Shown here piece after piece: positions 1 through 64,000 of a stretch of 64,000 bases of DNA (positions are counted from its first letter, which is position 1; each line of letters opens with the position of its first letter). The stretch covers positions 56,694 through 120,693 of the forward strand of contig JAJZME010000047.1 of assembly GCA_021803035.1 (NCBI GenBank). The letters run 5' to 3'. The notes under the pieces were generated by a model. It did no database searches. It was not told the DNA's origin and saw nothing but the letters and a program-made list of their open reading frames with translations. Both the position numbers and the translations under genes were made by a program. This DNA comes from Acidobacteriota bacterium. Its GTDB lineage: Bacteria > Acidobacteriota > Terriglobia > Terriglobales > Acidobacteriaceae.

Positions 1-2
1 AA

Positions 3-251
3 CAAGAGCCTCGGGCATCCGATAAAAAACTCGAAGGAGTTTCGGCCGGCGAGGGTCGGTACCGGCTCCGTTCGCGCCGGCCCCGGCTCCGCTACGACTA
101 CGACATTGGAGAGTCGGAAGTGGTGCTGCTTTATTGCGGGTTGCGTCGCGAGGATACGTATCGAGCGCCGAGGCCCCCCATTGTTGCCTCCTTGAAGCTC
201 TGGATCATGCCCGATCTGAATATAACGCCGCGTCTACGCAAAGTTGCATAA
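3..251 (+). CDS. possible 3' end of an upstream gene (partial)
   Basis: Frame 3 is open from the window edge to a TAA at 249-251, giving about 82 residues rich in Arg with a stretch reading DYDIGESEVVLLYCGL. The C-rich third codon positions in the first half look coding, but I recognise no family and frame 1 is also open to about 195. It could be the tail of a protein beginning outside the window or chance. The remaining bases to 323 hold only the dnaE leader, with AGGA at 314-317. Confidence 0.25.
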   Translation, partial: QEPRASDKKLEGVSAGEGRYRLRSRRPRLRYDYDIGESEVVLLYCGLRREDTYRAPRPPIVASLKLWIMPDLNITPRLRKVA

Positions 252-323
252 AAAGCCCGAAAACAGCGGCGGAGCAGACGGCACAAACCACCCTTCCTCA
301 AACGTCTAAAATCAGGATGAGCC

Positions 324-3300
324 ATGTCCGAATTCACACACTTGCATTTGCACACGGAGTACTCGCTGCTCGACGGGGCTTGTGACCTGACCAAGCTGGC
401 CGAGCGGGTGGCGGCGATGGGACAGAAGGCCGTCGCCATGACGGACCACGGCAACATCTTTGGCGCGGTCCACTTCTTCAATGCGGCCAAGGCAGCCGGC
501 GTCAAGCCCATCCTGGGGTGCGAGCTGTATGTGTGCAAGAACGAGGACCATCGCGCGCCGGCGCAGGGAGACGACTATAACCACCTGCTGGTGCTGGCCC
601 AGGACGAGGAGGGCTACAGGAACCTGGTGCGCATCACCTCCGAGGCTTCGCTGCACGGCTTCTATCGCAAGCCGCGCATCAGCAAGCGCTACCTGGCCGA
701 GCACGCCAGGGGGCTGATCGGCTTCTCCGGCTGCCTCAGCGGCGAGCTGTGCGAGGAGCTGATGGCCGGCCACTACGACAAGGCCAGGGCCGTGGCAACC
801 CAGTACCAGGACATCTTCGGGCGCGGCAATTTCTACCTGGAGATTCAGGACCAGGGCTTGGAGCAGGAGCGGAAGATCCAGGCCGATCTCTTCCGGCTGG
901 AACGAGAGCTGGAGATTCCGCTGGTGCTCACCAACGACTCGCACTACCTGTGCGGCGAGGACAGCCACGCGCACGACGTGATGCTGTGCGTGCAGACGGG
1001 CGCCAAGATTCACGACACCGACCGCTTCCGCTTTGACAGCGACCAGTTTTTTGTGAAGAGCGCCGAGGAGATGGCGCGGCTGTTCCCGGACAATCCCGGC
1101 GTGCTGGCGCGCACCATGGAAGTGGCCGAGCGGTGCAACTTCAAGCTGCATCCGGTCGAAAATCCGTTCCCCGAGTTTGCCGTGCCGGACGGACACACCA
1201 TCGACAGCTACTTCGAGCAGGTGTGCCGGCAGGGACTGAAGAAGCGGCTGGAGACATCCGTGCGGCAACTGGAGCTGCGGGGCGTGCGGCGCGCCCGGCC
1301 CGAAGACTATGAGACCCGGCTCAACTACGAGATCGGGATCATCAAGCAGATGAAGTATTCGGGATATTTCCTGATTGTGTGGGACTTCATCAAGTACGCG
1401 CGCGATCATGAGATTCCGGTGGGGCCGGGACGCGGCTCGGCGACGGGGTCGCTGGTGGCGTATGCGATGGAGATCACCAATATCGATCCCATGCAGAACG
1501 TGCTGCTGTTCGAACGGTTCCTCAATCCGGAGCGCGTGTCGATGCCCGATATCGACGTGGACTTCTGCATGAACCGGCGCGGCGAAGTGATCGACTACGT
1601 GACGCGCAAGTACGGGCGCGAGCAGGTGGCGCAGATCATCACCTTCAACACCATGGCGGCCAAGGCGGCGATCAAGGACTGCGGGCGGGCGATGGACATG
1701 CCGTATGGCGACGTGGACCGGATTGCGAAGCTGGTTCCGGCCACCGTGGGGATGACGCTGGACCGGGCGCTGGAAGAGAGTCCCGATTTGCGCAAGGCCT
1801 ACGACAACGACGCGCAGATCAAGGAGCTGATCGACACGGCGAAGAAGCTGGAAGGGCTGGTGCGCGGCGCGGGCGTGCACGCCTCGGCGGTGGTGATTGC
1901 GCCGCGGCCGCTGACCGAGCTGGTGCCGGTGAACCGGACCAAGAACGACGAAATTGTGACCGCCTACGACATGCTGGCCGTGGAGAAGATGGGCCTGCTG
2001 AAGATGGACTTCCTGGGGCTGGCCACGCTGACGGTGATTACCGACGCGGTAAAGCTGATTGAGCAGACGCGCGGCGAAAAGCTGGACATCGAGGCAATCC
2101 CAATCGACGATCCGGAGACGTTCGCGAAGGTGTTTCATACGGCGCTGACGTCGGGGGTGTTTCAGTTCGAGTCGTCGGGAATGCGGGACATTCTGCGGCG
2201 CTACAAACCGGACACGGTGGAAGAGCTGACGCAGTTGAACGCGCTTTACCGGCCTGGGCCGATGGACATGATCGATGACTTCATCGAGCGCAAGTGGGGG
2301 CGCAAGAAGGTGGAGTATCTGCTGCCGGCGCTGGAAGGAATCCTGAAGGACTCGCTGGGCGTGATCGTGTATCAGGAACAGGTGATGCGGATTGCGAACG
2401 TGCTGGCGAGCTACTCGCTGGGCGAAGCCGACCTGCTGCGGCGCGCGATGGGAAAAAAGAACGCGCAGGCGATGGCCGAACAGCGGGAGCGATTCGCGAA
2501 AGGCGCGGCGGAGCTGGGCCACGCGAAGGCTCCGGCGGAAGAGATCTTCGAGCAGATGGCGAAGTTCTCCGGCTACGGCTTCAACAAGTCGCACTCGGCG
2601 GCGTATGCGTGGGTAGCTTACCAGACGGCATATTTGAAGACGCACTATCCGGTGGAGTTCATGGCGGCGCTGCTGACCTCGGAAACATCGAAGCCGGACA
2701 ATGTGGTGAAGTATATCGGCGAATGCCATGAGCTGGGCATACGCGTGGAACCACCGGACGTGCAGGTGAGCCGCGCGCAGTTTACGCCGCACATCACGGA
2801 ATCGGGAGAGGCGATCCGCTTTGGGCTGGCCGCGGTGAAGAACGTGGGCGGCAATGCGATTGAGTCAATTCTGAAGGCGCGCGCGGAGGCCGGCGGGCGG
2901 TTCAAGAGCTTCTGGGAGTTCTGCGAAAAGGTCGATCTGCGGGTGATGAACAAGCGCGTGATTGAGTCGCTGATCAAGGCCGGCGCGCTGGACTCGCTGG
3001 GCAAGCGCGGGCAGCTTTGGGCCGCGGTGGACAAGGCGATCGAGCGCGCGCAAAAGGCGCAGAAGGACGCGGAGCAGGGACAGACGGGGCTATTCGGGCT
3101 GTTCGATGAAACGCCGGCGCGCGGCGGGCGCAGCGGCGACGATCTTCCGCACGTAGCCGACTGGGAAGAGAGCGAACGGCTGGCTAACGAAAAAGAGGTG
3201 CTGGGATTTTTCGTTTCCGGGCATCCGCTGGACAAGTATGCGGAGAAGATTCGCAATTTGCCGGGCGTGATTACAACGGCCGAAGCGCTGGAGCGCAAGC

Positions 3301-3842
3301 CGCCGGAGCGGCGCTGGGGCGGGCAGACCGATCCGGCGGACGAGATTCAGGTGGCCGGGATGCTCGTCGGCGTGCAGGTGCGAAAGAGCAAGAAGGATCA
3401 GAAGCTGTACGTGACCGGCGCGATCGAAGATACGACGGGAAAGATTGATGTGATCTGCTTTGCGCGGGACTACGAGCGGCTGCAGGCGCAGTTGCGCATT
3501 GAGGCGCCGGTGCTGGTGCGCGGCGTGCTGATGGGCGACGACGACGCGGCGTCGAAGATTGCGGTGAGCCAGGTACAGGCGCTGGAAGGCGTGCCGGTAA
3601 AGCTGCCCGAGGCGGTGCGCATCCGCATGAATCTGGACCGCGCCACCGAAGAGATGTTTGCCGCGCTGAAGGGCGCCGCCGATGCCGCGCCGGGGCCGGG
3701 CAAGGTGATGCTGCACCTGAAAAAAGAGGGTGAGTACGAAGTGATTCTGGAGCCGGAAGGCATGAGCGTAGCGGCCGACCGCGGCTGGATGGAACGCGTG
3801 GAGGAATTGCTGGGCAAAGGCGCCGTGCAGGCGCTGGGGTAA
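324..3842 (+). CDS. dnaE: DNA polymerase III subunit alpha
   Basis: Catalytic subunit of the replicative DNA polymerase. The 1172 residues match DnaE length. The N-terminus carries the PHP domain (HLHLHTEYS near residue 6, TDHGN near 40). The polymerase core has the GRGSATGS motif and the catalytic aspartates in PDIDVDF near residues 408-412, with a third likely in KMDFLG near 560. Helix-hairpin-helix and OB-fold regions follow toward the C-terminus. AGGA lies 6 bases before the ATG. The HLHLH signature suggests the PHP metal site may be intact, which in some bacteria gives DnaE its own proofreading; that is inference. A long antisense open frame opposite this gene is a codon-bias artefact. 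Confidence 0.97.
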   Translation: MSEFTHLHLHTEYSLLDGACDLTKLAERVAAMGQKAVAMTDHGNIFGAVHFFNAAKAAGVKPILGCELYVCKNEDHRAPAQGDDYNHLLVLAQDEEGYRNLVRITSEASLHGFYRKPRISKRYLAEHARGLIGFSGCLSGELCEELMAGHYDKARAVATQYQDIFGRGNFYLEIQDQGLEQERKIQADLFRLERELEIPLVLTNDSHYLCGEDSHAHDVMLCVQTGAKIHDTDRFRFDSDQFFVKSAEEMARLFPDNPGVLARTMEVAERCNFKLHPVENPFPEFAVPDGHTIDSYFEQVCRQGLKKRLETSVRQLELRGVRRARPEDYETRLNYEIGIIKQMKYSGYFLIVWDFIKYARDHEIPVGPGRGSATGSLVAYAMEITNIDPMQNVLLFERFLNPERVSMPDIDVDFCMNRRGEVIDYVTRKYGREQVAQIITFNTMAAKAAIKDCGRAMDMPYGDVDRIAKLVPATVGMTLDRALEESPDLRKAYDNDAQIKELIDTAKKLEGLVRGAGVHASAVVIAPRPLTELVPVNRTKNDEIVTAYDMLAVEKMGLLKMDFLGLATLTVITDAVKLIEQTRGEKLDIEAIPIDDPETFAKVFHTALTSGVFQFESSGMRDILRRYKPDTVEELTQLNALYRPGPMDMIDDFIERKWGRKKVEYLLPALEGILKDSLGVIVYQEQVMRIANVLASYSLGEADLLRRAMGKKNAQAMAEQRERFAKGAAELGHAKAPAEEIFEQMAKFSGYGFNKSHSAAYAWVAYQTAYLKTHYPVEFMAALLTSETSKPDNVVKYIGECHELGIRVEPPDVQVSRAQFTPHITESGEAIRFGLAAVKNVGGNAIESILKARAEAGGRFKSFWEFCEKVDLRVMNKRVIESLIKAGALDSLGKRGQLWAAVDKAIERAQKAQKDAEQGQTGLFGLFDETPARGGRSGDDLPHVADWEESERLANEKEVLGFFVSGHPLDKYAEKIRNLPGVITTAEALERKPPERRWGGQTDPADEIQVAGMLVGVQVRKSKKDQKLYVTGAIEDTTGKIDVICFARDYERLQAQLRIEAPVLVRGVLMGDDDAASKIAVSQVQALEGVPVKLPEAVRIRMNLDRATEEMFAALKGAADAAPGPGKVMLHLKKEGEYEVILEPEGMSVAADRGWMERVEELLGKGAVQALG

Positions 3843-3904
3843 GGCGACCGCGCAGATGCTTGTGTTGAATTTCGTTCAGCCGCATGACACCGCAAGGAGA
3901 AAAG

Positions 3905-4879
3905 ATGCTCTATCGCCGGCTTGGCCGTGGGCCACTCGAAGTTTCCGGACTTAGTTTTGGAACCTGGCTGACCGTGGCCGGCGGCATCGGGCGTGAGCAG
4001 GCGATTCGCTGCATTCATGCGGCGGTGGACTGCGGCATCACGCTCTTCGACACGGCCAACCAGTATGGCGCGGGCGAGGCGGAGCGGGTGCTGGGCGAGG
4101 CGCTGCGCAGTTATCCGCGCGATAAGTACCTGCTCGCCACAAAGCTCTATTTTCCCGTGGGCGACGAGCCGGATCACGGGCTGTCTGCCGCGCAGATTGA
4201 GAAGCAGTTGAACCGCTCGCTGGAGCGGCTGGGCGTGGAGACCATCGACCTCTACCAATGCCACCGCTTCGACAAGGAAGCGCCGCTGGAAGAGACGCTG
4301 GCGGCGCTGGACCGGGCCGTGAAAGCAGGCAAAGTGCGGGCCATTGGCTTCAGCGAGTGGACGGCGGAGCAGATTGATGCGGCGGCGGCCATTGCCGGGA
4401 CGAACGGCCTGATTCCCTTCTCTGCCAGCCAGCCGCAGTACTCCATGCTGTGGCGCAAGCCGGAAGCAAAGGTCTTCGCGGCGTGTGCGCGGCACGGCAT
4501 TGGGAACCTGGCGTTTTCGCCGCTGGCGCACGGCGTGCTGACGGGCAAGTATGCGCCGGGCCAACCGCCTCCGCCGGGAAGCCGTGCGGCCAGCGAGGAA
4601 ATGAACCGCTTCATGGAGACGGCGGGCCGCCATTACCGCTCCGATTATCTTTTGCAGGCCGTCGCCCAACTGAAGCCGATTGCCGCGGATCTTGGCTTGA
4701 CAATGGTGGAGATGGCACTGGCCTGGGTGCTGCGGCGGCCGGAGGTGGCTTCGGCCATCATCGGCGCCTCGCGGCCGGAGCAGGTGGAGGCCAATGTGCG
4801 CGCGGCGGGCGTCAAGCTGCCCGAGGAGGCGCTGCGGCGGATCGATGAGGCCATTGGCAACGTGGTGGTGTGGGAGTGA
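3905..4879 (+). CDS. aldo/keto reductase, Kv-beta/YghZ-like
   Basis: NAD(P)H-dependent reductase of carbonyl compounds with a TIM-barrel fold. The catalytic tetrad is visible: Asp and Tyr in FDTANQYG, Lys in ATKLYF and His in YQCHRFD. The C-terminal IIGASRPEQVEAN motif is typical of the AKR6/YghZ group. The ATG at 3905 is preferred over one 21 bases upstream because AAGGAG (3894-3899) sits 5 bases before it and the protein then starts MLYRRLGRG, as in the family. It follows dnaE by about 60 bases on the same strand. Substrate unknown. Confidence 0.9.
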   Translation: MLYRRLGRGPLEVSGLSFGTWLTVAGGIGREQAIRCIHAAVDCGITLFDTANQYGAGEAERVLGEALRSYPRDKYLLATKLYFPVGDEPDHGLSAAQIEKQLNRSLERLGVETIDLYQCHRFDKEAPLEETLAALDRAVKAGKVRAIGFSEWTAEQIDAAAAIAGTNGLIPFSASQPQYSMLWRKPEAKVFAACARHGIGNLAFSPLAHGVLTGKYAPGQPPPPGSRAASEEMNRFMETAGRHYRSDYLLQAVAQLKPIAADLGLTMVEMALAWVLRRPEVASAIIGASRPEQVEANVRAAGVKLPEEALRRIDEAIGNVVVWE

Positions 4880-5052
4880 GTTCTCGCCATCAAGCCGCGC
4901 CCACACGCGGCGACGGCGGCACGGCGCATCGCGGCATCTGGCGCATGAAGCTCTCGCCGCCTGAATCCGCTTGAAAGAATGCCTTAAAATGTAGATTGCA
5001 TTGCCTGACAATTTGCCTGCATTCGGGGTGAGTTGCAGACGGGCGACCCACC

Positions 5053-7200
5053 ATGACCGAACAGGCTCCGACAGCAAACCGCTACTATCTGACCACGCCC
5101 ATCTACTACGTGAATGCGCGGCCGCACCTGGGGCACGCCTACTCCACCATCGTGTGCGACGCCATTGCGCGGCGCAAGCGGGCGCTGGGCGTGGAGACGC
5201 GCTTCCTGACCGGCACCGACGAGCACGGGCAGAAGATCGAGCGCTCAGCTAAGCTGGCCGGATGCACGCCGCGGGAGTTTGCCGACACCATTGCCGGCGA
5301 GTTTCGCGGGCTTTGGGACCGGCTGGGCATCAGCTACGACGACTTCATCCGCACCACCGAGGAACGGCACAAACGCGGCGTGCAGCATCTGTTCGCCAAG
5401 CTGCGCGAACGCGGCTTCATTTACAAGGGACGGTACACGGGCCAATATTGCGTCTCCTGCGAAGCCTACGTGGACGGGCCGCCGGGCACGCTCTGCCCCG
5501 ACTGCGGCCGGCCCACGGAAACCGTGAGCGAGGAAAACTACTACTTCAAGCTCTCGGCCTTCGAGCGCAGGCTGCTGGAGTTTTACGAAGAAAACCCCGA
5601 GTTCATGGGGCCGGAGTCGACGCGGCGCGAGGTGATCTCGTTTGTGCGCGGCGGATTGCGCGACCTGTCGGTGAGCCGCACCAGTTTTTCCTGGGGCATT
5701 CCCGTGCCCGGCGACGAAAAGCATGTGATCTACGTATGGCTGGACGCGCTGGCCAACTACATCACCGCGCTCGGCTACGGTTCGGACAAGCCCGAAGACA
5801 AGGCGCGCTTCGCAAAATTCTGGCCCGCGGACATGCACCTCATCGGCAAGGAGATCAGCCGCTTCCACTGCGTCTACTGGCCGGCATTCCTCATGGCGGC
5901 CGGCGTTGAGCCGCCCAGATCAGTGCGCGCCAACGGCTGGCTGCTCTTCGACCAGGGCAAGATGTCGAAGTCGCGGGGCAACATTGTGCGCGCCGAAACC
6001 GTGGACGAGGTGCTGGGCGCCGACGCCTTGCGCTATTTCCTGCTGCGCGAGATTCCCTTCGGCCAGGACGGCAACTTCAGCTTCGATGCGCTGGTGCAGC
6101 GCTACAACGGCGACCTGGCCAACGGCTACGGCAACCTGGTGAGCCGCGTCGTGAACATGGTGCACAAGTACTTCGGTGGCGTCTTGCCGGAAGCAGGAGC
6201 TGCGACCGAGGCTGAGACGGCGCTGCGCGCGCACGCCGAGGCCGCCATCGCCGCCTTCGGTCCTGCATTCGATGCATTGAACTTCTCCGATGCGTTGAAG
6301 GCTCTTTGGGGCCTGGTGGCCGCAACCGACATCTACCTGACCGCCAATGCGCCGTGGAAGAAACCCGCCGGCCGTGCGGATGCAGATCACGAAGCGCTGC
6401 AAGCGCGGGTGCTGGCGACCGCAGCCGAGTCCATCCGCATCATCACCGCGCTTGCGTATCCCATCCTGCCCGATGCGGCGGCCAAAGTCTGGCGCCAGCT
6501 TGGGCTGGGAGAGATCAGCGAAGCGGCGCGGCAGGCATTTTTGACCAATCTTGCGTGGGGCGGCCTGAAAGCCGGCACCAGGTTCGGCGAGCCGGCGCCG
6601 CTGTTCCCGCGCGCGGAAAAGGACGCAATCGAACGTATGCAGAATCTTGAGGACGCAAACAATCGCAGCGCCGTGGAAGCAGCCGGCGGGCAAGCGCAGA
6701 ATGAAACCAAAGCCGCTCCGGCGGAAGTTGCAGCCGCCGCGCCCGCCAAGGCGCCTGTGCCTCTGGCTCCGCCAGCGCCATCGGTGGCAACTGCGGCTGC
6801 AGTTCCCGCACCTGCCGCCGCAGCTCCAGCCGCTGCCGCGCCTGCAACGCCCGCCGCGCAGCCTGAAGCGGCGCAGCACATTACCATCGACGACTTTGCC
6901 AAGGTGGAACTGCGCGTGGCCCAGGTGCTGGTGGCCGAGCGCGTGCCCAAGGCCGACAAGCTGCTGCGCCTGGAGGTGGATCTGGGCTACGAGAAGCGGC
7001 AGATTCTGGCCGGCATTGCCCAGTATTACGAGCCGGAAAAGCTGATCGGGCGGAAGATTGTCGTCGTGGCCAATCTGGCGCCGCGCAAGATGCGCGGTCT
7101 GGAGTCGAACGGCATGCTGCTGGCGGCTTCGCTGGAAGGCGGCGCGCCCGTGCTGACCGGATTCCTGGAAGACGTGCCGCTGGGGGCGCGGCTGAAGTAA
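5053..7200 (+). CDS. metG: methionyl-tRNA synthetase with C-terminal tRNA-binding domain
   Basis: Charges tRNA-Met with methionine. The class I HIGH-like motif PHLGH is near residue 21, a zinc knuckle with paired CxxC motifs (CVSC, CPDC) near residues 134-155, and the KMSKS loop appears as GKMSKSRGN near residue 303. After the anticodon-binding helical domain comes an Ala/Pro-rich linker (about 555-605) and a Trbp111/EMAP-type OB-fold domain (about 610-715) for tRNA binding and dimerisation. At 715 residues it is the long, two-domain form. The 173 bases upstream show no clear promoter. Confidence 0.97.
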   Translation: MTEQAPTANRYYLTTPIYYVNARPHLGHAYSTIVCDAIARRKRALGVETRFLTGTDEHGQKIERSAKLAGCTPREFADTIAGEFRGLWDRLGISYDDFIRTTEERHKRGVQHLFAKLRERGFIYKGRYTGQYCVSCEAYVDGPPGTLCPDCGRPTETVSEENYYFKLSAFERRLLEFYEENPEFMGPESTRREVISFVRGGLRDLSVSRTSFSWGIPVPGDEKHVIYVWLDALANYITALGYGSDKPEDKARFAKFWPADMHLIGKEISRFHCVYWPAFLMAAGVEPPRSVRANGWLLFDQGKMSKSRGNIVRAETVDEVLGADALRYFLLREIPFGQDGNFSFDALVQRYNGDLANGYGNLVSRVVNMVHKYFGGVLPEAGAATEAETALRAHAEAAIAAFGPAFDALNFSDALKALWGLVAATDIYLTANAPWKKPAGRADADHEALQARVLATAAESIRIITALAYPILPDAAAKVWRQLGLGEISEAARQAFLTNLAWGGLKAGTRFGEPAPLFPRAEKDAIERMQNLEDANNRSAVEAAGGQAQNETKAAPAEVAAAAPAKAPVPLAPPAPSVATAAAVPAPAAAAPAAAAPATPAAQPEAAQHITIDDFAKVELRVAQVLVAERVPKADKLLRLEVDLGYEKRQILAGIAQYYEPEKLIGRKIVVVANLAPRKMRGLESNGMLLAASLEGGAPVLTGFLEDVPLGARLK

Positions 7201-7280
7201 CGATTGCGCTGGGGTTTGGCAAAGCCGCTTTGTTCCCCTGGATTGGCTGCGGCTTTGCATTGCGCGCCGGAGGTTTCTGT

Positions 7281-8120
7281 TTGCTCATCGATTCCCACGC
7301 TCACCTGGACAGCCATCGCTACGCGGAAGACCGCGAAGCCATGCTTGGGCGCGCGTGGCAGGCGGGTGTGGGCACGGTGCTGGCCATCGGCATTGGCGAA
7401 GGGCCGGCCGAGATGCACCAGGCGCTGGAGATCTGCCGCCAGTTCAACAGCCGGCCCGAGAGCGGCGCCGGCCTGCCGCGGCTTTACGCAAGCGCGGGCA
7501 TCTATCCCCACACAACCACCGAGGCCGATGAGGCGGCGCTGGCCAGGCTGGACGGGCTGCTGGCCGCACCGGAGGTCATCGCCTGCGGCGAAATCGGGCT
7601 GGACTATTACCACGAGGGCGCGCCGCGCGAGGTGCAGCGGCAGGTGCTGATCCGGCAACTGGAGATTGCCGCCGCGCGCAAGCGCCCAATCCTCATCCAC
7701 TGCCGGCCCAAGGACGGCGCCACCGACGCGTGGGAAGATCTTTTCGCGGTTCTCCATGAGCATTGGAAACACACCGGCCTGCGCGGCGTGATGCACTGCT
7801 TCGGCGGCGGCTGGAATGAGGCGCGCCGCTCCCTCGATCTGGGCTTCCTGCTCTCGTTTGCCGGCAACCTGACCTATCCCAAAGCGCAGCCGCTGCGCGA
7901 TGTGGCCGCGCGCGTTCCGCTGGACGGACTTCTGGTGGAAACCGACGCGCCGTGGCTGGCGCCGGCGCCCTTTCGCGGCAAACGCAACGAACCGGCCTGG
8001 GTGGCGCAAACGGCGCAGGCGCTGGCCGCCGTGAAAGGCGTCCAACCGGACGAGATCGCCGCCGTAACCACGAAAAACTTCACCGGGCTGTTTCAGATAG
8101 GGCCAAACGTGGGAAACTGA
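7281..8120 (+). CDS. tatD: TatD family metal-dependent hydrolase
   Basis: TatD-type amidohydrolase-fold nuclease or deoxyribonuclease. Metal ligands are visible in DSHAHLD at the N-terminus, EIGLDYY, the histidine of HCRPKDG, MHCFGG and ETDAPWL. I place the start at TTG 7281, because GGAGG at 7269-7273 lies 7 bases upstream and the product then begins MLIDSHAHLD as in homologues. The frame extends upstream to a TTG at 7230, but that adds a non-homologous leader. It follows metG by 80 bases, a pairing common in bacteria. Confidence 0.93.
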   Translation: MLIDSHAHLDSHRYAEDREAMLGRAWQAGVGTVLAIGIGEGPAEMHQALEICRQFNSRPESGAGLPRLYASAGIYPHTTTEADEAALARLDGLLAAPEVIACGEIGLDYYHEGAPREVQRQVLIRQLEIAAARKRPILIHCRPKDGATDAWEDLFAVLHEHWKHTGLRGVMHCFGGGWNEARRSLDLGFLLSFAGNLTYPKAQPLRDVAARVPLDGLLVETDAPWLAPAPFRGKRNEPAWVAQTAQALAAVKGVQPDEIAAVTTKNFTGLFQIGPNVGN

Positions 8121-8163
8121 GAGAGTTGCATCGCCTCGCGCCGGGGCGACGGGGACGAAGAAT

Positions 8164-8664
8164 ATGGCTCAGGACAATTCATTCGACATCGTGAGCAAGA
8201 TCGACGTGCAGGAAGTCCGCAACGCCATCGAACAGGCGCTCAAGGAGATTCGCCAGCGCTTCGACTTGAAGGACTCGCACTCGGAGATTCATCTGGAGGG
8301 CAGCGACAGCATCCAACTGGCCTCAGCCAACGAGTACAAGCTGGAGGCGGTGAAGGAAATCCTGGGGCAAAAGCTGGTCAAGCGTGGCGTCTCGCTCAAG
8401 AACCTGACCTATGGCAAGATGGAACCGGCAGCCGGACAGAGCGTGCGCCAGAAGATCAGCCTCCAGCAGGGGATTCCCACGGAAAAGGCCAAAGAGATCG
8501 TGCGCCTCGTCAAAGAATCAAAAAAGAAGACACAAGCCAGCATTCAAGGCGATATGGTAAGAATATCGGGCAAAGACCGCGACGATCTGCAAGCGATTAT
8601 CGCCATGCTGCGGAGCAAGGACCTGGGCGTGGATTTGCAGTTTACCAACTACCGGACCAATTAG
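8164..8664 (+). CDS. YajQ family nucleotide-binding protein (UPF0234)
   Basis: Small cytoplasmic protein of 166 residues matching the YajQ family along its full length, including the start MAQDNSFDIVSK and a C-terminal DLQFTNYR. Family members bind cyclic di-GMP or other nucleotides and act as regulatory co-factors in some species; which applies here cannot be read from the sequence. It lies 43 bases after tatD on the same strand and may be co-transcribed. Confidence 0.92.
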   Translation: MAQDNSFDIVSKIDVQEVRNAIEQALKEIRQRFDLKDSHSEIHLEGSDSIQLASANEYKLEAVKEILGQKLVKRGVSLKNLTYGKMEPAAGQSVRQKISLQQGIPTEKAKEIVRLVKESKKKTQASIQGDMVRISGKDRDDLQAIIAMLRSKDLGVDLQFTNYRTN

Positions 8665-8767
8665 GGGCACTTAGGGGCACTCATGGTGGCGTACCGCACT
8701 TCCCCCCACGCAGACACGCTGCCCAAAGGCATATCGGAAGAACGGATAACATAGGATTCGGAGTACT

Positions 8768-9757
8768 TTGAGCACACTGGCGATAGCAACGGCGAGGGAG
8801 GTCTTCGATCTGCTGCGGGAGGATCTCGTAGCGGTGGAGCAGGAGCTGGGCCGTGACGCCGCTTCGACCGTCAGCACCATCACCGAAATTGCCGAGTATC
8901 TGCGCGAGGGCGGGGGCAAGCGCATCCGTCCATCGCTGCTGCTGCTCGGCGCGCATCTGCTGGGCTACTCGGGCCCGGGCGCCGTCAGACTGGGTGCGGT
9001 GGTGGAAATGGTGCACACCGCGACGCTGGTTCACGACGACATTATCGACGGCGCCGACACGCGCCGCGGCCGGCCCTCCGCCAATACCAAGTGGGGCAAT
9101 GAAAAGTGCGTGCTGGCGGGCGACTGGCTTTATATGCAGGCCTACCGCGTGGCCCTGGAAGAGCAGAGCCTGCGCATCCTGGAATTGCTCGTTAGCCTCA
9201 CCCAGCAAATGGTGGAAGGCGAGTTGCTGCAGATTCAAAAGCTGGGCAAAGCCGTCTCTGAAGCCGAATACTACGACCTGATCTACCGCAAGACCGCCTG
9301 CCTGTTTTCAACTTCCATGCGCATGGGCTCGGTGCTGGCCGGCGCCACTGAAGCGGAGGAGGACGACCTGGCCACCTATGGCCGCGCCGTCGGCCTGGCC
9401 TTCCAGATTGTGGACGACGTGCTGGATTTGACCGCTTCCGAAGAGGTCCTGGGCAAACCCGTCGCCAGCGACCTGCGCGAAGGCAAGGCGACACTGGCCG
9501 TCATCCACTCCCTCGACCACGGCACGCCGCGCGACCGGCAGGCCATTCAGCGAATCCTCGATGACCGCAGCTTTGAAAACGTAAGCCGCGGACAGATTCA
9601 GGACATCCTGGCCCGCAACGGCTCCGTGGAATACGCCCGGGCGGCAGCCGACCGCTACGCCGAGCAGGCCCGCAACGCCCTTGCTTCGCTGCCCGATTCG
9701 GAGTTCAGGCGCGCCCTGCTCTGGGTGCCGGATTTTGTCGTAGCACGGGAGAAATAG
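8768..9757 (+). CDS. polyprenyl diphosphate synthase
   Basis: Trans-prenyltransferase that extends isoprenoid diphosphates, probably to the quinone side chain. The first aspartate-rich motif is HDDIIDGADTRRG near residue 91 and the second DDVLD near residue 218; GGGKRIRP near residue 50 binds IPP. Length (329) fits octaprenyl or heptaprenyl synthases; chain length cannot be assigned by eye. The start is TTG at 8768 with GGAG at 8760-8763 before it. The stop codon abuts the ATG of the methyltransferase gene, so the two are likely translated together. Confidence 0.92.
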   Translation: MSTLAIATAREVFDLLREDLVAVEQELGRDAASTVSTITEIAEYLREGGGKRIRPSLLLLGAHLLGYSGPGAVRLGAVVEMVHTATLVHDDIIDGADTRRGRPSANTKWGNEKCVLAGDWLYMQAYRVALEEQSLRILELLVSLTQQMVEGELLQIQKLGKAVSEAEYYDLIYRKTACLFSTSMRMGSVLAGATEAEEDDLATYGRAVGLAFQIVDDVLDLTASEEVLGKPVASDLREGKATLAVIHSLDHGTPRDRQAIQRILDDRSFENVSRGQIQDILARNGSVEYARAAADRYAEQARNALASLPDSEFRRALLWVPDFVVAREK

Positions 9758-10444
9758 ATGCCCCCGAAAAGACCTGGCGCAGAGGCTCTGTGGACGGCCG
9801 TCGACGGCTACTTTGGCGATCTGCTGGCGCCACGCGACGAGCGCCTGGACGCCGCTTTGCTGGCCAACAGGCAAGCCGGGCTCCCAGCCATCGACGTTTC
9901 ACGTCTCCAGGGCAAATTCCTGTTTCTGCTGGCGCGCATCGCGCAGGCGCGGCGCATTCTGGAGATCGGCACGCTGGGCGGCTACAGCACCATCTGGCTG
10001 GCCCGCGCGCTTCCGCCGGAAGGCCGCATCATCACCCTGGAACGCGCCCCGCATCACGCCGAGGTGGCGTGCGCCAATCTGAGCAGAGCGGGGCTGCTCG
10101 ACCGCGTGGATCTGCGCCTGGGCCGGGCTCTCGACAGCCTTTCCGAGCTGCACGCCTCCAACGCCGGGCCCTTCGATCTGATCTTCATCGACGCCGACAA
10201 GCCGAGCAATCCGGAGTATCTGACCTGGGCGCTGAAGCTCTCGCGGCCGGGAACCGTGATCGTGGTCGATAACGTGGTGCGCCAGGGGGAAGTGCTTGAT
10301 GCCGGAAGCAGCGATGCGGACATCATCGGCACGCGGAGCATGGCGGAACTGATGGCCGCCGAGCCCCGCCTGAGCGCGACGGTTCTGCAAACCGTGGGAG
10401 CCAAGGGCTACGACGGGGTTGCACTGGCGGTGGTCCTGAACTGA
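9758..10444 (+). CDS. SAM-dependent O-methyltransferase
   Basis: Class I methyltransferase of the caffeoyl-CoA/catechol O-methyltransferase type, 228 residues. SAM-binding motif I reads ILEIGTLGGYST near residue 67, followed by an acidic residue (TLE) and the metal-binding IFIDADK and VVDNV motifs. The ATG begins immediately after the TAG of the polyprenyl synthase gene, with no intervening base. Together they could serve quinone or isoprenoid metabolism, but the methyl acceptor is unknown. Confidence 0.88.
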   Translation: MPPKRPGAEALWTAVDGYFGDLLAPRDERLDAALLANRQAGLPAIDVSRLQGKFLFLLARIAQARRILEIGTLGGYSTIWLARALPPEGRIITLERAPHHAEVACANLSRAGLLDRVDLRLGRALDSLSELHASNAGPFDLIFIDADKPSNPEYLTWALKLSRPGTVIVVDNVVRQGEVLDAGSSDADIIGTRSMAELMAAEPRLSATVLQTVGAKGYDGVALAVVLN

Positions 10445-10505
10445 ACGCCGCATCTCCCCGCGATCCATCCTTCGTGGCGCCGCAGCAGGTGACGCTTACA
10501 TTGCC

Positions 10506-10943
10506 TCATGAAACCTGGCTGTCGCTCATCATCAGGCGCAACGCCTCGGCATAGTGCCCGGGAAGCGGCTTGCGGTTCAGTTGATCGTCGCAAACCACGT
10601 GGACTGTCTCGCCTTCGGCCAGCAGCTTGTGCTCTTCGCCGTCGGGAGCCTTGCGCAGAATGCGATACGCGAATTTGATCACCGAGTTGCGCAGCAGCGA
10701 AGGGCGTGTCTCGATCAGGATCTCGTCATCATAGCGGGCGGGAGCGCGATAGCGGCAACTGGCCTCGACCACCGGCAGGATGCACTCGTGCTCGGTCTCC
10801 AACTGGCTGTAGGCAAGGCCCAGTGAGCGCAACAGCTCCACGCGGCCCAGTTCGAACCAGACCAGATAATTGGCGTAATAGACGATCCCCATCTGATCAG
10901 TTTCTGCGTAGCGCACCCGTACCTGGTAGGTATTCACTGACAT
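10506..10943 (-). CDS. YbgC-like acyl-CoA thioesterase
   Basis: Hotdog-fold thioesterase of the 4-hydroxybenzoyl-CoA thioesterase/YbgC family, 145 residues. The family signature RYAETDQMGIVYYANYLVWFE near the N-terminus contains the catalytic Asp. YbgC proteins often belong to Tol-Pal clusters and hydrolyse short acyl-CoAs; no tol genes are nearby. It converges with the methyltransferase gene. Downstream of rseP on the same strand, it is separated from it by a repeat array. Confidence 0.9.
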   Translation of the reverse strand: MSVNTYQVRVRYAETDQMGIVYYANYLVWFELGRVELLRSLGLAYSQLETEHECILPVVEASCRYRAPARYDDEILIETRPSLLRNSVIKFAYRILRKAPDGEEHKLLAEGETVHVVCDDQLNRKPLPGHYAEALRLMMSDSQVS

Positions 10944-10948
10944 CTGGT

Positions 10949-11140
10949 TTTCTCAGTTCTCAGTTCAGAGTTCTTGGTTCCCAGTTATTAGTTCATCGCT
11001 CAGAGTTTTGCGCTTGCCGCCCGCTCCGCCTGGCGGCTTCCGCGGTCACGGTCAGAGACGCGCGCGCAACAAACCAGCGCGTGCGCTCGATGCCCACTGA
11101 AAACCGAAAACTGCGAACTGCTCGCAACCGCAAACTGCCT
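10949..11140. repeat. AGTTCTC-rich imperfect inverted repeat array
   Basis: The gap between rseP and the thioesterase gene is filled by iterations of a 7-9 base unit resembling CAGTTCT (about 10949-11005) and, after an 80-base GC-rich spacer, by complementary units like ACTGCGAACTG (about 11100-11135). The two blocks could pair into a long imperfect hairpin. The same sequence style appears in three gaps of the atp operon. Confidence 0.7.
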
Positions 11141-12532
11141 TCAAGGCCTGCCGTGCGTAAAGATCCCCAGCTTGGTAACGTCGTTGAAGATGATGAATAC
11201 AAAGAACACCACCAGCACCACGAAAGCCGCCTGGTAGATGCGCTCTTTCACGTTCAGGTTGATGTCGTGGCGCAAAACGCTCTCAATCAGCAGGAAGAGA
11301 ATCATTCCGCCGTCGAGGATCGGAAAGGGCAGCAGGTTCAGAATGCCCAGGTTCAGGCTGATCACGCTGGCCAGGCTGAACTTCGGCCACCATCCTTTCA
11401 TCAGCGCTGCCTGACCAGCCATCTGGGCAATGCCGATGGGACCGGAGAGCTGGGAAACCGAAACCTTGTGCACAAAAATCCGCTGCAGCACCTCGACGAT
11501 GAGGAACGAATTGCTGGCGCAGAAGTTATTGGCCTTTGATATCGCCTTGCCGAAGGGCAGCGGCCTGTCTTCATTGGGCGGAGACACCCATCCAAAGCCC
11601 AGCATCCAGCTTCCCTGGTATCGCTTGGGCTGAATCGTAATCGGGGGAAACGCCTTGCCGTCACGCGACAGCACAACGGAAACCGGCTTGCCCTTGTTGG
11701 ACTGCAGGTAGGTCACCAACGATTCGATGTTATGGAAGCGGTGGCCGTCGAGTGACTGAATTTCGTCCCCGGCGCGCATCCCCGCTGCCGCAGCGGGCAT
11801 ATTGGACATCACGGTGGCCACGCGAATGGGGCCCGGCAGTTCCTTGGGGAGAAACCCTACGTCGCTTAGCGCGAAATCCGGAGACTTGGCGTCGGACGGA
11901 ATATGCAGGGAAAGATCGACGGTTTTGCCGCCGCGCTCTACCGCAACGGCAACCTGCTGATTGGCGCTGATCGAGGCCTGTTCAAAGACCTGATCCCAGC
12001 TCGGATGGTTGATCACGCCGAAGTGCTCGATGACGTCGCCAGGTTCCATGCCTGCCTGCGCCGCCGCCGAACCGGGCACGATCCAATCGATGGTGGTGCT
12101 CTTCACCTGCACCGCAGGCACTTCATTGATCCAGCCGTAGTACCAGACCATCAATACCAGGGCCAAAAGCATGTTGGCAGCCGGTCCGGCCACCGCGATC
12201 AGCATCCGCTGCCAGCGAGGATGCGAGGTCAGCGCGCCTGGATCGGCTTTCTGCGCCGCGATCTGCTCCCGCTCGGCGCCCTCCAGCGACATGTTTTCGC
12301 CCGGCATGTTTTCGCCGGTCATCTTCACGTAGCCGCCCAGCGGCGTGGCGGAGACACAGTAGTCGGTTTCGCCGATTTTGATGCCGAACAGGCGCGGAGG
12401 AAAGCCGATGGAGAACCGCTCAACGCGGACCCCACAGAGCTTGGCAACCAGGAAGTGGCCAAACTCATGGACCAAAACCATCACGCCGATCAGAACGATA
12501 AAAGCGGCGGCGGAAACCAGAAAGTCATACAT
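11141..12532 (-). CDS. rseP: RIP metalloprotease RseP (site-2 protease)
   Basis: Membrane-embedded zinc protease that cleaves transmembrane segments, classically anti-sigma factors and remnant signal peptides. The zinc motif HEFGH lies in the first membrane helix (near residue 22) and the third ligand in NLLPFPILDGG near residue 390. Two PDZ domains occupy the periplasmic middle (about 125-200 and 210-290). The 463 residues are normal. It follows dxr with a 119-base gap, in the common uppS-cdsA-dxr-rseP order. Confidence 0.96.
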   Translation of the reverse strand: MYDFLVSAAAFIVLIGVMVLVHEFGHFLVAKLCGVRVERFSIGFPPRLFGIKIGETDYCVSATPLGGYVKMTGENMPGENMSLEGAEREQIAAQKADPGALTSHPRWQRMLIAVAGPAANMLLALVLMVWYYGWINEVPAVQVKSTTIDWIVPGSAAAQAGMEPGDVIEHFGVINHPSWDQVFEQASISANQQVAVAVERGGKTVDLSLHIPSDAKSPDFALSDVGFLPKELPGPIRVATVMSNMPAAAAGMRAGDEIQSLDGHRFHNIESLVTYLQSNKGKPVSVVLSRDGKAFPPITIQPKRYQGSWMLGFGWVSPPNEDRPLPFGKAISKANNFCASNSFLIVEVLQRIFVHKVSVSQLSGPIGIAQMAGQAALMKGWWPKFSLASVISLNLGILNLLPFPILDGGMILFLLIESVLRHDINLNVKERIYQAAFVVLVVFFVFIIFNDVTKLGIFTHGRP

Positions 12533-12585
12533 AATTGCGTGATTAATTCCTTCTGACAGCGTTCAACCGGCGGATCACCTTTCCA

Positions 12586-12606
12586 TTTTTGCCGCAACGG
12601 CAAAAA
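12586..12606. repeat. perfect inverted repeat between dxr and rseP
   Basis: TTTTTGCCG and CGGCAAAAA form a 9-bp perfect stem with a CAA loop. A run of T does not follow the stem on either strand, so this is not a textbook terminator; it could slow or process the dxr-rseP transcript. Confidence 0.45.
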
Positions 12607-12651
12607 GGCCCCGCCTGCGAAAGCGCGGCGCCCGACTAACTGCCCTCCAGG

Positions 12652-13806
12652 TCATTCCAGCGCTGCACTGGCCCTTTGGCGCGCCTCGCGGTCGGCGGCA
12701 AGCACCTCCGCAATGGTAGCCGGATGTGCCTCCGGCGTGGATGCAAGCACCTTCTCAATTGTACGCGGGATTCCCATGAAGGGAATGCGCCGGTTCAGGA
12801 ATGCCTCCACCGCGACCTCGTCGGCGGCGTTCAGGGCGATGCAGTGCGCTCCGCCCTTTTCCGCAGCCTCAAAGGCTAGGCGAAGACACGGAAAACGTTC
12901 GAAATCAGGCTGCTCGAACTCCAGGCGGCGCAACGCGGCCAGATCAAATGTGAGCGTCGAGGCCGGCCGCTCCGGATACGCCAGCGCATAGAGGATCGGC
13001 AGGCGCATATCGGTCACCGAGATCTGCGCCAGAATCGACCCGTCCACAAACTCCACGAGCGAATGAACCGTGGACTGGGGATGGACAGTAACCCGCACCT
13101 GGCGGGAACCGACATCAAAAAGACGGCACGCCTCGATGATCTCCAGGCCCTTGTTCAGCATGGTGGCCGAATCGATGGTGATGCGCCGTCCCATGACCCA
13201 GGTAGGGTGTTTCAGCGCCTGTTCCGGCGTGATGCCGGCAAACTGATCCAGAGGCAACTGGCGGAATGGCCCGCCCGAGGCCGTGAGCCAGATGGTTTTG
13301 ACCTCCGAGCGAGCGCCCACGCGCAGGCATTGGTGCACGGCGTTGTGCTCGCTGTCGATGGGCAGAATGGGCACGTTGAGCCGGCGGGCGGCCGCGGTCA
13401 GAATTTCCCCGGCGGCCACCATGCACTCCTTGTTGGCCAGGCCCACCGGCTTTCCGGCAAGAATGGCGGCATGAGTAGCCTCGAGGCCGGCCACGCCGAC
13501 AATGGCCGAAACGACAAAATCCGCCTCCGGCAACGTGGCGCAGGCCACCGTCCCCGCCGTTCCGTGGACGACGTTGACGCCGCTGACGCCGGCCTGGCGC
13601 AGACGGGCGGAAAGTTGCGCCGCCAGTTCTTCCGTCGCCAGCGAAACCATCCTGGGACGCCAGCGAACCGCCTGCGCATATGCTTCGTCGAGGTTGCGCC
13701 CCGCAGCCAGCGAGGCCACGGAAAAACGATCCGGAAACTGCTCGACAATGGAGAGCGTGCTTTGGCCGATGGAGCCCGTGCAACCGAGGATGGCGAGTCG
13801 CTTCAA
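12652..13806 (-). CDS. dxr: 1-deoxy-D-xylulose 5-phosphate reductoisomerase
   Basis: Second enzyme of the MEP isoprenoid pathway, making MEP from DXP with NADPH. The N-terminal Rossmann motif is LGCTGSIGQSTL, and the catalytic region contains LTASGGPF and the NKGLEIIEA segment. Length (384) is typical. The ATG is 26 bases downstream of the cdsA stop, so both are likely co-transcribed. It supplies precursor for UppS, encoded upstream on the same strand. Confidence 0.97.
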   Translation of the reverse strand: MKRLAILGCTGSIGQSTLSIVEQFPDRFSVASLAAGRNLDEAYAQAVRWRPRMVSLATEELAAQLSARLRQAGVSGVNVVHGTAGTVACATLPEADFVVSAIVGVAGLEATHAAILAGKPVGLANKECMVAAGEILTAAARRLNVPILPIDSEHNAVHQCLRVGARSEVKTIWLTASGGPFRQLPLDQFAGITPEQALKHPTWVMGRRITIDSATMLNKGLEIIEACRLFDVGSRQVRVTVHPQSTVHSLVEFVDGSILAQISVTDMRLPILYALAYPERPASTLTFDLAALRRLEFEQPDFERFPCLRLAFEAAEKGGAHCIALNAADEVAVEAFLNRRIPFMGIPRTIEKVLASTPEAHPATIAEVLAADREARQRASAALE

Positions 13807-13832
13807 TGGATGGATATTGACCTATGGATGAC

Positions 13833-14666
13833 CTAGAACATCTGGTGAATAACCTGAGCGTACCATAACATCGGAGCCGCCAGCAGCAACGCGTCGATGC
13901 GGTCCAGCATGCCGCCGTGGCCGGGCAAAATGTCTCCGGAGTCCTTCACGCCCACCGATCGCTTCAGCGCCGATTCGACCAGATCTCCCGTCTGCGCCGC
14001 CACGTTGACGACCGCGGCCAGCACCAGCCAGTACCAGATCCCTGCGGAGTACGAGAGAACAGCCGAATTCCATGATTCCAGAATATGGGCCAGGGCAAGC
14101 AGACCGCCAGCAACCAGCAGGCTTGCCGCCAGCGATCCCGCGGCGCCTTCCCAGGTCTTTTTAGGACTGAGCACGGGCGCCATCTTGCGCCGCCCCCAAT
14201 AACGTCCCACATAGAGAGCCGCGATGTCCCCCGCCCAGACCACGCAGAACAGAAGCGCCAGAATCGATGGGCCGTTGGCCTCCTCGCGGGGATCGCGCAA
14301 ATTGACCAGGGCCAGCAGCGTGACTCCCACGTAAAACAGGCAGAAGATGGACACAGCCGCGTCAGCCATCACCCGCTCCGTTGGCCGGCTGAAAACACAG
14401 CAGATCAGCAAGCCGAGGCTGAGAATGCCAAAAACGGCCATGCCCCGGTCGGGCCACTCGAAATTGCCCGCGAACAGCAGTGGCAATGCCACCATCACCG
14501 CGGTGCGCGGAGGCTGGAATCCGCCGCGCTCGGCCATGCCCAGGCACTCCCAGCCGGCCATCATCGCAACTGCCGCAACAGCCGCCGCATAAAGCCATAG
14601 CGGCGCCCAAAAGACAAGCGCCAGGACGAGCGGAATCAATACAAGAGCGGTAAGAATGCGTTTCAT
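13833..14666 (-). CDS. cdsA: phosphatidate cytidylyltransferase
   Basis: Multi-pass membrane enzyme that makes CDP-diacylglycerol from phosphatidate and CTP for phospholipid synthesis. The 277 residues hold about seven hydrophobic segments and the CdsA signature near the C-terminus (SPKKTWEG, then RSVGVKDSGDILPGHGGMLDR). It sits upstream of dxr and rseP in a conserved envelope cluster, but uppS, normally adjacent, is displaced by the padR/nifX-like pair. Confidence 0.95.
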   Translation of the reverse strand: MKRILTALVLIPLVLALVFWAPLWLYAAAVAAVAMMAGWECLGMAERGGFQPPRTAVMVALPLLFAGNFEWPDRGMAVFGILSLGLLICCVFSRPTERVMADAAVSIFCLFYVGVTLLALVNLRDPREEANGPSILALLFCVVWAGDIAALYVGRYWGRRKMAPVLSPKKTWEGAAGSLAASLLVAGGLLALAHILESWNSAVLSYSAGIWYWLVLAAVVNVAAQTGDLVESALKRSVGVKDSGDILPGHGGMLDRIDALLLAAPMLWYAQVIHQMF

Positions 14667-14720
14667 TTACTGGTTGAGAATACACTGCCGGGCGGGGCAC
14701 GGGCTGTTTCAGGGTCACTG

Positions 14721-15104
14721 TCAGCCGCGGCTTTCATCGCCGCTAGCGGCCGGCGATTCGCCCTCGCGCAGCTCACCACTGCCTGCACCGGTTTCCCGGG
14801 CAAATTCGATCATGGCCGCTCCCAGCGTCTCAAACAGGCGGGCCCACTCGCGCAAATGCTCCTCTCCCAACGGGGTAAGCGAATAGTTGCGGCGCGCGGG
14901 TCCGTCTCCGGCAGCCCACGAGGAGGAAACGTAGCCATTCGCCTCCAAAGTCCTCAGCGTGCGGTAGAGAGCCGCGCCCTCGATCGTGGCGTCCGTCAGG
15001 GCGTATTGCGCCAGGCTTTCGGCGATCTCATAGCCGTATGAGCCCTTCTTGTCCCTGAGAATGCGCAGCACAACCGGCTCAATGAAGCGCGAGACATTGC
15101 CCAT
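14721..15104 (-). CDS. PadR family transcriptional regulator
   Basis: Winged-helix repressor, 127 residues from the chosen ATG at 15104; the frame extends 55 codons further upstream but that part lacks similarity. The domain runs from FIEPVVLRILRDKKGSYGYEI through ALYRTLRTLE and the wing RRNYSLTPLGE, with a short helical tail for dimerisation. It ends 54 bases before cdsA and points away from the NifX-like gene. The intervening 270 bases carry a palindrome and a promoter, suggesting control of both genes. Confidence 0.88.
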   Translation of the reverse strand: MGNVSRFIEPVVLRILRDKKGSYGYEIAESLAQYALTDATIEGAALYRTLRTLEANGYVSSSWAAGDGPARRNYSLTPLGEEHLREWARLFETLGAAMIEFARETGAGSGELREGESPAASGDESRG

Positions 15105-15251
15105 CGTGCAGGTGCATGGACGGCCCAGACCCGGCCGCCTGCAGCAACGGAGACCCTCTCCCTGCCTCTGAAGCGCGTCTGCATTGCGGCCACACTTTGC
15201 CGGCATATGGGATAACCGCTCCTGTTCAGAAATCGAACCGGCGTGCGCATC

Positions 15252-15280
15252 TTGCCGCCAGCGCCGCATAGATGTATATT
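15252..15280 (+). promoter_or_regulatory. candidate sigma-70 promoter of the NifX-like gene
   Basis: TTGCCG (15252-15257), a 17-base spacer and TATATT (15275-15280) fit the vegetative promoter pattern. Transcription would start near 15287, just before the palindrome at 15293-15307, about 90 bases ahead of the ATG. Confidence 0.55.
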
Positions 15281-15292
15281 ACACCTAAACTA

Positions 15293-15307
15293 AGTGCAAA
15301 TTGCACT
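15293..15307. promoter_or_regulatory. operator-like palindrome in the padR/nifX-like intergenic region
   Basis: AGTGCAA-A-TTGCACT is a perfect 7-bp inverted repeat around one base. It would lie at about +6 to +20 of the plus-strand promoter. On the minus strand it contains TTGCAC, which could be the -35 of a padR promoter with TATACA or TACATC downstream. That fits a PadR operator that represses both directions, but binding is inferred. Confidence 0.55.
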
Positions 15308-15376
15308 AAAAGGCGGCATGCCAGCCGGTAACTCTCGGGAACCCATGGCTGTTGTCCGCCAGAACGAGGAAATTCA

Positions 15377-15790
15377 ATGAGCAAAGTTGGAGTCATGATG
15401 TCCGTAGACCGCATCGAAGGACGCATGTCGTCGCATTTCGGCAAAGCCAAGTGGTTCATGGCCGTGGATACGGAGAACGGTGTTCCTGAATTTGTGAGGA
15501 ACGAAGGGTTGAACGGCAGAAGCGCCGCCGGGATCGCGTTGCATAAGGGTTGCACGGATGTGATCCTGGCCGATATCGGCGACGGAGCGTTACGGCATCT
15601 GCAGGCCGCGAAAATCAATGTCTGGGCCGTGCCCGGGCTGGTTACCGGCAGCGAAGCACTCAGGCTGTTTGCGCAGGGACAACTCGCTCCCGTACCTGCA
15701 TCGCGCTCACCGGAGCGTCACGGCAAGCAACACGGTGGCTGCTGTTGCGGACACAGCGGATCGGGAGCGGCCGGGTGCTGCGAGAGCTGA
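15377..15790 (+). CDS. NifX/NifB-family cluster-binding protein with Cys-rich tail
   Basis: A 137-residue protein of the dinitrogenase iron-molybdenum cofactor (NifX/NafY-like) family. Residues 1-110 show the RNaseH-like fold with RMSSHFGKAKWF and KGCTDVILADIGDGA. The last 25 residues form a metal-binding-looking tail: GKQHGGCCCGHSGSG, then GCCES, with five cysteines and two histidines. No nif genes are nearby, so a role in iron-sulfur or metal handling is more likely than nitrogen fixation. GAGGA at 15366-15370 supports the ATG. The gene diverges from padR across a shared operator-like site. Confidence 0.85.
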   Translation: MSKVGVMMSVDRIEGRMSSHFGKAKWFMAVDTENGVPEFVRNEGLNGRSAAGIALHKGCTDVILADIGDGALRHLQAAKINVWAVPGLVTGSEALRLFAQGQLAPVPASRSPERHGKQHGGCCCGHSGSGAAGCCES

Positions 15791-15884
15791 ATTTCACCTC
15801 AGGGAATGATTGCGCTTCTGCGGGCTGCGCAAGGCCGCTGCACATTCCGAACCGGCAAACGGCGCCGGCAGGCGGTCTGCCGTC

Positions 15885-16772
15885 TCAGCCCGCCGCGATC
15901 CGGATCCGGTCGGGATCCTCTTCCACTTCGCCTACGCTATCGCTCAAGCCGCCGTAGCGGCGCTCACGGCGCTGGAAATCGGAGATCGCCTGGAGCAGGT
16001 GAATCCCGCGGAAGTCGGGCCAGTACATGTCAGTTACGTAGATCTCCGCGTAGGCTATCTGCCACAGCAGGAAGTTGGAAATGCGCATCTCGCCCGAGGT
16101 GCGGATCAGCAGGTCCGGGTCGGGCATGTGGGCCGTGTAGAGGTGGCGCTGAATGTCCTCTTCGGTGATGTGATCGGCTGAGCGGTGCTTGTGCTTCAAC
16201 TCGGTGCTGAGGGAGCGGAAGGCGTCAACCAGTTCGCAGCGCGCCCCGTAATTCAGGGCCAGGGTAAGCGTCGTGCCGGTATTGCGCGCGGTTGTCTCCT
16301 CGGCCCACTGCATCTTTTCCTGGACCTCCGGCGGCAGCTCATGGGTGCGGCCAATGTACTTCATGCGCACGTTGTTATCCATCATGCGCTGCACGTTGCT
16401 TTCCAGGTAGCTGCGCAGCAGGCGCATGAGGAAGCTGACCTCGGCGCGCGGCCGGCGGAGATTGTTCTCCAGCGAGAACGCATAAAGCGTAAGCCAGGGC
16501 AGGCCGATCCGCGAGGCCGTCTCCGTCACCAACTGCACGCACTTGGCGCCCTGCTGGTGGCCCTGAAAGCGCTTGAGCAAACGGCGTCCCGCCCAACGGC
16601 CATTTCCGTCCATGATGATGGCCACATGCTGGGGCATCTGCTCAGGCTTCAGCGTCGCGTAGACGGCGCGCTCCTCGGCGGTTAGCTCATTGATGCGGTT
16701 GATGGACGAAGAAGACAATCTACTCGCCTCTTGGTTGCTCATACGGCTTCGGGGCCGGCGCTCCTGATGCAT
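15885..16772 (-). CDS. uppS: isoprenyl transferase (undecaprenyl diphosphate synthase)
   Basis: Cis-prenyltransferase making the undecaprenyl carrier for peptidoglycan and other envelope polymers. The signature HVAIIMDGNGRWA near residue 48 and the C-terminal DLLIRTSGEMRISNFLLWQ are diagnostic. Of 295 residues, the first 40 are an extension beyond the usual start; an alternative ATG lies at 16742, and no strong ribosome site picks between them. It belongs functionally with cdsA, dxr and rseP, but two foreign-looking genes intervene. Confidence 0.95.
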   Translation of the reverse strand: MHQERRPRSRMSNQEASRLSSSSINRINELTAEERAVYATLKPEQMPQHVAIIMDGNGRWAGRRLLKRFQGHQQGAKCVQLVTETASRIGLPWLTLYAFSLENNLRRPRAEVSFLMRLLRSYLESNVQRMMDNNVRMKYIGRTHELPPEVQEKMQWAEETTARNTGTTLTLALNYGARCELVDAFRSLSTELKHKHRSADHITEEDIQRHLYTAHMPDPDLLIRTSGEMRISNFLLWQIAYAEIYVTDMYWPDFRGIHLLQAISDFQRRERRYGGLSDSVGEVEEDPDRIRIAAG

Positions 16773-17029
16773 TCGAGCCGAACGCCGTTGTCATGCGCCT
16801 TCCGCTTCCCGAACGGAGGCCATTCATCCCGCAGTGAACCTCTGTTCATCGCGCTAGCGCCTCGCGAACCGGAGCCAGGGAGTACCACCTAGACCGTAGC
16901 ACAAGCGCCCATGCGCTGCAATCGCTGGCCGCACGCGCCTTTTCATAATGCGACCGCGCACATTCCAGCCCCTGCACCGGGCGCCCAACGCGCGCTCACC
17001 GCGCAACAAAAGACGCCTCAACCGCGGCC

Positions 17030-17563
17030 TTAAGCCGTGCGGCGATGGCCCATGGCCGCATCCCGCACGGCGCCGCTCAACAGGGTTCGATGCACCAGCG
17101 ACAGATGAGGAAGCAGAGTGGCGATCTCTGCGAGGAAAGGATCGGCGAGAATGGCGGCAACCTCCTCGTCGCGACGGCTGCGCTCATCGCGGACCAGTTG
17201 GCAGATATGCACTCCCAGAGCCGCGGCCAGCCGCTCCAGCGACCCGAGCGTGGGGACGGCCTTGCCGTTTTCGATCTTGGAGATGTAAGTGCGAGGCACC
17301 TGCATTCGCCCGGCAAGCTGGCGCTGGCTCATATGGCGGGCGCGGCGAATATCCCGCACCTGCTGCGACACCTGCAAACCGGCCTCGGCCGATGGAGCCG
17401 CGGGCTGGCTGGTCACCAGTTGCGGCAGCGGAGCCGGTTCCTCGTTGTCGAGGGGTTTGTGGCATTTCCTGCAGAGTGAATTACTGGTCCGGAACTGCAC
17501 CAGCTTGCAGAACTCACACCGCACAACCTCGCGTGTCTCCACGCTGACAGGAGTGGTAGCCAT
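17030..17563 (-). CDS. XRE-type HTH regulator with N-terminal zinc ribbon
   Basis: 177 residues from ATG 17563. Residues 15-40 hold two CxxC pairs (CEFC, CRKC) forming a probable zinc ribbon. Residues about 67-125 form a Cro/C1-type helix-turn-helix (MSQRQLAGRMQVPRTYISKIENG). An uncharacterised helical tail follows. The frame extends 54 codons upstream, into a region lacking similarity, so MATTPVSVE is preferred. A TTGACA element on the minus strand (17651-17656) may be its -35, but no good -10 follows. Target genes unknown. Confidence 0.8.
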   Translation of the reverse strand: MATTPVSVETREVVRCEFCKLVQFRTSNSLCRKCHKPLDNEEPAPLPQLVTSQPAAPSAEAGLQVSQQVRDIRRARHMSQRQLAGRMQVPRTYISKIENGKAVPTLGSLERLAAALGVHICQLVRDERSRRDEEVAAILADPFLAEIATLLPHLSLVHRTLLSGAVRDAAMGHRRTA

Positions 17564-17803
17564 AATTCGTGTGCGGAGTGCCAGAGCGTGGACTCCGTGG
17601 CGCTTCTTTGCGCCGCGATAAGAGCTACTTTGAGAGACAGGAACCATAATTGTCAAGTGCAATCTCAGGAACAAACCTAAGATTGCCCTATAATACCCTG
17701 AAATTCCCGAAAAATTGCGAACCAAGAATATAAACAGAGAAAAATATCTTCCCTGTCAGCGGCGGAAAATTGTCAGTGAGAAAACCAAGGAGAAAGAAAC
17801 AAT
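17564..17803. other. AT-rich divergent intergenic region
   Basis: 240 bases between the divergent XRE regulator and HD-protein genes, markedly more AT-rich than the surroundings. TATAAT occurs at 17689-17694 but no convincing -35 is correctly spaced. AAGGAG just before 17804 is the ribosome site of the HD protein. Promoters for both genes must lie here; I cannot place them confidently. Confidence 0.5.
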
Positions 17804-18418
17804 ATGGATACTTCTTCTAGTCCGGATAGTTTACACCAGCGCGAGCAGGCATGGAAGCTCCTTACGGAATGGACGCAAAGTGAAAATCTGCGCAAGCATG
17901 CCCTGGCCGTGGAAGCCTGCGTCGTGGCATATGGCGAGCAGGAAGCCAGCCGGATGCAACTGGGCGCCGGCGAGCGCGCCGCGCTGCTTGAGCTTTATTC
18001 GTCCACGGCGCTGCTGCACGACTTCGACTACGAGCGCCATCCAACCGCCGCAGAGCACCCGTTTGTAGGCGTGCGGGAGCTGGAGCGGCTGGAATGGCCC
18101 GCCGAACTGCGCACCGCCATTCTGGCCCATGCGCAATACTCCGGCGTGCCCCGCGTGACCCACCTGGACAAAGTCCTGTTTGCCTGCGACGAGCTGGCCG
18201 GCTTCCTCACCGCCTGCGCTCTGGTCAAGCCTTCGCGGTCCATCGCGGACGTGGAAGTGGCCGGCGTGCGCAAGAAGATGAAGGACAAGGCCTTTGCCCG
18301 CGGCGTGAACCGCCAGGACGTGATCCAGGGCGCGGCGGAGCTGGGCGTCGACCTGGATGCGCATATCGCCTTCTGCATCGAAGCGATGAAGAGGCGAGCC
18401 GCAGAGCTGGGGCTGTAA
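17804..18418 (+). CDS. HD domain-containing hydrolase
   Basis: 204 residues with HD phosphohydrolase features: RKHALAV near residue 30, the LLHDFDYERHP doublet near residue 70, and downstream HLDKVLFACDELAGF. Such proteins hydrolyse nucleotides or phosphoesters with bound metal; the substrate is unknown. An AAGGAG ribosome site lies about 10 bases before the ATG. It diverges from the zinc-ribbon XRE regulator, which may control it. Confidence 0.82.
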   Translation: MDTSSSPDSLHQREQAWKLLTEWTQSENLRKHALAVEACVVAYGEQEASRMQLGAGERAALLELYSSTALLHDFDYERHPTAAEHPFVGVRELERLEWPAELRTAILAHAQYSGVPRVTHLDKVLFACDELAGFLTACALVKPSRSIADVEVAGVRKKMKDKAFARGVNRQDVIQGAAELGVDLDAHIAFCIEAMKRRAAELGL

Positions 18419-18574
18419 GCTTCCGGTTCATGGCATTTGCCCGTTTCACGCGGCGGCATGAACGGCCAAGACCTCTGATCGTGCATCGATGCCGCGGCGC
18501 GTGGCATCCTTAACAAAGCCGTATTCCGATCCCACCAGCGCCTGGAGTTCCCGGCCGAGGCAAATGAGCCGCAC

Positions 18575-20179
18575 GTGAATCAGCTATTGAATGCCGTTAC
18601 CTATCCCATCTCGGTTGCGCCCGGCGCGAGCCGGCTCTTCACCGACTTTTGCGCCGGTGCGGCCGGCGCCTTCATCGCCCTGGATGAAAACCGGCGGGAG
18701 CGCCCGCCGCTGCCCCCGCATTGGCCGGAGCTAGTGCGGGTGCTCGCGGAACAAAATCCGTCTCCGGCCGCCGCGCACGCTCTTGAGGCGCTGCGGCGGG
18801 GCGCCGGCATGGTGGCCACCGGCCAGCAGGTCGGGCTCTTCGGCGGCCAGGTGCTTACGCCGCTCAAGGCGGCGACGGCTGTAGCCCGCGCGCGCAAAGC
18901 CACTGCGGCGGGGCAGCCCCACGCGGCCCTCTTCTGGCTGGCCAGCGAAGACCACGATTTTGCCGAAATCAACAGCGTTGCCTTTCCCGCCGGCAAGGAG
19001 CTGCGCACGCTTGCCTGGTCGCCCGCCGAACAGCCGGCGGCGCGGCCCGTGGGCCGGATCGTTCTGGACGACTCCATCCTGCCGCTCGTCGAACAGGCGG
19101 CGGAAATACTGGGCCCTTCGGCGGCCGCCGAGGCGCTGGCCGAGGCCTATCAGCCGGGCCGCACCCTGGCCCAGGCCTTCGCCCGCTTCTACTCGGCCAT
19201 CTTCGCCGCCCAGGGGCTTCTGATTGTGGATGCGGCAGAGCGAACCCTGCACCGCATGGGCGCCCCGGTGCTCCGCGCCGCGCTGGAACGCGCCGACGAA
19301 CTGCACGCCGCGCTGCTGGAACGAAACCGGGCGCTCGAAGCCGCCGGCTACCATGCCCAGGTGGCTGTTGCGGAGCAGTCGAGCCTGCTGTTCCTGATCG
19401 ACGAGCACACCGCCGCGCGTGTGGCGCTGAAGCGGACGCCGGCCGGCGGACCTGAGCCGGACGGGCTTTGGCAGGCCGGGCCGCGCAGCTACTCCACCGC
19501 CGATCTCATTGGCATCCTCGAAACCGAGCCGGAACGTATCTCGCCCTCGGCGCTGCTGCGGCCCGTCTTTCAGGATTTTCTGCTTTCCACCTCCGCCATC
19601 ATCGGCGGCCCGGCGGAGATTGCCTATTTTGCCCAGTCCGCCGTCCTCTACGAGCGGATTCTGGGCCGGAAGACGCCCGCGTTCCCGCGCCTTTCCGCCA
19701 CGCTGATCGAACCGGCCGTAGCCGAACTGCTGCGCAGGCACGATCTCACGCCCGAACAAATCTTCGGCGAAGACCCAACCTCCCTGGCGCAGCGGCTGGC
19801 TGAACGAACCATGCCCGCCGAAGGCCGGCGGCGACTGGCAGCCACCGCCCAGGCGCTCGACGCGGAAGTGGATGCGCTGGTCGGCTGGATGCGCTCGCTG
19901 GACCAGGGCCTGGGCCAATCCGCCGAAACCGCGGCCGGCAAGATGCGCTACCAGATGGACCGCCTGCACCGGCTGGCGGAAAACTTCCAGTTGCAGCGCG
20001 AAGCCTCGCTCGGCCGGCACGCCCAGGCCCTTTGCCAGGCAATCTTTCCCGGCGGCGCCATGCAGGAACGGGTGCACGGCGCGGCGTATTACTTCGCCCG
20101 CCACGGCATGGAACTGGCCGAAGCGCTCGCCGCGCAGGCGGCGGACTCCTGTGTGGGGCATGTGGCGCTTTGGCTATAA
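18575..20179 (+). CDS. bshC: bacillithiol biosynthesis cysteine-adding enzyme
   Basis: Final step of bacillithiol synthesis, attaching cysteine to glucosaminyl-malate. The 534 residues cover the whole BshC family length. Diagnostic segments are MVATGQQVGLFGGQVLTPLKA near residue 79 and WLASEDHDFAEIN near residue 124. The start is GTG at 18575. bshA and bshB are not in the window. The esterase gene follows after 26 bases, perhaps in the same transcript. Confidence 0.93.
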   Translation: MNQLLNAVTYPISVAPGASRLFTDFCAGAAGAFIALDENRRERPPLPPHWPELVRVLAEQNPSPAAAHALEALRRGAGMVATGQQVGLFGGQVLTPLKAATAVARARKATAAGQPHAALFWLASEDHDFAEINSVAFPAGKELRTLAWSPAEQPAARPVGRIVLDDSILPLVEQAAEILGPSAAAEALAEAYQPGRTLAQAFARFYSAIFAAQGLLIVDAAERTLHRMGAPVLRAALERADELHAALLERNRALEAAGYHAQVAVAEQSSLLFLIDEHTAARVALKRTPAGGPEPDGLWQAGPRSYSTADLIGILETEPERISPSALLRPVFQDFLLSTSAIIGGPAEIAYFAQSAVLYERILGRKTPAFPRLSATLIEPAVAELLRRHDLTPEQIFGEDPTSLAQRLAERTMPAEGRRRLAATAQALDAEVDALVGWMRSLDQGLGQSAETAAGKMRYQMDRLHRLAENFQLQREASLGRHAQALCQAIFPGGAMQERVHGAAYYFARHGMELAEALAAQAADSCVGHVALWL

Positions 20180-20205
20180 TCCTCCCAAAGTAGACGAGGT
20201 CCCTA

Positions 20206-21156
20206 ATGAAACATTTTTTGGCATTTCTGGCGGTCGGCTTGCTGGCCGGCTCGACGGTCTACGCCGCTTCAGTCCCTTCGTGTGCGACGCCCGGCAACAA
20301 CAATGCCTTCCTCGGCATTCAAACCGTTCGGCTGTGGCCCGGACCGGCTCCCTTCGCCAAGGGAAACGGCTGCTATGACATCCCGGCCCTGACCATCTTC
20401 AATCCTCCCGGAGGCGCCGCCACCGGCTCGGCCGTCATCATCCTGCCCGGTGGCGGATATGAGGATCTCGCGGGTAATCTGGAGGGCCGTGAGGTTGCCG
20501 ACTGGTTTGCTTCGCGCGGGTTCAAGGCCTTCATCCTCAGCTACCGGCTGCCTTCGCACGGCTATCTGCTGCCCGTCCCTCTGCTCGACGTGCGGCGCGC
20601 CATCCAGACGGTGCGAGCCCACGCGGCCGAGTACCACATTGCGCCGAACCGTATTGTTCTTGCCGGCTTTTCGGCCGGCGGCCACCTCGCGGCGCTGGCG
20701 GCCACCAAGTTCATCCCCGGCAATCCCAAGGCAAATGACCCGGTCGACCGCGTCTCAAGCCGGCCAAACTACCTGGTGCTCGGCTATCCCTGGATCGGCG
20801 CCGTCAGCACCAACTACTCACACCTGAACTACTGCAAGATGTTTCATCTGACCGCCCAATGCGCCGCGCTCCAGGCCAAATACGACCCCGATCTCTTCGT
20901 CACCAGGCAGACGCCGCCCACCTTCATCTATCACACCTTCAACGACCAAACGGTCCCCATCCAGCAGAGCCTGGGCTTCTTCCAGGCGCTGGTCAAGGCC
21001 GGTGTGTCGACCGAATACCACGTCTTTGCCAGCGGCGCACATGGCAGCGGCCTCGGCAAGGGCAATCTTTCGCTGGATCAGTGGCCCAACCTGCTGGACA
21101 CCTGGCTGCGCGACAGGGGGCTGATGACAGTGGACAAAGCCGCCGTACACCCTTGA
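20206..21156 (+). CDS. secreted alpha/beta hydrolase (esterase)
   Basis: 316 residues beginning with a signal peptide (KHFLAFLAVGLLAGSTVYA, cleavage after about residue 20), so exported. The alpha/beta hydrolase fold shows the oxyanion motif LPGGGYEDLAG, the nucleophile elbow GFSAGGH near residue 160, and a late His in FASGAHGSG. It resembles BD-FAE/acetyl-xylan esterase-like enzymes acting on acetylated carbohydrates; the true substrate is unknown. The gene is followed by a large hairpin. Confidence 0.85.
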   Translation: MKHFLAFLAVGLLAGSTVYAASVPSCATPGNNNAFLGIQTVRLWPGPAPFAKGNGCYDIPALTIFNPPGGAATGSAVIILPGGGYEDLAGNLEGREVADWFASRGFKAFILSYRLPSHGYLLPVPLLDVRRAIQTVRAHAAEYHIAPNRIVLAGFSAGGHLAALAATKFIPGNPKANDPVDRVSSRPNYLVLGYPWIGAVSTNYSHLNYCKMFHLTAQCAALQAKYDPDLFVTRQTPPTFIYHTFNDQTVPIQQSLGFFQALVKAGVSTEYHVFASGAHGSGLGKGNLSLDQWPNLLDTWLRDRGLMTVDKAAVHP

Positions 21157-21216
21157 AACAGGTCAAGCGTCTCGCGGTCGTCCGTTGTCGCGGAAAAATC
21201 GGCCCCAAAATTAGAG

Positions 21217-21267
21217 GCGGGCACCCGGCTTTGGGAGTGGAAGGATTTCCCAAAACCGGCTGCCCGC
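21217..21267. terminator. 20-bp hairpin downstream of the esterase gene
   Basis: Arms 21217-21236 and 21248-21267 pair over 20 positions with two mismatches (5' GCGGGCA, then CCGG, then TTTGGGA). An 11-base loop separates them. A shorter GACCC/GGGTC hairpin follows at 21270-21285. No T-run follows, so it may act as a transcript-stabilising or factor-dependent end between the esterase and atp genes. Confidence 0.5.
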
Positions 21268-21354
21268 TGGACCCTGGACCGGGTCTAGGTGGTAGCTTTA
21301 GTTTAGGCTTGTTGTGGGCGAAATCAAGATCTTTTTTTCATAAATTCCCCTTTT

Positions 21355-21370
21355 GGTGACAGGAGTCACA
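21355..21370. promoter_or_regulatory. Crp-like binding box upstream of the atp operon
   Basis: GGTGA-N6-TCACA, one base from the Crp consensus TGTGA-N6-TCACA, with symmetric GTGAC/GTCAC arms. Its centre (21362.5) lies 71.5 bases from the start predicted for the promoter at 21399-21427, a classic class I activator position. A second inverted repeat, GTGGCC/GGCCAC, follows at 21371-21391. Confidence 0.5.
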
Positions 21371-21398
21371 GTGGCCCGTAAGCGAGGCCACGCCCGCG

Positions 21399-21427
21399 TT
21401 GACTTGGGCGTTTCCCCCCTGATAAAA
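21399..21427 (+). promoter_or_regulatory. candidate atp operon promoter
   Basis: TTGACT (21399-21404), 17 bases, then ATAAAA (21422-21427). The -35 is good, the -10 weak, which suits an activator-dependent promoter. The start would be near 21434, about 52 bases before atpF. Confidence 0.45.
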
Positions 21428-21485
21428 AAAGATGTTCCATCGAGAAACCGAACCGCGCTAAAGGTGCGAAAAGCCAGCAATTGCC

Positions 21486-21944
21486 ATGCAGGTACTGCTA
21501 CAACAACTCGGAACACTCTTCCTGGGAGCGGTCCCAACGGCGCTTTTGTTCATTGTGCTGGTGATTGCATATCAGCTATTGATACAAGGCCCGTTGTCAG
21601 CCACACTGGAAGAGCGCCGCGCGCGCACCCAGGGCGCCATGGAAGAGGCGCACAAGGCAATCGCGCTGGCCGAGGCCAAAGCAGCCGAATACGCTGAAAA
21701 GCTGCGCCAGGCGCGCATCGAGCTGCACAAGGCCAGGGAGCAACGTATCAAACAGTGGCACGCCGAACGCGAGGCGGCACTCGCTGCCGCCCGCCATGCG
21801 TCAGCAGACAAGGTACGACAGGCCAGAACCGCCCTCGATACGGAGGCCGCAGCCGCCAAGCAAGCCATCCAGGCATCCACGGCGGAACTGGCCAGTCAGG
21901 TGGTCCGCGCGGTGTTGCCGGTGGCTGTCGGGGGTTCCCGTTGA
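21486..21944 (+). CDS. atpF: ATP synthase F0 subunit b
   Basis: Peripheral-stalk subunit linking the F0 membrane sector to F1. 152 residues: an N-terminal membrane helix (TALLFIVLVIAYQLLI, residues about 18-33), then a long charged Ala/Glu/Arg-rich coiled coil. First gene of a seven-gene operon. Its stop codon overlaps the TTG start of the second b-type gene (TTGA at 21941-21944), suggesting translational coupling. No a or c subunit gene precedes it. Confidence 0.9.
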   Translation: MQVLLQQLGTLFLGAVPTALLFIVLVIAYQLLIQGPLSATLEERRARTQGAMEEAHKAIALAEAKAAEYAEKLRQARIELHKAREQRIKQWHAEREAALAAARHASADKVRQARTALDTEAAAAKQAIQASTAELASQVVRAVLPVAVGGSR

Positions 21945-22729
21945 GATTTTGCCTAACCCACACTCGTCTCCATGCCCGCCTGCTACGCTTCGCGCTTTTG
22001 ATGGCGCTGGCAACCGGCCTGGCGGCAGCGCCCTCGAATGCGGCAGTGCCGGCAACGGCGCAGGAAACTCATGCGGCACAGGCTTCCGCTGTGAAGACGA
22101 GCGCCTCCCCATCCGCCGCCAGCAGCCAGTCAACCAGTTCGGAAGAACAGGAGATCGAGGGATTTCTCCATGCTCCGGCAGTGCGCTCGCTCGCCAGATC
22201 TCTGCACCTGAGCCTGAATACCACAGACAATATCCTCCTCGGCCTCAACTTCGGCATTCTGGCCCTGGCCATCGCCATCCCGCTGATCCGCATCACCCCG
22301 CGGATCATCCGCAGGCGCACCATGACCCTGCGCCACAACCTGGCATCGGCGCAGAAACTCACGCAAGACGCTCGCGCCCGCCTGAGCGCAGTCGAGGCGC
22401 AGCTTGCCAAACTCGGCGATGAGATACAGCAGCTTCGCGGCACAATGGAAGAAGAAATCAAAGAAGACGAGGCGCGCATCAGGACTTCCATGGAGGAAGA
22501 GAGAACGCGCATCGTGGCCGAGGCCGAGCAGGAGATCAACCTGGCCGGCATTCAGGCCCGGCGCGGATTGCGCAGGTATGCCGCTGAACTGGCCGTGCAG
22601 CACGCCTCCGAGCAGGTGGCGCTTTCGCCGGAGACCGATCGCGCGCTGATTGCCGAGTTCGCGGCAAGCCTGACACAGGATCGCGGCGATGGCGCCCAAA
22701 AAAAATCCGGTGCGGGAGGGAAAAACTGA
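21941..22729 (+). CDS. ATP synthase F0 subunit b' (second b-type subunit)
   Basis: 262 residues from TTG 21941, which overlaps the atpF stop as TTGA. The frame is open further upstream inside atpF, but that would duplicate coding and is rejected. The N-terminus resembles a cleavable signal peptide (residues about 12-37, ending PSNAA). A Ser/Ala-rich stretch follows, then a membrane helix (ILLGLNFGILALAIAIPLI near residue 98), then a coiled coil. An additional N-terminal segment is unusual for b'. With atpF it would form a b/b' heterodimeric stalk. Confidence 0.82.
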   Translation: MRFCLTHTRLHARLLRFALLMALATGLAAAPSNAAVPATAQETHAAQASAVKTSASPSAASSQSTSSEEQEIEGFLHAPAVRSLARSLHLSLNTTDNILLGLNFGILALAIAIPLIRITPRIIRRRTMTLRHNLASAQKLTQDARARLSAVEAQLAKLGDEIQQLRGTMEEEIKEDEARIRTSMEEERTRIVAEAEQEINLAGIQARRGLRRYAAELAVQHASEQVALSPETDRALIAEFAASLTQDRGDGAQKKSGAGGKN

Positions 22730-23269
22730 ATGCCTGCCTTCGCCGCCCGCTATGCAGCGGCCTTTCTCGATGTGGTAATGGCCGCCAAACTCGAAACCAC
22801 CGCCATTGATCGCCAGCTTACCGATCTTCTGGCTACCTGGGACGGCAGTGCCGAGCTGCGCGCCTTCTTCGTGAACCCGGCCATACCCGCCGCGCAAAAA
22901 AAGGCGTTCCTCGACAAGCTCAGCGCCAGGCTCGGCTTTCAGAAGGAGTTGCGCAACCTGCTCGCTGTTCTTATCGACAACAGACGCATCGGCGCGGTGA
23001 GCGAGGTGGTCGAGTCATATCGCCGCCAGTTGCAGGAGCGGCTGGGCATCCGCACGGCGGAGATTGTAACGGCACGCGAGTTGGACGAGGAAGAACGCGG
23101 CGCCCTGGTAGAGCAGATCGCCCGGGTGGCAGGCGGCAGCGTCGAGCCTCGCTTCCGGCTGGACAAATCGATTCTCGGCGGCACGGTCGTGCGCATCGGC
23201 TCCACGGTTTACGATGGCTCCGTGCGCGGCCGCCTGGAGAGGCTCAAAGAAGAACTGATTGCGGAGTAA
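22730..23269 (+). CDS. atpH: ATP synthase F1 subunit delta
   Basis: Couples the peripheral stalk to the top of the F1 alpha/beta hexamer. 179 residues: helical N-terminal domain starting MPAFAARYAAAF and the conserved C-terminal segment RFRLDKSILGGTVVRIGSTVYDGSVRGRLERL. The ATG directly follows the b' stop with no gap. The next gene is 124 bases on, across a repeat array. Confidence 0.93.
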   Translation: MPAFAARYAAAFLDVVMAAKLETTAIDRQLTDLLATWDGSAELRAFFVNPAIPAAQKKAFLDKLSARLGFQKELRNLLAVLIDNRRIGAVSEVVESYRRQLQERLGIRTAEIVTARELDEEERGALVEQIARVAGGSVEPRFRLDKSILGGTVVRIGSTVYDGSVRGRLERLKEELIAE

Positions 23270-23274
23270 AGTGC

Positions 23275-23393
23275 GGTTCTTGGTTCAAAGTTCTTCGTTC
23301 GCAGTCATTGGGTTGCGAAATCATCAATTTTGAAGCAGTCGAACCCCGGTAAGGCAGCGAAGAACCGAGGGCTGCGAAGCGCAGGAAAGAGAT
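23275..23393. repeat. AGTTCTC-rich inverted repeat, atpH-atpA gap
   Basis: The 5' half has tandem GGTTC/AGTTC/CGTTC units (about 23277-23305). The 3' half has complementary GAAGAACC and GCGAAG units (about 23357-23380). They can pair into an imperfect hairpin ahead of atpA. The atpA ribosome site (GGAAAGAG) lies at its 3' end. Confidence 0.6.
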
Positions 23394-24926
23394 ATGGCTC
23401 AAATCAAGGCAGACGAGATTACGCAACTGCTTCGCGAGCAGATCGCGAACTACGACTCCAAGGTCCACGTGGACGAAGTGGGGACCATCACCTCGCTCGG
23501 CGACGGGATTGCGCGCCTCTACGGCCTCGACAAGGTCATGGCCGGCGAGTTGCTCAGCTTCCCCCATGGCATCGCCGGTTTGGCGCTGAGCCTGGAAGAA
23601 GACCAAGTAGGCGCGGTGGTGCTGGGCGACTACACCGAGATCCGCGAGGGCGATGAAGTCAAGCGCACCGGCAAGATCCTCTCCGTGCCCGTTGGCGACG
23701 CCTTGATCGGTCGCGTGGTCAACGCGCTGGGCATGCCCATCGATGACAAGGGACCCATCACCGCCGCCACTTCCCTTCCCGTGGAGCGCCTGGCGCCGGG
23801 CATCATCGACCGCCAGCCGGTGCGCGAGCCGATGGCCACCGGCCTGAAGGCGATCGACTCCATGATTCCCATCGGCCGCGGCCAGCGTGAGCTGATCATC
23901 GGCGACCGCCAGACCGGCAAGACCGCCGTGCTCCTTGACACCATCATCAACAACGCCAAAAACAATCTGATCTGCATCTACTGCGCCATTGGCCAAAAGC
24001 GCTCCTCGATCGCGCAGGTCGTGCAGACGCTCACCGAGGCCGGCGCCATGGGGCACACCATCATCGTGGCCGCATCAGCCTCGGAGCCGGCGCCCATGCT
24101 GTATCTCGCCCCCTACGCGGCCTGTGCCATCGGCGAGTACTTCCGCGACAACGGCAGGCATGCCCTGGTGATGTACGACGATCTCTCCAAGCACGCCATG
24201 GCCTACCGCGAGATTTCGCTGCTGCTGCGCCGTCCGCCGGGCCGCGAAGCCTATCCCGGCGACGTTTTCTATCTGCATTCGCGGCTGCTGGAGCGCGCCT
24301 CCAAGCTCAGCGACAAGAGAGGCGGCGGCTCGCTGACCGCGCTGCCGGTCATCGAGACCCAGGCTGGCGACGTTTCGGCCTACATCCCGACCAACGTCAT
24401 CTCCATTACCGATGGGCAGATCTTCCTGGAAACCGACCTGTTCAACTCCGGCGTGCGTCCGGCCGTGAACGTGGGCCTTTCGGTATCCCGCGTGGGCTTT
24501 TCCGCGGCCATCAAGGCGGTCAAACAGGTGGGGTCCACCCTCAAGCTCGACCTGGCGCAGTACCGCGAGCTGGCGGCCTTCGCGCAATTCGGCTCGGACC
24601 TCGATCCGCTGACGCAAAAGCAGTTGAACCGCGGCCAGCGGCTGACCGAATTGCTCAAGCAGCCGCAGTTCCACCCGCTCACCTGGCAGCAGCAGGCGGT
24701 GGTGCTCTTCGCCGGCACGCAGGGCTACCTGGACGATCTGCGCGTCGGCGACATTCGCGCCTTCGAAGATGGCATGCACAAGTACTTTGCAACCGCGCAG
24801 CAGAAGCTGCTTGCCGACCTGACGCAGAAGAAGCAGTTGGACGACGACCTGCGCAACCGCATGCACGAGGCGCTCAAGGAATATTCGGCCAACTTCAAGG
24901 CTCAACTGGCCGAGGCGTCGGCCTGA
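23394..24926 (+). CDS. atpA: ATP synthase F1 subunit alpha
   Basis: Non-catalytic nucleotide-binding subunit of the F1 hexamer, 510 residues. The P-loop is GDRQTGKT near residue 170, and the family signature [13 protein letters not shown] is near residue 358. Length and motifs are standard. Located between the delta and gamma genes in the usual order. Confidence 0.98.
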
Positions 24927-24929
24927 TTG

Positions 24930-25020
24930 CAGGTTCATGGTTCACGGTTCAGAGCCAGGATGCCGGAACCGCGAATTGCAACATGAACTGAGGACTGCGA
25001 ACGAAGAACTGCGAACTGAT
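24930..25020. repeat. AGTTC-rich inverted repeat, atpA-atpG gap
   Basis: GGTTCATGGTTCACGGTTC at the 5' side and repeated ACTG-GAAC units (GAACTGAGGACTGCGAAC and following) at the 3' side make an imperfect inverted repeat of the same style as in the neighbouring gaps. Confidence 0.6.
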
Positions 25021-25022
25021 CT

Positions 25023-26093
<1,071 letters not shown>

Positions 26094-26115
26094 GATCAGG
26101 CTCTTGAGCCTGTAG

Positions 26116-27654
<1,539 letters not shown>

Positions 27655-27658
27655 AAAG

Positions 27659-27772
27659 ACAGTCCGCAGTTCTCAGTTCGCAGTTCTCCGCAAAGCAGGA
27701 TGCGAACCGGCGATTTGGATTCTGAAACTGATAACTGCGCACTAAGAACTTGGAACTGAGAACTGTAAATTG
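27659..27772. repeat. AGTTC-rich inverted repeat, atpD-atpC gap
   Basis: CAGTTCTCAGTTCGCAGTTCTC at 27667-27688 (20-odd bases of three tandem units) faces ACTGATAACTGCGCAC and GAACTTGGAACTGAGAACTG at about 27728-27767. The arms are largely complementary. This is the cleanest of the four arrays of this kind in the window. Confidence 0.65.
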
Positions 27773-27774
27773 CC

Positions 27775-28218
27775 ATGGCAGAAGACACGAATGACCTTCG
27801 CGTGCGGCTCGTAACTCCCGATCGAATTCTCTTCGAGGGAACCGCCGAGACCGTTGAATTGCCCGGTCTGACCGGCTACATGGCAACGCGCTTCGGCGCC
27901 GCGCCGGTGATGACCGAGCTGGGCGCGGGCGACGTGACCATCCGCGGCATCCCCGACGATCCCAGCGGCGAAACGCGCTACAACGTCAACTGGGGATTCG
28001 CTGAAGTGCTTCCCGACCGCGTCACCATCCTGGCCAGCGATGCGCTGAAGCCCGAGGAGATCGATGTGCAGCGCGCCGAGCAGCAGCTCGACCGCGGCTT
28101 GCAGATGTGGAAGAAGGCCCAGGACCACCCCAGTCCCGAAGCCTTTGCCGAAGCCCAGCGCGTGATCTCCGAAGCCAAGGCCAAATTGGCTTCAGCGGGC
28201 GAAGGCGAGAAGGACTGA
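27775..28218 (+). CDS. atpC: ATP synthase F1 subunit epsilon
   Basis: Rotor and inhibitory subunit, 147 residues: N-terminal beta-sandwich (LRVRLVTPDRILFEGTAETV, then GLTGYMATRFGAAPV) and a C-terminal helical hairpin. Last gene of the operon, 40 bases before a strong terminator. Confidence 0.93.
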   Translation: MAEDTNDLRVRLVTPDRILFEGTAETVELPGLTGYMATRFGAAPVMTELGAGDVTIRGIPDDPSGETRYNVNWGFAEVLPDRVTILASDALKPEEIDVQRAEQQLDRGLQMWKKAQDHPSPEAFAEAQRVISEAKAKLASAGEGEKD

Positions 28219-28256
28219 TCCAGCTTTTTCCGGCGTCTGTGCCGCTTCAACTACCG

Positions 28257-28288
28257 GGCCTGCTCGCATGAGCAGGCCTTTTAAATTT
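28257..28288 (+). terminator. intrinsic terminator of the atp operon
   Basis: GGCCTGCTC and GAGCAGGCC form a perfect 9-bp stem with a GCAT loop, followed by TTTTAAATTT. It lies between atpC and the convergent dusB. Confidence 0.9.
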
Positions 28289-28353
28289 CGGGTCTCATCG
28301 CCGCTTACATTACCACACGGTGCGCCGATAACGCTCCGCAATTTTTGCGTTGC

Positions 28354-29589
28354 CTACGCGCTGCAATCGCACGCAAAGGCGGATTCAGGAAATGCCGGCA
28401 TCGGAGGCTCGGCTTCCGCGGCGGCATCGTGCCCGGCCGCCATGGCCGCCGTGAAGAATCGCTCCACCTCCGCCAGCACATCCCGTCCCGTGCGGGCCTG
28501 GTAGATGGCCGCGCGCAGCCGGGCGCCGTTGGGTACGCCGTGCGTGAACCAGGTGGCAAATTGCTTCATCTTGCCGGCGCTGTCGCCTATGCGGGCCTCA
28601 CGCGGCGAATCCTGGCCCGCCGCCTCTTCCGCCAGCAGCATCTCGAAATAGGCGCGAATCATGTGAAAGCGGTCCGCCACCGTGGGCCGCTCGTAGCTGC
28701 CGGTGGCTGTGTACTGGGCAATCTGGCGGAAGATCCACGGGTTGGCCGGCGCAGCCCGGCCGATCATCACCCCGTCGCAGCCGGTTTCGGCCACCATGGC
28801 GGCGGCGTCCTCCGGCGTGCGGATGTCGCCGTTGCCGATGACGGGAATCGACACCGCCTCTTTGACGCGCGCAATCCAGTGCCATTGCGCCTGGCCGCTG
28901 TATCCCTGCTCCCGCGTGCGGGCGTGCAGGGCCAGCGCATTCAGCCCTTCGGCTTCGGCCATGCGCGCCAGCTCCACGCACACAATCTGCGAATCGTTCC
29001 AGCCGGTGCGGAACTTGACCGTAAAGGGAATGGAAACCGCCTTGCGGATAGCGCGGAAGATCTCGCCAATCCGGGGCAGATCGCGCAGCAGGCCGGAGCC
29101 GCCGTTGCAGCCCACCACGCGCTTGGCCGGGCAGCCCAGATTCAGGTCCACCAGGTCGAAGCCCGTCTCCTCGACGATGCGCGCCGCCTCGGCCAGCGTT
29201 TCCGGATTCGACCCGAAAAGCTGCGCCCCGATGGGGTGCTCGTCGTCGTAAAAGGTGAGGTAGCGGCGGCGCTTCGATTCGCGCATCCGCGCCAGCCCGT
29301 CGGCAGAGGTGAACTCGGTCATCAGCAACCCGCAGCCGGACTGCGCGTTGGTCACCGCATCATCCACTGTCTTGCCGGCAGATTCTGCAGATGCCGTAAA
29401 GAGGCTCGCATTGCGAATGAAGCGCCGGAAGACCGTGTCCGTGACGCCGGCCATGGGCGCCAGCACTGTGGCCGGACCCACAACAACCGGGCCAATGCGC
29501 ACCTCCGCCGGTACCCGCGCATCGGCGGGCATCTCGTGCTCGACCGGATTGTCCCAGTGCTTTTTCACAGTGAATCCTCTACGCGACAT
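28354..29589 (-). CDS. dusB: tRNA-dihydrouridine synthase
   Basis: FMN enzyme that reduces uridines in the tRNA D-loop. The TIM-barrel start PATVLAPMAGVTDTVFRR, the catalytic Cys in LNLGCPAKRVVG and the NGDIRTPEDA motif place it in the DusB group. 411 residues; about 45 residues at the C-terminus exceed the core fold. An alternative start MPADARV lies 19 codons inside. It lies 114 bases after rpmE on the same strand, beyond a palindromic hairpin. Confidence 0.93.
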   Translation of the reverse strand: MSRRGFTVKKHWDNPVEHEMPADARVPAEVRIGPVVVGPATVLAPMAGVTDTVFRRFIRNASLFTASAESAGKTVDDAVTNAQSGCGLLMTEFTSADGLARMRESKRRRYLTFYDDEHPIGAQLFGSNPETLAEAARIVEETGFDLVDLNLGCPAKRVVGCNGGSGLLRDLPRIGEIFRAIRKAVSIPFTVKFRTGWNDSQIVCVELARMAEAEGLNALALHARTREQGYSGQAQWHWIARVKEAVSIPVIGNGDIRTPEDAAAMVAETGCDGVMIGRAAPANPWIFRQIAQYTATGSYERPTVADRFHMIRAYFEMLLAEEAAGQDSPREARIGDSAGKMKQFATWFTHGVPNGARLRAAIYQARTGRDVLAEVERFFTAAMAAGHDAAAEAEPPMPAFPESAFACDCSA

Positions 29590-29650
29590 CAGAGAGCAGC
29601 TCCTCGCTGCGCAGACGGGGCCGCACGTAATCTTTGGCCCAAACGAACGT

Positions 29651-29674
29651 GGGCCTCCGCCGCGGCGGAGGCCC
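29651..29674 (-). terminator. 24-bp perfect palindrome after rpmE
   Basis: GGGCCTCCGCCG and its exact complement abut with no spacer, giving a very GC-rich stem 30 bases after the rpmE stop. The following minus-strand bases are only moderately T-rich, so termination is likely but not textbook. Confidence 0.5.
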
Positions 29675-29703
29675 CATGACGCCTGCCTGTAGCTGCCTTG
29701 CCG

Positions 29704-29931
29704 CTACTTGGCCGCCTTGGCTTCGTCGGCCTTGGCGTACTTCCTGCGGAAACGCTCGACGCGCCCTGCCGTATCCACCAGGCGCTGTTTGCCGGTAAAG
29801 AAAGGGTGGCAGGCCGAGCAGATTTCCACGTGAATGTCGCCCTTGTGGGTCGACCGGGTCTCAAAATTGTTTCCGCAGGCACAGACCACCCGCACCGCGG
29901 CGTAATTGGGATGAATATTTTCCTTCGGCAT
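29704..29931 (-). CDS. rpmE: 50S ribosomal protein L31, zinc-binding form
   Basis: Ribosomal large-subunit protein, 75 residues from ATG 29931 (start [10 protein letters not shown]). Four cysteines in CAC and CSAC mark the zinc-containing form, followed by the family [20 protein letters not shown]. An upstream in-frame codon adds nine residues without similarity. Confidence 0.96.
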
Positions 29932-30171
29932 CTCGTTGAAGACAGACCTTTCCTGCAATTGTCCTCTTCCATTGTATGGGCATTGGGAGGGTTTAGCAAT
30001 GCAGCGGTCAGGGAACAGAGATCAGAGCGGTGCGCCTAAGGTGGGCAACAGTTGGTGCAATAATCTTCCATTCCTACGCCTCAATCCCTGCCCCCCGATC
30101 CCAGGGCAATCGCATGAAGGCCATTTGCTCACTTCAGTGGCTCCGATTTGCTCGCGCCGTAGGCGCAATGT
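29932..30171. other. intergenic, no feature seen
   Basis: 240 bases upstream of rpmE and before the repeat element at 30172. I see no convincing ORF, RNA or promoter; only the rpmE leader must lie at its left end. Confidence 0.4.
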
Positions 30172-30296
30172 TCCTTAGCCCAGCGTTTCAACGCTGGGGA
30201 AGCGCCGCAAGAATACCTCGGAGCCCCGAAGGGGCGGCGCAACAAGGCGAGTGCGGGCGGGCTGCCCGTTCATGCGATTGCCCCGCCCCATGATCC
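30172..30296. repeat. dispersed 'GGAGCCCC' element, copy A
   Basis: A hairpin CCCAGCG/CGCTGGG (about 30180-30198) is followed by CCTCGGAGCCCCG, AAGGGGCGGCGCAACAAGGC from 30216, then GTGCGGGC, CTGCCCGTTCATG and GATTGCCC. The same ordered blocks recur at 42646-42775 in a non-coding gap. It abuts the SGNH hydrolase gene stop. Confidence 0.7.
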
Positions 30297-31094
30297 CTAT
30301 TCCTTTCCTTGCAGCGCCTTTTCGATCCCCGCCTCCACCAGCGGCGCCATCACCGCATACCCGGCCAGCGAAGGATGCACTCCGTCCTTGCTCAGATTGG
30401 GCGGCAGGCCGCCGGCGGCGTCCGCCATGGCCGGGTAGTAGTTCACGTAAACATAGCCCTTCCGCGCCGCATACGCCTTGAGCCACTTGTTCAGCGCCAC
30501 AATCTTGGGCGCCGGATGCAGGCCGCGGTGCCACCAGTAATCGACCGCCGGAAGCAGCGAACACAGAACCACCTTGATGCCGTTGGCCCGCGCCAACTCA
30601 ACCATCGAAATCAGGTTGTCCTCGGTCGCCTGCTGCGTCATCGGGCCGGTATTCTCGGCGATGTCATTGGTCCCGGCCAGGATCACCACCACCTTCGGCT
30701 TCAGATTGATTACATCCTGCCGGAAACGGATCAGCATTTGCGGTGTCGTCTGGCCGCTGATGCCGCGGTTAATGTATGGCTTGCCGGGGAACGAGTTGCT
30801 CAGATTCCAATGCGCCGTAATCGAGTCGCCCATGAAGACCACGCGGTCAACGCCCGCCGCAGGCGGTCCGAGCTTCCAATCAGCGTCATGAAAGCGCGCA
30901 AGGTCGCCGAAGTCCACCAGCAATTGCTGGTCATGCCGGCTCAGGCAGGCGCAGACAGGCCCCGCCGCGGCAGCAGTGGTCTTTGGCTGCGAGGCAACGC
31001 CAGGCTGCACCTGCCCCACCACAAGAGCCGGTGCGAAAAGGGCCGCCAAAGCCGCGGCGGTCAGGACCAGACGGCGCAATTTGCTGCGATTCAC
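30297..31094 (-). CDS. secreted SGNH/GDSL-family hydrolase
   Basis: 265 residues from GTG 31094, chosen because GGAG lies 7 bases upstream and a signal peptide follows directly (RRLVLTAAALAALFAPALVVG). The frame is open for 98 more codons upstream without similarity. SGNH blocks are FMGDSITAHW, the Gly block NRGISGQTT, LAGTNDIAEN and DGVHPSLAGY. These place it with acylhydrolases such as TesA or acetylesterases; the substrate is unknown. Confidence 0.88.
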   Translation of the reverse strand: MNRSKLRRLVLTAAALAALFAPALVVGQVQPGVASQPKTTAAAAGPVCACLSRHDQQLLVDFGDLARFHDADWKLGPPAAGVDRVVFMGDSITAHWNLSNSFPGKPYINRGISGQTTPQMLIRFRQDVINLKPKVVVILAGTNDIAENTGPMTQQATEDNLISMVELARANGIKVVLCSLLPAVDYWWHRGLHPAPKIVALNKWLKAYAARKGYVYVNYYPAMADAAGGLPPNLSKDGVHPSLAGYAVMAPLVEAGIEKALQGKE

Positions 31095-31257
31095 AGAACA
31101 TCTCCAATCGGTTGCGCGCAGCAATTGGCAAAGCGTGAAGAGCTTTGCCTGCGCGCGTTTTCGATTGTAGAGGAGCGGGTCAACCGTCTCTTTTCCACAT
31201 TCCGGGCCGTGCAACCCACAGCCGCCGCCACCCGCTGCCTGCGCTACGCTTGATGGG

Positions 31258-32016
31258 ATGGCTGTTTGTCCAATTTGCGATGGAGTGGGCCTGGTGCGCG
31301 TCAAGGACGCTGCCGGGAACTGGGTTTCCCGGCCCTGCGAGTGCCAGGCAATGGAGCGCGAGATGCGCCGGCTCACCGCGGCGCGCATCCCGGCGGGTTA
31401 CTGGGACTGCACGCTCGACGGCTACGACACCGCCTTTCCCGGCGCCGATCCCTCGCAAGCCTGGGCGCTGAAGACCGCCCGCGCCTTTGTCGACGCCTAC
31501 CCGGTTGACACCGGCGGCAAGGGACTGCTCTTCGTCGGCTCTCTGGGCGTGGGCAAAACCCACCTGGCGGTCGGCGTGCTGCGGCGGCTCATTCAGGAGC
31601 GCGGCGTCCGCGGCATCTTCTGCGATTACGGCGCGCTGCTCAAGGAGATTCAGCAAAGCTACAACCCCCGCAACAGCATTACGGAGTTCGATCTGCTCGA
31701 TCCCATCCTCACCGCGGAGGTCCTGGTGCTCGACGATCTGGGCGCCCAGAAGCCCACCGACTGGGTTTGGGACAACGTGGCGCTCATCCTGAACACCCGC
31801 TACAACAACAAGCTGACCACCCTTGTCACCACCAACTACCCCGATCTGCCGCCCGGCGGAGGCGCGCTCACGGACGCGGAACGCGCGGCGCGCGAGCAGA
31901 CTCTGGGCGACCGCATCGGTGAGCGCATGCGCTCGCGCCTGGCCGAGATGTGTGTCCGCGTCGATATGACCGGCAAGGACTTCCGCCAGACCGTCAAGCG
32001 GGCGCGTTTCGGCTAG
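31258..32016 (+). CDS. DnaC/IstB-like AAA+ ATPase with N-terminal zinc motif
   Basis: 252 residues. Walker A GSLGVGKTH near residue 95 and Walker B VLVLDDLGAQK near residue 155 place it among DnaC/DnaI helicase-loader-like ATPases. The N-terminus has CPICDG and CECQ, a probable zinc-binding module. Family members load replicative helicase or assist transposases. No transposase or IS end is nearby, so a chromosomal helicase-loader role is more likely. Confidence 0.82.
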   Translation: MAVCPICDGVGLVRVKDAAGNWVSRPCECQAMEREMRRLTAARIPAGYWDCTLDGYDTAFPGADPSQAWALKTARAFVDAYPVDTGGKGLLFVGSLGVGKTHLAVGVLRRLIQERGVRGIFCDYGALLKEIQQSYNPRNSITEFDLLDPILTAEVLVLDDLGAQKPTDWVWDNVALILNTRYNNKLTTLVTTNYPDLPPGGGALTDAERAAREQTLGDRIGERMRSRLAEMCVRVDMTGKDFRQTVKRARFG

Positions 32017-32022
32017 ATTCCG

Positions 32023-32499
32023 ATGCGTAGAGTACTGGAGCTAATCAGCCTTGCCGCCCTGGCCGCGCTGGCCTGGGTGACATATGGCGCGCTGGCAGGC
32101 CCGCACCCGCTCAAAGGGCGCATCCCGATTCATTTCGACCTCGCCGGGCGGCCCAACGGCTGGGGTTCGCCGCACTCGCTGCTCATTCTGCCCGTCATAG
32201 CCGACGCTCTCTATCTGCTCTTGGTGTGGGTAAGCCGTCACCCGGCGACCTTCAACTACCCGGTACAGGTAACGGCGGAAAACCGCCCTCGGCTCGAAGC
32301 GCTGGCTATTCATCTGATCGCCTGGCTGAAAGCGGAGATTTTATGTCTTCTGGTCTGGATTCAAGTCACTGCCATCGCTGCGGCACATCAGGGTCACGCT
32401 CGGCTCTCGCCGTCAATGGCCCCGGTTTCGATCGGCATCATTCTGGGCACCGTCATCGCACACATCATCGCGATGCGCCGGCTTGCACCAAGCGCCTAG
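32023..32499 (+). CDS. DUF1648-domain membrane protein
   Basis: 158 residues, probably four membrane helices. The N-terminus matches the DUF1648 pattern: a hydrophobic helix, then IPIHFDLAGRPNGWGSP, then a helix. Proteins with this domain include the SdpI immunity family, but the function here is unknown. The ATG lies six bases after the stop of the DnaC-like gene, so the two are likely one transcript. Confidence 0.7.
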   Translation: MRRVLELISLAALAALAWVTYGALAGPHPLKGRIPIHFDLAGRPNGWGSPHSLLILPVIADALYLLLVWVSRHPATFNYPVQVTAENRPRLEALAIHLIAWLKAEILCLLVWIQVTAIAAAHQGHARLSPSMAPVSIGIILGTVIAHIIAMRRLAPSA

Positions 32500-32539
32500 T
32501 CCGCATTCGCCAACGTGGTCTGCAACCCAAGCATAGCCT

Positions 32540-32674
32540 TCAGAAGGCCCACAAGCTGCCAAGCAGCAACAGCATGACGGCGATCGTCATTCCCTGGTAA
32601 ACTAGGCCGGCTACCTGGCGTTCCCGTCTGTCGGCGGCTACGGGTATGTCTGTGTATCGAGTGTAAAGGTGCAT
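32540..32674 (-). CDS. small single-pass membrane protein
   Basis: A 44-residue frame with GGAGG nine bases before its ATG. Composition suggests a real product: a charged, soluble N-terminal half (RYTDIPVAADRRERQVAG) and one membrane helix at the C-terminal end (MTIAVMLLLLGSLWAF). No known family recognised. It lies alone in a 413-base gap convergent with the DUF1648 gene. The rest of the gap (32675-32912) shows nothing except the leader of the next gene. Confidence 0.5.
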   Translation of the reverse strand: MHLYTRYTDIPVAADRRERQVAGLVYQGMTIAVMLLLLGSLWAF

Positions 32675-32912
32675 GGCGGCCTGCCTCCCCACGCCTTGCG
32701 GCAAGTGTTAACGGATATTCTCCAGCCCCCGCTCCTGCAAACTCGCGCCTTAGTAAGAGACCGGAAACTTCCGATACCATTCTCCTAGCAATAAAGATGC
32801 CGAATCATTACACGGCGTTTCATCTATCGTCACTTTGCACCCAAATCGCAAGATTTACCAGCGAAAGATTGCGCGCCAGTGACGCATCGGTAACAGGTGT
32901 AAGATTGCCGTC

Positions 32913-33437
32913 GTGAGTACAGACCCGCTATTGACCCATCACTCCCATGAGCCGCAGGAGCGCAACTGGCTACCGGTGGCCATCGCCGCCTCCACCGTTG
33001 TCGTTCTGGTGGTCATCGCTTTCTTTGCCTTCCCGCGAAGCCAAACCGCTCCCTCGGTGACTCCGATCAATACTCCGCTCGATCCCTACGCAGCCCACCT
33101 CCAGCTCAGCGGCCTGGCCATGAGCCAGTCCACCAACTATATCGGTGACACCGTCACGTATCTTGACGGCCACATTGCGAATACAGGCGACCGCACGGTA
33201 ACCGGCATTACCGTCCAGGTCCTCTTCCGCGGCTTCACCAACCTCGTGACGCAGAACAACACGCAGCCCCTCAAGCTCATCCGGATGACCGAGCCTTATG
33301 TCGATGTGGAACCGGTTGCCGACGCACCCCTGAAGCCGGGCCAGGGACGCAATTTCCGGCTGGTCTTCGACGGCCTCTCGTCGCAATGGAACCACGACAT
33401 GCCTGAAATCCGCATCGTCCATGTGCAGACCCGGTAA
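32913..33437 (+). CDS. membrane-anchored protein of unknown function
   Basis: 174 residues from GTG 32913. One membrane helix (LPVAIAASTVVVLVVIAFFAF, residues about 21-41) is followed by an extracytoplasmic domain that looks like a beta-sandwich (YIGDTVTYLDGHIANTGDRTVTGITVQVLFRGF). It resembles FxLYD/DUF2393-type domains, but I cannot assign it firmly. Partner and function unknown. Confidence 0.7.
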   Translation: MSTDPLLTHHSHEPQERNWLPVAIAASTVVVLVVIAFFAFPRSQTAPSVTPINTPLDPYAAHLQLSGLAMSQSTNYIGDTVTYLDGHIANTGDRTVTGITVQVLFRGFTNLVTQNNTQPLKLIRMTEPYVDVEPVADAPLKPGQGRNFRLVFDGLSSQWNHDMPEIRIVHVQTR

Positions 33438-33601
33438 CCTCAGCCCAGGTTTACCGGGTAGAAACTGCCCTTTCGCGTAAAAAATACACAGAACGAGAAA
33501 CCGCAAGCCTGGCTCCCGCCATCGTTTCGCATCCCCCTTCATTCCGCTAACTTGATCACTTCAAAAGGAGATCGCCCGCCGCCTGCCCTCCGGCGCCAGT
33601 T

Positions 33602-33617
33602 TGGCACCAGCGTTGCA
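33602..33617 (+). promoter_or_regulatory. sigma-54 promoter of the OmpA-like gene
   Basis: TGGCACC-AGCG-TTGCA matches the sigma-54 consensus TGGCACG-N4-TTGCW at all but one position. GG (33603) and GC (33615) are spaced 12 bases as required. The start would be near 33628, 61 bases before the ATG at 33689. A sigma-54 activator is encoded 1.1 kb downstream. Confidence 0.8.
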
Positions 33618-33688
33618 ATCCTAAAGGGCGTAAACATGACGCACTCCGTTGAAGTGAGCGGAAACAGCGTCGCGGAAGGGCAAATACA

Positions 33689-34558
33689 ATGAAAAATCAG
33701 ATGATTGCCAGCTCCTTTCCTCGCCAGGCCGCAGTGCTGATCTTGGCTTCCGCGCTTGGTCTCCCAGCATGGGCGGCAAAAGCGCCCGCCAGCTCCCAAT
33801 CAACTTCTTCAATATCGCAGCAGCCCTCCTCCCAACCCAGCACCTATGTGCCTCCGCCAAAGGAAGGATTCTGGGGACGCTTGAATCCTTTCGCCCGCAA
33901 AAAGTGGGTAAGAAGGCAGCTTAGCCCCATCAATGGCCAGCTCAACGAGCTGGATCAGGTCAATGCCCAGATGGCACACAGGATCAACGACGTGAACAGC
34001 CGGGCGCAGGCCGGGATCAGCAAGGCGCAGGAGACCGCGGACAACGCAAACCAGTCTGCCCTCGCCGCCGGAAATCAGGCGCAGCAAGCCAACTCTACGG
34101 CAGAAGATGCATCTAACACAGTGAAGCAACTACATACCACCGTATATGGGCTAGATCAATACCGGCAGGTATCGTCATTCGACATCGTCTTCCGCGGTGC
34201 GAGTCCGGTCTTGACAGCCACGGCCCGGCAACAACTCAATAGCCTGGCGGCCAACATTACTGGCCGTAGCGGCTATATCCTGCAGATCGCTGCACAATCA
34301 CCGGCGCCGGGCGCCTACGGTATCCAAATTTCTCAGCGTATGGCTGAAGCGGTCGAGCGTTACCTCGTCACGCAACATCAGATTCCCATCTACCGCATGC
34401 ACGCGGTGGCCCTGGGCAATGCCCAGAGCGAAACGGACGGCACGGGTCAGGTTCGTTACAGTAACGTGCGCGTGCAGTTGATGGAAAACAGCTTGGCGGC
34501 CCAGGATGCAGCGTCACCCCAGGGCACTGCGTCCTTGAATGGTGCGGAGCGGCCCTAA
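33689..34558 (+). CDS. OmpA-like envelope protein with coiled coil
   Basis: 289 residues. A signal peptide (VLILASALGLPAWAAKA) suggests export. A linker and an Ala/Gln-rich coiled coil follow (about 80-150, LNELDQVNAQMAHRINDVN). The C-terminal domain (about 165-270) has the OmpA/MotB-like peptidoglycan-binding layout (FRGASPVLTATARQQLNSLA, ISQRMAEAVERYLV, then HAVALGNAQ). It lies downstream of a sigma-54 promoter and ends 100 bases before a strong terminator, so it is probably transcribed alone. Confidence 0.82.
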   Translation: MKNQMIASSFPRQAAVLILASALGLPAWAAKAPASSQSTSSISQQPSSQPSTYVPPPKEGFWGRLNPFARKKWVRRQLSPINGQLNELDQVNAQMAHRINDVNSRAQAGISKAQETADNANQSALAAGNQAQQANSTAEDASNTVKQLHTTVYGLDQYRQVSSFDIVFRGASPVLTATARQQLNSLAANITGRSGYILQIAAQSPAPGAYGIQISQRMAEAVERYLVTQHQIPIYRMHAVALGNAQSETDGTGQVRYSNVRVQLMENSLAAQDAASPQGTASLNGAERP

Positions 34559-34657
34559 ACCGCAGCCCCTCCCTCCGAGGCAACATCCCGCGCCAACGGC
34601 CACCCCGCCGTAAGGCCGCCAAACAAGCTCTCGCAACACGAGAGAACCAAGGCAACT

Positions 34658-34689
34658 TGGCCCCCGCTGAAAACGGGGGCCGATTTTTT
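34658..34689 (+). terminator. intrinsic terminator after the OmpA-like gene
   Basis: GGCCCCCG and CGGGGGCC form a perfect 8-bp stem with a 7-base loop, followed by GATTTTTTT. A smaller hairpin, CTCTCG/CGAGAG, lies just upstream at 34627-34643. Together they isolate the OmpA-like gene from the regulator gene. Confidence 0.92.
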
Positions 34690-34701
34690 TCTGCCCCCAT
34701 C

Positions 34702-34713
34702 CGACGGTACCGT
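34702..34713. promoter_or_regulatory. 12-bp perfect palindrome upstream of the sigma-54 activator gene
   Basis: GACGGTACCGTC is fully self-complementary and lies 48-60 bases before the GTG start, with TTGACA at 34725-34730 after it. It could be an operator, perhaps autoregulatory. No protein can be assigned from sequence alone. Confidence 0.3.
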
Positions 34714-34760
34714 CTGCTTACTCCCTTGACACTTGCGCTCCTACGCTCAAATCGCTTAAT

Positions 34761-37112
34761 GTGCAGGCGAGGTCGATCCTCGTGTCGCACGTTTCTGACT
34801 CCCCGGAAACGAGTGCCGCGGCTCTGGCTAGGAAACAACGGGCCGAATTCGCACGACTGGCGCTCGAGAACCACTTTGCGATCTCGCCCGACGCGATCTT
34901 TGTCACGGACGCGGAAGGCGTGATCCGTGAAGCCAACCCCCGTGCCTCGGAAATGTTCGGCTACACCCGCGCCGAACTGACCGGCTTGCCCATCGAGGCG
35001 CTGGTCCCTGAACGCTTCCGGGCGCACCATCCCGGCCACCGCGAAAACTACAATGCCCATCCCCGCTCCCGTCCCATGGGTGCGAATATGAACCTGTTCG
35101 CCCTGCGCAAGGACGGAACCGAGTTCCCCGTCGACATCATGCTCCGGCCCGTCGGCAGCGCCCAGGGCCCGGTAGTGCTTAGCTTCGTCCGCGATGTGAC
35201 GGAGAAGCGGGCCGCGCAGGATGAGCTGCGCCGCAAGGACCTGCAACTGCGCTCGGTCCTGGAAAGCATTCACGACTACGCCATCTTTATGCTCGACCCC
35301 GACGGGCACATCCTCACCTGGAACGCCGGCGCCGAGCGCATCAAGCAGTACACGGCCGACGAGGTGCTGGGCCTGCACTTTTCGCGCTTCTTCACCCAGG
35401 AAGACATTGAACGCAACCGTCCGGCCGAGTTGCTTCGCCAGGCCGCGGAGCGCGGCCGCATCGAAATTGAAGGCTGGCGCGTGCGCAAGGACGGGTCGCG
35501 CTTCTGGGCCTACATCAGCCTCACCGCCATGCGCGGCGCCGCGGGCGAGTTGATCGGCTACGCCAAGGTCACGCGCGATTTCACCGACCGCAAGCGCGCC
35601 GAAGAGGCCGTCATGCTGCAGTTGAGCAGCACGCTGCTGGCCAACGTCGATATCCGCAAGCTGCTGGCCGCCGTCTCCGCCAGCATCCGCGAAGTGGTCC
35701 CGCACGACTGCGCTACCCTCGCCCTTTTTGACCAGGAAGCTGGTGACCTGGCCGCTCAGTTTCTGGGCGCCGGCCAGACCGATCCGCCGCACAGCCAGGT
35801 GCGCATCCCGCTCGAAGCCTCGCCGGCGGGCGCCGCGTTTCGCACCCGCCAGCCGGTGGTCCTCGCGCGCATTCCCGATCCCGCATTTGCCGCCGGCGCC
35901 GTGCAGCATCTCACTGCGCTCAGCATGGCGTCGGGCTGCTGGGTCCCGCTCGTTTTTCGCGGCGAATCCATCGGGACCATGGCCGTGGCCAGCCGCGCGG
36001 AAGGCGCCTTCTCCGCACACGACGCCGAGATGCTCACGCAGATCGCCTCCCAGGTAGCCATGGCCGTCAACAACGCCATCGCTTTTCGCCGCATCGCCGA
36101 GCTTCGCGACCGCCTGCGCCAGGAAAAACAGTACCTTGAAGCGGAGATCAACCTCGAAAACCGCTACGAGGACATCGTGGGCGACAGCACCGGGCTGCGC
36201 CAGGTTCTCAAGCAGATTGAAACCGTCGCGCCCACCGACGCCACCGTCCTCATCCAGGGCGAAACCGGAACCGGCAAGGAGCTGCTGGCGCGCGCCATTC
36301 ATCGCCTCAGCGCGCGCAACGAGCGGACATTCGTCAAGCTCAACTGCGCCGCCATCCCCGCCGGCCTCCTTGAGAGCGAGCTGTTCGGCCATGAAAAGGG
36401 CGCATTCACCGGCGCCATCGCCCGCAAGATCGGCCGCCTGGAGCTGGCGCATGAAGGCACGCTCTTCCTCGACGAGGTGGGCGAGCTGCCTCTGGACCTG
36501 CAGCCCAAGCTGCTGCGCGCGCTACAGGAACGCGAGATCGAGCGGCTCGGCGGCAACCGCCCCATCACCGTCAACGTGCGCCTCATCGCCGCCACCAACC
36601 GCGACCTGACGCAAATGGTGGCCGAAAAACAGTTCCGCAGCGATCTTTACTACCGGCTCAAGGTCTTTCCGGTCCTCGCACCGCCGCTGCGCGAGCGCGC
36701 CGGCGACATCCCCATCCTTGTCCGCCACTTCGTCTCCGCGCACAGCCGGCGCATGGGCAAGACCATTGAAAGCATTCCCGATGAAATCATGCAGGCGCTG
36801 GTGCGGTCGAAGTGGCCGGGCAACATCCGCGAGCTGGAAAACTTCATCGAGCGCGCCGTCATCCTCACCCGCGGGCCAGTGCTGCACGCCCCGTTGACCG
36901 AGCTGGAGACCGGCGACGAGCAGGACAACGACGGCGCGACGGCAGCCGCCACGCTGCACGAAGCCGAGCGCGATCACATTCTGCGCGCACTGCGCGAAGC
37001 CAAAGGCCAGATCGGCGGCCCGGATGGCGCCGCCGCCCGCCTCGGCCTCAAACGCACCACCTTGAACTCCAAGCTGAAGAAGTTCGCCATTGCGCGCAGT
37101 GACTACATGTAG
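34761..37112 (+). CDS. sigma-54-dependent activator with PAS, PAS and GAF sensors
   Basis: 783 residues. Two PAS domains (about 35-155 and 160-285) and a GAF domain (about 300-435) precede the AAA+ domain (about 465-700). The latter has Walker [11 protein letters not shown], the sigma-54-contacting GAFTGA loop, and Walker [12 protein letters not shown] Fis-type HTH closes the protein ([18 protein letters not shown]). No receiver domain is present, so signals probably enter through PAS/GAF ligands. The start could be GTG 34761 or GTG 34782. Sigma-54 promoters at 33602 and 37245 flank it, making their genes likely targets. Confidence 0.93.
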
Positions 37113-37244
37113 TCTCCGCGACGATATTTCGTCTTCGTCACTTCGTCACTCAGCCGCTCGTCACCCACAAACCGCCGGCAATCCTCCTAGTTAACTCCTT
37201 CCATTGCAAATACTTATCCGGATCTGCCGCGCCGCGCTCCGGTT

Positions 37245-37260
37245 TGGCACGCGCCGTGCC
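37245..37260 (+). promoter_or_regulatory. sigma-54 promoter of the STAS-crp operon
   Basis: TGGCACG-CGCC-GTGCC matches the -24 element exactly and keeps GC at -12 (GG at 37246, GC at 37258, 12 apart). The start would be near 37271, leaving a 21-base leader before the proposed ATT start at 37292. It lies 130 bases after the sigma-54 activator gene. Confidence 0.75.
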
Positions 37261-37291
37261 TTACTCAAGGGCAAGGCGCAGGACGAGCCAG

Positions 37292-37615
37292 ATTACGTTA
37301 AAGATCACACTGCAGGAAAGTGAAAGTTCGATCGAGATCATCCTGGAGGGACGGGTCGCGGGGCCGTGGGTGGCTGAACTAGGCCGTGTCTGGGTGGAAA
37401 CGGCCCCGCACTTGAACTCCAGAAAGCTCGTCCTCGATCTACGCAATGTGACCTATGCGGATATGGCCGGAACGGACGCGTTGAAAGATATTTATGCGCA
37501 AAGCAAGGCCAGCCTGGTCGCTGGCTCGCCCTGGACCGAGTATCTTGCCGAGGAAATCAGCAAGGGCAACACGAACGATGCGATCAAGGGGGTTGAACAT
37601 GCAAACCGTGCTTAA
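37292..37615 (+). CDS. STAS-domain protein
   Basis: STAS/anti-anti-sigma-like fold of about 107 residues (ITLQESESSIEIILEGRVAG, then LVLDLRNVTYADMAGTDALK). The Ser that is phosphorylated in SpoIIAA-type antagonists is not present: the loop reads DMAGTD. The start is unusual. Upstream GTG 37256 and TTG 37244 fall inside or before the sigma-54 promoter, while ATT 37292 has AGGA 8 bases before it and gives MTLKITLQE. The 3' end overlaps the crp ATG by 17 bases, implying coupled translation. Confidence 0.72.
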   Translation: MTLKITLQESESSIEIILEGRVAGPWVAELGRVWVETAPHLNSRKLVLDLRNVTYADMAGTDALKDIYAQSKASLVAGSPWTEYLAEEISKGNTNDAIKGVEHANRA

Positions 37616-38309
37616 TGCAGTCATTGCTTCCGACGTCCGGCCACAGGCCGCCGGCACGTTTTTCGACAAATTGCCCGCAACTGCTCAGCAGGATTTACTG
37701 TCGCTGGCGCACACTTCCTCTTTCCCCTCCGGCATTGTTCTGTTCGGCGAGAAAGACCCTGTCTCCGGCGTTTATATGGTGGTGGAAGGCGAGATCAAGC
37801 TCTCGATGAACTCGCCTGAAGGCAAGCGTCTGATCATGCACATCGCCCGCAAGGGCGAGATTTTGGGCTTGCCGTCAGCTCTCTCCGGCCGGCCCTACGA
37901 GATGACCGCCGAAACGCTCTATCCGGCAAAGGTCGCCACCGTGTTGCGCCCCGATTTCCTGCGCTTTCTGACGCGCTATCCCGAAGCCTACCCCATCGTG
38001 ACTGAAGAACTGAGCCGCAACTACGCCATGGCCTGCGATCAGTTGCGCACCGTCGGCCTGTCCGCATCGGCCCATGAAAAGCTGGCCCGCCTCCTGCTGG
38101 AGTGGAGCGAAAATGGTCAGACCACCGAACGCGGCACGCGCTGCCGCTTCCCGCTGACGCACGGCGAAATCGGCGAGTTCATCGGCGCCTCCCGCGAAAC
38201 CGTCACCCGCACCCTGAGCGTCTTCAAGAGCCGCCATCTGATCGCCTTCAACGGCTCCATGCTGATGATTCCCAGCCGCGCGGCGCTTGAACATTACGCA
38301 AACAGCTAG
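37599..38309 (+). CDS. Crp/Fnr family transcriptional regulator
   Basis: 236 residues from ATG 37599, with AAGGGGG 8 bases upstream. An N-terminal cyclic-nucleotide-binding beta-roll (GVYMVVEGEIKLSMNSPEGKR) is followed by a winged HTH with recognition helix GASRETVTRTLSVF. Its RE-x-x-x-R pattern equals that of E. coli Crp and predicts TGTGA-type sites. There is no N-terminal cysteine cluster, so it is not an Fnr. The cAMP-contacting residues are only partly conserved, so the effector is uncertain. It overlaps the STAS gene and shares its sigma-54 promoter. Confidence 0.92.
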   Translation: MQTVLNAVIASDVRPQAAGTFFDKLPATAQQDLLSLAHTSSFPSGIVLFGEKDPVSGVYMVVEGEIKLSMNSPEGKRLIMHIARKGEILGLPSALSGRPYEMTAETLYPAKVATVLRPDFLRFLTRYPEAYPIVTEELSRNYAMACDQLRTVGLSASAHEKLARLLLEWSENGQTTERGTRCRFPLTHGEIGEFIGASRETVTRTLSVFKSRHLIAFNGSMLMIPSRAALEHYANS

Positions 38310-38384
38310 GGAACCTCCGCACCCGCTCCTGATCTTGCAACCACGAGACAGGCAACATCTGCGCAAGCGTTCTTACCTGGACGA

Positions 38385-38409
38385 ACAGCCGCGGTCATCC
38401 CGCGGCTGT
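38385..38409. terminator. hairpin between convergent crp-like and maturase genes
   Basis: ACAGCCGCGG and CCGCGGCTGT form a perfect 10-bp stem with a TCATC loop. It lies between converging genes and could serve both; neither side has a long T-run. Confidence 0.6.
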
Positions 38410-38434
38410 CCTGTCATCTTCGAAAGCATCTCAA

Positions 38435-39763
38435 CTACGCCATCGCCCCGTGGCACTTCTTCCACTTCCTGCCGCTTCCGCACGGGCAAGGCTCGTTCGG
38501 TCCAGGTTTCGGTCCGGACCGGTTGCCGCCATTCGCGGCTTTCCCCGGCGGCTTCTGTTCCGCGACAATCCGCATCACATTCGCCGGCGCGCGGCCAGCC
38601 TCGAGTTCCGCCGCCATGAATCGCATGTAAGGATCGATGTGCGTGAAGAAATGCTTGTAGCCGGCGCACAGATAATTCAATCCCGGCTCCCCGTCCGGCG
38701 TCCTCAAGAAACGATGCTTGGGGCACTCGCCGTTGCAAGCAAACCGCACCGGACACTCCCGGCACATGCGCGGCAGCGTATCCAGCTTGTCCTGGCCGAA
38801 CTTCTTCTGCTGCGCCGACACAACCATCTGCTCCAAAGAGACTTCGGCGATATTGCCGAGCTTGTTCTCCGGATACACAAAGTGGTCGCAGGAGTACAGA
38901 TCGCCCGTATGCTCCATGGCCATTGCCGAGCCGCATGTCTTGCGAAACACGCACAGGCTCGCGTCCATCCCCAGCCAGCTTTCCAGCGCCACATCGAACT
39001 GCTGCACGAAGTAACGTCCAATGTCGTTCCGCACCCACTCGTCGAAAATGCGCGCCAGAAACTCGCCGTAAGCCCGCGGCTCAACCGACCAGTCCGTAAC
39101 CTCCGCCTCGCCGTCGAACGACGGCTGAATCAGCACCAGCCCATCCGGCCCCGGCGCGCACGTCTTGCGCTCCACAATGGGAATGAACTGCATGAACCCG
39201 CTGCCGATCTCCTTCAGGAACCGGTACACCTCCAGCGGGTAAGCTGAGTTCTGCCGGTGGACAACGGTGAGTGTGTTGAAATCCACCTGATACTCTTTGA
39301 GCTTCGCAACGCCGCGCATCACCCGCTCGAAGGTCGGCGCGTCGCCCTTGTCCACGCGATAACAATCGTGCAACTCGCGCGGCCCGTCGATCGACAACCC
39401 GACCAGGAAGCGGTTCTCGGCCAGAAACTCGCCCCATTCATCGTCCAGAAGCGTTCCGTTGGTCTGGAACGCATTGTGAATGGTCTTTCCCTCCGCGTAC
39501 TTCTGTTCGAGCCTCACGACCGTCCGGAAGAAATCCACACCCAGCAGCGTCGGTTCCCCGCCCTGCCAGGCAAAATTGACGGTATCGGTGGGCTGGGCAG
39601 CGATGTACTGCGCGACATATTGCTCCAACACCTCGGGACGCATCGCCCAGTGCTTCGTCCCCAGATACAAGTTCTCCTTTTCCAAATAGAAACAGTATTT
39701 GCAATCCAGATTGCAAATCGGCCCAATGGGCTTGGTCATGATGTGAAAGGCGAAATTCGGCAT
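38435..39763 (-). CDS. anaerobic sulfatase-maturase radical SAM enzyme with SEC-C tail
   Basis: 442 residues from ATG 39763 (start [15 protein letters not shown]); an upstream 40-codon extension is rejected. The radical SAM cluster motif is CNLDCKYC near residue 17. The SPASM region carries further cysteines ([29 protein letters not shown]). Such enzymes oxidise a Cys or Ser in sulfatases to formylglycine. The last 25 residues form a SEC-C zinc motif ([17 protein letters not shown]), an unusual fusion. No sulfatase gene is in the window. Confidence 0.9.
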
Positions 39764-39960
39764 GGGCCCTCTGCTGGCAAAATCATACGCGCATGCCCCA
39801 GAACCTGGGTCGATCCTGCCTACCCTGCTGCGCCCGCAAACGGCAGGGGTAGGCGCCTGACCGGAACAGCCGCGAAGGTACACGGGCGATCCTGCCTGCC
39901 CGTTCGCGCCGCCGCGATGCGCACTGTATCCCTAACAGCCCCGTGGTAAAAGTCTGGTTT
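39764..39960. other. intergenic, no feature seen
   Basis: Upstream region of the radical SAM gene. GC-rich; I find no convincing ORF or promoter. Confidence 0.35.
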
Positions 39961-39966
39961 TGAAAG

Positions 39967-40030
39967 GGCACGGCTTTAGTCGTGCCATAAGTAGCTTGAA
40001 ATGAGTGCGGCTTTAGCCGCTGAGGGATAG
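39967..40030. repeat. 'GGCACGGCTTTAG' double-hairpin repeat
   Basis: Two adjacent hairpins: GGCACG/CGTGCC at 39967-39986 and GCGGC-TTTA-GCCGC at 40007-40020, joined by a short A-rich linker and followed by TGAGGGATAG. Both loops carry GGCTTTAG-type sequence. It looks like a dispersed extragenic element rather than a terminator. A related short hairpin lies downstream of the MATE gene at about 51961-51978. Confidence 0.6.
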
Positions 40031-40335
40031 GTTTCCTGGAAACGTGAATTTTGCCACAGGCTGCTAACCCCGCTCTGCGTTTGCTCCGCTCTCCGCTTGT
40101 CCGTGCGGCCCACAAGCTCCGGGGAAGAAACCGGGCAGCCGCCATGAATAAGAGCGCCGGTCCAGGGGCGATTTCTTGCAAAATCCCCCAAACCTTTATG
40201 CGGCTGCGACAAATGACCTGTAAAATCGTCTTACAGCATATGGGTGGCATCTGGTATTGGCTCCCCTTGCTGCCCTGGGCCTTCCCGCGCACGCTTCAAG
40301 CGTCCGCCAGGCTTTGGAGGCGTGGAATCCCCCGC
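40031..40335. other. leader region of the TPR gene
   Basis: 305 bases in frame with the TPR gene but lacking signal-peptide or TPR features. The frame is open here, so a longer N-terminus cannot be excluded. GGAGG at 40316-40320 lies 15 bases before ATG 40336, rather far. Confidence 0.35.
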
Positions 40336-42489
40336 ATGATGAGACCGAGACTTCGTTCGCTGCCTTCCTGGCTTTCTCTTGTCGGCGCACTGCTGTTGAC
40401 AGCGCCCGTTTTGCCCGCTTGCGCCCAGACTCCCGCCGCCAAACAACCGGCCGCTCCAGCACCGTCTGCGCCTGCCGCCTCTCCGGCCGGCAACAATTCA
40501 ACTCCCGCCGTTTCCAAGCGCGCTGAAGCCTACTATCACGACGCGCTCGCCGCGATTTACGAACAGCAAGCCATCAACCGCGGCCAGCCCGACGACATCA
40601 CCCGCGCCATCGAAGAGTACAAGTACGCCCTGGACAACGATCCAACCTCTGCCTCCCTGCAGAACGGTCTCGCCGATCTGTACTACCGCTCCGGCCGCAT
40701 GCAGGATGCGGAGTCCACGGTGCAAATTCTGCTCAAAAGCTCGCCCGATAACATCCCCGCCAACAAGTTGCTGGGGCGCATCTACTTGCGGCAGCTCAGT
40801 CAGCAGAACGTCCTTTCTTCTCCCGCGGAATCCACCAGCGCGTTGAACAAGGCCATCGGCCAGTTCGAGAAAATTGTCTCCCTCGAACCGAAGAACGTCG
40901 ACGATCGCCTCGTGCTCGGGCAGCTTTACACCGTCAATCACCAGACAGACAAAGCCGAAGCGGAGTTCAAGGCCGCCCAGGCCATACAGCCGGACTCCGA
41001 GGAGATCATCCTCAACCTGGTTCGCATCTACGCCCAGACCGGCAATCTGAAGCAAGCCGCCAAGGTCATCGAAGCCGTTCCCATGGACAACCGCACCCCC
41101 AGGATGGAGTATGCCCTGGGTGCGACCTATGACCAGCTCAAGGACAAGAAGAGCGCCGTCGCCGCCTTCCAGCGGGCCTACGAAATGGATCCCGAAAGTC
41201 TCCGTGCCCTCAATGCGCTCGCCCAGACGCTCTACCAGGACAATCAGCTCGACGCGTCGCTCGGGTACTACAACCGGCTTGCAGCGGCAGATCCCGAGAA
41301 CGCCAACGCCTACATCCACATCAGCGAGATCCAGCGCCGCCAGGGCCACTACAAGCAGGCACTGGCCTCCATTCTCAAAGCGCGCAAGCTGGACCCCACC
41401 AGTCTCGATGCAGGCTATAACGAAGGCCTCTTGCTCGATGTGCTGGGCCAATTTGACGATGCCGTCAAGGCCTACCAGCAGATGGTGGACCTCACCTCCC
41501 ACGCCAACGGCGCTTACACCGCCGCGGAGAAGAACAACCGCAGCATCTTCCTGGAGCGCCTGGGGGGCGTCTATCAAGAGCAAAACCAGACCGATCTGGC
41601 CGTTGCCGCTTACCAGAAGATGATCGACATGGGCGGCGACAGTGCGCTCCGCGGCTATCAGGATCAGATCCAGGCCTATCAGACCGCGCATGAGCCCAGC
41701 AAAGCCATCGCCGTAACGCACAAAGCCATCGCGGCCTTCCCGGCGAATGTCGGCATGAAGCTCATCCTGGCCGGCGAGATGGCCGATCAGGGGCAGGTTG
41801 ACCAGGGATTTGCATTGGCCCAGGCGCAGCTCAAAAACAAACCCTCTGACCTGATCATCTGGGAAACCATGGCGCAGATGAATATCCGCCTTCGCCGCTG
41901 GAAGAAGGCCGAAAAGGATCTGAACAAAGCCCAGCCGCTGGCCACCAAAAATTCGGAAAAGGCCTATCTGCTCTTCCTCCGCGGCGAGTGGGCAGAGCGC
42001 CAGAACCACGTTGCGCCGGCCGTGAAATACTTCCAGCAGGCGCTCGCGCTGGAGCCGTCCAGCGCCATGACGCTCAACTACCTCGGCTACATGCTGGCCA
42101 ACCGCGGATTGAAGTTACCCCAAGCGCTGAAGTGGATTCAGCAGGCGGTCAATCTGGATCCGTCCAACGCCGCTTATCTTGACTCGCTGGGATGGGTGTA
42201 CTACAAGCTGGGCGACTACGAGCTGGCCGAGCACAACCTGCGCTCGGCGGTCTCCCGCGACCAGACCGACCCCACCGTTCGCATGCACCTTGGCGATGTC
42301 TACGAAAAGACCGGCCGCATCCGCCTCGCCGCGGCGCAGTGGAAGCTCTCGCTTGCCGAGTTCGCCAAAACCAATCCCGCCGACTTCAATCCGAGCGATC
42401 CCGCCAAGGTGAAGAAGAAGCTGGCAAACGCGCGCGTCAAGCTGGCCAAGGAAGACAGTGTCCTGAATCCGACCAAGCGGCCGGAATAA
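40336..42489 (+). CDS. secreted TPR-repeat protein
   Basis: 717 residues from ATG 40336. A signal peptide (SLVGALLLTAPVLPACAQT, cleavage after ACA) is followed by a Pro/Ala-rich linker, and then at least a dozen tetratricopeptide repeats run to near the C-terminus. Examples are ADLYYRSGRMQDAE near residue 110, LGQLYTVNHQTDKAEAEF near 195 and LGWVYYKLGDYELAEHNL near 620. It is presumably a periplasmic or outer-membrane-associated scaffold. The pathway is unknown and its neighbours give no clue. Confidence 0.85.
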   Translation: MMRPRLRSLPSWLSLVGALLLTAPVLPACAQTPAAKQPAAPAPSAPAASPAGNNSTPAVSKRAEAYYHDALAAIYEQQAINRGQPDDITRAIEEYKYALDNDPTSASLQNGLADLYYRSGRMQDAESTVQILLKSSPDNIPANKLLGRIYLRQLSQQNVLSSPAESTSALNKAIGQFEKIVSLEPKNVDDRLVLGQLYTVNHQTDKAEAEFKAAQAIQPDSEEIILNLVRIYAQTGNLKQAAKVIEAVPMDNRTPRMEYALGATYDQLKDKKSAVAAFQRAYEMDPESLRALNALAQTLYQDNQLDASLGYYNRLAAADPENANAYIHISEIQRRQGHYKQALASILKARKLDPTSLDAGYNEGLLLDVLGQFDDAVKAYQQMVDLTSHANGAYTAAEKNNRSIFLERLGGVYQEQNQTDLAVAAYQKMIDMGGDSALRGYQDQIQAYQTAHEPSKAIAVTHKAIAAFPANVGMKLILAGEMADQGQVDQGFALAQAQLKNKPSDLIIWETMAQMNIRLRRWKKAEKDLNKAQPLATKNSEKAYLLFLRGEWAERQNHVAPAVKYFQQALALEPSSAMTLNYLGYMLANRGLKLPQALKWIQQAVNLDPSNAAYLDSLGWVYYKLGDYELAEHNLRSAVSRDQTDPTVRMHLGDVYEKTGRIRLAAAQWKLSLAEFAKTNPADFNPSDPAKVKKKLANARVKLAKEDSVLNPTKRPE

Positions 42490-42561
42490 GTTTCCTCCGG
42501 TAAAACCGCAGGCTTTATGGTTTGTGCCCCCTCAAAGGAGCCGGCCGTGGCTGTATCGGCG

Positions 42562-42634
42562 TCTGTGCAACCCGCCCGATCCCGCGCCGAAAGTAGCCCA
42601 TTTGCATCTGTGCAACCCGCCCGATCCCGCGCCG
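42562..42634. repeat. 28-bp direct repeat, two copies
   Basis: The sequence beginning TCTGTGCAACCCGCCCGATC and ending CCGCGCCG occurs at 42562-42589 and 42607-42634, with a 17-base spacer. The copies look identical. It lies between the TPR gene and the 'GGAGCCCC' element and is probably a recent tandem duplication. Confidence 0.85.
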
Positions 42635-42645
42635 GAGGCGCAGCG

Positions 42646-42775
42646 TTCATTTGCCCCGCGCTTCAGCGTGGGGACAAAGCGCAATAATTGACGCCTCGGA
42701 GCCCCGTAGGGGCGGCGCAACAAGGCATGTGCGGGCAGAACTGCCCGTTCATGTGATTGCCCAGCCCCGAGTTCC
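42646..42775. repeat. dispersed 'GGAGCCCC' element, copy B
   Basis: A hairpin CCCCGCGC/GCGTGGGG (42654-42673) is followed by CCTCGGAGCCCCG from 42694, GGGGCGGCGCAACAAGGC, GTGCGGGC, CTGCCCGTTCATG and GATTGCCC. The block order and spacing match copy A at 30172-30296. No ORF crosses it convincingly. Confidence 0.7.
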
Positions 42776-42845
42776 TATGTCCCAACCTCCCCGCCTTTCG
42801 CCCCCGCTATCCTAAGAAGAGGCGCTCTCGATCCGAATCTGCTCC

Positions 42846-44786
42846 ATGGACCTCTACGAGAAAATCCGCGCTTTGCCCACGCAGCCCGGCGTTTACCTCT
42901 ACAAAAACGCCGACGGCCAGGTCATCTATGTCGGCAAGGCCAACAACCTGCGCTCCAGGGTGCGGTCGTATCTTCTCGATGCATCGCAGGCCAACGCCAA
43001 GACCGGCTCGCTGATGCGCGAAGCCGTCGATCTCGAATACATTCTTGTCGCCAACGAGCATGAGGCGCTGGCGCTGGAGAACAACCTCATCAAGCAGCGC
43101 CAGCCGCGCTTCAACATCCTGCTGCGCGACGACAAAACCTACCCCTACGTCAAGCTCACGCTCGCCGACCGCTACCCCAAAGTCTTCGTTACCCGCCGCC
43201 TGCGCAAGGACGGCTCCGCCTACTACGGCCCCTATTTCCCCGGCAATCTCGCCTACCGCGTCGCCGATCTCATCCACCGCAGTTTTCTGCTCCCCAGTTG
43301 CAAGATCGACCTCTCGCGCTATCATCCCCGCGCCTGCCTCCAGTACTACATTCACCGCTGTCTTGGCCCCTGCGTCGAAGGGCTGACCACCCCCGAGGAC
43401 TACCGCCAAGCCGTCCGCGATGCCCAGCTTTTCCTCGAGGGCCGTCACACCGAGCTTGAGCGCGCCCTGATGGCGCGCATGACGGCGGCGGCCGAAGCCC
43501 AGCAGTTCGAAGCCGCGGCCCGCCTCCGCGACCAGCTCTCGACCGTGCGCCAGCTCCAGGAGAAACAGCGCATCGCCACCGCCGAACTAAGCGACGACGC
43601 CGACGTCTTCGGCTATCACTTCGAAGAGGGATCGCTGGCGGTCAATCTCTTCCACATGCGCGCTGGCAAAATCGTCGACCGCCGCGAGTTCTTCTGGGAA
43701 GACCTGCCCGCGCTCATGCAAGCCACCCAATCAGAATCGGAAGCCCCGACCGTCGCCGATTCCTCGCCCCATGCGGTTGCCCCGGGCTCCGCATCTGGAA
43801 CCCGGGATGAGGACGTGCAAAGTCGCAAAGCTCCGTCCTTCGATGCCGGTCATCTCTTCTCTGCCCTGCTCAAGCAGCTCTATATCGACCAGCAATATGT
43901 GCCGCGCGCCATCCTGGTCCCCGTCGATTTCCCTGATCGCGAATCGCTGGCCGCGCTGCTCAGCGAGCGCGCCGGCCACCGCATCGAGCTGGCCGTTCCG
44001 CAGCGCGGTGAGAAGCGCTCGCTCGTCGACCTCGCCAGCCAGAACGCCAGGCAGTCCTACACCCAGCGCTTCCGCGTCCTGGAGCCTTCGCGCAAGGCCA
44101 TCCAGCAGGCGCTTGCCGATGCGCTCATGCTCCCCGATCTGCCGCGCCGCATCGAGTGCTTCGACATCTCGCACATCCAGGGCGCTGAAACCGTGGCCTC
44201 GCTGGTTGTCTGGGAAGATGGCCGCATGAACAAGCAGGCCTACCGCAAGTTCAAAATCGCCACCGTCGCCGGCGTGGACGATTTCGCCTCCATGCGCGAA
44301 GTCGTCGAGCGCCGCTACCGCCGCCTCAAGGATGAAAACCAGCCCATGCCCTCGCTGGTACTCATCGATGGCGGCCTCGGCCAGCTTCACGCCGCCGCCG
44401 AGGCGCTGGAATCGCTCGGCTTTACCACGCAGCCGCTGGCTTCCATCGCCAAGCGCGAAGAGATCATTTACATCTACGGCAGCGAAGACGACCCCGTCGT
44501 CCTCGACCGCCGTTCCCCGGTGCTGCACCTGGTCCAGCGCATCCGCGATGAAAGCCATCGCTTCGCCATTGGATACCATCGCCAGCGCCGCGCCATGCGC
44601 GATCGCGCCTCGCAGTTATTGGAGATTCCCGGCGTCGGTCCGCAGACCCGCCAGCGGCTGCTCACCCACTTCGGCAGCCTGCGCGATGTCCAGCAGGCCA
44701 CCGCGGAGTCGCTGGCCGCGGTCGTGCCGCGCAAAACCGCCCAGACCATCTGGCGGCATTTTCACCAGCAGCCGGCCGCAGAGTAG
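42846..44786 (+). CDS. uvrC: excinuclease ABC subunit C
   Basis: Dual-incision nuclease of nucleotide excision repair, 646 residues. The N-terminal GIY-YIG nuclease begins LPTQPGVYLYKNADGQVIYVGKA. The UVR motif region (MTAAAEAQQFEAAARLRDQL) lies near residue 220. The C-terminal RNase H-like domain contains ECFDISHIQGAETVAS and VLIDGGLGQLHAA. A double helix-hairpin-helix ends the protein (IPGVGPQTRQRLLTHFGSL). Confidence 0.97.
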   Translation: MDLYEKIRALPTQPGVYLYKNADGQVIYVGKANNLRSRVRSYLLDASQANAKTGSLMREAVDLEYILVANEHEALALENNLIKQRQPRFNILLRDDKTYPYVKLTLADRYPKVFVTRRLRKDGSAYYGPYFPGNLAYRVADLIHRSFLLPSCKIDLSRYHPRACLQYYIHRCLGPCVEGLTTPEDYRQAVRDAQLFLEGRHTELERALMARMTAAAEAQQFEAAARLRDQLSTVRQLQEKQRIATAELSDDADVFGYHFEEGSLAVNLFHMRAGKIVDRREFFWEDLPALMQATQSESEAPTVADSSPHAVAPGSASGTRDEDVQSRKAPSFDAGHLFSALLKQLYIDQQYVPRAILVPVDFPDRESLAALLSERAGHRIELAVPQRGEKRSLVDLASQNARQSYTQRFRVLEPSRKAIQQALADALMLPDLPRRIECFDISHIQGAETVASLVVWEDGRMNKQAYRKFKIATVAGVDDFASMREVVERRYRRLKDENQPMPSLVLIDGGLGQLHAAAEALESLGFTTQPLASIAKREEIIYIYGSEDDPVVLDRRSPVLHLVQRIRDESHRFAIGYHRQRRAMRDRASQLLEIPGVGPQTRQRLLTHFGSLRDVQQATAESLAAVVPRKTAQTIWRHFHQQPAAE

Positions 44787-44947
44787 CCGCGCCCGACACA
44801 GTACCCTCCCGCGCCGTTCGCCGCCGTCGAACCGTCGCTCCTGCACGGCTCAACCGCTCAAACCGCTGCGTGACAGAGCCTGCGGATTTCCATCGTCTGT
44901 AACTGCGGCAACCGGCCTTCTGAAAGTTGCTTGAACGTTGCGGATTT

Positions 44948-45394
44948 CTACACCTGCACGGGCTTCAGGCTCTCCGCCACCCACGCCAGCAAATCGTTGG
45001 GATGAACCGGCTTGCTGAGCAGTGTGAACTGATGACCTGCGCGATGCGCTGTGGCCAGCAGATCGCTCGTGCCCGCCTGGCCCGAAAACAGCAGCGCCTT
45101 GCACTCGGGGAAGATGCGCCGCATCTGGATGGCAAGTTCTATGCCGCTCATTCCCGGCAGCATCACGTCGGTAATCAGCAGTTCGGGAGGTTGAAGCAAT
45201 GCAGTCTCAAGTGCGCCGCTGCCGTCATACGCCGCTACCGCCGCGTAGCCATTGCGCACAAGAATTTCCGTCAGAGTATCGGCAATGATTGATTCGTCAT
45301 CGACAACAAGAATTCTCGGACGGTATTCGGGTACTTCAGGCGATGATTTCTTTTCCAGGGGCACAACGGGTGACTTCTGAGTTTTGCTCGTCAT
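44948..45394 (-). CDS. stand-alone response-regulator receiver protein
   Basis: 148 residues with one CheY-like receiver and no output domain. The acidic pair (ILVVDDES), the phosphoacceptor Asp (LLITDVMLPGMSG), a Ser at the Thr switch position (LLFSGQ) and Lys (LSKPVHP) are all present. An N-terminal tail of about 25 residues is Lys/Pro-rich. No kinase is adjacent. It converges with uvrC. Confidence 0.88.
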   Translation of the reverse strand: MTSKTQKSPVVPLEKKSSPEVPEYRPRILVVDDESIIADTLTEILVRNGYAAVAAYDGSGALETALLQPPELLITDVMLPGMSGIELAIQMRRIFPECKALLFSGQAGTSDLLATAHRAGHQFTLLSKPVHPNDLLAWVAESLKPVQV

Positions 45395-45525
45395 TACGAC
45401 ACCTTTCCTTGCACCTTAACTGCTGTTGTACCATATGGTCTGCTTCTTTGGAATCCGGCCATCCCTGGAAGGTTTTACGAAAACGCTAATTTTCCTCTGA
45501 AATCCTCGCGCCTTCTTCCTGCCCT

Positions 45526-45657
45526 TCATTCGTTTTTCCGCTCAGGAGAATTTCCGTCCACAATGCGCGCCCGAAGAGATGCTCCTGCCTGCGAAGCGTC
45601 CAAAAACTCAACCGTCAACATGAACCGCTCTTCATAGTCCAGCCCCGCGCGCATCAT
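45526..45657 (-). CDS. possible small protein of unknown function
   Basis: A 43-residue frame starting MMRAGLDYEERFMLTVEFLD and ending NSPERKNE. Its composition looks protein-like, but the ribosome site is weak and no family is recognised. It diverges from the S4 protein gene in a 300-base gap that otherwise shows nothing. It could be chance. Confidence 0.28.
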   Translation of the reverse strand: MMRAGLDYEERFMLTVEFLDASQAGASLRARIVDGNSPERKNE

Positions 45658-45694
45658 GCCTGCGGCTCTCGCCAATGATGTACAGTTACGTATC

Positions 45695-46075
45695 ATGGAT
45701 TCGGTCCGCATCGACAAATGGCTCTGGGCGGCGCGCTTTTTCAAGACGCGGGCGCTTGCGGCCCGGGCATGCGGCCTGGGCAGAATCCACGCCAGCGGCG
45801 TCGAGGCCAAGCCCGCCCGCGAGGTGCGCATCGGCGACAAGCTGACCATCAAAAACGACAGCGGCGAATTCCAGATCGAAGTCCTGCAACTGAGCGCGAT
45901 GCGCGGCCCGGCATCGGTCGCGCAGACGCTCTACCGCGAAAGCGAACTGAGCCGCGAAACACGCATGAAAGCCGCCGGCGAAGCCCGCGCCCTGCGGCAA
46001 TTCGCGCCCACGCCCGCACACCGCCCGTCCAAGCGCGACCGCCGCCGCATCATTCAGTTTCGCGGCGGGGCTTAA
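45695..46075 (+). CDS. S4-domain RNA-binding protein, Hsp15-like
   Basis: 126 residues from ATG 45695. The S4 domain starts at once (VRIDKWLWAARFFKTRALAARAC) and the middle matches Hsp15 (RIHASGVEAKPAREVRIGDKLTI). Hsp15 recycles stalled 50S subunits carrying nascent chains. A basic C-terminus (RPSKRDRRRIIQF) is typical. An upstream 13-codon extension is not favoured. Confidence 0.9.
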   Translation: MDSVRIDKWLWAARFFKTRALAARACGLGRIHASGVEAKPAREVRIGDKLTIKNDSGEFQIEVLQLSAMRGPASVAQTLYRESELSRETRMKAAGEARALRQFAPTPAHRPSKRDRRRIIQFRGGA

Positions 46076-46235
46076 TCGCCTGTTCCATGCCCGGCGTGCG
46101 TTCCATGTGCCTGCCCTCCTGTTCCACGCCTCCGCGCCGCGCGATCGCGCGAACGGAACCGATCATCCCCGATTCCATCCAATCGCGCAAGACGCCGTCC
46201 GTGAGCGCCGCGGAAATATCCCTGACTTACCAAAC

Positions 46236-46256
46236 TCTAGTAGACTCAACACTAGA
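46236..46256. repeat. inverted repeat abutting the propeller gene start
   Basis: TCTAGT and ACTAGA, six-base arms around nine bases, end directly before the ATG at 46257. It could be an operator or an mRNA hairpin affecting initiation. The gene lacks an obvious ribosome-binding site. Confidence 0.3.
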
Positions 46257-48545
46257 ATGGATTTCGCTCACCGCACGGCTCGCCTCCACCGCCTTTTAGT
46301 CTCCCGCCTGGCTCTCTCAGCGGCGCTCCTCATAGCCGCCGCGCCGTTCGCCCATGCGCAAACCACTCATCTCTGGAAGCAGTCTGCCCTCGCCAATTTC
46401 GAAAACGGCAAGCCGGATGGCGTCTCCCTCACCAGCGATGGCCACCTGCGCGAAGGGCCGGGCCTGACTACGCTCCTGACCACCCCTTCCACCTTCGTGT
46501 GGTCGGTCGCCGTGGCCAAAGATGGCACCGCGTACCTCGGAACCCAGGGACCAGCCACCGTCCTGCGCCTGAGCCCCAGGCCCGGCGCCAAGCCCTTCAC
46601 GCTCTTCCAGACCACCGACCTGAGCGTGCAGGTGCTGCGCATCGGGCCGCACGGCTCCCTCTATGCCGCAACGCTGCCCAGTGGCAAGGTCTACAAGATC
46701 AACCCCCATGCCACAACCAAACAGGATGCCGCCACCGCCACCCTGGTCTTCGATCTCGCAAAGGTTCAGGACGCCGGAAAAAAGAACGCCCCCAAATCCA
46801 CCAGCAAGCCGCGCTACATCTGGGCCATGACCTTCGACCCCCAGGGCCGGCTCTACATCGCCACCGGCGACCCGGCCGCCATCTACCGCGTCAACCCCAA
46901 CAAACCCAATGCCAAGCCGGTGGAGTTCTTCAAAAGCAGCGATGCGCACATCCGTTCGCTGGCCTGGGACAATAACGGCGATCTGATCGCCGGCTCCGAC
47001 GGATCGGGCCTGATCTACCGCATCAATCCGCAGGGAAAAGGATATGTGCTCTATCAGGCTCCCAAGCGCGAGATCACCGCGCTGGCCGTGGCGTCTGACG
47101 GCGTAATCTACGCCGCCGGCGTGGGCCAGAAAGGCCAGAATCCCCTGCCGCCGCTGCCTGTGCAAAGCGCCGGCAGCGTCACCATCCAGATCGTGCAACC
47201 GGCAGCGGCCCAGTCCGTCAACCAGAGCGCCGCCCTGCCGCAGGGAACCCAGATCTACGCGCTGGCCCCGGGAAAAGCTCCGCATCTGCTCTGGGCCAAC
47301 CAGCACGACATCGTCTATGCCCTCGCCATGCGCCCCAATGGCCTGCTGGCACTCAGCGGCAATCGCGGCCGGATCTACCTCATCCACGCCGACGGCAGCT
47401 ACGCCGACATCGGGCATCTCGATGCCCAGCAGGGCCTCTGCCTCGCCGTCGAACCACAATCCAGCCCCCGCCACGGCCTGCTGATCGGCTCGGGCAACAC
47501 CGGCAAGCTGTTCCTGCTTGGAACCACCAAAACCCACCAGTACATTAGCGACGTCCTCGATGCCGGCGCGCTGGCCCGCTTCGGCAGAGTCGAGGTCCAG
47601 CCCGGCTCCTCCGGCTACCAGCTATTGACCCGCACCGGCAACATCGCCCAGCCCGAGCGCGGCTGGGCCGGCTGGCAGCAGCTCAAGGACGGCAACGTCA
47701 CTTCGCCTCCCGGCCGCTTCCTGCAATGGAAGGCCGTTCTCCAGCCCGGCGGCGTCATGGGCAGCGTCGGCGTCGACTACGTGCGCGTCCAATCCAACCC
47801 CGTGGTGGACAAGCTCGTCGTTGTGCCCGGCGCGCGGCTCAATCCGCAAATCGCCATGGCAGGCCCCCAGGCGGTCAGCCTCTCGTTTGACGCCCCGGGC
47901 CAGGGCGACGGCTCCGGCGATTCCGGCTCCGCGCCCTCAGCCATCAAGGATCGCACCGCCGTCACCGTCCGCTGGGCGGCCCACGATGCCGACGGCGACA
48001 AGCTCATCTATTCCCTCTACCTGCGCGGTGACGGCGAGTCCGCCTGGTGGCCGCTCAAGAAAGACCTCACCTACCAGGCCTACAGCTTCAACGCCACCCA
48101 GGTTCCCGACGGCGGCTATCAGGTCAAAGTGGTGGCCTCCGACGCGCCTTCCGAGCCGCCGGGCAAGGCCGTGACCGGATTCAAAATCAGCAAGCGCTTC
48201 ATCATCGACACCACCCCGCCCGCGATTACCAACCTGAACATCACCCAGGTGGCCTCGTCCTGCGCCCATGCGCCCTGCGCGCCCCAGGTGCGCGTTACCT
48301 TCGATGCCACCGACGGCACCTCGCCCATCGTCCGCGCCGATTTCTCGGTCGACGCGCGGCCCTGGCAGTTCATTGCGCCCGTCGGCGTGATCTCCGACTC
48401 CAAACAGGAACACTACGACTTCGTCGTGCCCGCGTCGGATCTCACGCCCCATGTCAACGAGCACCTCATCACCGTTCGCGCTTACGACCGGTACGATAAC
48501 GTGGGGCTGGCGAAATCGATCTTCCAAACCACCGAAGCGAAGTAA
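46257..48545 (+). CDS. secreted beta-propeller protein with C-terminal Ig-like domain
   Basis: 762 residues from ATG 46257; upstream frame rejected because a signal peptide (RLALSAALLIAAAPFAHA) follows this start. Repeated blade-like units (VAKDGTAYLGTQGPATVLRL, FDPQGRLYIATGDPAAIYRV, WDNNGDLIAGSDGSGLIYRI) indicate a propeller over residues about 60-440. The C-terminal region (about 560-760) has Ig-like features (VRWAAHDADGDKLIYSLYL, then DTTPPAITNLNI). It ends three bases before the permease gene, so they probably form an operon. Function unknown. Confidence 0.82.
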   Translation: MDFAHRTARLHRLLVSRLALSAALLIAAAPFAHAQTTHLWKQSALANFENGKPDGVSLTSDGHLREGPGLTTLLTTPSTFVWSVAVAKDGTAYLGTQGPATVLRLSPRPGAKPFTLFQTTDLSVQVLRIGPHGSLYAATLPSGKVYKINPHATTKQDAATATLVFDLAKVQDAGKKNAPKSTSKPRYIWAMTFDPQGRLYIATGDPAAIYRVNPNKPNAKPVEFFKSSDAHIRSLAWDNNGDLIAGSDGSGLIYRINPQGKGYVLYQAPKREITALAVASDGVIYAAGVGQKGQNPLPPLPVQSAGSVTIQIVQPAAAQSVNQSAALPQGTQIYALAPGKAPHLLWANQHDIVYALAMRPNGLLALSGNRGRIYLIHADGSYADIGHLDAQQGLCLAVEPQSSPRHGLLIGSGNTGKLFLLGTTKTHQYISDVLDAGALARFGRVEVQPGSSGYQLLTRTGNIAQPERGWAGWQQLKDGNVTSPPGRFLQWKAVLQPGGVMGSVGVDYVRVQSNPVVDKLVVVPGARLNPQIAMAGPQAVSLSFDAPGQGDGSGDSGSAPSAIKDRTAVTVRWAAHDADGDKLIYSLYLRGDGESAWWPLKKDLTYQAYSFNATQVPDGGYQVKVVASDAPSEPPGKAVTGFKISKRFIIDTTPPAITNLNITQVASSCAHAPCAPQVRVTFDATDGTSPIVRADFSVDARPWQFIAPVGVISDSKQEHYDFVVPASDLTPHVNEHLITVRAYDRYDNVGLAKSIFQTTEAK

Positions 48546-48548
48546 GCA

Positions 48549-49799
48549 ATGTGGTTCGAGCTTTATGTTGCGGCGCGCTATCTGAGGGCCAAACGGCGCC
48601 AGGCCGTGGTCGGCATCGTCACCGCCATCTCCGTCGCCGGAGTAGCCGGCGGAGTGGCCGCGCTCATCATTGCGCTGGCCATCACCGCCGGCATGACGCG
48701 CGACCTCCTCGGCAAGCTCGTGGAAACCAACGCCCAGGTGCAGCTCTTGTCCACCAACGGCATGGGCATTCGCAACTGGGAACCGCTCCTCGAGCGCCTC
48801 AGCAAGCTGCCCCATGTGGTCGCCGCCTCGCCCGCCCTGTGGGAGCAGGTCCTGGTCGCGCGCGGCGCCCGCGATGGCGGCGCGCTGGTTGAAGGCATCC
48901 TGCCCAACGACGAAATCAAGGTCAGCACGCTGCTCTCCCACGCCACGCCCGGCTCCGTCCAGGCCCTCCAGCCGCAGTCGGAAAAGGCCTCATCGCAATC
49001 CTCCGCGCTGCCTCCGATTGTGCTGGGCAGCGACCTCGCTGAAACCATCGGCGCCAGCGTCGGCGACTCCGTGATGCTCGTCAGCCCGCAAGGCGAGCTG
49101 ACCCCCTTCGGCATCATTCCCAAATACGTGCATTTCCGCCTGGCGGGAACCTATCACTCCGGCTTTTACCAGTACGACTCGGAGATGGGCCTCATCCGCC
49201 TCAAAGACTCGCAGCATCTCTTCGGTGAGCCCAACCTGATCACCGTCATCAACTTCAAGGTGGACGACGTGAACCGCGCGCCGGAGATCGCCCAGGAAAT
49301 CCAAAAGGCCGCCGGCAAGGGTTACATGACCACCAACTGGACCGACCAGAACCGCCAGCTCTTCCGCGCCCTCAAGCTGGAGCAGGTGGTCACCTTCATC
49401 GTGATCGGGCTCATCGTCCTCGTGGCCGCGCTCAACATCCTCATCGCTCTCACCATGATGGTGATGGAAAAAACGCGCGACATCGCCGTCATGATGAGCT
49501 TCGGCGTGCAACCCGGCCAGGTGCGGCGCATCTTTCTGATGCAGGGCTTCCTCATCAGCGTAGTGGGCACGGCGCTGGGCCTCGTCCTCGGCTATCTGGG
49601 CGCCTGGGCCGGCGGACATTACCACTTCATCCATCTCTCCGCCGCGGTCTACTCCATTGACACCCTGCCCTTCTACATCCGCCCCCGCGACGGCGTCATC
49701 GTCTCGGCCGTCTCCATCGGCATCTCGCTGCTGGCCACGCTTTACCCCTCGTCCGCCGCCGCGCGCATCCTCCCGGCTGAAGCGCTGCGATACGAATAA
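48549..49799 (+). CDS. LolC/LolE-type ABC transporter permease
   Basis: 416 residues. An N-terminal membrane helix (about 20-45) is followed by a MacB/LolC-like periplasmic domain and three C-terminal helices forming the FtsX domain (VVTFIVIGLIVLVAALNILIA, then IALTMMVMEKTRDIAVM). In the Lol system such permeases release lipoproteins from the inner membrane with LolD. No LolD-type ATPase gene is near. The preceding gene encodes a secreted propeller protein, which could be a partner. Confidence 0.87.
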   Translation: MWFELYVAARYLRAKRRQAVVGIVTAISVAGVAGGVAALIIALAITAGMTRDLLGKLVETNAQVQLLSTNGMGIRNWEPLLERLSKLPHVVAASPALWEQVLVARGARDGGALVEGILPNDEIKVSTLLSHATPGSVQALQPQSEKASSQSSALPPIVLGSDLAETIGASVGDSVMLVSPQGELTPFGIIPKYVHFRLAGTYHSGFYQYDSEMGLIRLKDSQHLFGEPNLITVINFKVDDVNRAPEIAQEIQKAAGKGYMTTNWTDQNRQLFRALKLEQVVTFIVIGLIVLVAALNILIALTMMVMEKTRDIAVMMSFGVQPGQVRRIFLMQGFLISVVGTALGLVLGYLGAWAGGHYHFIHLSAAVYSIDTLPFYIRPRDGVIVSAVSIGISLLATLYPSSAAARILPAEALRYE

Positions 49800-49889
49800 T
49801 CAGCCGCCCCCGCAGCCAACGCACAAGCGCGCCATCAACACCACTCCATCGCCGTGCGGCTTTCAGATTCAAACAGGGAAATAAGACGC

Positions 49890-50243
49890 TCAGGCTACGC
49901 GTGCATGAAGCAACGAGCGGATGCGCTCGGCCAGCGTGGGCATTTCAGGACACGCGCAGTAAACCTGCCGGTTGAGCGCCATCAATAACTGCACCGCCTC
50001 CACGCGCCCATCGCGCAGCCAGGCCGCTCCGCCTTCGTGCACACATTCGTCAGTCAGGTACTCGATGGCATGGCCCAGAATCTCCAGAGCACGCCCCGAC
50101 GCTGGATCGATGCGCCGCCGCGTCGAACGCTCAACAGCCGAAGCAGCTTCCGGCCCCAGGGCCGTCACCGGAAAAACCGTGCTCGTCGACGCCGCCATAA
50201 CTGGTTGCCCCCAACCATCCGTTTCGTCATTTTCAGCGCTCAC
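49890..50243 (-). CDS. protein of unknown function
   Basis: 117 residues from GTG 50243, or 102 from ATG 50198 (MAASTSTVF). Mostly helical, soluble, with a conserved-looking core (RALEILGHAIEYLTDECVHEG, then AVQLLMALNRQVYCACPEMP). No family is recognised. The upstream region carries a perfect Crp-like box exactly at a class II activator position, so its expression may depend on a Crp-family protein. Confidence 0.6.
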   Translation of the reverse strand: MSAENDETDGWGQPVMAASTSTVFPVTALGPEAASAVERSTRRRIDPASGRALEILGHAIEYLTDECVHEGGAAWLRDGRVEAVQLLMALNRQVYCACPEMPTLAERIRSLLHARVA

Positions 50244-50296
50244 ATGAGTACTCGCAACAAATGACGAAGGTACCGTCCCAACAACGAATTACGCCC

Positions 50297-50302
50297 ATTA
50301 TT
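50297..50302 (-). promoter_or_regulatory. candidate -10 of the Crp-controlled promoter
   Basis: AATAAT on the minus strand predicts a start near 50290, 47 bases before GTG 50243. The Crp-like box centre (50331.5) is then at -41.5. Confidence 0.4.
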
Positions 50303-50323
50303 GACCGCATGTGTAAGATTCTT

Positions 50324-50339
50324 TGTGACAGAGGTCACA
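50324..50339. promoter_or_regulatory. perfect Crp-like binding box
   Basis: TGTGA-N6-TCACA, exact consensus, extended to TTGTGAC-AGAG-GTCACAA (50323-50340). It lies between a minus-strand gene of unknown function and the MATE gene. The rest of the gap (50341-50605) shows no ORF or clear promoter. Confidence 0.65.
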
Positions 50340-50605
50340 AGATATCCTGCGCCATTCCCGCTTTGGTTACATCGCGGCCTTCATAGGCCTTTATCGGCAG
50401 CAAAACTGCTTCCTTGAGACTGGGCGCCCCAAAAATCAGCAAAATTCTCCTTTCCTGACTGAATCCGCATCCCGCCACGCCAGAGCCTGCCGTCCCTGGC
50501 CGTTCCCTCCACCCCGCACACCTCGGCTCCAGCGCCGCATCCCTTCGCTGTACGCCACTCTTTGCCTGCCCATCCGTCCCCCGCACCGCCGGTTACATTG
50601 AAGAG

Positions 50606-51973
50606 ATGAACCGAAAGCCTGTGGACTGGAGCCGCGAACTGCGCGCCATGATTGCGCTCGCCGTCCCCGTCGTCCTCAGCGAACTGGGCTGGATGGCCCA
50701 GGGCATCGTCGACACCATCATGGTGGGCCGTCTCGGTCCGGCGTCCATCGGCGCCGTGGCGCTGGGCAACGCCGTCTACTACACGCCTTCCCTCTTCGGC
50801 GTCGGCCTGCTCCTCGGCCTCGACACGCTCGTCTCCCAGGCCTACGGCCGCAGCGACCACGACGAATGCCACCGCTGGCTGGCGCAGGGCCTCTATCTCG
50901 CCGCTATCGCCACCATGCCTATCATGCTGCTGGTCTGGGCGGCCAGCTTCGGCCTCGTGCGCGTCGGCATCGCCCCGCAAGTGGCCGTCCCCGCCGCCGG
51001 CTATCTCCGCCTGTTGAATCTCGGCACCCTGCCCCTGCTCATCTACTCCGGCACGCGCCGCTACCTGCAGGCAGTGGGCGAAGTCCGCGTCGTCACCATC
51101 ACCTTCGTGGTCGCCAATCTGCTCAACTGGTTCGGCAACTGGGTGCTGATCTACGGCAAGCTCGGCTTTCCCGCCATGGGCGTCAACGGCTCGGCGCTCT
51201 CCACCGTCGCTTCGCGGCTGCTCATGGCCGCCATGCTTCTCGGCTTCGCCTGGCGCTACGAGCGCCGGCGCGGTCATCCGCTCTTCCGCCACTGGGCCGC
51301 GCCCCAGTTCGACCGCCTGCGCGGACTGATGCGCCTCGGCGCGCCCGCCGGCGGGCAGATCCTGCTCGAAGTCGGCGCCTGGAATCTGGCCACCGTCTCC
51401 GCCGGCTGGCTTACGCCCGTGGCCCTGGCCACGCACACCATCGCGCTCAACTACGCCAGCATGTCCTACATGGTCCCGCTGGGCATCGCGTCGGCCGCGG
51501 CCATCAGCGTAGGCCAGGCCCTGGGCGCGCGCAACCCCGCACGCGCCCGCCGCGCCGGTTGGCTGGCACTGGGCCTGGGCGTCAGCTTCATGCTCTGCGC
51601 CGCCCTCCTCTTCCTGCTCGCCCCCGATCCGCTCATCGCCCTCTACACCCGCGATCCGCGCGTAATGGCCGTCGGCCCCAAAATCCTCGCCATCGCCGCC
51701 GCCTTCCAAATCTTCGACGGCATCCAGACCGTCTCCACCGGCGCGCTCCGCGGTCTCGGCGAAACCCGCGTCCCCATGTTCGCCAACCTCGTCGGCTACT
51801 GGCTGCTGGGCCTGCCGCTGGGCCTCACCCTCTGCTTCTGGCTGCACTGGGGAATCTACGGCCTGTGGACCGGCCTCACACTGGCACTTATTGTGATCGC
51901 TGTCACACTTATTGCGCGCTGGAGAAGAGACTCCGCCAGCCAAATCATCGCCGCGCAAGCCACGGCCGATTGA
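50606..51973 (+). CDS. MATE family efflux transporter
   Basis: Inner-membrane antiporter expelling cationic drugs or metabolites using Na+ or H+. 455 residues with about 12 membrane helices in two homologous halves. The first half opens AVPVVLSELGWMAQGIVDTIMVGRLG and the second starts near residue 240 (LGAPAGGQILLEVGAWN). Substrate unknown. A Crp-like box lies 270 bases upstream but points more plausibly to the divergent gene. Confidence 0.93.
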   Translation: MNRKPVDWSRELRAMIALAVPVVLSELGWMAQGIVDTIMVGRLGPASIGAVALGNAVYYTPSLFGVGLLLGLDTLVSQAYGRSDHDECHRWLAQGLYLAAIATMPIMLLVWAASFGLVRVGIAPQVAVPAAGYLRLLNLGTLPLLIYSGTRRYLQAVGEVRVVTITFVVANLLNWFGNWVLIYGKLGFPAMGVNGSALSTVASRLLMAAMLLGFAWRYERRRGHPLFRHWAAPQFDRLRGLMRLGAPAGGQILLEVGAWNLATVSAGWLTPVALATHTIALNYASMSYMVPLGIASAAAISVGQALGARNPARARRAGWLALGLGVSFMLCAALLFLLAPDPLIALYTRDPRVMAVGPKILAIAAAFQIFDGIQTVSTGALRGLGETRVPMFANLVGYWLLGLPLGLTLCFWLHWGIYGLWTGLTLALIVIAVTLIARWRRDSASQIIAAQATAD

Positions 51974-52120
51974 GCCGTGGTACCCGCCATCGTCGCGAAA
52001 ACGCTGCGTTTACGCGTTACTTAGTGCCCGCAACATCCATCGTAATTGCGCTTCTAACTTGATTAATTTGGATTTAACTAAGTTACCTTGGCGCCGCAGA
52101 GTGGGACGCTGACACTGCCA

Positions 52121-52136
52121 GGTGACTATAATCACA
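52121..52136. promoter_or_regulatory. Crp-like box overlapping the korA -10 element
   Basis: GGTGA-CTATAA-TCACA, one base from the Crp consensus. The six-base spacer supplies most of a TATAAT at 52127-52132, so a bound protein would cover the -10. The -35 is poor. It lies 55 bases before ATG 52191. Repression is the simplest reading. Confidence 0.5.
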
Positions 52137-52190
52137 GTAGGGCACAAACACCTTGCGCCTAATGAATTTACCCGAAGGGAACCCCGCCAA

Positions 52191-54032
52191 ATGGCGACTG
52201 GAGATCTTGCCCTGGGTCAAGAACAGGGCGTTTTAAACGCGCGCCAAAAAGTAGTCAACGACTTCAGCATCATTGTTGCCACTGTGAACGGCTCAGGCTC
52301 TCAGTCAGCCAACAGCGTTCTCCTCAAAAGCATCTTCGGCATGGGCGTTCCGGTCAGCGGCAAGAACCTCTTTCCGTCCAACATCGCCGGGCTGCCCACC
52401 TGGTACACCATCCGCGCCAGCAAGGACGGCTACGTCGCCCGCAAGGATCAAACCGACATCCTTATCGCGATGAACCCCGAAACCGCGCGCGAGGATGTGC
52501 TGGCGCTGCCCAGTGGCGGCGTGGCCATCTACGAAGAAAACCTGAACCTCAAGCAGTACCGCGACGACGTCGTCTTCTACCCCGTGCCGTTCGACAAAAT
52601 CACCGCGGATGTCTGCCCCGAGGCCAAGCTGCGCAAGCTGGTCAAGAACATGGTCTACGTCGGTGCCGCCGCGCAACTGCTGCACATCGACCTGGCCTTG
52701 GTTGAACAGAGCGTGCAAAAGCAGTTCGCCAAGAAGCGCAAGGTCTTCGACCTCAACTTTGGCGCCGTCAAGGCCGGCTTTGATTACGCGGCCCAGCACT
52801 TCACCAAGCAGGATCCTTTCTTCGTCGAGCCCATGAACGAAACGGCCGGCAAGATCATCATCGATGGCAACGCCGCCTGTGCCATGGGTGCCGTCTTCGC
52901 CGGCGTCACCGTCGTCGCCTGGTATCCCATTACGCCCTCCACCTCGCTCATCGAATCCACCACCGAGATGCTCAAGGAAACCCGCCTCACGCCCGACGGC
53001 AAGGCCACCTTCGCCGTGGTCCAGGCCGAGGACGAGCTGGCCGCCATCGGCATGGTGCTTGGCGCGGGCTGGGCTGGCGCGCGCTCCATGACTTCTACCG
53101 CGGGCCCCGGCATCTCCCTCATGGCCGAATTCGCCGGCCTCGGCTACTTCGCCGAAATCCCCGGCGTCATCTTCGACGTGCAGCGCATGGGACCCTCCAC
53201 CGGCATGCCCACCCGCACCTCGCAGGGCGATCTGCTCTCCATCGCCTTCCTCTCCCACGGCGACACCAAACACGTCATGCTGCTGCCCAGCTCCGTCAAG
53301 GAGTGCTTCGATTTGGGCTATGCCGCCTTCGATCTCTCCGAGCGGCTGCAGACGCCCGTCTTCGTGCTCACCGATCTTGACCTCGGCATGAACAACTGGA
53401 TGTCCGATCCCTTCACCTATCCCGAAAAGCCGGAAGACCGCGGCAAGGTGCTCACGGCGGCGGACCTCAAGCGCCTGGGCGGCTTCGCCCGCTATCGCGA
53501 CGTCGACGGCGACGCCATCGGCTGGCGCACGCTGCCCGGTACCGACCACCCCAAGGCCGCCTACTTCACCCGCGGCTCAGGTCACAACGATGCCGCCGCC
53601 TACACGGAAAAGCCCGGCGAGTACCAGGCCATCATGGACCGGCTCGCGCGCAAGTTCGAAACCGCCCGCACTCTGGTTCCCAAGCCGGTAACGGTCAGGA
53701 ACGGCGCTTCGCACATCGGCTTCCTGGCCTACGGAACCACCGACTTCGCCATGCGCGAAAGCATGGACCAGATCCACAACGAATACGGCAAAACCGTGGA
53801 CTACATGCGCGTCCGTGCTTACCCGTTCACCAGCGAAGTGCACGAATTCGTGGCCAGCCACGAACGCATCTACCTGGTGGAACAGAATCGCGACGCGCAG
53901 TTGGCCTGCCTGCTCAAGCTCGATCTGCCCGCCGCCGAGACCACCAAGCTGCGCAGCATCCTGAACTACAACGGACTGCCCATCGACGCCCGCACCATCA
54001 CCACCGAATTTGCAACCAAGGAGGGCCTCTAA
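52191..54032 (+). CDS. korA: 2-oxoacid:acceptor oxidoreductase, fused gamma-alpha subunit
   Basis: Larger subunit of a 2-oxoglutarate (or similar):ferredoxin oxidoreductase. 613 residues from ATG 52191; the upstream GTG at 52122 lies inside the operator-like box. The N-terminal gamma-type domain (about 15-185) contains NGSGSQSANSVLLKSIF. The alpha/pyrimidine-binding domain follows (GNAACAMGAVFAGVTVVAWYPITPSTSL). It oxidatively decarboxylates a 2-oxoacid to its acyl-CoA, reducing ferredoxin. The 2-oxoglutarate preference is from subunit architecture and is not proven. Confidence 0.92.
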   Translation: MATGDLALGQEQGVLNARQKVVNDFSIIVATVNGSGSQSANSVLLKSIFGMGVPVSGKNLFPSNIAGLPTWYTIRASKDGYVARKDQTDILIAMNPETAREDVLALPSGGVAIYEENLNLKQYRDDVVFYPVPFDKITADVCPEAKLRKLVKNMVYVGAAAQLLHIDLALVEQSVQKQFAKKRKVFDLNFGAVKAGFDYAAQHFTKQDPFFVEPMNETAGKIIIDGNAACAMGAVFAGVTVVAWYPITPSTSLIESTTEMLKETRLTPDGKATFAVVQAEDELAAIGMVLGAGWAGARSMTSTAGPGISLMAEFAGLGYFAEIPGVIFDVQRMGPSTGMPTRTSQGDLLSIAFLSHGDTKHVMLLPSSVKECFDLGYAAFDLSERLQTPVFVLTDLDLGMNNWMSDPFTYPEKPEDRGKVLTAADLKRLGGFARYRDVDGDAIGWRTLPGTDHPKAAYFTRGSGHNDAAAYTEKPGEYQAIMDRLARKFETARTLVPKPVTVRNGASHIGFLAYGTTDFAMRESMDQIHNEYGKTVDYMRVRAYPFTSEVHEFVASHERIYLVEQNRDAQLACLLKLDLPAAETTKLRSILNYNGLPIDARTITTEFATKEGL

Positions 54033-54033
54033 T

Positions 54034-55083
54034 ATGGCGACCGCAACCACCAACGGGGCCAGCGGCCCCAAAGTCAATCGCATCGGTCTTCCCATCGTCG
54101 AGTATCGCGGTGGCAAGTCCACCCTCTGTGCCGGCTGCGGCCACAACGCCATCTCCGAGCGCATCATCGACGCCATGTTCGAGATGGGCGTGGCCCCTGA
54201 GCGCGTCATCAAGATGAGCGGCATCGGCTGCTCCTCCAAAAGCCCGGCGTACTTCATGAGCCGCTCGCACAGCTTCAACAGTGTGCACGGGCGCATGCCC
54301 TCGGTGACCAGTGGCGCCATGCTCGCCAACCATACGCTCACCGCGCTGGGCGTCTCCGGCGACGGCGACACCGCCTCCATCGGCATCGGCCAGTTCGTCC
54401 ACCTCATGCGCCGCAATCTGCCCATGATCTACATCATCGAAGACAACGGCGTCTACGGCCTGACCAAGGGCCAGTTCTCGGCCACCGCCGACCTCGGCTC
54501 CAAGCTCAAGACCGGCGTTGTCAATGACCTGCCCCCCATCGATACCTGCGCGCTGGCCATCCAGTTGGGCGCCACCTTCGTCGGCCGTTCCTTCTCCGGC
54601 GACAAAAAGCAGTTGCTCTCCATGCTCAAGGCCGCCATCGCGCACAAGGGCACGGTCATGCTCGACGTCATCAGCCCCTGCGTCACCTTCAACGATCACG
54701 AAGGCTCGACCAAGAGCTACAAGTTCACCAAGGAATACGACGAGCCCATCAACGAAGTCGGCTTCATCTCCAGCTTCGACGACATCACCGTGGACTACGA
54801 CTCCGGCCAGGTCTACGACGTGCAGATGCACGACGGATCCAGCCTGCGCCTGCGCAAGCTGCGCGAAGACTACGACCCCACCAACAAGGCCAACGCCGTA
54901 CGCACCCTCATGGAGTCGCACGCCAACAACGAAGTCCTCACCGGCGTCTTTTACATCGACACCAAGCAGCCCTCGTTCATCGATCTGCTCAACCTCGTGG
55001 ACGAGCCGCTGGCCACGCTCCCGCAGAGCGTCACCCGCCCGTCCAGGGCCGCTCTCGACGAGCTGATGGCCGGCCTGCAGTAA
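54034..55083 (+). CDS. korB: 2-oxoacid:ferredoxin oxidoreductase subunit beta
   Basis: Thiamine-diphosphate subunit, 349 residues. The TPP-binding motif includes CAGCGHNAISERI near residue 28 and GDGDTASIGIGQFVHLMRRN near residue 110. The EDNGVYGLTKGQFSAT block is typical of KorB. The ATG lies one base after the korA stop. A hairpin follows at 55106. Confidence 0.95.
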   Translation: MATATTNGASGPKVNRIGLPIVEYRGGKSTLCAGCGHNAISERIIDAMFEMGVAPERVIKMSGIGCSSKSPAYFMSRSHSFNSVHGRMPSVTSGAMLANHTLTALGVSGDGDTASIGIGQFVHLMRRNLPMIYIIEDNGVYGLTKGQFSATADLGSKLKTGVVNDLPPIDTCALAIQLGATFVGRSFSGDKKQLLSMLKAAIAHKGTVMLDVISPCVTFNDHEGSTKSYKFTKEYDEPINEVGFISSFDDITVDYDSGQVYDVQMHDGSSLRLRKLREDYDPTNKANAVRTLMESHANNEVLTGVFYIDTKQPSFIDLLNLVDEPLATLPQSVTRPSRAALDELMAGLQ

Positions 55084-55105
55084 CCCACACCGCTCTGCCA
55101 CAGGC

Positions 55106-55135
55106 ATCCCGGGGCCCGCTTTTGGGACCCGGGAT
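55106..55135. repeat. CCCGGG hairpin repeat, copy 1
   Basis: ATCCCGGG...CCCGGGAT with inner CCC/GGG pairs forms an 11-bp stem with one mismatch and a GCTTTT loop, 22 bases after the korB stop. Closely related hairpins occur at 56160 and 58226. No T-run follows. Confidence 0.7.
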
Positions 55136-55497
55136 CGGCCTCCAGCCCGAACTCACCAGCCGGATTGCCCGCTCAAAAATCCCGAGCGCATGTAGCGCCA
55201 AAACAAGGCATGCCCCGTTCTTGCTGCGCTTCTTGCGCAAAGGGCGGGATCACTTATAGCTCCCGTGCAAACGCGCTGCAAGCGGCAAGCCGCACCCATG
55301 CTTTTCCGGCCCATCCAATTACCGCCTACATGGGATTCACACACCTGCCGTGCGTGCGGCGCACAATCATGCCGCCCCGCGATCGCTGAACGGCCCTCAT
55401 TGCCTGAATCTTCCCCATCGCAAGAGCCATCGTCGCCGGTCAGCCGCTCGCTTGCACTCCGCTAGAATTCATTCCGGTACCGGATGCATGCCTCTCG
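55136..55497. other. intergenic region with a second hairpin repeat
   Basis: No convincing gene in 362 bases. It holds a GCCCCGTTC ... GGGCGGGATC element at about 55210-55251, which resembles one at 57862-57900. The remainder shows no feature. Confidence 0.45.
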
Positions 55498-56058
55498 CTA
55501 CTCTTCGCTGGGAACGGCAGCCGGAATTTGCAATTTCTGTTCAAGCATTTCCACCCTGGCCTTGCTCCGCGAATAGTCGGCATAATCCTCAACCAGCGCC
55601 AGCAGCTTGTCCGATAACTCCCGATTCGCTCTGGCGTAGTCGACATACTCTGGCATGTGAACCCGTCCCTGGTGTTTGTTGAGATAGTCAATCATCGTTG
55701 TCAGATGATCCGCCATGCTGCGCAGCAGCGGTTCGACCTCGTCGATTGCCTCCTGTTGCCATGGCGAGCCCTCCGCGCGTGCTGTATCCATCTCCGTCAG
55801 CAGTTTGCCCATAGCGTTGATGTGTTGTGTCATCGACGTGAGCTGGGTGGCATGCGAGTTCCAGCTGGTTCGTGACCTTGTGAAGCTCTCAATCAGCTCG
55901 GCATCGCGATTAGCCTGCGCCGCGCGATCTTTGGTTTGTTGCAAAAGATCGTTGATGTGCGCGGAATCCACGGTCTGAGCAATCACGTACGACCCGCCGA
56001 GCAATCCGAGGAGTAGAACGGCGGTTGTCAGGACTAACCTATACAAAAGTTTTGACAT
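55498..56058 (-). CDS. secreted helical protein of unknown function
   Basis: 186 residues. A signal peptide or anchor (LVLTTAVLLLGLLGGSYVIA) is followed by an almost entirely helical protein, probably a four-helix bundle (RDAELIESFTRSRTSWNSHA, then EVEPLLRSMADHLTTMIDYL). No family recognised. AGGAGAGG lies shortly before the ATG. Neighbours give no functional hint. Confidence 0.7.
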   Translation of the reverse strand: MSKLLYRLVLTTAVLLLGLLGGSYVIAQTVDSAHINDLLQQTKDRAAQANRDAELIESFTRSRTSWNSHATQLTSMTQHINAMGKLLTEMDTARAEGSPWQQEAIDEVEPLLRSMADHLTTMIDYLNKHQGRVHMPEYVDYARANRELSDKLLALVEDYADYSRSKARVEMLEQKLQIPAAVPSEE

Positions 56059-56554
56059 ACACCTCTCCTTCGCCAGCTTCCACGCTGGGCGTTGCTATTA
56101 TGCGCCAATCTCATACCCCAAGGTAGGCGGCCCGGACCCCAATAACCGAAATTGGATGCCCCGGGTCCCGCTGTTGAGACCCGGGATTCACCTTGACTCT
56201 GAAATCGCCATCCGCACCCGCCCAAAATCCCCTCCTCGCACCGGCACTCGGATTGACAGCGAGACGCCCGCACCACATGGAGCGCCCGCATCCCCACATG
56301 CCTGTCATCGTGCATCTTAACCATGGAACCGCCGGATATCCCGCGATCCGGCGCGATCGGCCGAAAAGACGGGCAAAGTAACCTGAACTCTGTAAAATCC
56401 AGAAAGAACCGAATGAAGTAAAGCGGATGGCGAAGGCCATCCACGCCTTCGCCAGGAGCGCGAAGGATGGGGATTCTCTCACACACCCTTGGACACGCAA
56501 AAACTGCCTGCATAGGCCGCCCATCCTCTGGTCGGGAAGCATAACGGAACGGCA
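56059..56554. other. intergenic region between divergent genes
   Basis: About 500 bases without a credible ORF. It contains the CCCGGGTC hairpin (56160-56185) and a hairpin GGATGGC/GCCATCC at 56426-56443 with a GAAG loop. Promoters for the helical-protein and Kef genes should lie at either end but are not obvious. Confidence 0.45.
56160..56185. repeat. CCCGGG hairpin repeat, copy 2
   Basis: CCCGGGTC and GACCCGGG form an 8-bp perfect stem; the loop contains CCGCTGTTGA. Same family as 55106-55135. Confidence 0.7.
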
Positions 56555-57784
56555 ATGTCGATTACCTTGGTGAATTTTTTCGGACTGCTCGGCGGGCTGC
56601 TGGTGTTGGCCTATCTGGCCAATCGGTTCTCACACCGAACCCGCGTCCCGGATGTGGTGGTTCTGCTCGTGTGCGGAATTGTGCTCGGCCCGGTGCTGCA
56701 CTGGATCAACCCCGGCCGCTTTCCCGGCGTCGCGCGCGGCGTGGGCACTCTGGCCCTGATTCTGATTCTGTTTGCGGCCGGCCTGGAGCTGGATTTGCGG
56801 CGCGCGCGCAAGCAGTTCGTTGCCGGAACAATGCTGGCGGTACTGAGCTATGCGCTGACGATGGAAGGCGTGCATTTGTTCTGCGTGTACGTGCTGCAGA
56901 TGAACCGGATGGCATCCCTGCTGGCAAGTGCCGCGCTGGCTTGCCTCAGCGGAGCGATTGTCCTGCCGGTGCTCGAGCAGATCGAGATGAGGCCCGAGCT
57001 GAAAACCACGCTTGCCATCGAAGCCTCTTTTGGAGACGGACTCGGCGCGCTTGTGGTAGGTGTGCTGCTGAGTCTGATTAAGGACGGGGCAACGAGCCAC
57101 ACGAGCGGCGGCATGATTCTGGGCGGCATGGCGATCCAGTTTGTTTTCCGTTTCGCGCTGGCGTTTGTCATCGCCTTGGCGGCGGGTCTCCTGTGGAGAC
57201 GTTTGCTGCCCAAAATCTCAAACAAAAAGTTCTGGCAAGTGCTGACCTTTGCCGCGGTCTTGATTGTGTATTCGATCACGCATGCGCTGGGAGGCAGCGA
57301 CCTCTTTGCCGTAATGGTGTTTGGAGCAACGCTGGCCAGCCTGTTGGGGCCCGAGAGCTTCTTGCGTGACTTTGGCGTGGACTTCGATGTCAAGGACGAG
57401 GGAAGTCAGATCCACTCATTCCACTCCGAACTCGCATTTCTGGTGCGAAGCTTCTTCTTTGTGCTGCTCGGAGCGATGATTCACTTTCGCGGACTGAAGG
57501 TACAGTTGCTGCCGAGCTTCGGAATTGTCGCAGTCATGCTGGTGGCGCGGTTCGTTGCCGTGCAGGCCAGCCGCGTGGTCTGGCGCGGAACGATCGGGCG
57601 CGAGCGCGAACTGGCCATGATGCTTATCCCCCGCGGGCTCATTACGGCGGTGCTGGCGCTGGAGGCAATTCAGGCGATGCCGGCCGACCTTGTGTTCCTT
57701 CCCTCGCTGGCGTTCGTGCTGATTTTGCTCACGAATGGTTTGGCGCTCGTGGCCACCGTGCGTGCGAAGGGGATACGGGGATAA
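56555..57784 (+). CDS. Kef-type cation/proton antiporter (CPA2)
   Basis: 409 residues with about 12 membrane helices and the Na+/H+ exchanger fold. It begins SITLVNFFGLLGGLLVLAYL and contains LILFAAGLELDLRRARKQF and EASFGDGLGALVVG. Unlike KefB/KefC it lacks a C-terminal TrkA-N (RCK) domain, so it is probably not nucleotide- or glutathione-gated. Transported ion unknown. Confidence 0.88.
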   Translation: MSITLVNFFGLLGGLLVLAYLANRFSHRTRVPDVVVLLVCGIVLGPVLHWINPGRFPGVARGVGTLALILILFAAGLELDLRRARKQFVAGTMLAVLSYALTMEGVHLFCVYVLQMNRMASLLASAALACLSGAIVLPVLEQIEMRPELKTTLAIEASFGDGLGALVVGVLLSLIKDGATSHTSGGMILGGMAIQFVFRFALAFVIALAAGLLWRRLLPKISNKKFWQVLTFAAVLIVYSITHALGGSDLFAVMVFGATLASLLGPESFLRDFGVDFDVKDEGSQIHSFHSELAFLVRSFFFVLLGAMIHFRGLKVQLLPSFGIVAVMLVARFVAVQASRVVWRGTIGRERELAMMLIPRGLITAVLALEAIQAMPADLVFLPSLAFVLILLTNGLALVATVRAKGIRG

Positions 57785-58320
57785 GCGCCCCATCCGGTTC
57801 CACCGGCGGGCGGGTGCCCACTCACGGAGTCAGGACGCATGCAGCGCAACCCAAAGGCTGCCCCATCCCTTCCGTGTCTTTTGCCGAACGGATGGGATCG
57901 CTCGCAGCTCGCAGTGCGCACGCGGTCTACTGTCCTCCTCAATGCTGAGAGCCCCGGCCCGCCACCCCGCATGATAATGCCGCCGGCGAAAGCGGCCTGA
58001 AGACGTTCAAGCGGGAAGAGATCTATGCCCGCCGCTGTCAGGACAGCGATGATCTGCGCGTCTCACCCGAGGAGTTCACCCCAACCACTTGTCAAGCCTC
58101 TCCGCCGACAAGCACTTATACTTCAATCATTTACATTTGCAGGTTATTTCTCTCACCTGGTCCACAATAAAAAACTGAAGGCGCCTTGGTCTCTGACCGC
58201 TTGAAGTGATACCAGATGAAGTGCCCCAGATCCCGATTTTGGGACCTGGAACTGGCATTCGCCAGGTCCAAAATCATCCGGTCAGAGCCCTGAATCATTC
58301 CATGCGCCTTGTGAGGACCA
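57785..58320. other. intergenic region with hairpin repeats
   Basis: 536 bases without a credible gene. A CCCATCC ... GGATGGGATC element lies at about 57864-57900 and a CCAG-TCCC/GGGA-CTGG hairpin at 58226-58249. Promoter of the RHH gene not identified. Confidence 0.45.
58226..58249. repeat. CCCGGG-type hairpin repeat, copy 3
   Basis: CCAGATCCC and GGGACCTGG pair over nine positions with one mismatch around GATTTT. Diverged member of the family at 55106 and 56160, sharing the GxTTTT loop of copy 1. Confidence 0.55.
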
Positions 58321-58590
58321 ATGCGAAACATCACCGTGACCGTCTCTGACCGAACCTATCACCAATCCCGCGTCTGGGCGGCCCAACGCGGCACCTCCAT
58401 CTCCCGCGTCGTGGCGTTCCTGCTCAACACCCTGCCAGACGTCCCCCGCTCCGTGCTGCGCGGCTTTGATCCCGTCGATTACGGCACGCCCGACCGCAGT
58501 GTCAAAAAGCCCGCGCCGCCGCCGGCGCCGGCGGCAGCGCGCGCAACCACCACCCCCCCGGGGGGAGAAAATCCCCAAAGTAAACTGTGA
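58321..58590 (+). CDS. ribbon-helix-helix-like DNA-binding protein
   Basis: 89 residues. Residues 1-40 read as an RHH/CopG-type domain (beta strand MRNITVTVSDRTY, then helices SRVWAAQRGTSISRVVAFLLN). The tail from residue 60 is Pro/Ala-rich and disordered. RHH proteins are often antitoxins, but no toxin gene is adjacent. It converges with tonB across a strong terminator. Orphan regulator or antitoxin relic are both possible. Confidence 0.62.
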   Translation: MRNITVTVSDRTYHQSRVWAAQRGTSISRVVAFLLNTLPDVPRSVLRGFDPVDYGTPDRSVKKPAPPPAPAAARATTTPPGGENPQSKL

Positions 58591-58684
58591 ACACGTGGAA
58601 TCGCACCTAAACCGCCCAGAATCAACAGCCAAATCCGAAAAAACCACAGCCTGCCGGTTGCCGCGCATCTGTGCGCCGCACACG

Positions 58685-58716
58685 AAAAAGCCCGCCGGCG
58701 AACCGGCGGGCCTTTA
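58685..58716 (-). terminator. terminator of tonB with UUCG tetraloop
   Basis: GCCCGCCGG and CCGGCGGGC form a perfect 9-bp stem (58690-58711). Read on the minus strand, the loop is TTCG and TTTTT follows, an ideal intrinsic terminator for tonB. On the plus strand it is followed by CTTTA and may also end the RHH transcript. Confidence 0.9.
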
Positions 58717-58738
58717 GGCTTTCACTCGTTGCACGCTC

Positions 58739-59764
58739 TCAATACAACCTGAAATTCACCTCGACGGTAATCATCACCGGCACGGGAGTCTTGCCATCCA
58801 GCATGGCCGGCTTGAACCGGTACTGGCGCACCGCTTCCAGCGCCTTCTGATCCAGCCCCATGCCCAGCGCCCGGACCACGTGCAGATCTACCGGCAGTCC
58901 TCTTCTGTTGACGATCAATTGAATCAGGCACACGCCTTGATACTTGGCGCGGCGCGCTTCATTGGAGAACTCGGCTTCGACCGTGTTCAATGGGATCGGG
59001 GGCGAAACGCCGCCGCCAACGTGATAGAGCCCACCGCCCGCGCCACCACCATAACCCGGGCCATATCCGTTGCCAGTCCCCGAGCCCAAACCGCCGCGTG
59101 CCCCCGATCCCATGCCCGCTTCGGAGCCCTGACCATTGGAGGCGATCGTGACGTTGGGAGACTGAGTCATGCCAATATTGGGCAACGTTGGATTGTTGGG
59201 CAGCGTAATATTCTTCTGCACGTTGATGGCTGATGGAATAGGAATCAGAGGGTTCGCCACCATCGGGACTTGAGGCGCAACAATGGGAGACTTCTCGATC
59301 TTCGGCAGTCTTCCCTTGATTGGGTCGATGACGCTGTGATTGCCGCCACCGCCACCACCACCATTTTTCGAGCCCATCATGGGAGCCTTCGGCACCCACA
59401 TACCCACATTGATGTCGGTGGCCTCAAGGTTCTTGTTGATGACCCTGATTGCTTGTCTCCCGAGGAAGAAGATCGCAATGAGGATGATCGCCAGGTTAAT
59501 CGCTGAAGAGATGCCCATGGCCCACGGGTTGCGTTTTACGGCCATCCGGTCGGGCACCGGGATTGGTGTCGACGTGAGTTCCAGAGGCGGCAGCTTTACG
59601 GGGAAAAAAGTGTCGCGGATGTTCTCATAGAGGGCTTTCCAAATCGGTGTTTCGTCAAAAGCCCTGCCGAGTAGCGCGTCGAGTTCGTGCCCATCGCTCC
59701 CGGAAACATCGGAGACCGCGCCTGTTGAATCAGTGCCGGGCTGCGTCGCAAGTTCTTGTGCCAT
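58739..59764 (-). CDS. tonB: energy transducer TonB
   Basis: Transmits proton-motive force from the inner membrane to outer-membrane transporters. 341 residues from ATG 59764, with AGGA five bases upstream. A cytoplasmic N-terminal region of about 85 residues precedes the single membrane helix (AINLAIILIAIFFLG). A Gly-rich periplasmic stretch follows (KNGGGGGGGNHS, then GLGSGTGNGYGPG). The C-terminal TonB domain contains AKYQGVCLIQLIVNRRGLPV and VRQYRFKPAMLDGKPVP-like elements. exbB/exbD are not in the window. Confidence 0.9.
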   Translation of the reverse strand: MAQELATQPGTDSTGAVSDVSGSDGHELDALLGRAFDETPIWKALYENIRDTFFPVKLPPLELTSTPIPVPDRMAVKRNPWAMGISSAINLAIILIAIFFLGRQAIRVINKNLEATDINVGMWVPKAPMMGSKNGGGGGGGNHSVIDPIKGRLPKIEKSPIVAPQVPMVANPLIPIPSAINVQKNITLPNNPTLPNIGMTQSPNVTIASNGQGSEAGMGSGARGGLGSGTGNGYGPGYGGGAGGGLYHVGGGVSPPIPLNTVEAEFSNEARRAKYQGVCLIQLIVNRRGLPVDLHVVRALGMGLDQKALEAVRQYRFKPAMLDGKTPVPVMITVEVNFRLY

Positions 59765-60002
59765 ATTTCCTGCCGGCTGTATTGCCTTCTTGGGCCTTGA
59801 AGTATGGTAATTCACCCCAAGACCCGATCTATTCATTATGCTCGACCATGCATGTCCTTGTCTCGGCCATCATAATCTTGCATCGGTGATTATTCTCCAC
59901 GCTCTCATATTCCCGAACGATCGAGAATCCCATATTCAATAGACGAGGAAGCGGCCCGACTTGTTACCCAAAAAAATGTCTCCTCGCCGGTTACACTAGA
60001 GA

Positions 60003-62948
60003 ATGACCAGGTTCCCACCGATCGACGGAGTGACAATGCCCCCTGCGCCGGAATTGAAGGCGACGCTCACCTTACCTCAGACAGCCTTCCCCATGAAGGC
60101 TAACTTGCCGCAAAATGAGCCCCTTCGGCTCGTCCGCTGGGCTTCGCTCCGCCTCTATGAAAGACTTCGCCAAGCCGGCCGGGAGCGGCCCACGTACATT
60201 CTGCACGATGGCCCGCCCTACGCCAACGGTCCCATTCACCTGGGTCATGCCCTGAACAAGGGGTTAAAGGATTTTGTCGTCAAATCCAAGACGATGGCAG
60301 GATTCGACGCCCCCTATATCCCCGGATTCGATTGCCACGGCCTGCCCATTGAAATCAAAGTGGACGAAAAACTCGGCCGAAAAAAACTCGAAATGCCCGC
60401 CCCTGCGGTCTTGGAGGCCTGTCGCGCCTATGCACAGAGGTACGTTGACCTGCAAACGGAGCAGTTTGAACGTATCGGGTGCTTGGGCCGCTGGGAGACG
60501 CCCTATAAGACCATGTCGCGCGACTACGAGGCGCGCACGCTGGAGGCGTTCTACGGCTTCCTGGAAAAGGGTTTTGTTTATCGCGGACTGAAGCCAGTTT
60601 ACTGGTGCATTCATGACCGGACCGCCTTGGCCGAGGCCGAGGTGGAATATGAAAATCACACCAGTCCAAGCATTTACGTTCGCTACCGGCTTACCTCGCC
60701 TCCCGAGAAACTTGCTCCGGCTCTTACCGGTCGCGATGTTTCCACGATCATCTGGACTACCACTCCTTGGACGCTGCCAGCCTCCCTGGCTGTTGCCTTC
60801 CATCCGGAATTTGATTATGTCGCCTTGGTCAAGGGAACTGAGCCGGATGCGCCAGTGTACATCGTGGCCGCCGAGCTGGCGGAACAGGTAAAATCCGCCT
60901 GCAGGCTGGGCGATACAAGCGAACTTGCGCGCTTCAAGGGCGCGGTGCTTGACCGGGTTACCTTCAAGCATCCCTTTCTGGAGCGTAGCGTACCGGGCGT
61001 GCTGGCCACTTATGTAACCGCCGATACCGGTACCGGCGCCGTCCACACGGCGCCCGCACACGGCGCCGACGATTTTGCCACCGGCCAACGCTACAATCTG
61101 GATCCCACCAGCCGCGTCGATTCGGCGGGGCGTGTCCACGTAGACCCGGCCGCCTGGCCGATCGCTGTGCCACCGGCATTTGAGGGCAAAACCGTCTGGG
61201 CCGCCAATCCCATCATCCTGGCCATGCTGGAAGAATCGGGCGCGTTGCTGGCCAGTTCCGATTTGGAACACTCGTATCCACACTGCTGGCGCTGCCATCA
61301 TCCGGTGATCTTCCGCGCTACCGAACAGTGGTTCATTAGCCTTGAAACCCCGGTGAAACGCGCCGACGGAACAAAAGCGACCTTCCGGCAGTTGACCATC
61401 GAGGAAATCGATAAGGTGGTGTGGGACCCGGCGTGGGGCAAAGAGCGCATCACCAACATGATCGCCACGCGGCCCGACTGGTGCATCAGCCGGCAGCGCA
61501 TCTGGGGCGTGCCCATCGCCGTACTGATGTGCAAAAAATGCGACAAGCCGATCCTCGACGCAAAGCTAAACCGGAAGATTGTGGAGTTGTTCGAAAACAA
61601 AGGCGCGGAGGCCTGGCACGCGACTGACGTGGCGGCGCTGGTTCCCGAGGGCGCTCAGTGCGCACATTGCGGGGGCACGGAGTTCCGCAAAGAGACCGAC
61701 ATTCTTGATGTATGGTTCGACTCCGGCACAAGCTGGTTTGCCGTCTGCGAAACGGACGCCGATCTGAAGGAGCCGTACAGCGCCTTTCAGGCAAAGGCGG
61801 GCAAGCAGCGCCCGGAGTGCTTGTACCTGGAAGGCGGCGATCAGCATCGCGGCTGGTTCCACTCGTCGCTGCTGACTTCCGTGGCGCTGCGAGGGCGGGC
61901 GCCTTACTCGCATGTGGCTACGGCCGGCTGGACCCTGGATGAGTTGGGACGCGCCATGTCCAAATCGCTGGGCAATGGCGTCGATCCGGTGGACATTGCC
62001 AACCGGATGGGCGGCGAGATTGTGCGGCTCTGGGTGGCGTCGGTTGACTTTCGCGAAGACATGGCGGCCAGCGAAAACCTGATGCAACGCTGCGCCGACA
62101 TCTATCGCAAGCTGCGCAACACCTTCAAGATTCTGCTCGGCAACCTGCACGGGTTTGAGCCGGCGCGCGACGCCGTTGCCGAGGCGGAGCTGTTGCCGCT
62201 CGACCGCTACATGCTGGCGCGCACGCGTGAACTGACGGAAAAGATCCTAGGCTGGTACGAGGCCTTCGAGTTCCACCGCGTTTATCACGCGGTGAACGAG
62301 TTCGCCATTGTGGATCTGAGCGCGTTTTACATCGATGTGCTCAAGGACCGGATGTATACCTTTGCGCCTACAAGCCTGGCACGGCGTTCGGCGCAAACCA
62401 CGCTGTGGCGGATTACGGAGGCGCTGGTGCGGCTGGTTGCGCCGATCCTCAGCTTTACGGCAGACGAAGTGTGGGAGCATCTGCCCGTGGTCGAAGGACG
62501 CGAGGAAAGCGTGCATCTGGCGCTCTTCCCGAAGCCACAAGAGATTTTTTCGAATGACCCAGCGCCGGTCCTGGAGGAGTGGCGGCAGATGTTTGCTGTC
62601 CGCGACGAGGCGCTGCGCGTGCTGGAAGAGGAAAGACAGGCTAAGCGCATTGGCAAAGGGCTGGAGGCCGATCTTGAAATCACCGCATCCGGCGATGTGC
62701 TCACGCTACTCAAGCACAATGCGGAGGGATTGAAGGAGTTCCTCAATGTCTCGGCGGTGCGAGTGGCGCCCGGCGAGGAGCTTAAGATCGCTGCCCTGCC
62801 TGCTGGGGGCAAAAAGTGCGCGCGGTGCTGGAACTTCATGCCTGAAGTATCGAACTACGGCATCTGGGAGAATGTGTGCCCACGCTGTCAAAGCGCCCTG
62901 CATGAGATGGGCATTGCGCCGCCGCAGCCCGCGGAGGCCGCGCAGTGA
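60003..62948 (+). CDS. ileS: isoleucyl-tRNA synthetase
   Basis: Charges tRNA-Ile and edits misactivated valine. 981 residues. The HIGH motif is PYANGPIHLGHALNKG near residue 74, the KMSKS loop AMSKSLGNG near residue 652. The CP1 editing domain lies between them (TTTPWTLPASLA). The C-terminal zinc finger has CARCWNF and CPRCQSAL. The stop codon overlaps the lspA start (GTGA), a common pairing. The start could also be ATG 60036. Confidence 0.97.
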   Translation: MTRFPPIDGVTMPPAPELKATLTLPQTAFPMKANLPQNEPLRLVRWASLRLYERLRQAGRERPTYILHDGPPYANGPIHLGHALNKGLKDFVVKSKTMAGFDAPYIPGFDCHGLPIEIKVDEKLGRKKLEMPAPAVLEACRAYAQRYVDLQTEQFERIGCLGRWETPYKTMSRDYEARTLEAFYGFLEKGFVYRGLKPVYWCIHDRTALAEAEVEYENHTSPSIYVRYRLTSPPEKLAPALTGRDVSTIIWTTTPWTLPASLAVAFHPEFDYVALVKGTEPDAPVYIVAAELAEQVKSACRLGDTSELARFKGAVLDRVTFKHPFLERSVPGVLATYVTADTGTGAVHTAPAHGADDFATGQRYNLDPTSRVDSAGRVHVDPAAWPIAVPPAFEGKTVWAANPIILAMLEESGALLASSDLEHSYPHCWRCHHPVIFRATEQWFISLETPVKRADGTKATFRQLTIEEIDKVVWDPAWGKERITNMIATRPDWCISRQRIWGVPIAVLMCKKCDKPILDAKLNRKIVELFENKGAEAWHATDVAALVPEGAQCAHCGGTEFRKETDILDVWFDSGTSWFAVCETDADLKEPYSAFQAKAGKQRPECLYLEGGDQHRGWFHSSLLTSVALRGRAPYSHVATAGWTLDELGRAMSKSLGNGVDPVDIANRMGGEIVRLWVASVDFREDMAASENLMQRCADIYRKLRNTFKILLGNLHGFEPARDAVAEAELLPLDRYMLARTRELTEKILGWYEAFEFHRVYHAVNEFAIVDLSAFYIDVLKDRMYTFAPTSLARRSAQTTLWRITEALVRLVAPILSFTADEVWEHLPVVEGREESVHLALFPKPQEIFSNDPAPVLEEWRQMFAVRDEALRVLEEERQAKRIGKGLEADLEITASGDVLTLLKHNAEGLKEFLNVSAVRVAPGEELKIAALPAGGKKCARCWNFMPEVSNYGIWENVCPRCQSALHEMGIAPPQPAEAAQ

Positions 62949-63484
62949 GCTTTACGCCTCCCCGACGACTGCCCTGGCTGCTGCTGATCGCTCTTGCCGA
63001 TATTGTCCTCGATCGCCTGACCAAGGCCTGGATCAGCAAGCACATTCCCATGGGCGGAGAGATCCAGCTGATCCCGCACGTGCTGGACCTTTCGCATTGG
63101 GTCAACCAGGGTGCGGCATTTTCGCTGTTTGCGAGCGCGGCCACGCCCAACACGGTGCGCTGGGGCCTGGTTGCGTTTACGCTGGTGGCGGCGCTGGTTG
63201 TTTTCATCGCCATGATCCGGCTGGGCAGCCGGTTCACGCTGACCACAGTTGCACTGGCGCTGATCCTGGGCGGCGCGCTGGGCAACGCTCACGACCGCAT
63301 CGCCTACGGCTGGGTCGTGGACTTCATCGACGTGCACTGGTACGGCCATCACTGGCCGGACTTCAATGTGGCCGACAGCTCGATTGTGATCGGCGCGTGC
63401 ATGCTGCTGCTGGATTCCCTGCTGCCAAAGAAGAAGCAGGAAGCAGAGACCCGCGATCAGGAACCGGAGACCGGCGGTCAGTGA
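62945..63484 (+). CDS. lspA: lipoprotein signal peptidase
   Basis: Membrane aspartyl protease (signal peptidase II) that removes signal peptides from lipoproteins. 179 residues, four membrane helices. The catalytic aspartates lie in GNAHDRIAYGWVVDFIDV and FNVADSSIVIG. The GTG start overlaps the ileS stop by four bases (GTGA). The C-terminal tail is Lys/Glu-rich. Confidence 0.95.
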   Translation: MSFTPPRRLPWLLLIALADIVLDRLTKAWISKHIPMGGEIQLIPHVLDLSHWVNQGAAFSLFASAATPNTVRWGLVAFTLVAALVVFIAMIRLGSRFTLTTVALALILGGALGNAHDRIAYGWVVDFIDVHWYGHHWPDFNVADSSIVIGACMLLLDSLLPKKKQEAETRDQEPETGGQ

Positions 63485-63517
63485 TCGCCTGCTCGCCGTT
63501 GCCGCGACCCGCGAGCT

Positions 63518-63871
63518 TCAGCGGATTTGCGGGAACGGCAAATGAGACTCCGGGCTGTTCTGTTCGAGCGCTCCAAGCCATGCGCGGATGCTCTGCCTGA
63601 GCGGCTCGATAGCCACGCCGCCAAATTCCGAAGGATAGGATTGGAGACGGCGCAGCGCCGCCCGCAGCAGCGATGCCGTGCCGATCTCATTCCTGCGCTG
63701 GAAGTGATGAAACGCCGCGGCGATCTGGATGAGAGCCTGGAGGAAGGTCTTTTCCGGCTCCGCGCAGCGCAGCCAGACGCCTTCCCAATGCTCGTGGGCG
63801 TCGAAGAACTTGCGGCTGCGATAGCAGCGCAGGCCCTCGGCGAGCTCGCTTTGTTCCCAGTCAAGCGACAT
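63518..63871 (-). CDS. DUF309 family protein
   Basis: 117 residues. The DUF309 signature FFDAHEHWEGVWLR is near residue 22, followed by a helical ALIQIAAAFHHFQRRNEIGT. All-helical, cytoplasmic, biochemical role unknown. It converges with lspA, 33 bases apart. Confidence 0.85.
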   Translation of the reverse strand: MSLDWEQSELAEGLRCYRSRKFFDAHEHWEGVWLRCAEPEKTFLQALIQIAAAFHHFQRRNEIGTASLLRAALRRLQSYPSEFGGVAIEPLRQSIRAWLGALEQNSPESHLPFPQIR

Positions 63872-64000
63872 CCGTTTCGATTATCGCAAAGCGCGCATCA
63901 GGTTGGGATCGTGCAAGTAATTGATTCCACAGGGACCAAAATTACCTGCAAAAAAATCTGTGGATAAGAAAATATTTTAGGGGGGGTGGGTGCGATCACG
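63872..64000. other. AT-rich window edge with DnaA box
   Basis: The last 130 bases are far more AT-rich than the surroundings. They hold runs of A, AAAATATTTTA and a perfect DnaA box. No ORF is supported. The region upstream of DUF309 and any following gene share it. Confidence 0.5.
63959..63967 (-). promoter_or_regulatory. DnaA box
   Basis: TTATCCACA on the minus strand is the exact DnaA consensus, immediately followed on the plus strand by GAAAATATTTTA. A looser match, TTGATTCCACA, lies at 63921-63931. Confidence 0.6.

Follow-up and report, generated by a model that had tools for sequence, protein, structure and literature searches.

Background

Few genes are known to use a noncanonical start codon naturally for regulation, among them infC and sigR. 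ACG is hardly known as a start codon in bacteria, and the ACG starts met in the literature searched concern, judged by titles, only organelles, viruses, yeast, plants or animals. Streptomyces sigR starts at GTC and is repressed by IF3, and infC starts at ATT or ATC. Literature searches combining Acidobacteria, RpoN, promoter and STAS returned nothing, and the same was true of Terracidiphilus combined with sigma-54; a single paper came up for sigma-54 with Acidobacteria, enhancer-binding protein and promoter.

The DNA studied here is a stretch of 64,000 nt, referred to as the window (GCA_021803035.1, contig JAJZME010000047.1, positions 56,694 to 120,693, forward strand). Its host is a soil acidobacterium (Acidobacteriota bacterium, Acidobacteriaceae). 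The locus consists of two sigma-54 promoters, the gene of an enhancer-binding protein (EBP) lying between them, and the genes downstream of each promoter:

33458..33487, plus strand: predicted UAS of the OmpA promoter, GTAGAAACTGC-N8-GTAAAAAATAC, a GTAR-N3-YTAC pair kept in relatives
33602..33617, plus strand: sigma-54 promoter 1, TGGCACCAGCGTTGC, GG-GC distance 12, predicted transcription start at about 33628
33689..34558, plus strand: gene for an OmpA-like envelope protein (PF00691, 29.2 bits)
34761..37112, plus strand: EBP gene, PAS-PAS-GAF-AAA+-HTH with GAFTGA (Pfam)
37101..37114, plus strand: dyad GACTACATGTAGTC, a putative second activator site, overlapping the EBP stop codon
37120..37133, plus strand: predicted UAS of the STAS-Crp promoter, GACGATATTTCGTC, a conserved dyad
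37134..37149, plus strand: direct repeat TTCGTCACTTCGTCAC adjoining the STAS-Crp UAS
37245..37260, plus strand: sigma-54 promoter 2, TGGCACGCGCCGTGC, GG-GC distance 12, predicted transcription start at about 37271
37295..37615, plus strand: STAS gene, with an ACG start at 37295-37297 predicted from the aligned start codons of relatives
37599..38309, plus strand: gene for a Crp-family regulator (Pfam), its ATG inside the 3' end of the STAS gene

An earlier note, made from the window's sequence, had described the two sites with their spacing, a PAS-PAS-GAF activator with an intact GAFTGA between them, and the OmpA-like, STAS and Crp genes downstream, and all of these were found where it had placed them. 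Comparison with relatives makes it quite probable that the two conserved promoters, with their different upstream motifs, answer to two different activators, that the EBP switches on only the STAS-Crp pair, and that the STAS gene starts at ACG.

Two conserved sigma-54 promoters

The GG and GC elements, 12 apart in a TGGCAC-N5-TTGC context, are those expected of a sigma-54 promoter, and the upstream enhancer expected about 100-200 bp away is represented by two distinct types of conserved dyad. With a hand-entered sigma-54 weight matrix and a chance level taken from 20 simulated windows, promoter 1 has the top score in the 64-kb window (equalled 0.05 times per simulated window) and promoter 2 the second best, the latter equalled 2.3 times per simulated window and thus not significant by sequence alone. 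The strict pattern TTGGCACN6TGC is not enriched genome-wide either, since its 4 matches, two of which are these two promoters, compare with 8 for the reversed control. Both sites are convincing as promoters because they are conserved: a sigma-54 site was present in 48 of the 51 STAS relatives scoring at least 95 bits (L132, L147 and L199 have no match) and before all 22 same-genus OmpA orthologues. In another family the TTTGGC site was found in none of eight OmpA orthologues; two of these show only CTTGGC, a weaker match. The genome has a single copy of rpoN. These results support both sites as sigma-54 promoters, and promoter 2 most probably serves STAS-Crp. The Crp gene follows STAS in this genome (G000) and at 11 further loci of the genus.

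Which promoter the EBP governs

The EBP has two PAS domains, one GAF domain, a sigma-54 AAA+ domain and a Fis-type HTH by Pfam, and the AAA+ domain, with GAFTGA in the translation, together with the HTH identifies it as a sigma-54 enhancer-binding protein. A GACGA-N4-TCGTC dyad (at most one mismatch) lies about 120 bp upstream in 47/48 STAS promoters and in none of the 22 OmpA promoters; such a match arises in 0.5% of shuffles, and a stricter form of the pattern matches STAS promoters only (7/7). The dyad overlapping the EBP stop codon recurs before many STAS promoters as GACTAYATGTAGTC, or a GACGA-type dyad replaces it. A GTAR-N3-YTAC pair (at most three mismatches), which occurs once in this genome, precedes 18 of the 22 OmpA promoters and none of the 48 STAS promoters. 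This absence of crossover between conserved upstream motifs makes two different activators likely. Among the genomes of the genus, STAS, scored as present at E below 1e-25, accompanies the EBP in 16/17 genomes and is found in 0/8 genomes without it (one-sided Fisher 8e-6). The upstream dyad and this co-occurrence are the reasons why the neighbouring EBP is most likely the activator of STAS-Crp.

The earlier note had read the locus as a compact local regulon in which one activator serves both promoters. The three transcription units do adjoin in this genome and in G015, OmpA and the EBP without STAS-Crp also adjoin at G008 contig 30, and the two promoters are both of sigma-54 type with a GGGC-like start region in common, yet the upstream motifs do not cross over and OmpA with its promoter is present in 7/8 genomes of the genus that lack the EBP, so that we regard a single regulon as very unlikely. 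OmpA adjoins the EBP at only those three places and is preceded in most of the genus genomes fetched by a DUF2393 gene, and the neighbourhood of OmpA, EBP and STAS is therefore probably coincidental. STAS occurs together with the EBP and OmpA independently of it; OmpA is likely to be driven by an activator other than the neighbouring EBP. A look for that activator beside OmpA, in flanks of 1.5 kb at 30 loci, gave no match to an EBP.

The start codon of the STAS gene

In the window no ATG, GTG or TTG occurs from the predicted transcription start of the STAS gene as far as its codon 20. When identical sequences were counted once and four loci whose model match starts after column 2 (L158, L161, L164 and L184) were excluded, 135 distinct loci remained, with ATG as the aligned start codon in 79, ACG in 29, GTG in 15, TTG in 9, GTT in 2 and GCG in 1. 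Among the 48 distinct promoter-linked loci ACG predominates (ACG 25, ATG 14, GTG 5, TTG 3, GCG 1); the loci are mutually related, so these counts are not independent. Of the 25 promoter-linked ACG loci, 13 have no ATG, GTG or TTG from the predicted transcription start to codon 2, three, the window included, have none up to codon 20, and nine have TTG as codon 2; a canonical codon is lacking at all three positions 0, -12 and +3 in 14 of the full 29 ACG loci. The commonest ribosome site of the ACG loci is an AGGA-type tract at an aligned spacing of 9, equal to that of canonical loci. The STAS gene thus has what marks a noncanonical start, no ATG, GTG or TTG at the conserved position and a ribosome site at working distance. 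ACG also occurs in two records not flagged as MAGs (L120, Occallatibacter savannae, and L134, strain AB60), and one genus locus, L206, has GCG at the start position and no good start codon. On a tree of the loci, which is poorly resolved, the start must have switched between ACG and a canonical codon 11 times or more, L206 being left out of the count. Purifying selection acts on the STAS gene, as 11 pairs of genes that start with ACG gave dN/dS values of 0.07-0.37. By alignment, at least 25 promoter-linked loci appear to carry a conserved regulator gene that begins with ACG.

An in-frame start four codons upstream (37283 in the window) is unlikely. It is ATG in 5/29 ACG loci and is the start in 43 of the 120 public protein clusters listed, the sources of which, as far as is known, accept canonical starts only. 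The codon at -12 is mixed among the 36 leadered loci (ACG 16, GCG 4, ATG 4, AAG 3, GAG 2, the stop TGA 2, others 5), so that position 37283 cannot be the general start; moreover it lies within the purine tract acting as ribosome site, it would in this genome again be ACG, and the first strand of the predicted STAS fold starts at residue 2 of the shorter form. That translation begins at GTG 37256 or TTG 37244 on a longer transcript of another promoter, with ACG an ordinary Thr codon, we hold to be distinctly unlikely. Both codons lie in the STAS frame, which is open there in the window, and public gene calling puts the start of the window copy (P0001) at GTG, but both overlap the conserved promoter 2 and several ACG relatives have an in-frame stop shortly upstream (e.g. 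L087 at -15, L088 at -30). For an ordinary Thr codon one would expect ACG roughly one time in three, as is seen for only 71/220 of the remaining Thr codons in the 25 promoter-linked ACG genes, while all 29 of the 29 Thr-type cases are ACG. C-to-U editing of the mRNA, of the sort seen in plant organelles, would turn ACG into AUG and would fit the single-base difference between ACG and ATG in similar contexts (the leaders of L196 and L198 are nearly alike except for ATG or ACG), but the loci with GTG, TTG or GTT indicate that variable STAS starts are tolerated, we know of no mRNA editing of this kind in bacteria, and we consider it extremely improbable. The best reading, drawn from the alignments, is a natural ACG start of STAS, predicted to be restrained by IF3.

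Several further mechanisms were set aside or are not claimed. Control of the STAS leader by CsrA, with GGA in a loop, was dropped because the genome, which is 98.5% complete, gave no match to CsrA. A leader hairpin with the SD in its loop is not supported by covariation: paired cells made up 75.0%, shuffles reached 71.9%, and compensatory changes showed no excess; in free register the STAS leader hairpin scored 6.33 against 5.34 in chimeric controls (largest control 6.17). The hairpin of the OmpA leader, at 8.23 against 7.56 in chimeric controls with a largest value of 8.5, is not established. A special initiator tRNA with anticodon CGT was also rejected: six sites in this incomplete genome fit an initiator-type pattern, and ARAGORN recognised just one of them as a tRNA, with CAT, and the tRNA-Thr(CGT) beside another match is ordinary. 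A frameshift from the ATG that some relatives have close to where transcription starts was dropped because the window and others read AAG or GAG there.

Proposed mechanism

The EBP would sense a signal via its PAS and GAF domains. A FixL-like heme PAS has a heme-ligand His and heme-contact residues; the first PAS domain of the EBP matches FixL (E 5.5e-14), the alignment placing a His in the R-x-x-H stretch, and oxygen or redox sensing through heme is possible. The EBP would bind the GACGA-N4-TCGTC dyads, one dyad doubling as the end of its own gene, and open promoter 2 to give a transcript whose leader spans about 24 nt. An AGGA-type tract would position ribosomes and the ordinary initiator tRNA would start at ACG, at a low rate because IF3 discriminates against such codons, and this weak start would cap the level of STAS relative to Crp and couple STAS to IF3. 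OmpA would be driven from the GTAR-N3-YTAC sites, likely by a different EBP. The aligned start of infC was ATC in 13/13 relatives, which indicates that a noncanonical start under control of the IF3 type is present here and that the method recovers a known case.

On balance we incline to a wider proposal, namely that ACG is a natural start codon of this sigma-54-driven STAS family across the Terracidiphilus/Occallatibacter group and, within the same bacterial family, three or more other genera, kept through long divergence while swapping with ATG, GTG and TTG at the same base, and that it may form a translational throttle read by IF3 under a dedicated activator with an operator that lies partly inside the end of the activator's own gene. 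If this is true, natural ACG/ATG/GTG pairs of one operon are available for measuring the gain from a weak start codon. Gene callers accept ATG, GTG and TTG; with only these accepted, an ACG start leaves the STAS start wrong or the gene shortened in public sets. The locus also shows that adjacent sigma-54 promoters are not assignable to an adjacent activator without comparison of upstream sites.

Comparison with known systems

The EBP shares GAF, AAA+ with GAFTGA and a Fis-type HTH with activators of the FhlA/NorR/NifA type, and differs from them in two extra PAS domains and in its predicted target, STAS-Crp; its best NCBIfam model is FhlA, with 507.5 bits against a cut-off of 830, which places it outside the FhlA equivalogs. 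The Crp protein has the cNMP-binding fold and Crp HTH common to Crp/Fnr regulators (FtrB, CRP) and is far under all NCBIfam cut-offs (best FtrB, 57.8 against 211 bits). The STAS protein, at 19.9 bits, is under the Pfam cut-off of 22.6, but its predicted fold agrees (pLDDT 88.7; Foldseek E 1e-5 to 1e-3) and appears the same as that of the single-domain proteins SpoIIAA/RsbV and MlaB. In the column presumed, by eye, to match the phosphorylated Ser of SpoIIAA, only 2/12 relatives have Ser, which makes a phospho-switch of the SpoIIAA type unlikely. IF3 control is known for sigR and only predicted for STAS, and STAS differs from sigR and infC in its codon, ACG, with a mismatch at the middle base, in its sigma-54 operon and in the alternation of ACG with ATG, GTG and TTG among species. 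In common with them (PMC5472188), a regulator gene would keep a noncanonical start across a genus behind a ribosome site, and annotation shifts to a nearby canonical codon.

Sigma-54 promoters and their conservation

Both sigma-54 sites claimed by the earlier note are real and lie at 33602 and 37245. Scanning with a weight matrix ranked them best and second best of the window, with 0.05 and 2.3 sites expected by chance, respectively, so that on sequence significance can be claimed for 33602 only. The pattern TTGGCACN6TGC, with 4 matches against 8 of its reversed control, showed no genome-wide enrichment; the window sites account for two of the four, and the remaining two strict sigma-54-like matches were found at position 1502 of fetched locus L002 and position 1515 of L005. 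The genome has a single copy of rpoN, and the local sigma-54 activator (EBP) used as query gave 19 matches within it. The features discussed are:

33602-33617, promoter 1; predicted transcription start about 33628
33689-34558, OmpA-like gene
34761-37112, forward strand, EBP gene
37101-37114, additional dyad with the EBP stop codon inside it
37120-37133, STAS motif, predicted activator site on the basis of the motif count
37245-37260, promoter 2; predicted transcription start about 37271
37295-37615, forward strand, STAS gene, aligned start codon ACG
37599-38309, forward strand, Crp gene

For the EBP gene the listed start, 34761, is probably a few codons too early (region 34761-34790): alignments to most relatives begin only at residue 10-13.

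The EBP was searched in the window's genome and 40 relatives, 25 of these genomes belonging to the same genus, and was found at 56% identity or more in 17 of the 25, two of them (genomes G006 and G024) carrying it on cut contigs. STAS followed by Crp is located downstream of the EBP or at another place in the genome, and the pair is preceded by a TTTGGC..TGC site here and at 11 other loci. An alignment search for STAS was positive for 49 of the 80 genomes of the genus. Of 51 distinct strong relatives, 48 have the sigma-54 site. The OmpA-like gene was tracked in a search of its own: all 22 same-genus orthologues have the site 87-215 nt upstream, and the TTTGGC site is absent from all eight orthologues fetched from another family.

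Predicted activators of the two promoters

STAS promoters are preceded, at a centre-to-promoter distance of some 120 bp, by the block GTGACGA-N4-TCGTC-N-TCGTCACTTCGTCAC; OmpA promoters have the upstream motif GTAGAAACTAC-N8-GTAAAAATTAC. Both are predicted enhancers. With at most one mismatch the former occurs in 47 of 48 STAS regions versus 0 of 22 OmpA regions, and with at most three mismatches the latter occurs in 18 of 22 OmpA regions versus 0 of 48 STAS regions; shuffled sequence reached these thresholds in at most about 0.5%. The strict STAS pattern was found once in each of 7 of 41 genomes, always at STAS (reversed control 2), and the strict OmpA pattern at seven places in 6 of 41 genomes, six of them at OmpA (control 2).

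Among the 25 genus genomes of the EBP search, STAS (counted at E below 1e-25) is present in 16 of 17 that carry the EBP versus 0 of 8 that lack it (one-sided Fisher 8e-6). The sole EBP genome without STAS, G024, is 73% complete, and two EBP-less genomes (G013, G022) have only weaker STAS relatives outside the threshold. Where STAS lies on a different contig from the EBP (e.g. G016, G020, G021) its upstream motif is retained. OmpA adjoins the EBP at three places only and elsewhere comes after DUF2393; together with its promoter it is present in seven of the eight EBP-less genomes (G003, G004, G010, G013, G017, G018, G022). Co-occurrence, the retained STAS motif and the separate neighbourhood of OmpA point to STAS-Crp as the most likely target of the EBP, with OmpA probably under another activator. 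The single local regulon proposed earlier is thus not borne out: across relatives promoter 2 and STAS do go with the EBP, but promoter 1 and OmpA occur without it and the motifs do not cross.

The association appears old. Among the 51 loci L145-L195, which come mostly from Nitrospira, 32 have an EBP match in the fetched flanks, mostly at 50-63% identity; judging from these sequences, the pairing of the STAS protein with a related EBP predates the genus. The STAS start codon in these groups is ATG, GTG or TTG, poorly aligned rows excepted. Nitrospira STAS genes (L145, L148, L149, L151, L152, L155, L156 and others) often have a TGGAATGCC-CTTGC-like site about 43 nt before the start, and therefore sigma-54 control of the family may be much older.

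OmpA leaders were also inspected. A possible short hairpin at the mRNA 5' end (window 33628-33660) was not above chimeric controls. A small ORF of 18 codons (window 33636-33692) overlaps the OmpA start as ATGA; its ATG is not generally kept in the relatives' leaders examined.

Probable ACG start of the STAS gene

Alignment to relatives places the first codon of the conserved STAS protein in the window at ACG, and from about 37271 to codon 20 its frame contains no ATG, GTG or TTG. The codon at this position in 48 distinct promoter-linked loci is ACG (25), ATG (14), GTG (5), TTG (3) or GCG (1); adding loci from further genera gives 135 distinct loci with ATG (79), ACG (29), GTG (15), TTG (9), GTT (2) and GCG (1). 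Were this an ordinary Thr codon, about a third ACG, as within the same 25 genes (71 of 220 Thr codons), would be expected along with ACA, ACC and ACT; the counts contradict this, none of those three being found at the aligned position among the loci counted. The commonest ribosome-site match, AGGA at an aligned spacing of 9, is shared by ACG and canonical loci, and closely similar leaders precede ATG in L196 and ACG in L198. In eleven pairwise comparisons of ACG-start genes, dN/dS was 0.07-0.37. The tree, which is poorly resolved, requires no fewer than 11 switches between ACG and a canonical start. In a structure model from 12 sequences (pLDDT 88.7), strand 1 spans residues 2-8.

It is rather improbable that STAS starts four codons upstream of the aligned ACG. 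An in-frame ATG is found there in 5 of 29 ACG loci, and 43 of the 120 public clusters listed (238 found) take it as start, but public gene-call sets are unable to show ACG starts. In 36 leadered loci that position is varied (ACG 16, ATG 4, GCG 4, AAG 3, GAG 2, TGA 2, others 5), unlike a general start, and in the window it is also ACG, so the start would be ACG under either reading. Codon 2 is TTG in 9 of 25 promoter-linked ACG loci; 13 of the 25, and 14 of 29 family-wide, have neither this TTG nor the upstream ATG. We conclude that this conserved regulator gene is likely initiated at ACG, which is the new point here.

Eight ATG or GTG loci (L100, L104, L105, L106, L109, L115, L200, L210) lack the leader, their start codon lying 12-13 nt past the sigma-54 promoter's -12 GC, and are predicted to give leaderless sigma-54 mRNAs. 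L246, a STAS relative from another genus, has GTT at the start, preceded at a distance of two codons by a stop in the same frame; this is possibly another noncanonical start. L206 (G020 contig 8) has GCG at the aligned position and no usable start was seen; since G020 has five STAS matches, it may be a decaying copy.

Proposed mechanism and known systems

A signal, perhaps oxygen or redox sensed via the FixL-like PAS, would lead the EBP to open promoter 2. Start codon checking is the role of IF3, which would keep initiation at ACG low and STAS sparingly made; E. coli start-codon data reportedly exist for all 64 codons. No initiator tRNA with a CGT anticodon was seen in the window's incomplete genome. 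Crp would be translated from its own ATG within the end of STAS and could then alter a second gene set.

The aligned infC start, judged by eye, is ATC in 13 of 13 genomes of the genus and neighbouring family; these loci (L281, L273-L285) have no canonical codon at that place, and in the genus a GGAGG tract precedes it. Noncanonical-start infC is a known self-regulating arrangement (PMC5472188).

A phosphorylatable Ser is not conserved in STAS (2 of 12), so the protein likely acts as an unphosphorylated binding partner. Its modelled fold matches SpoIIAA, RsbV and MlaB.
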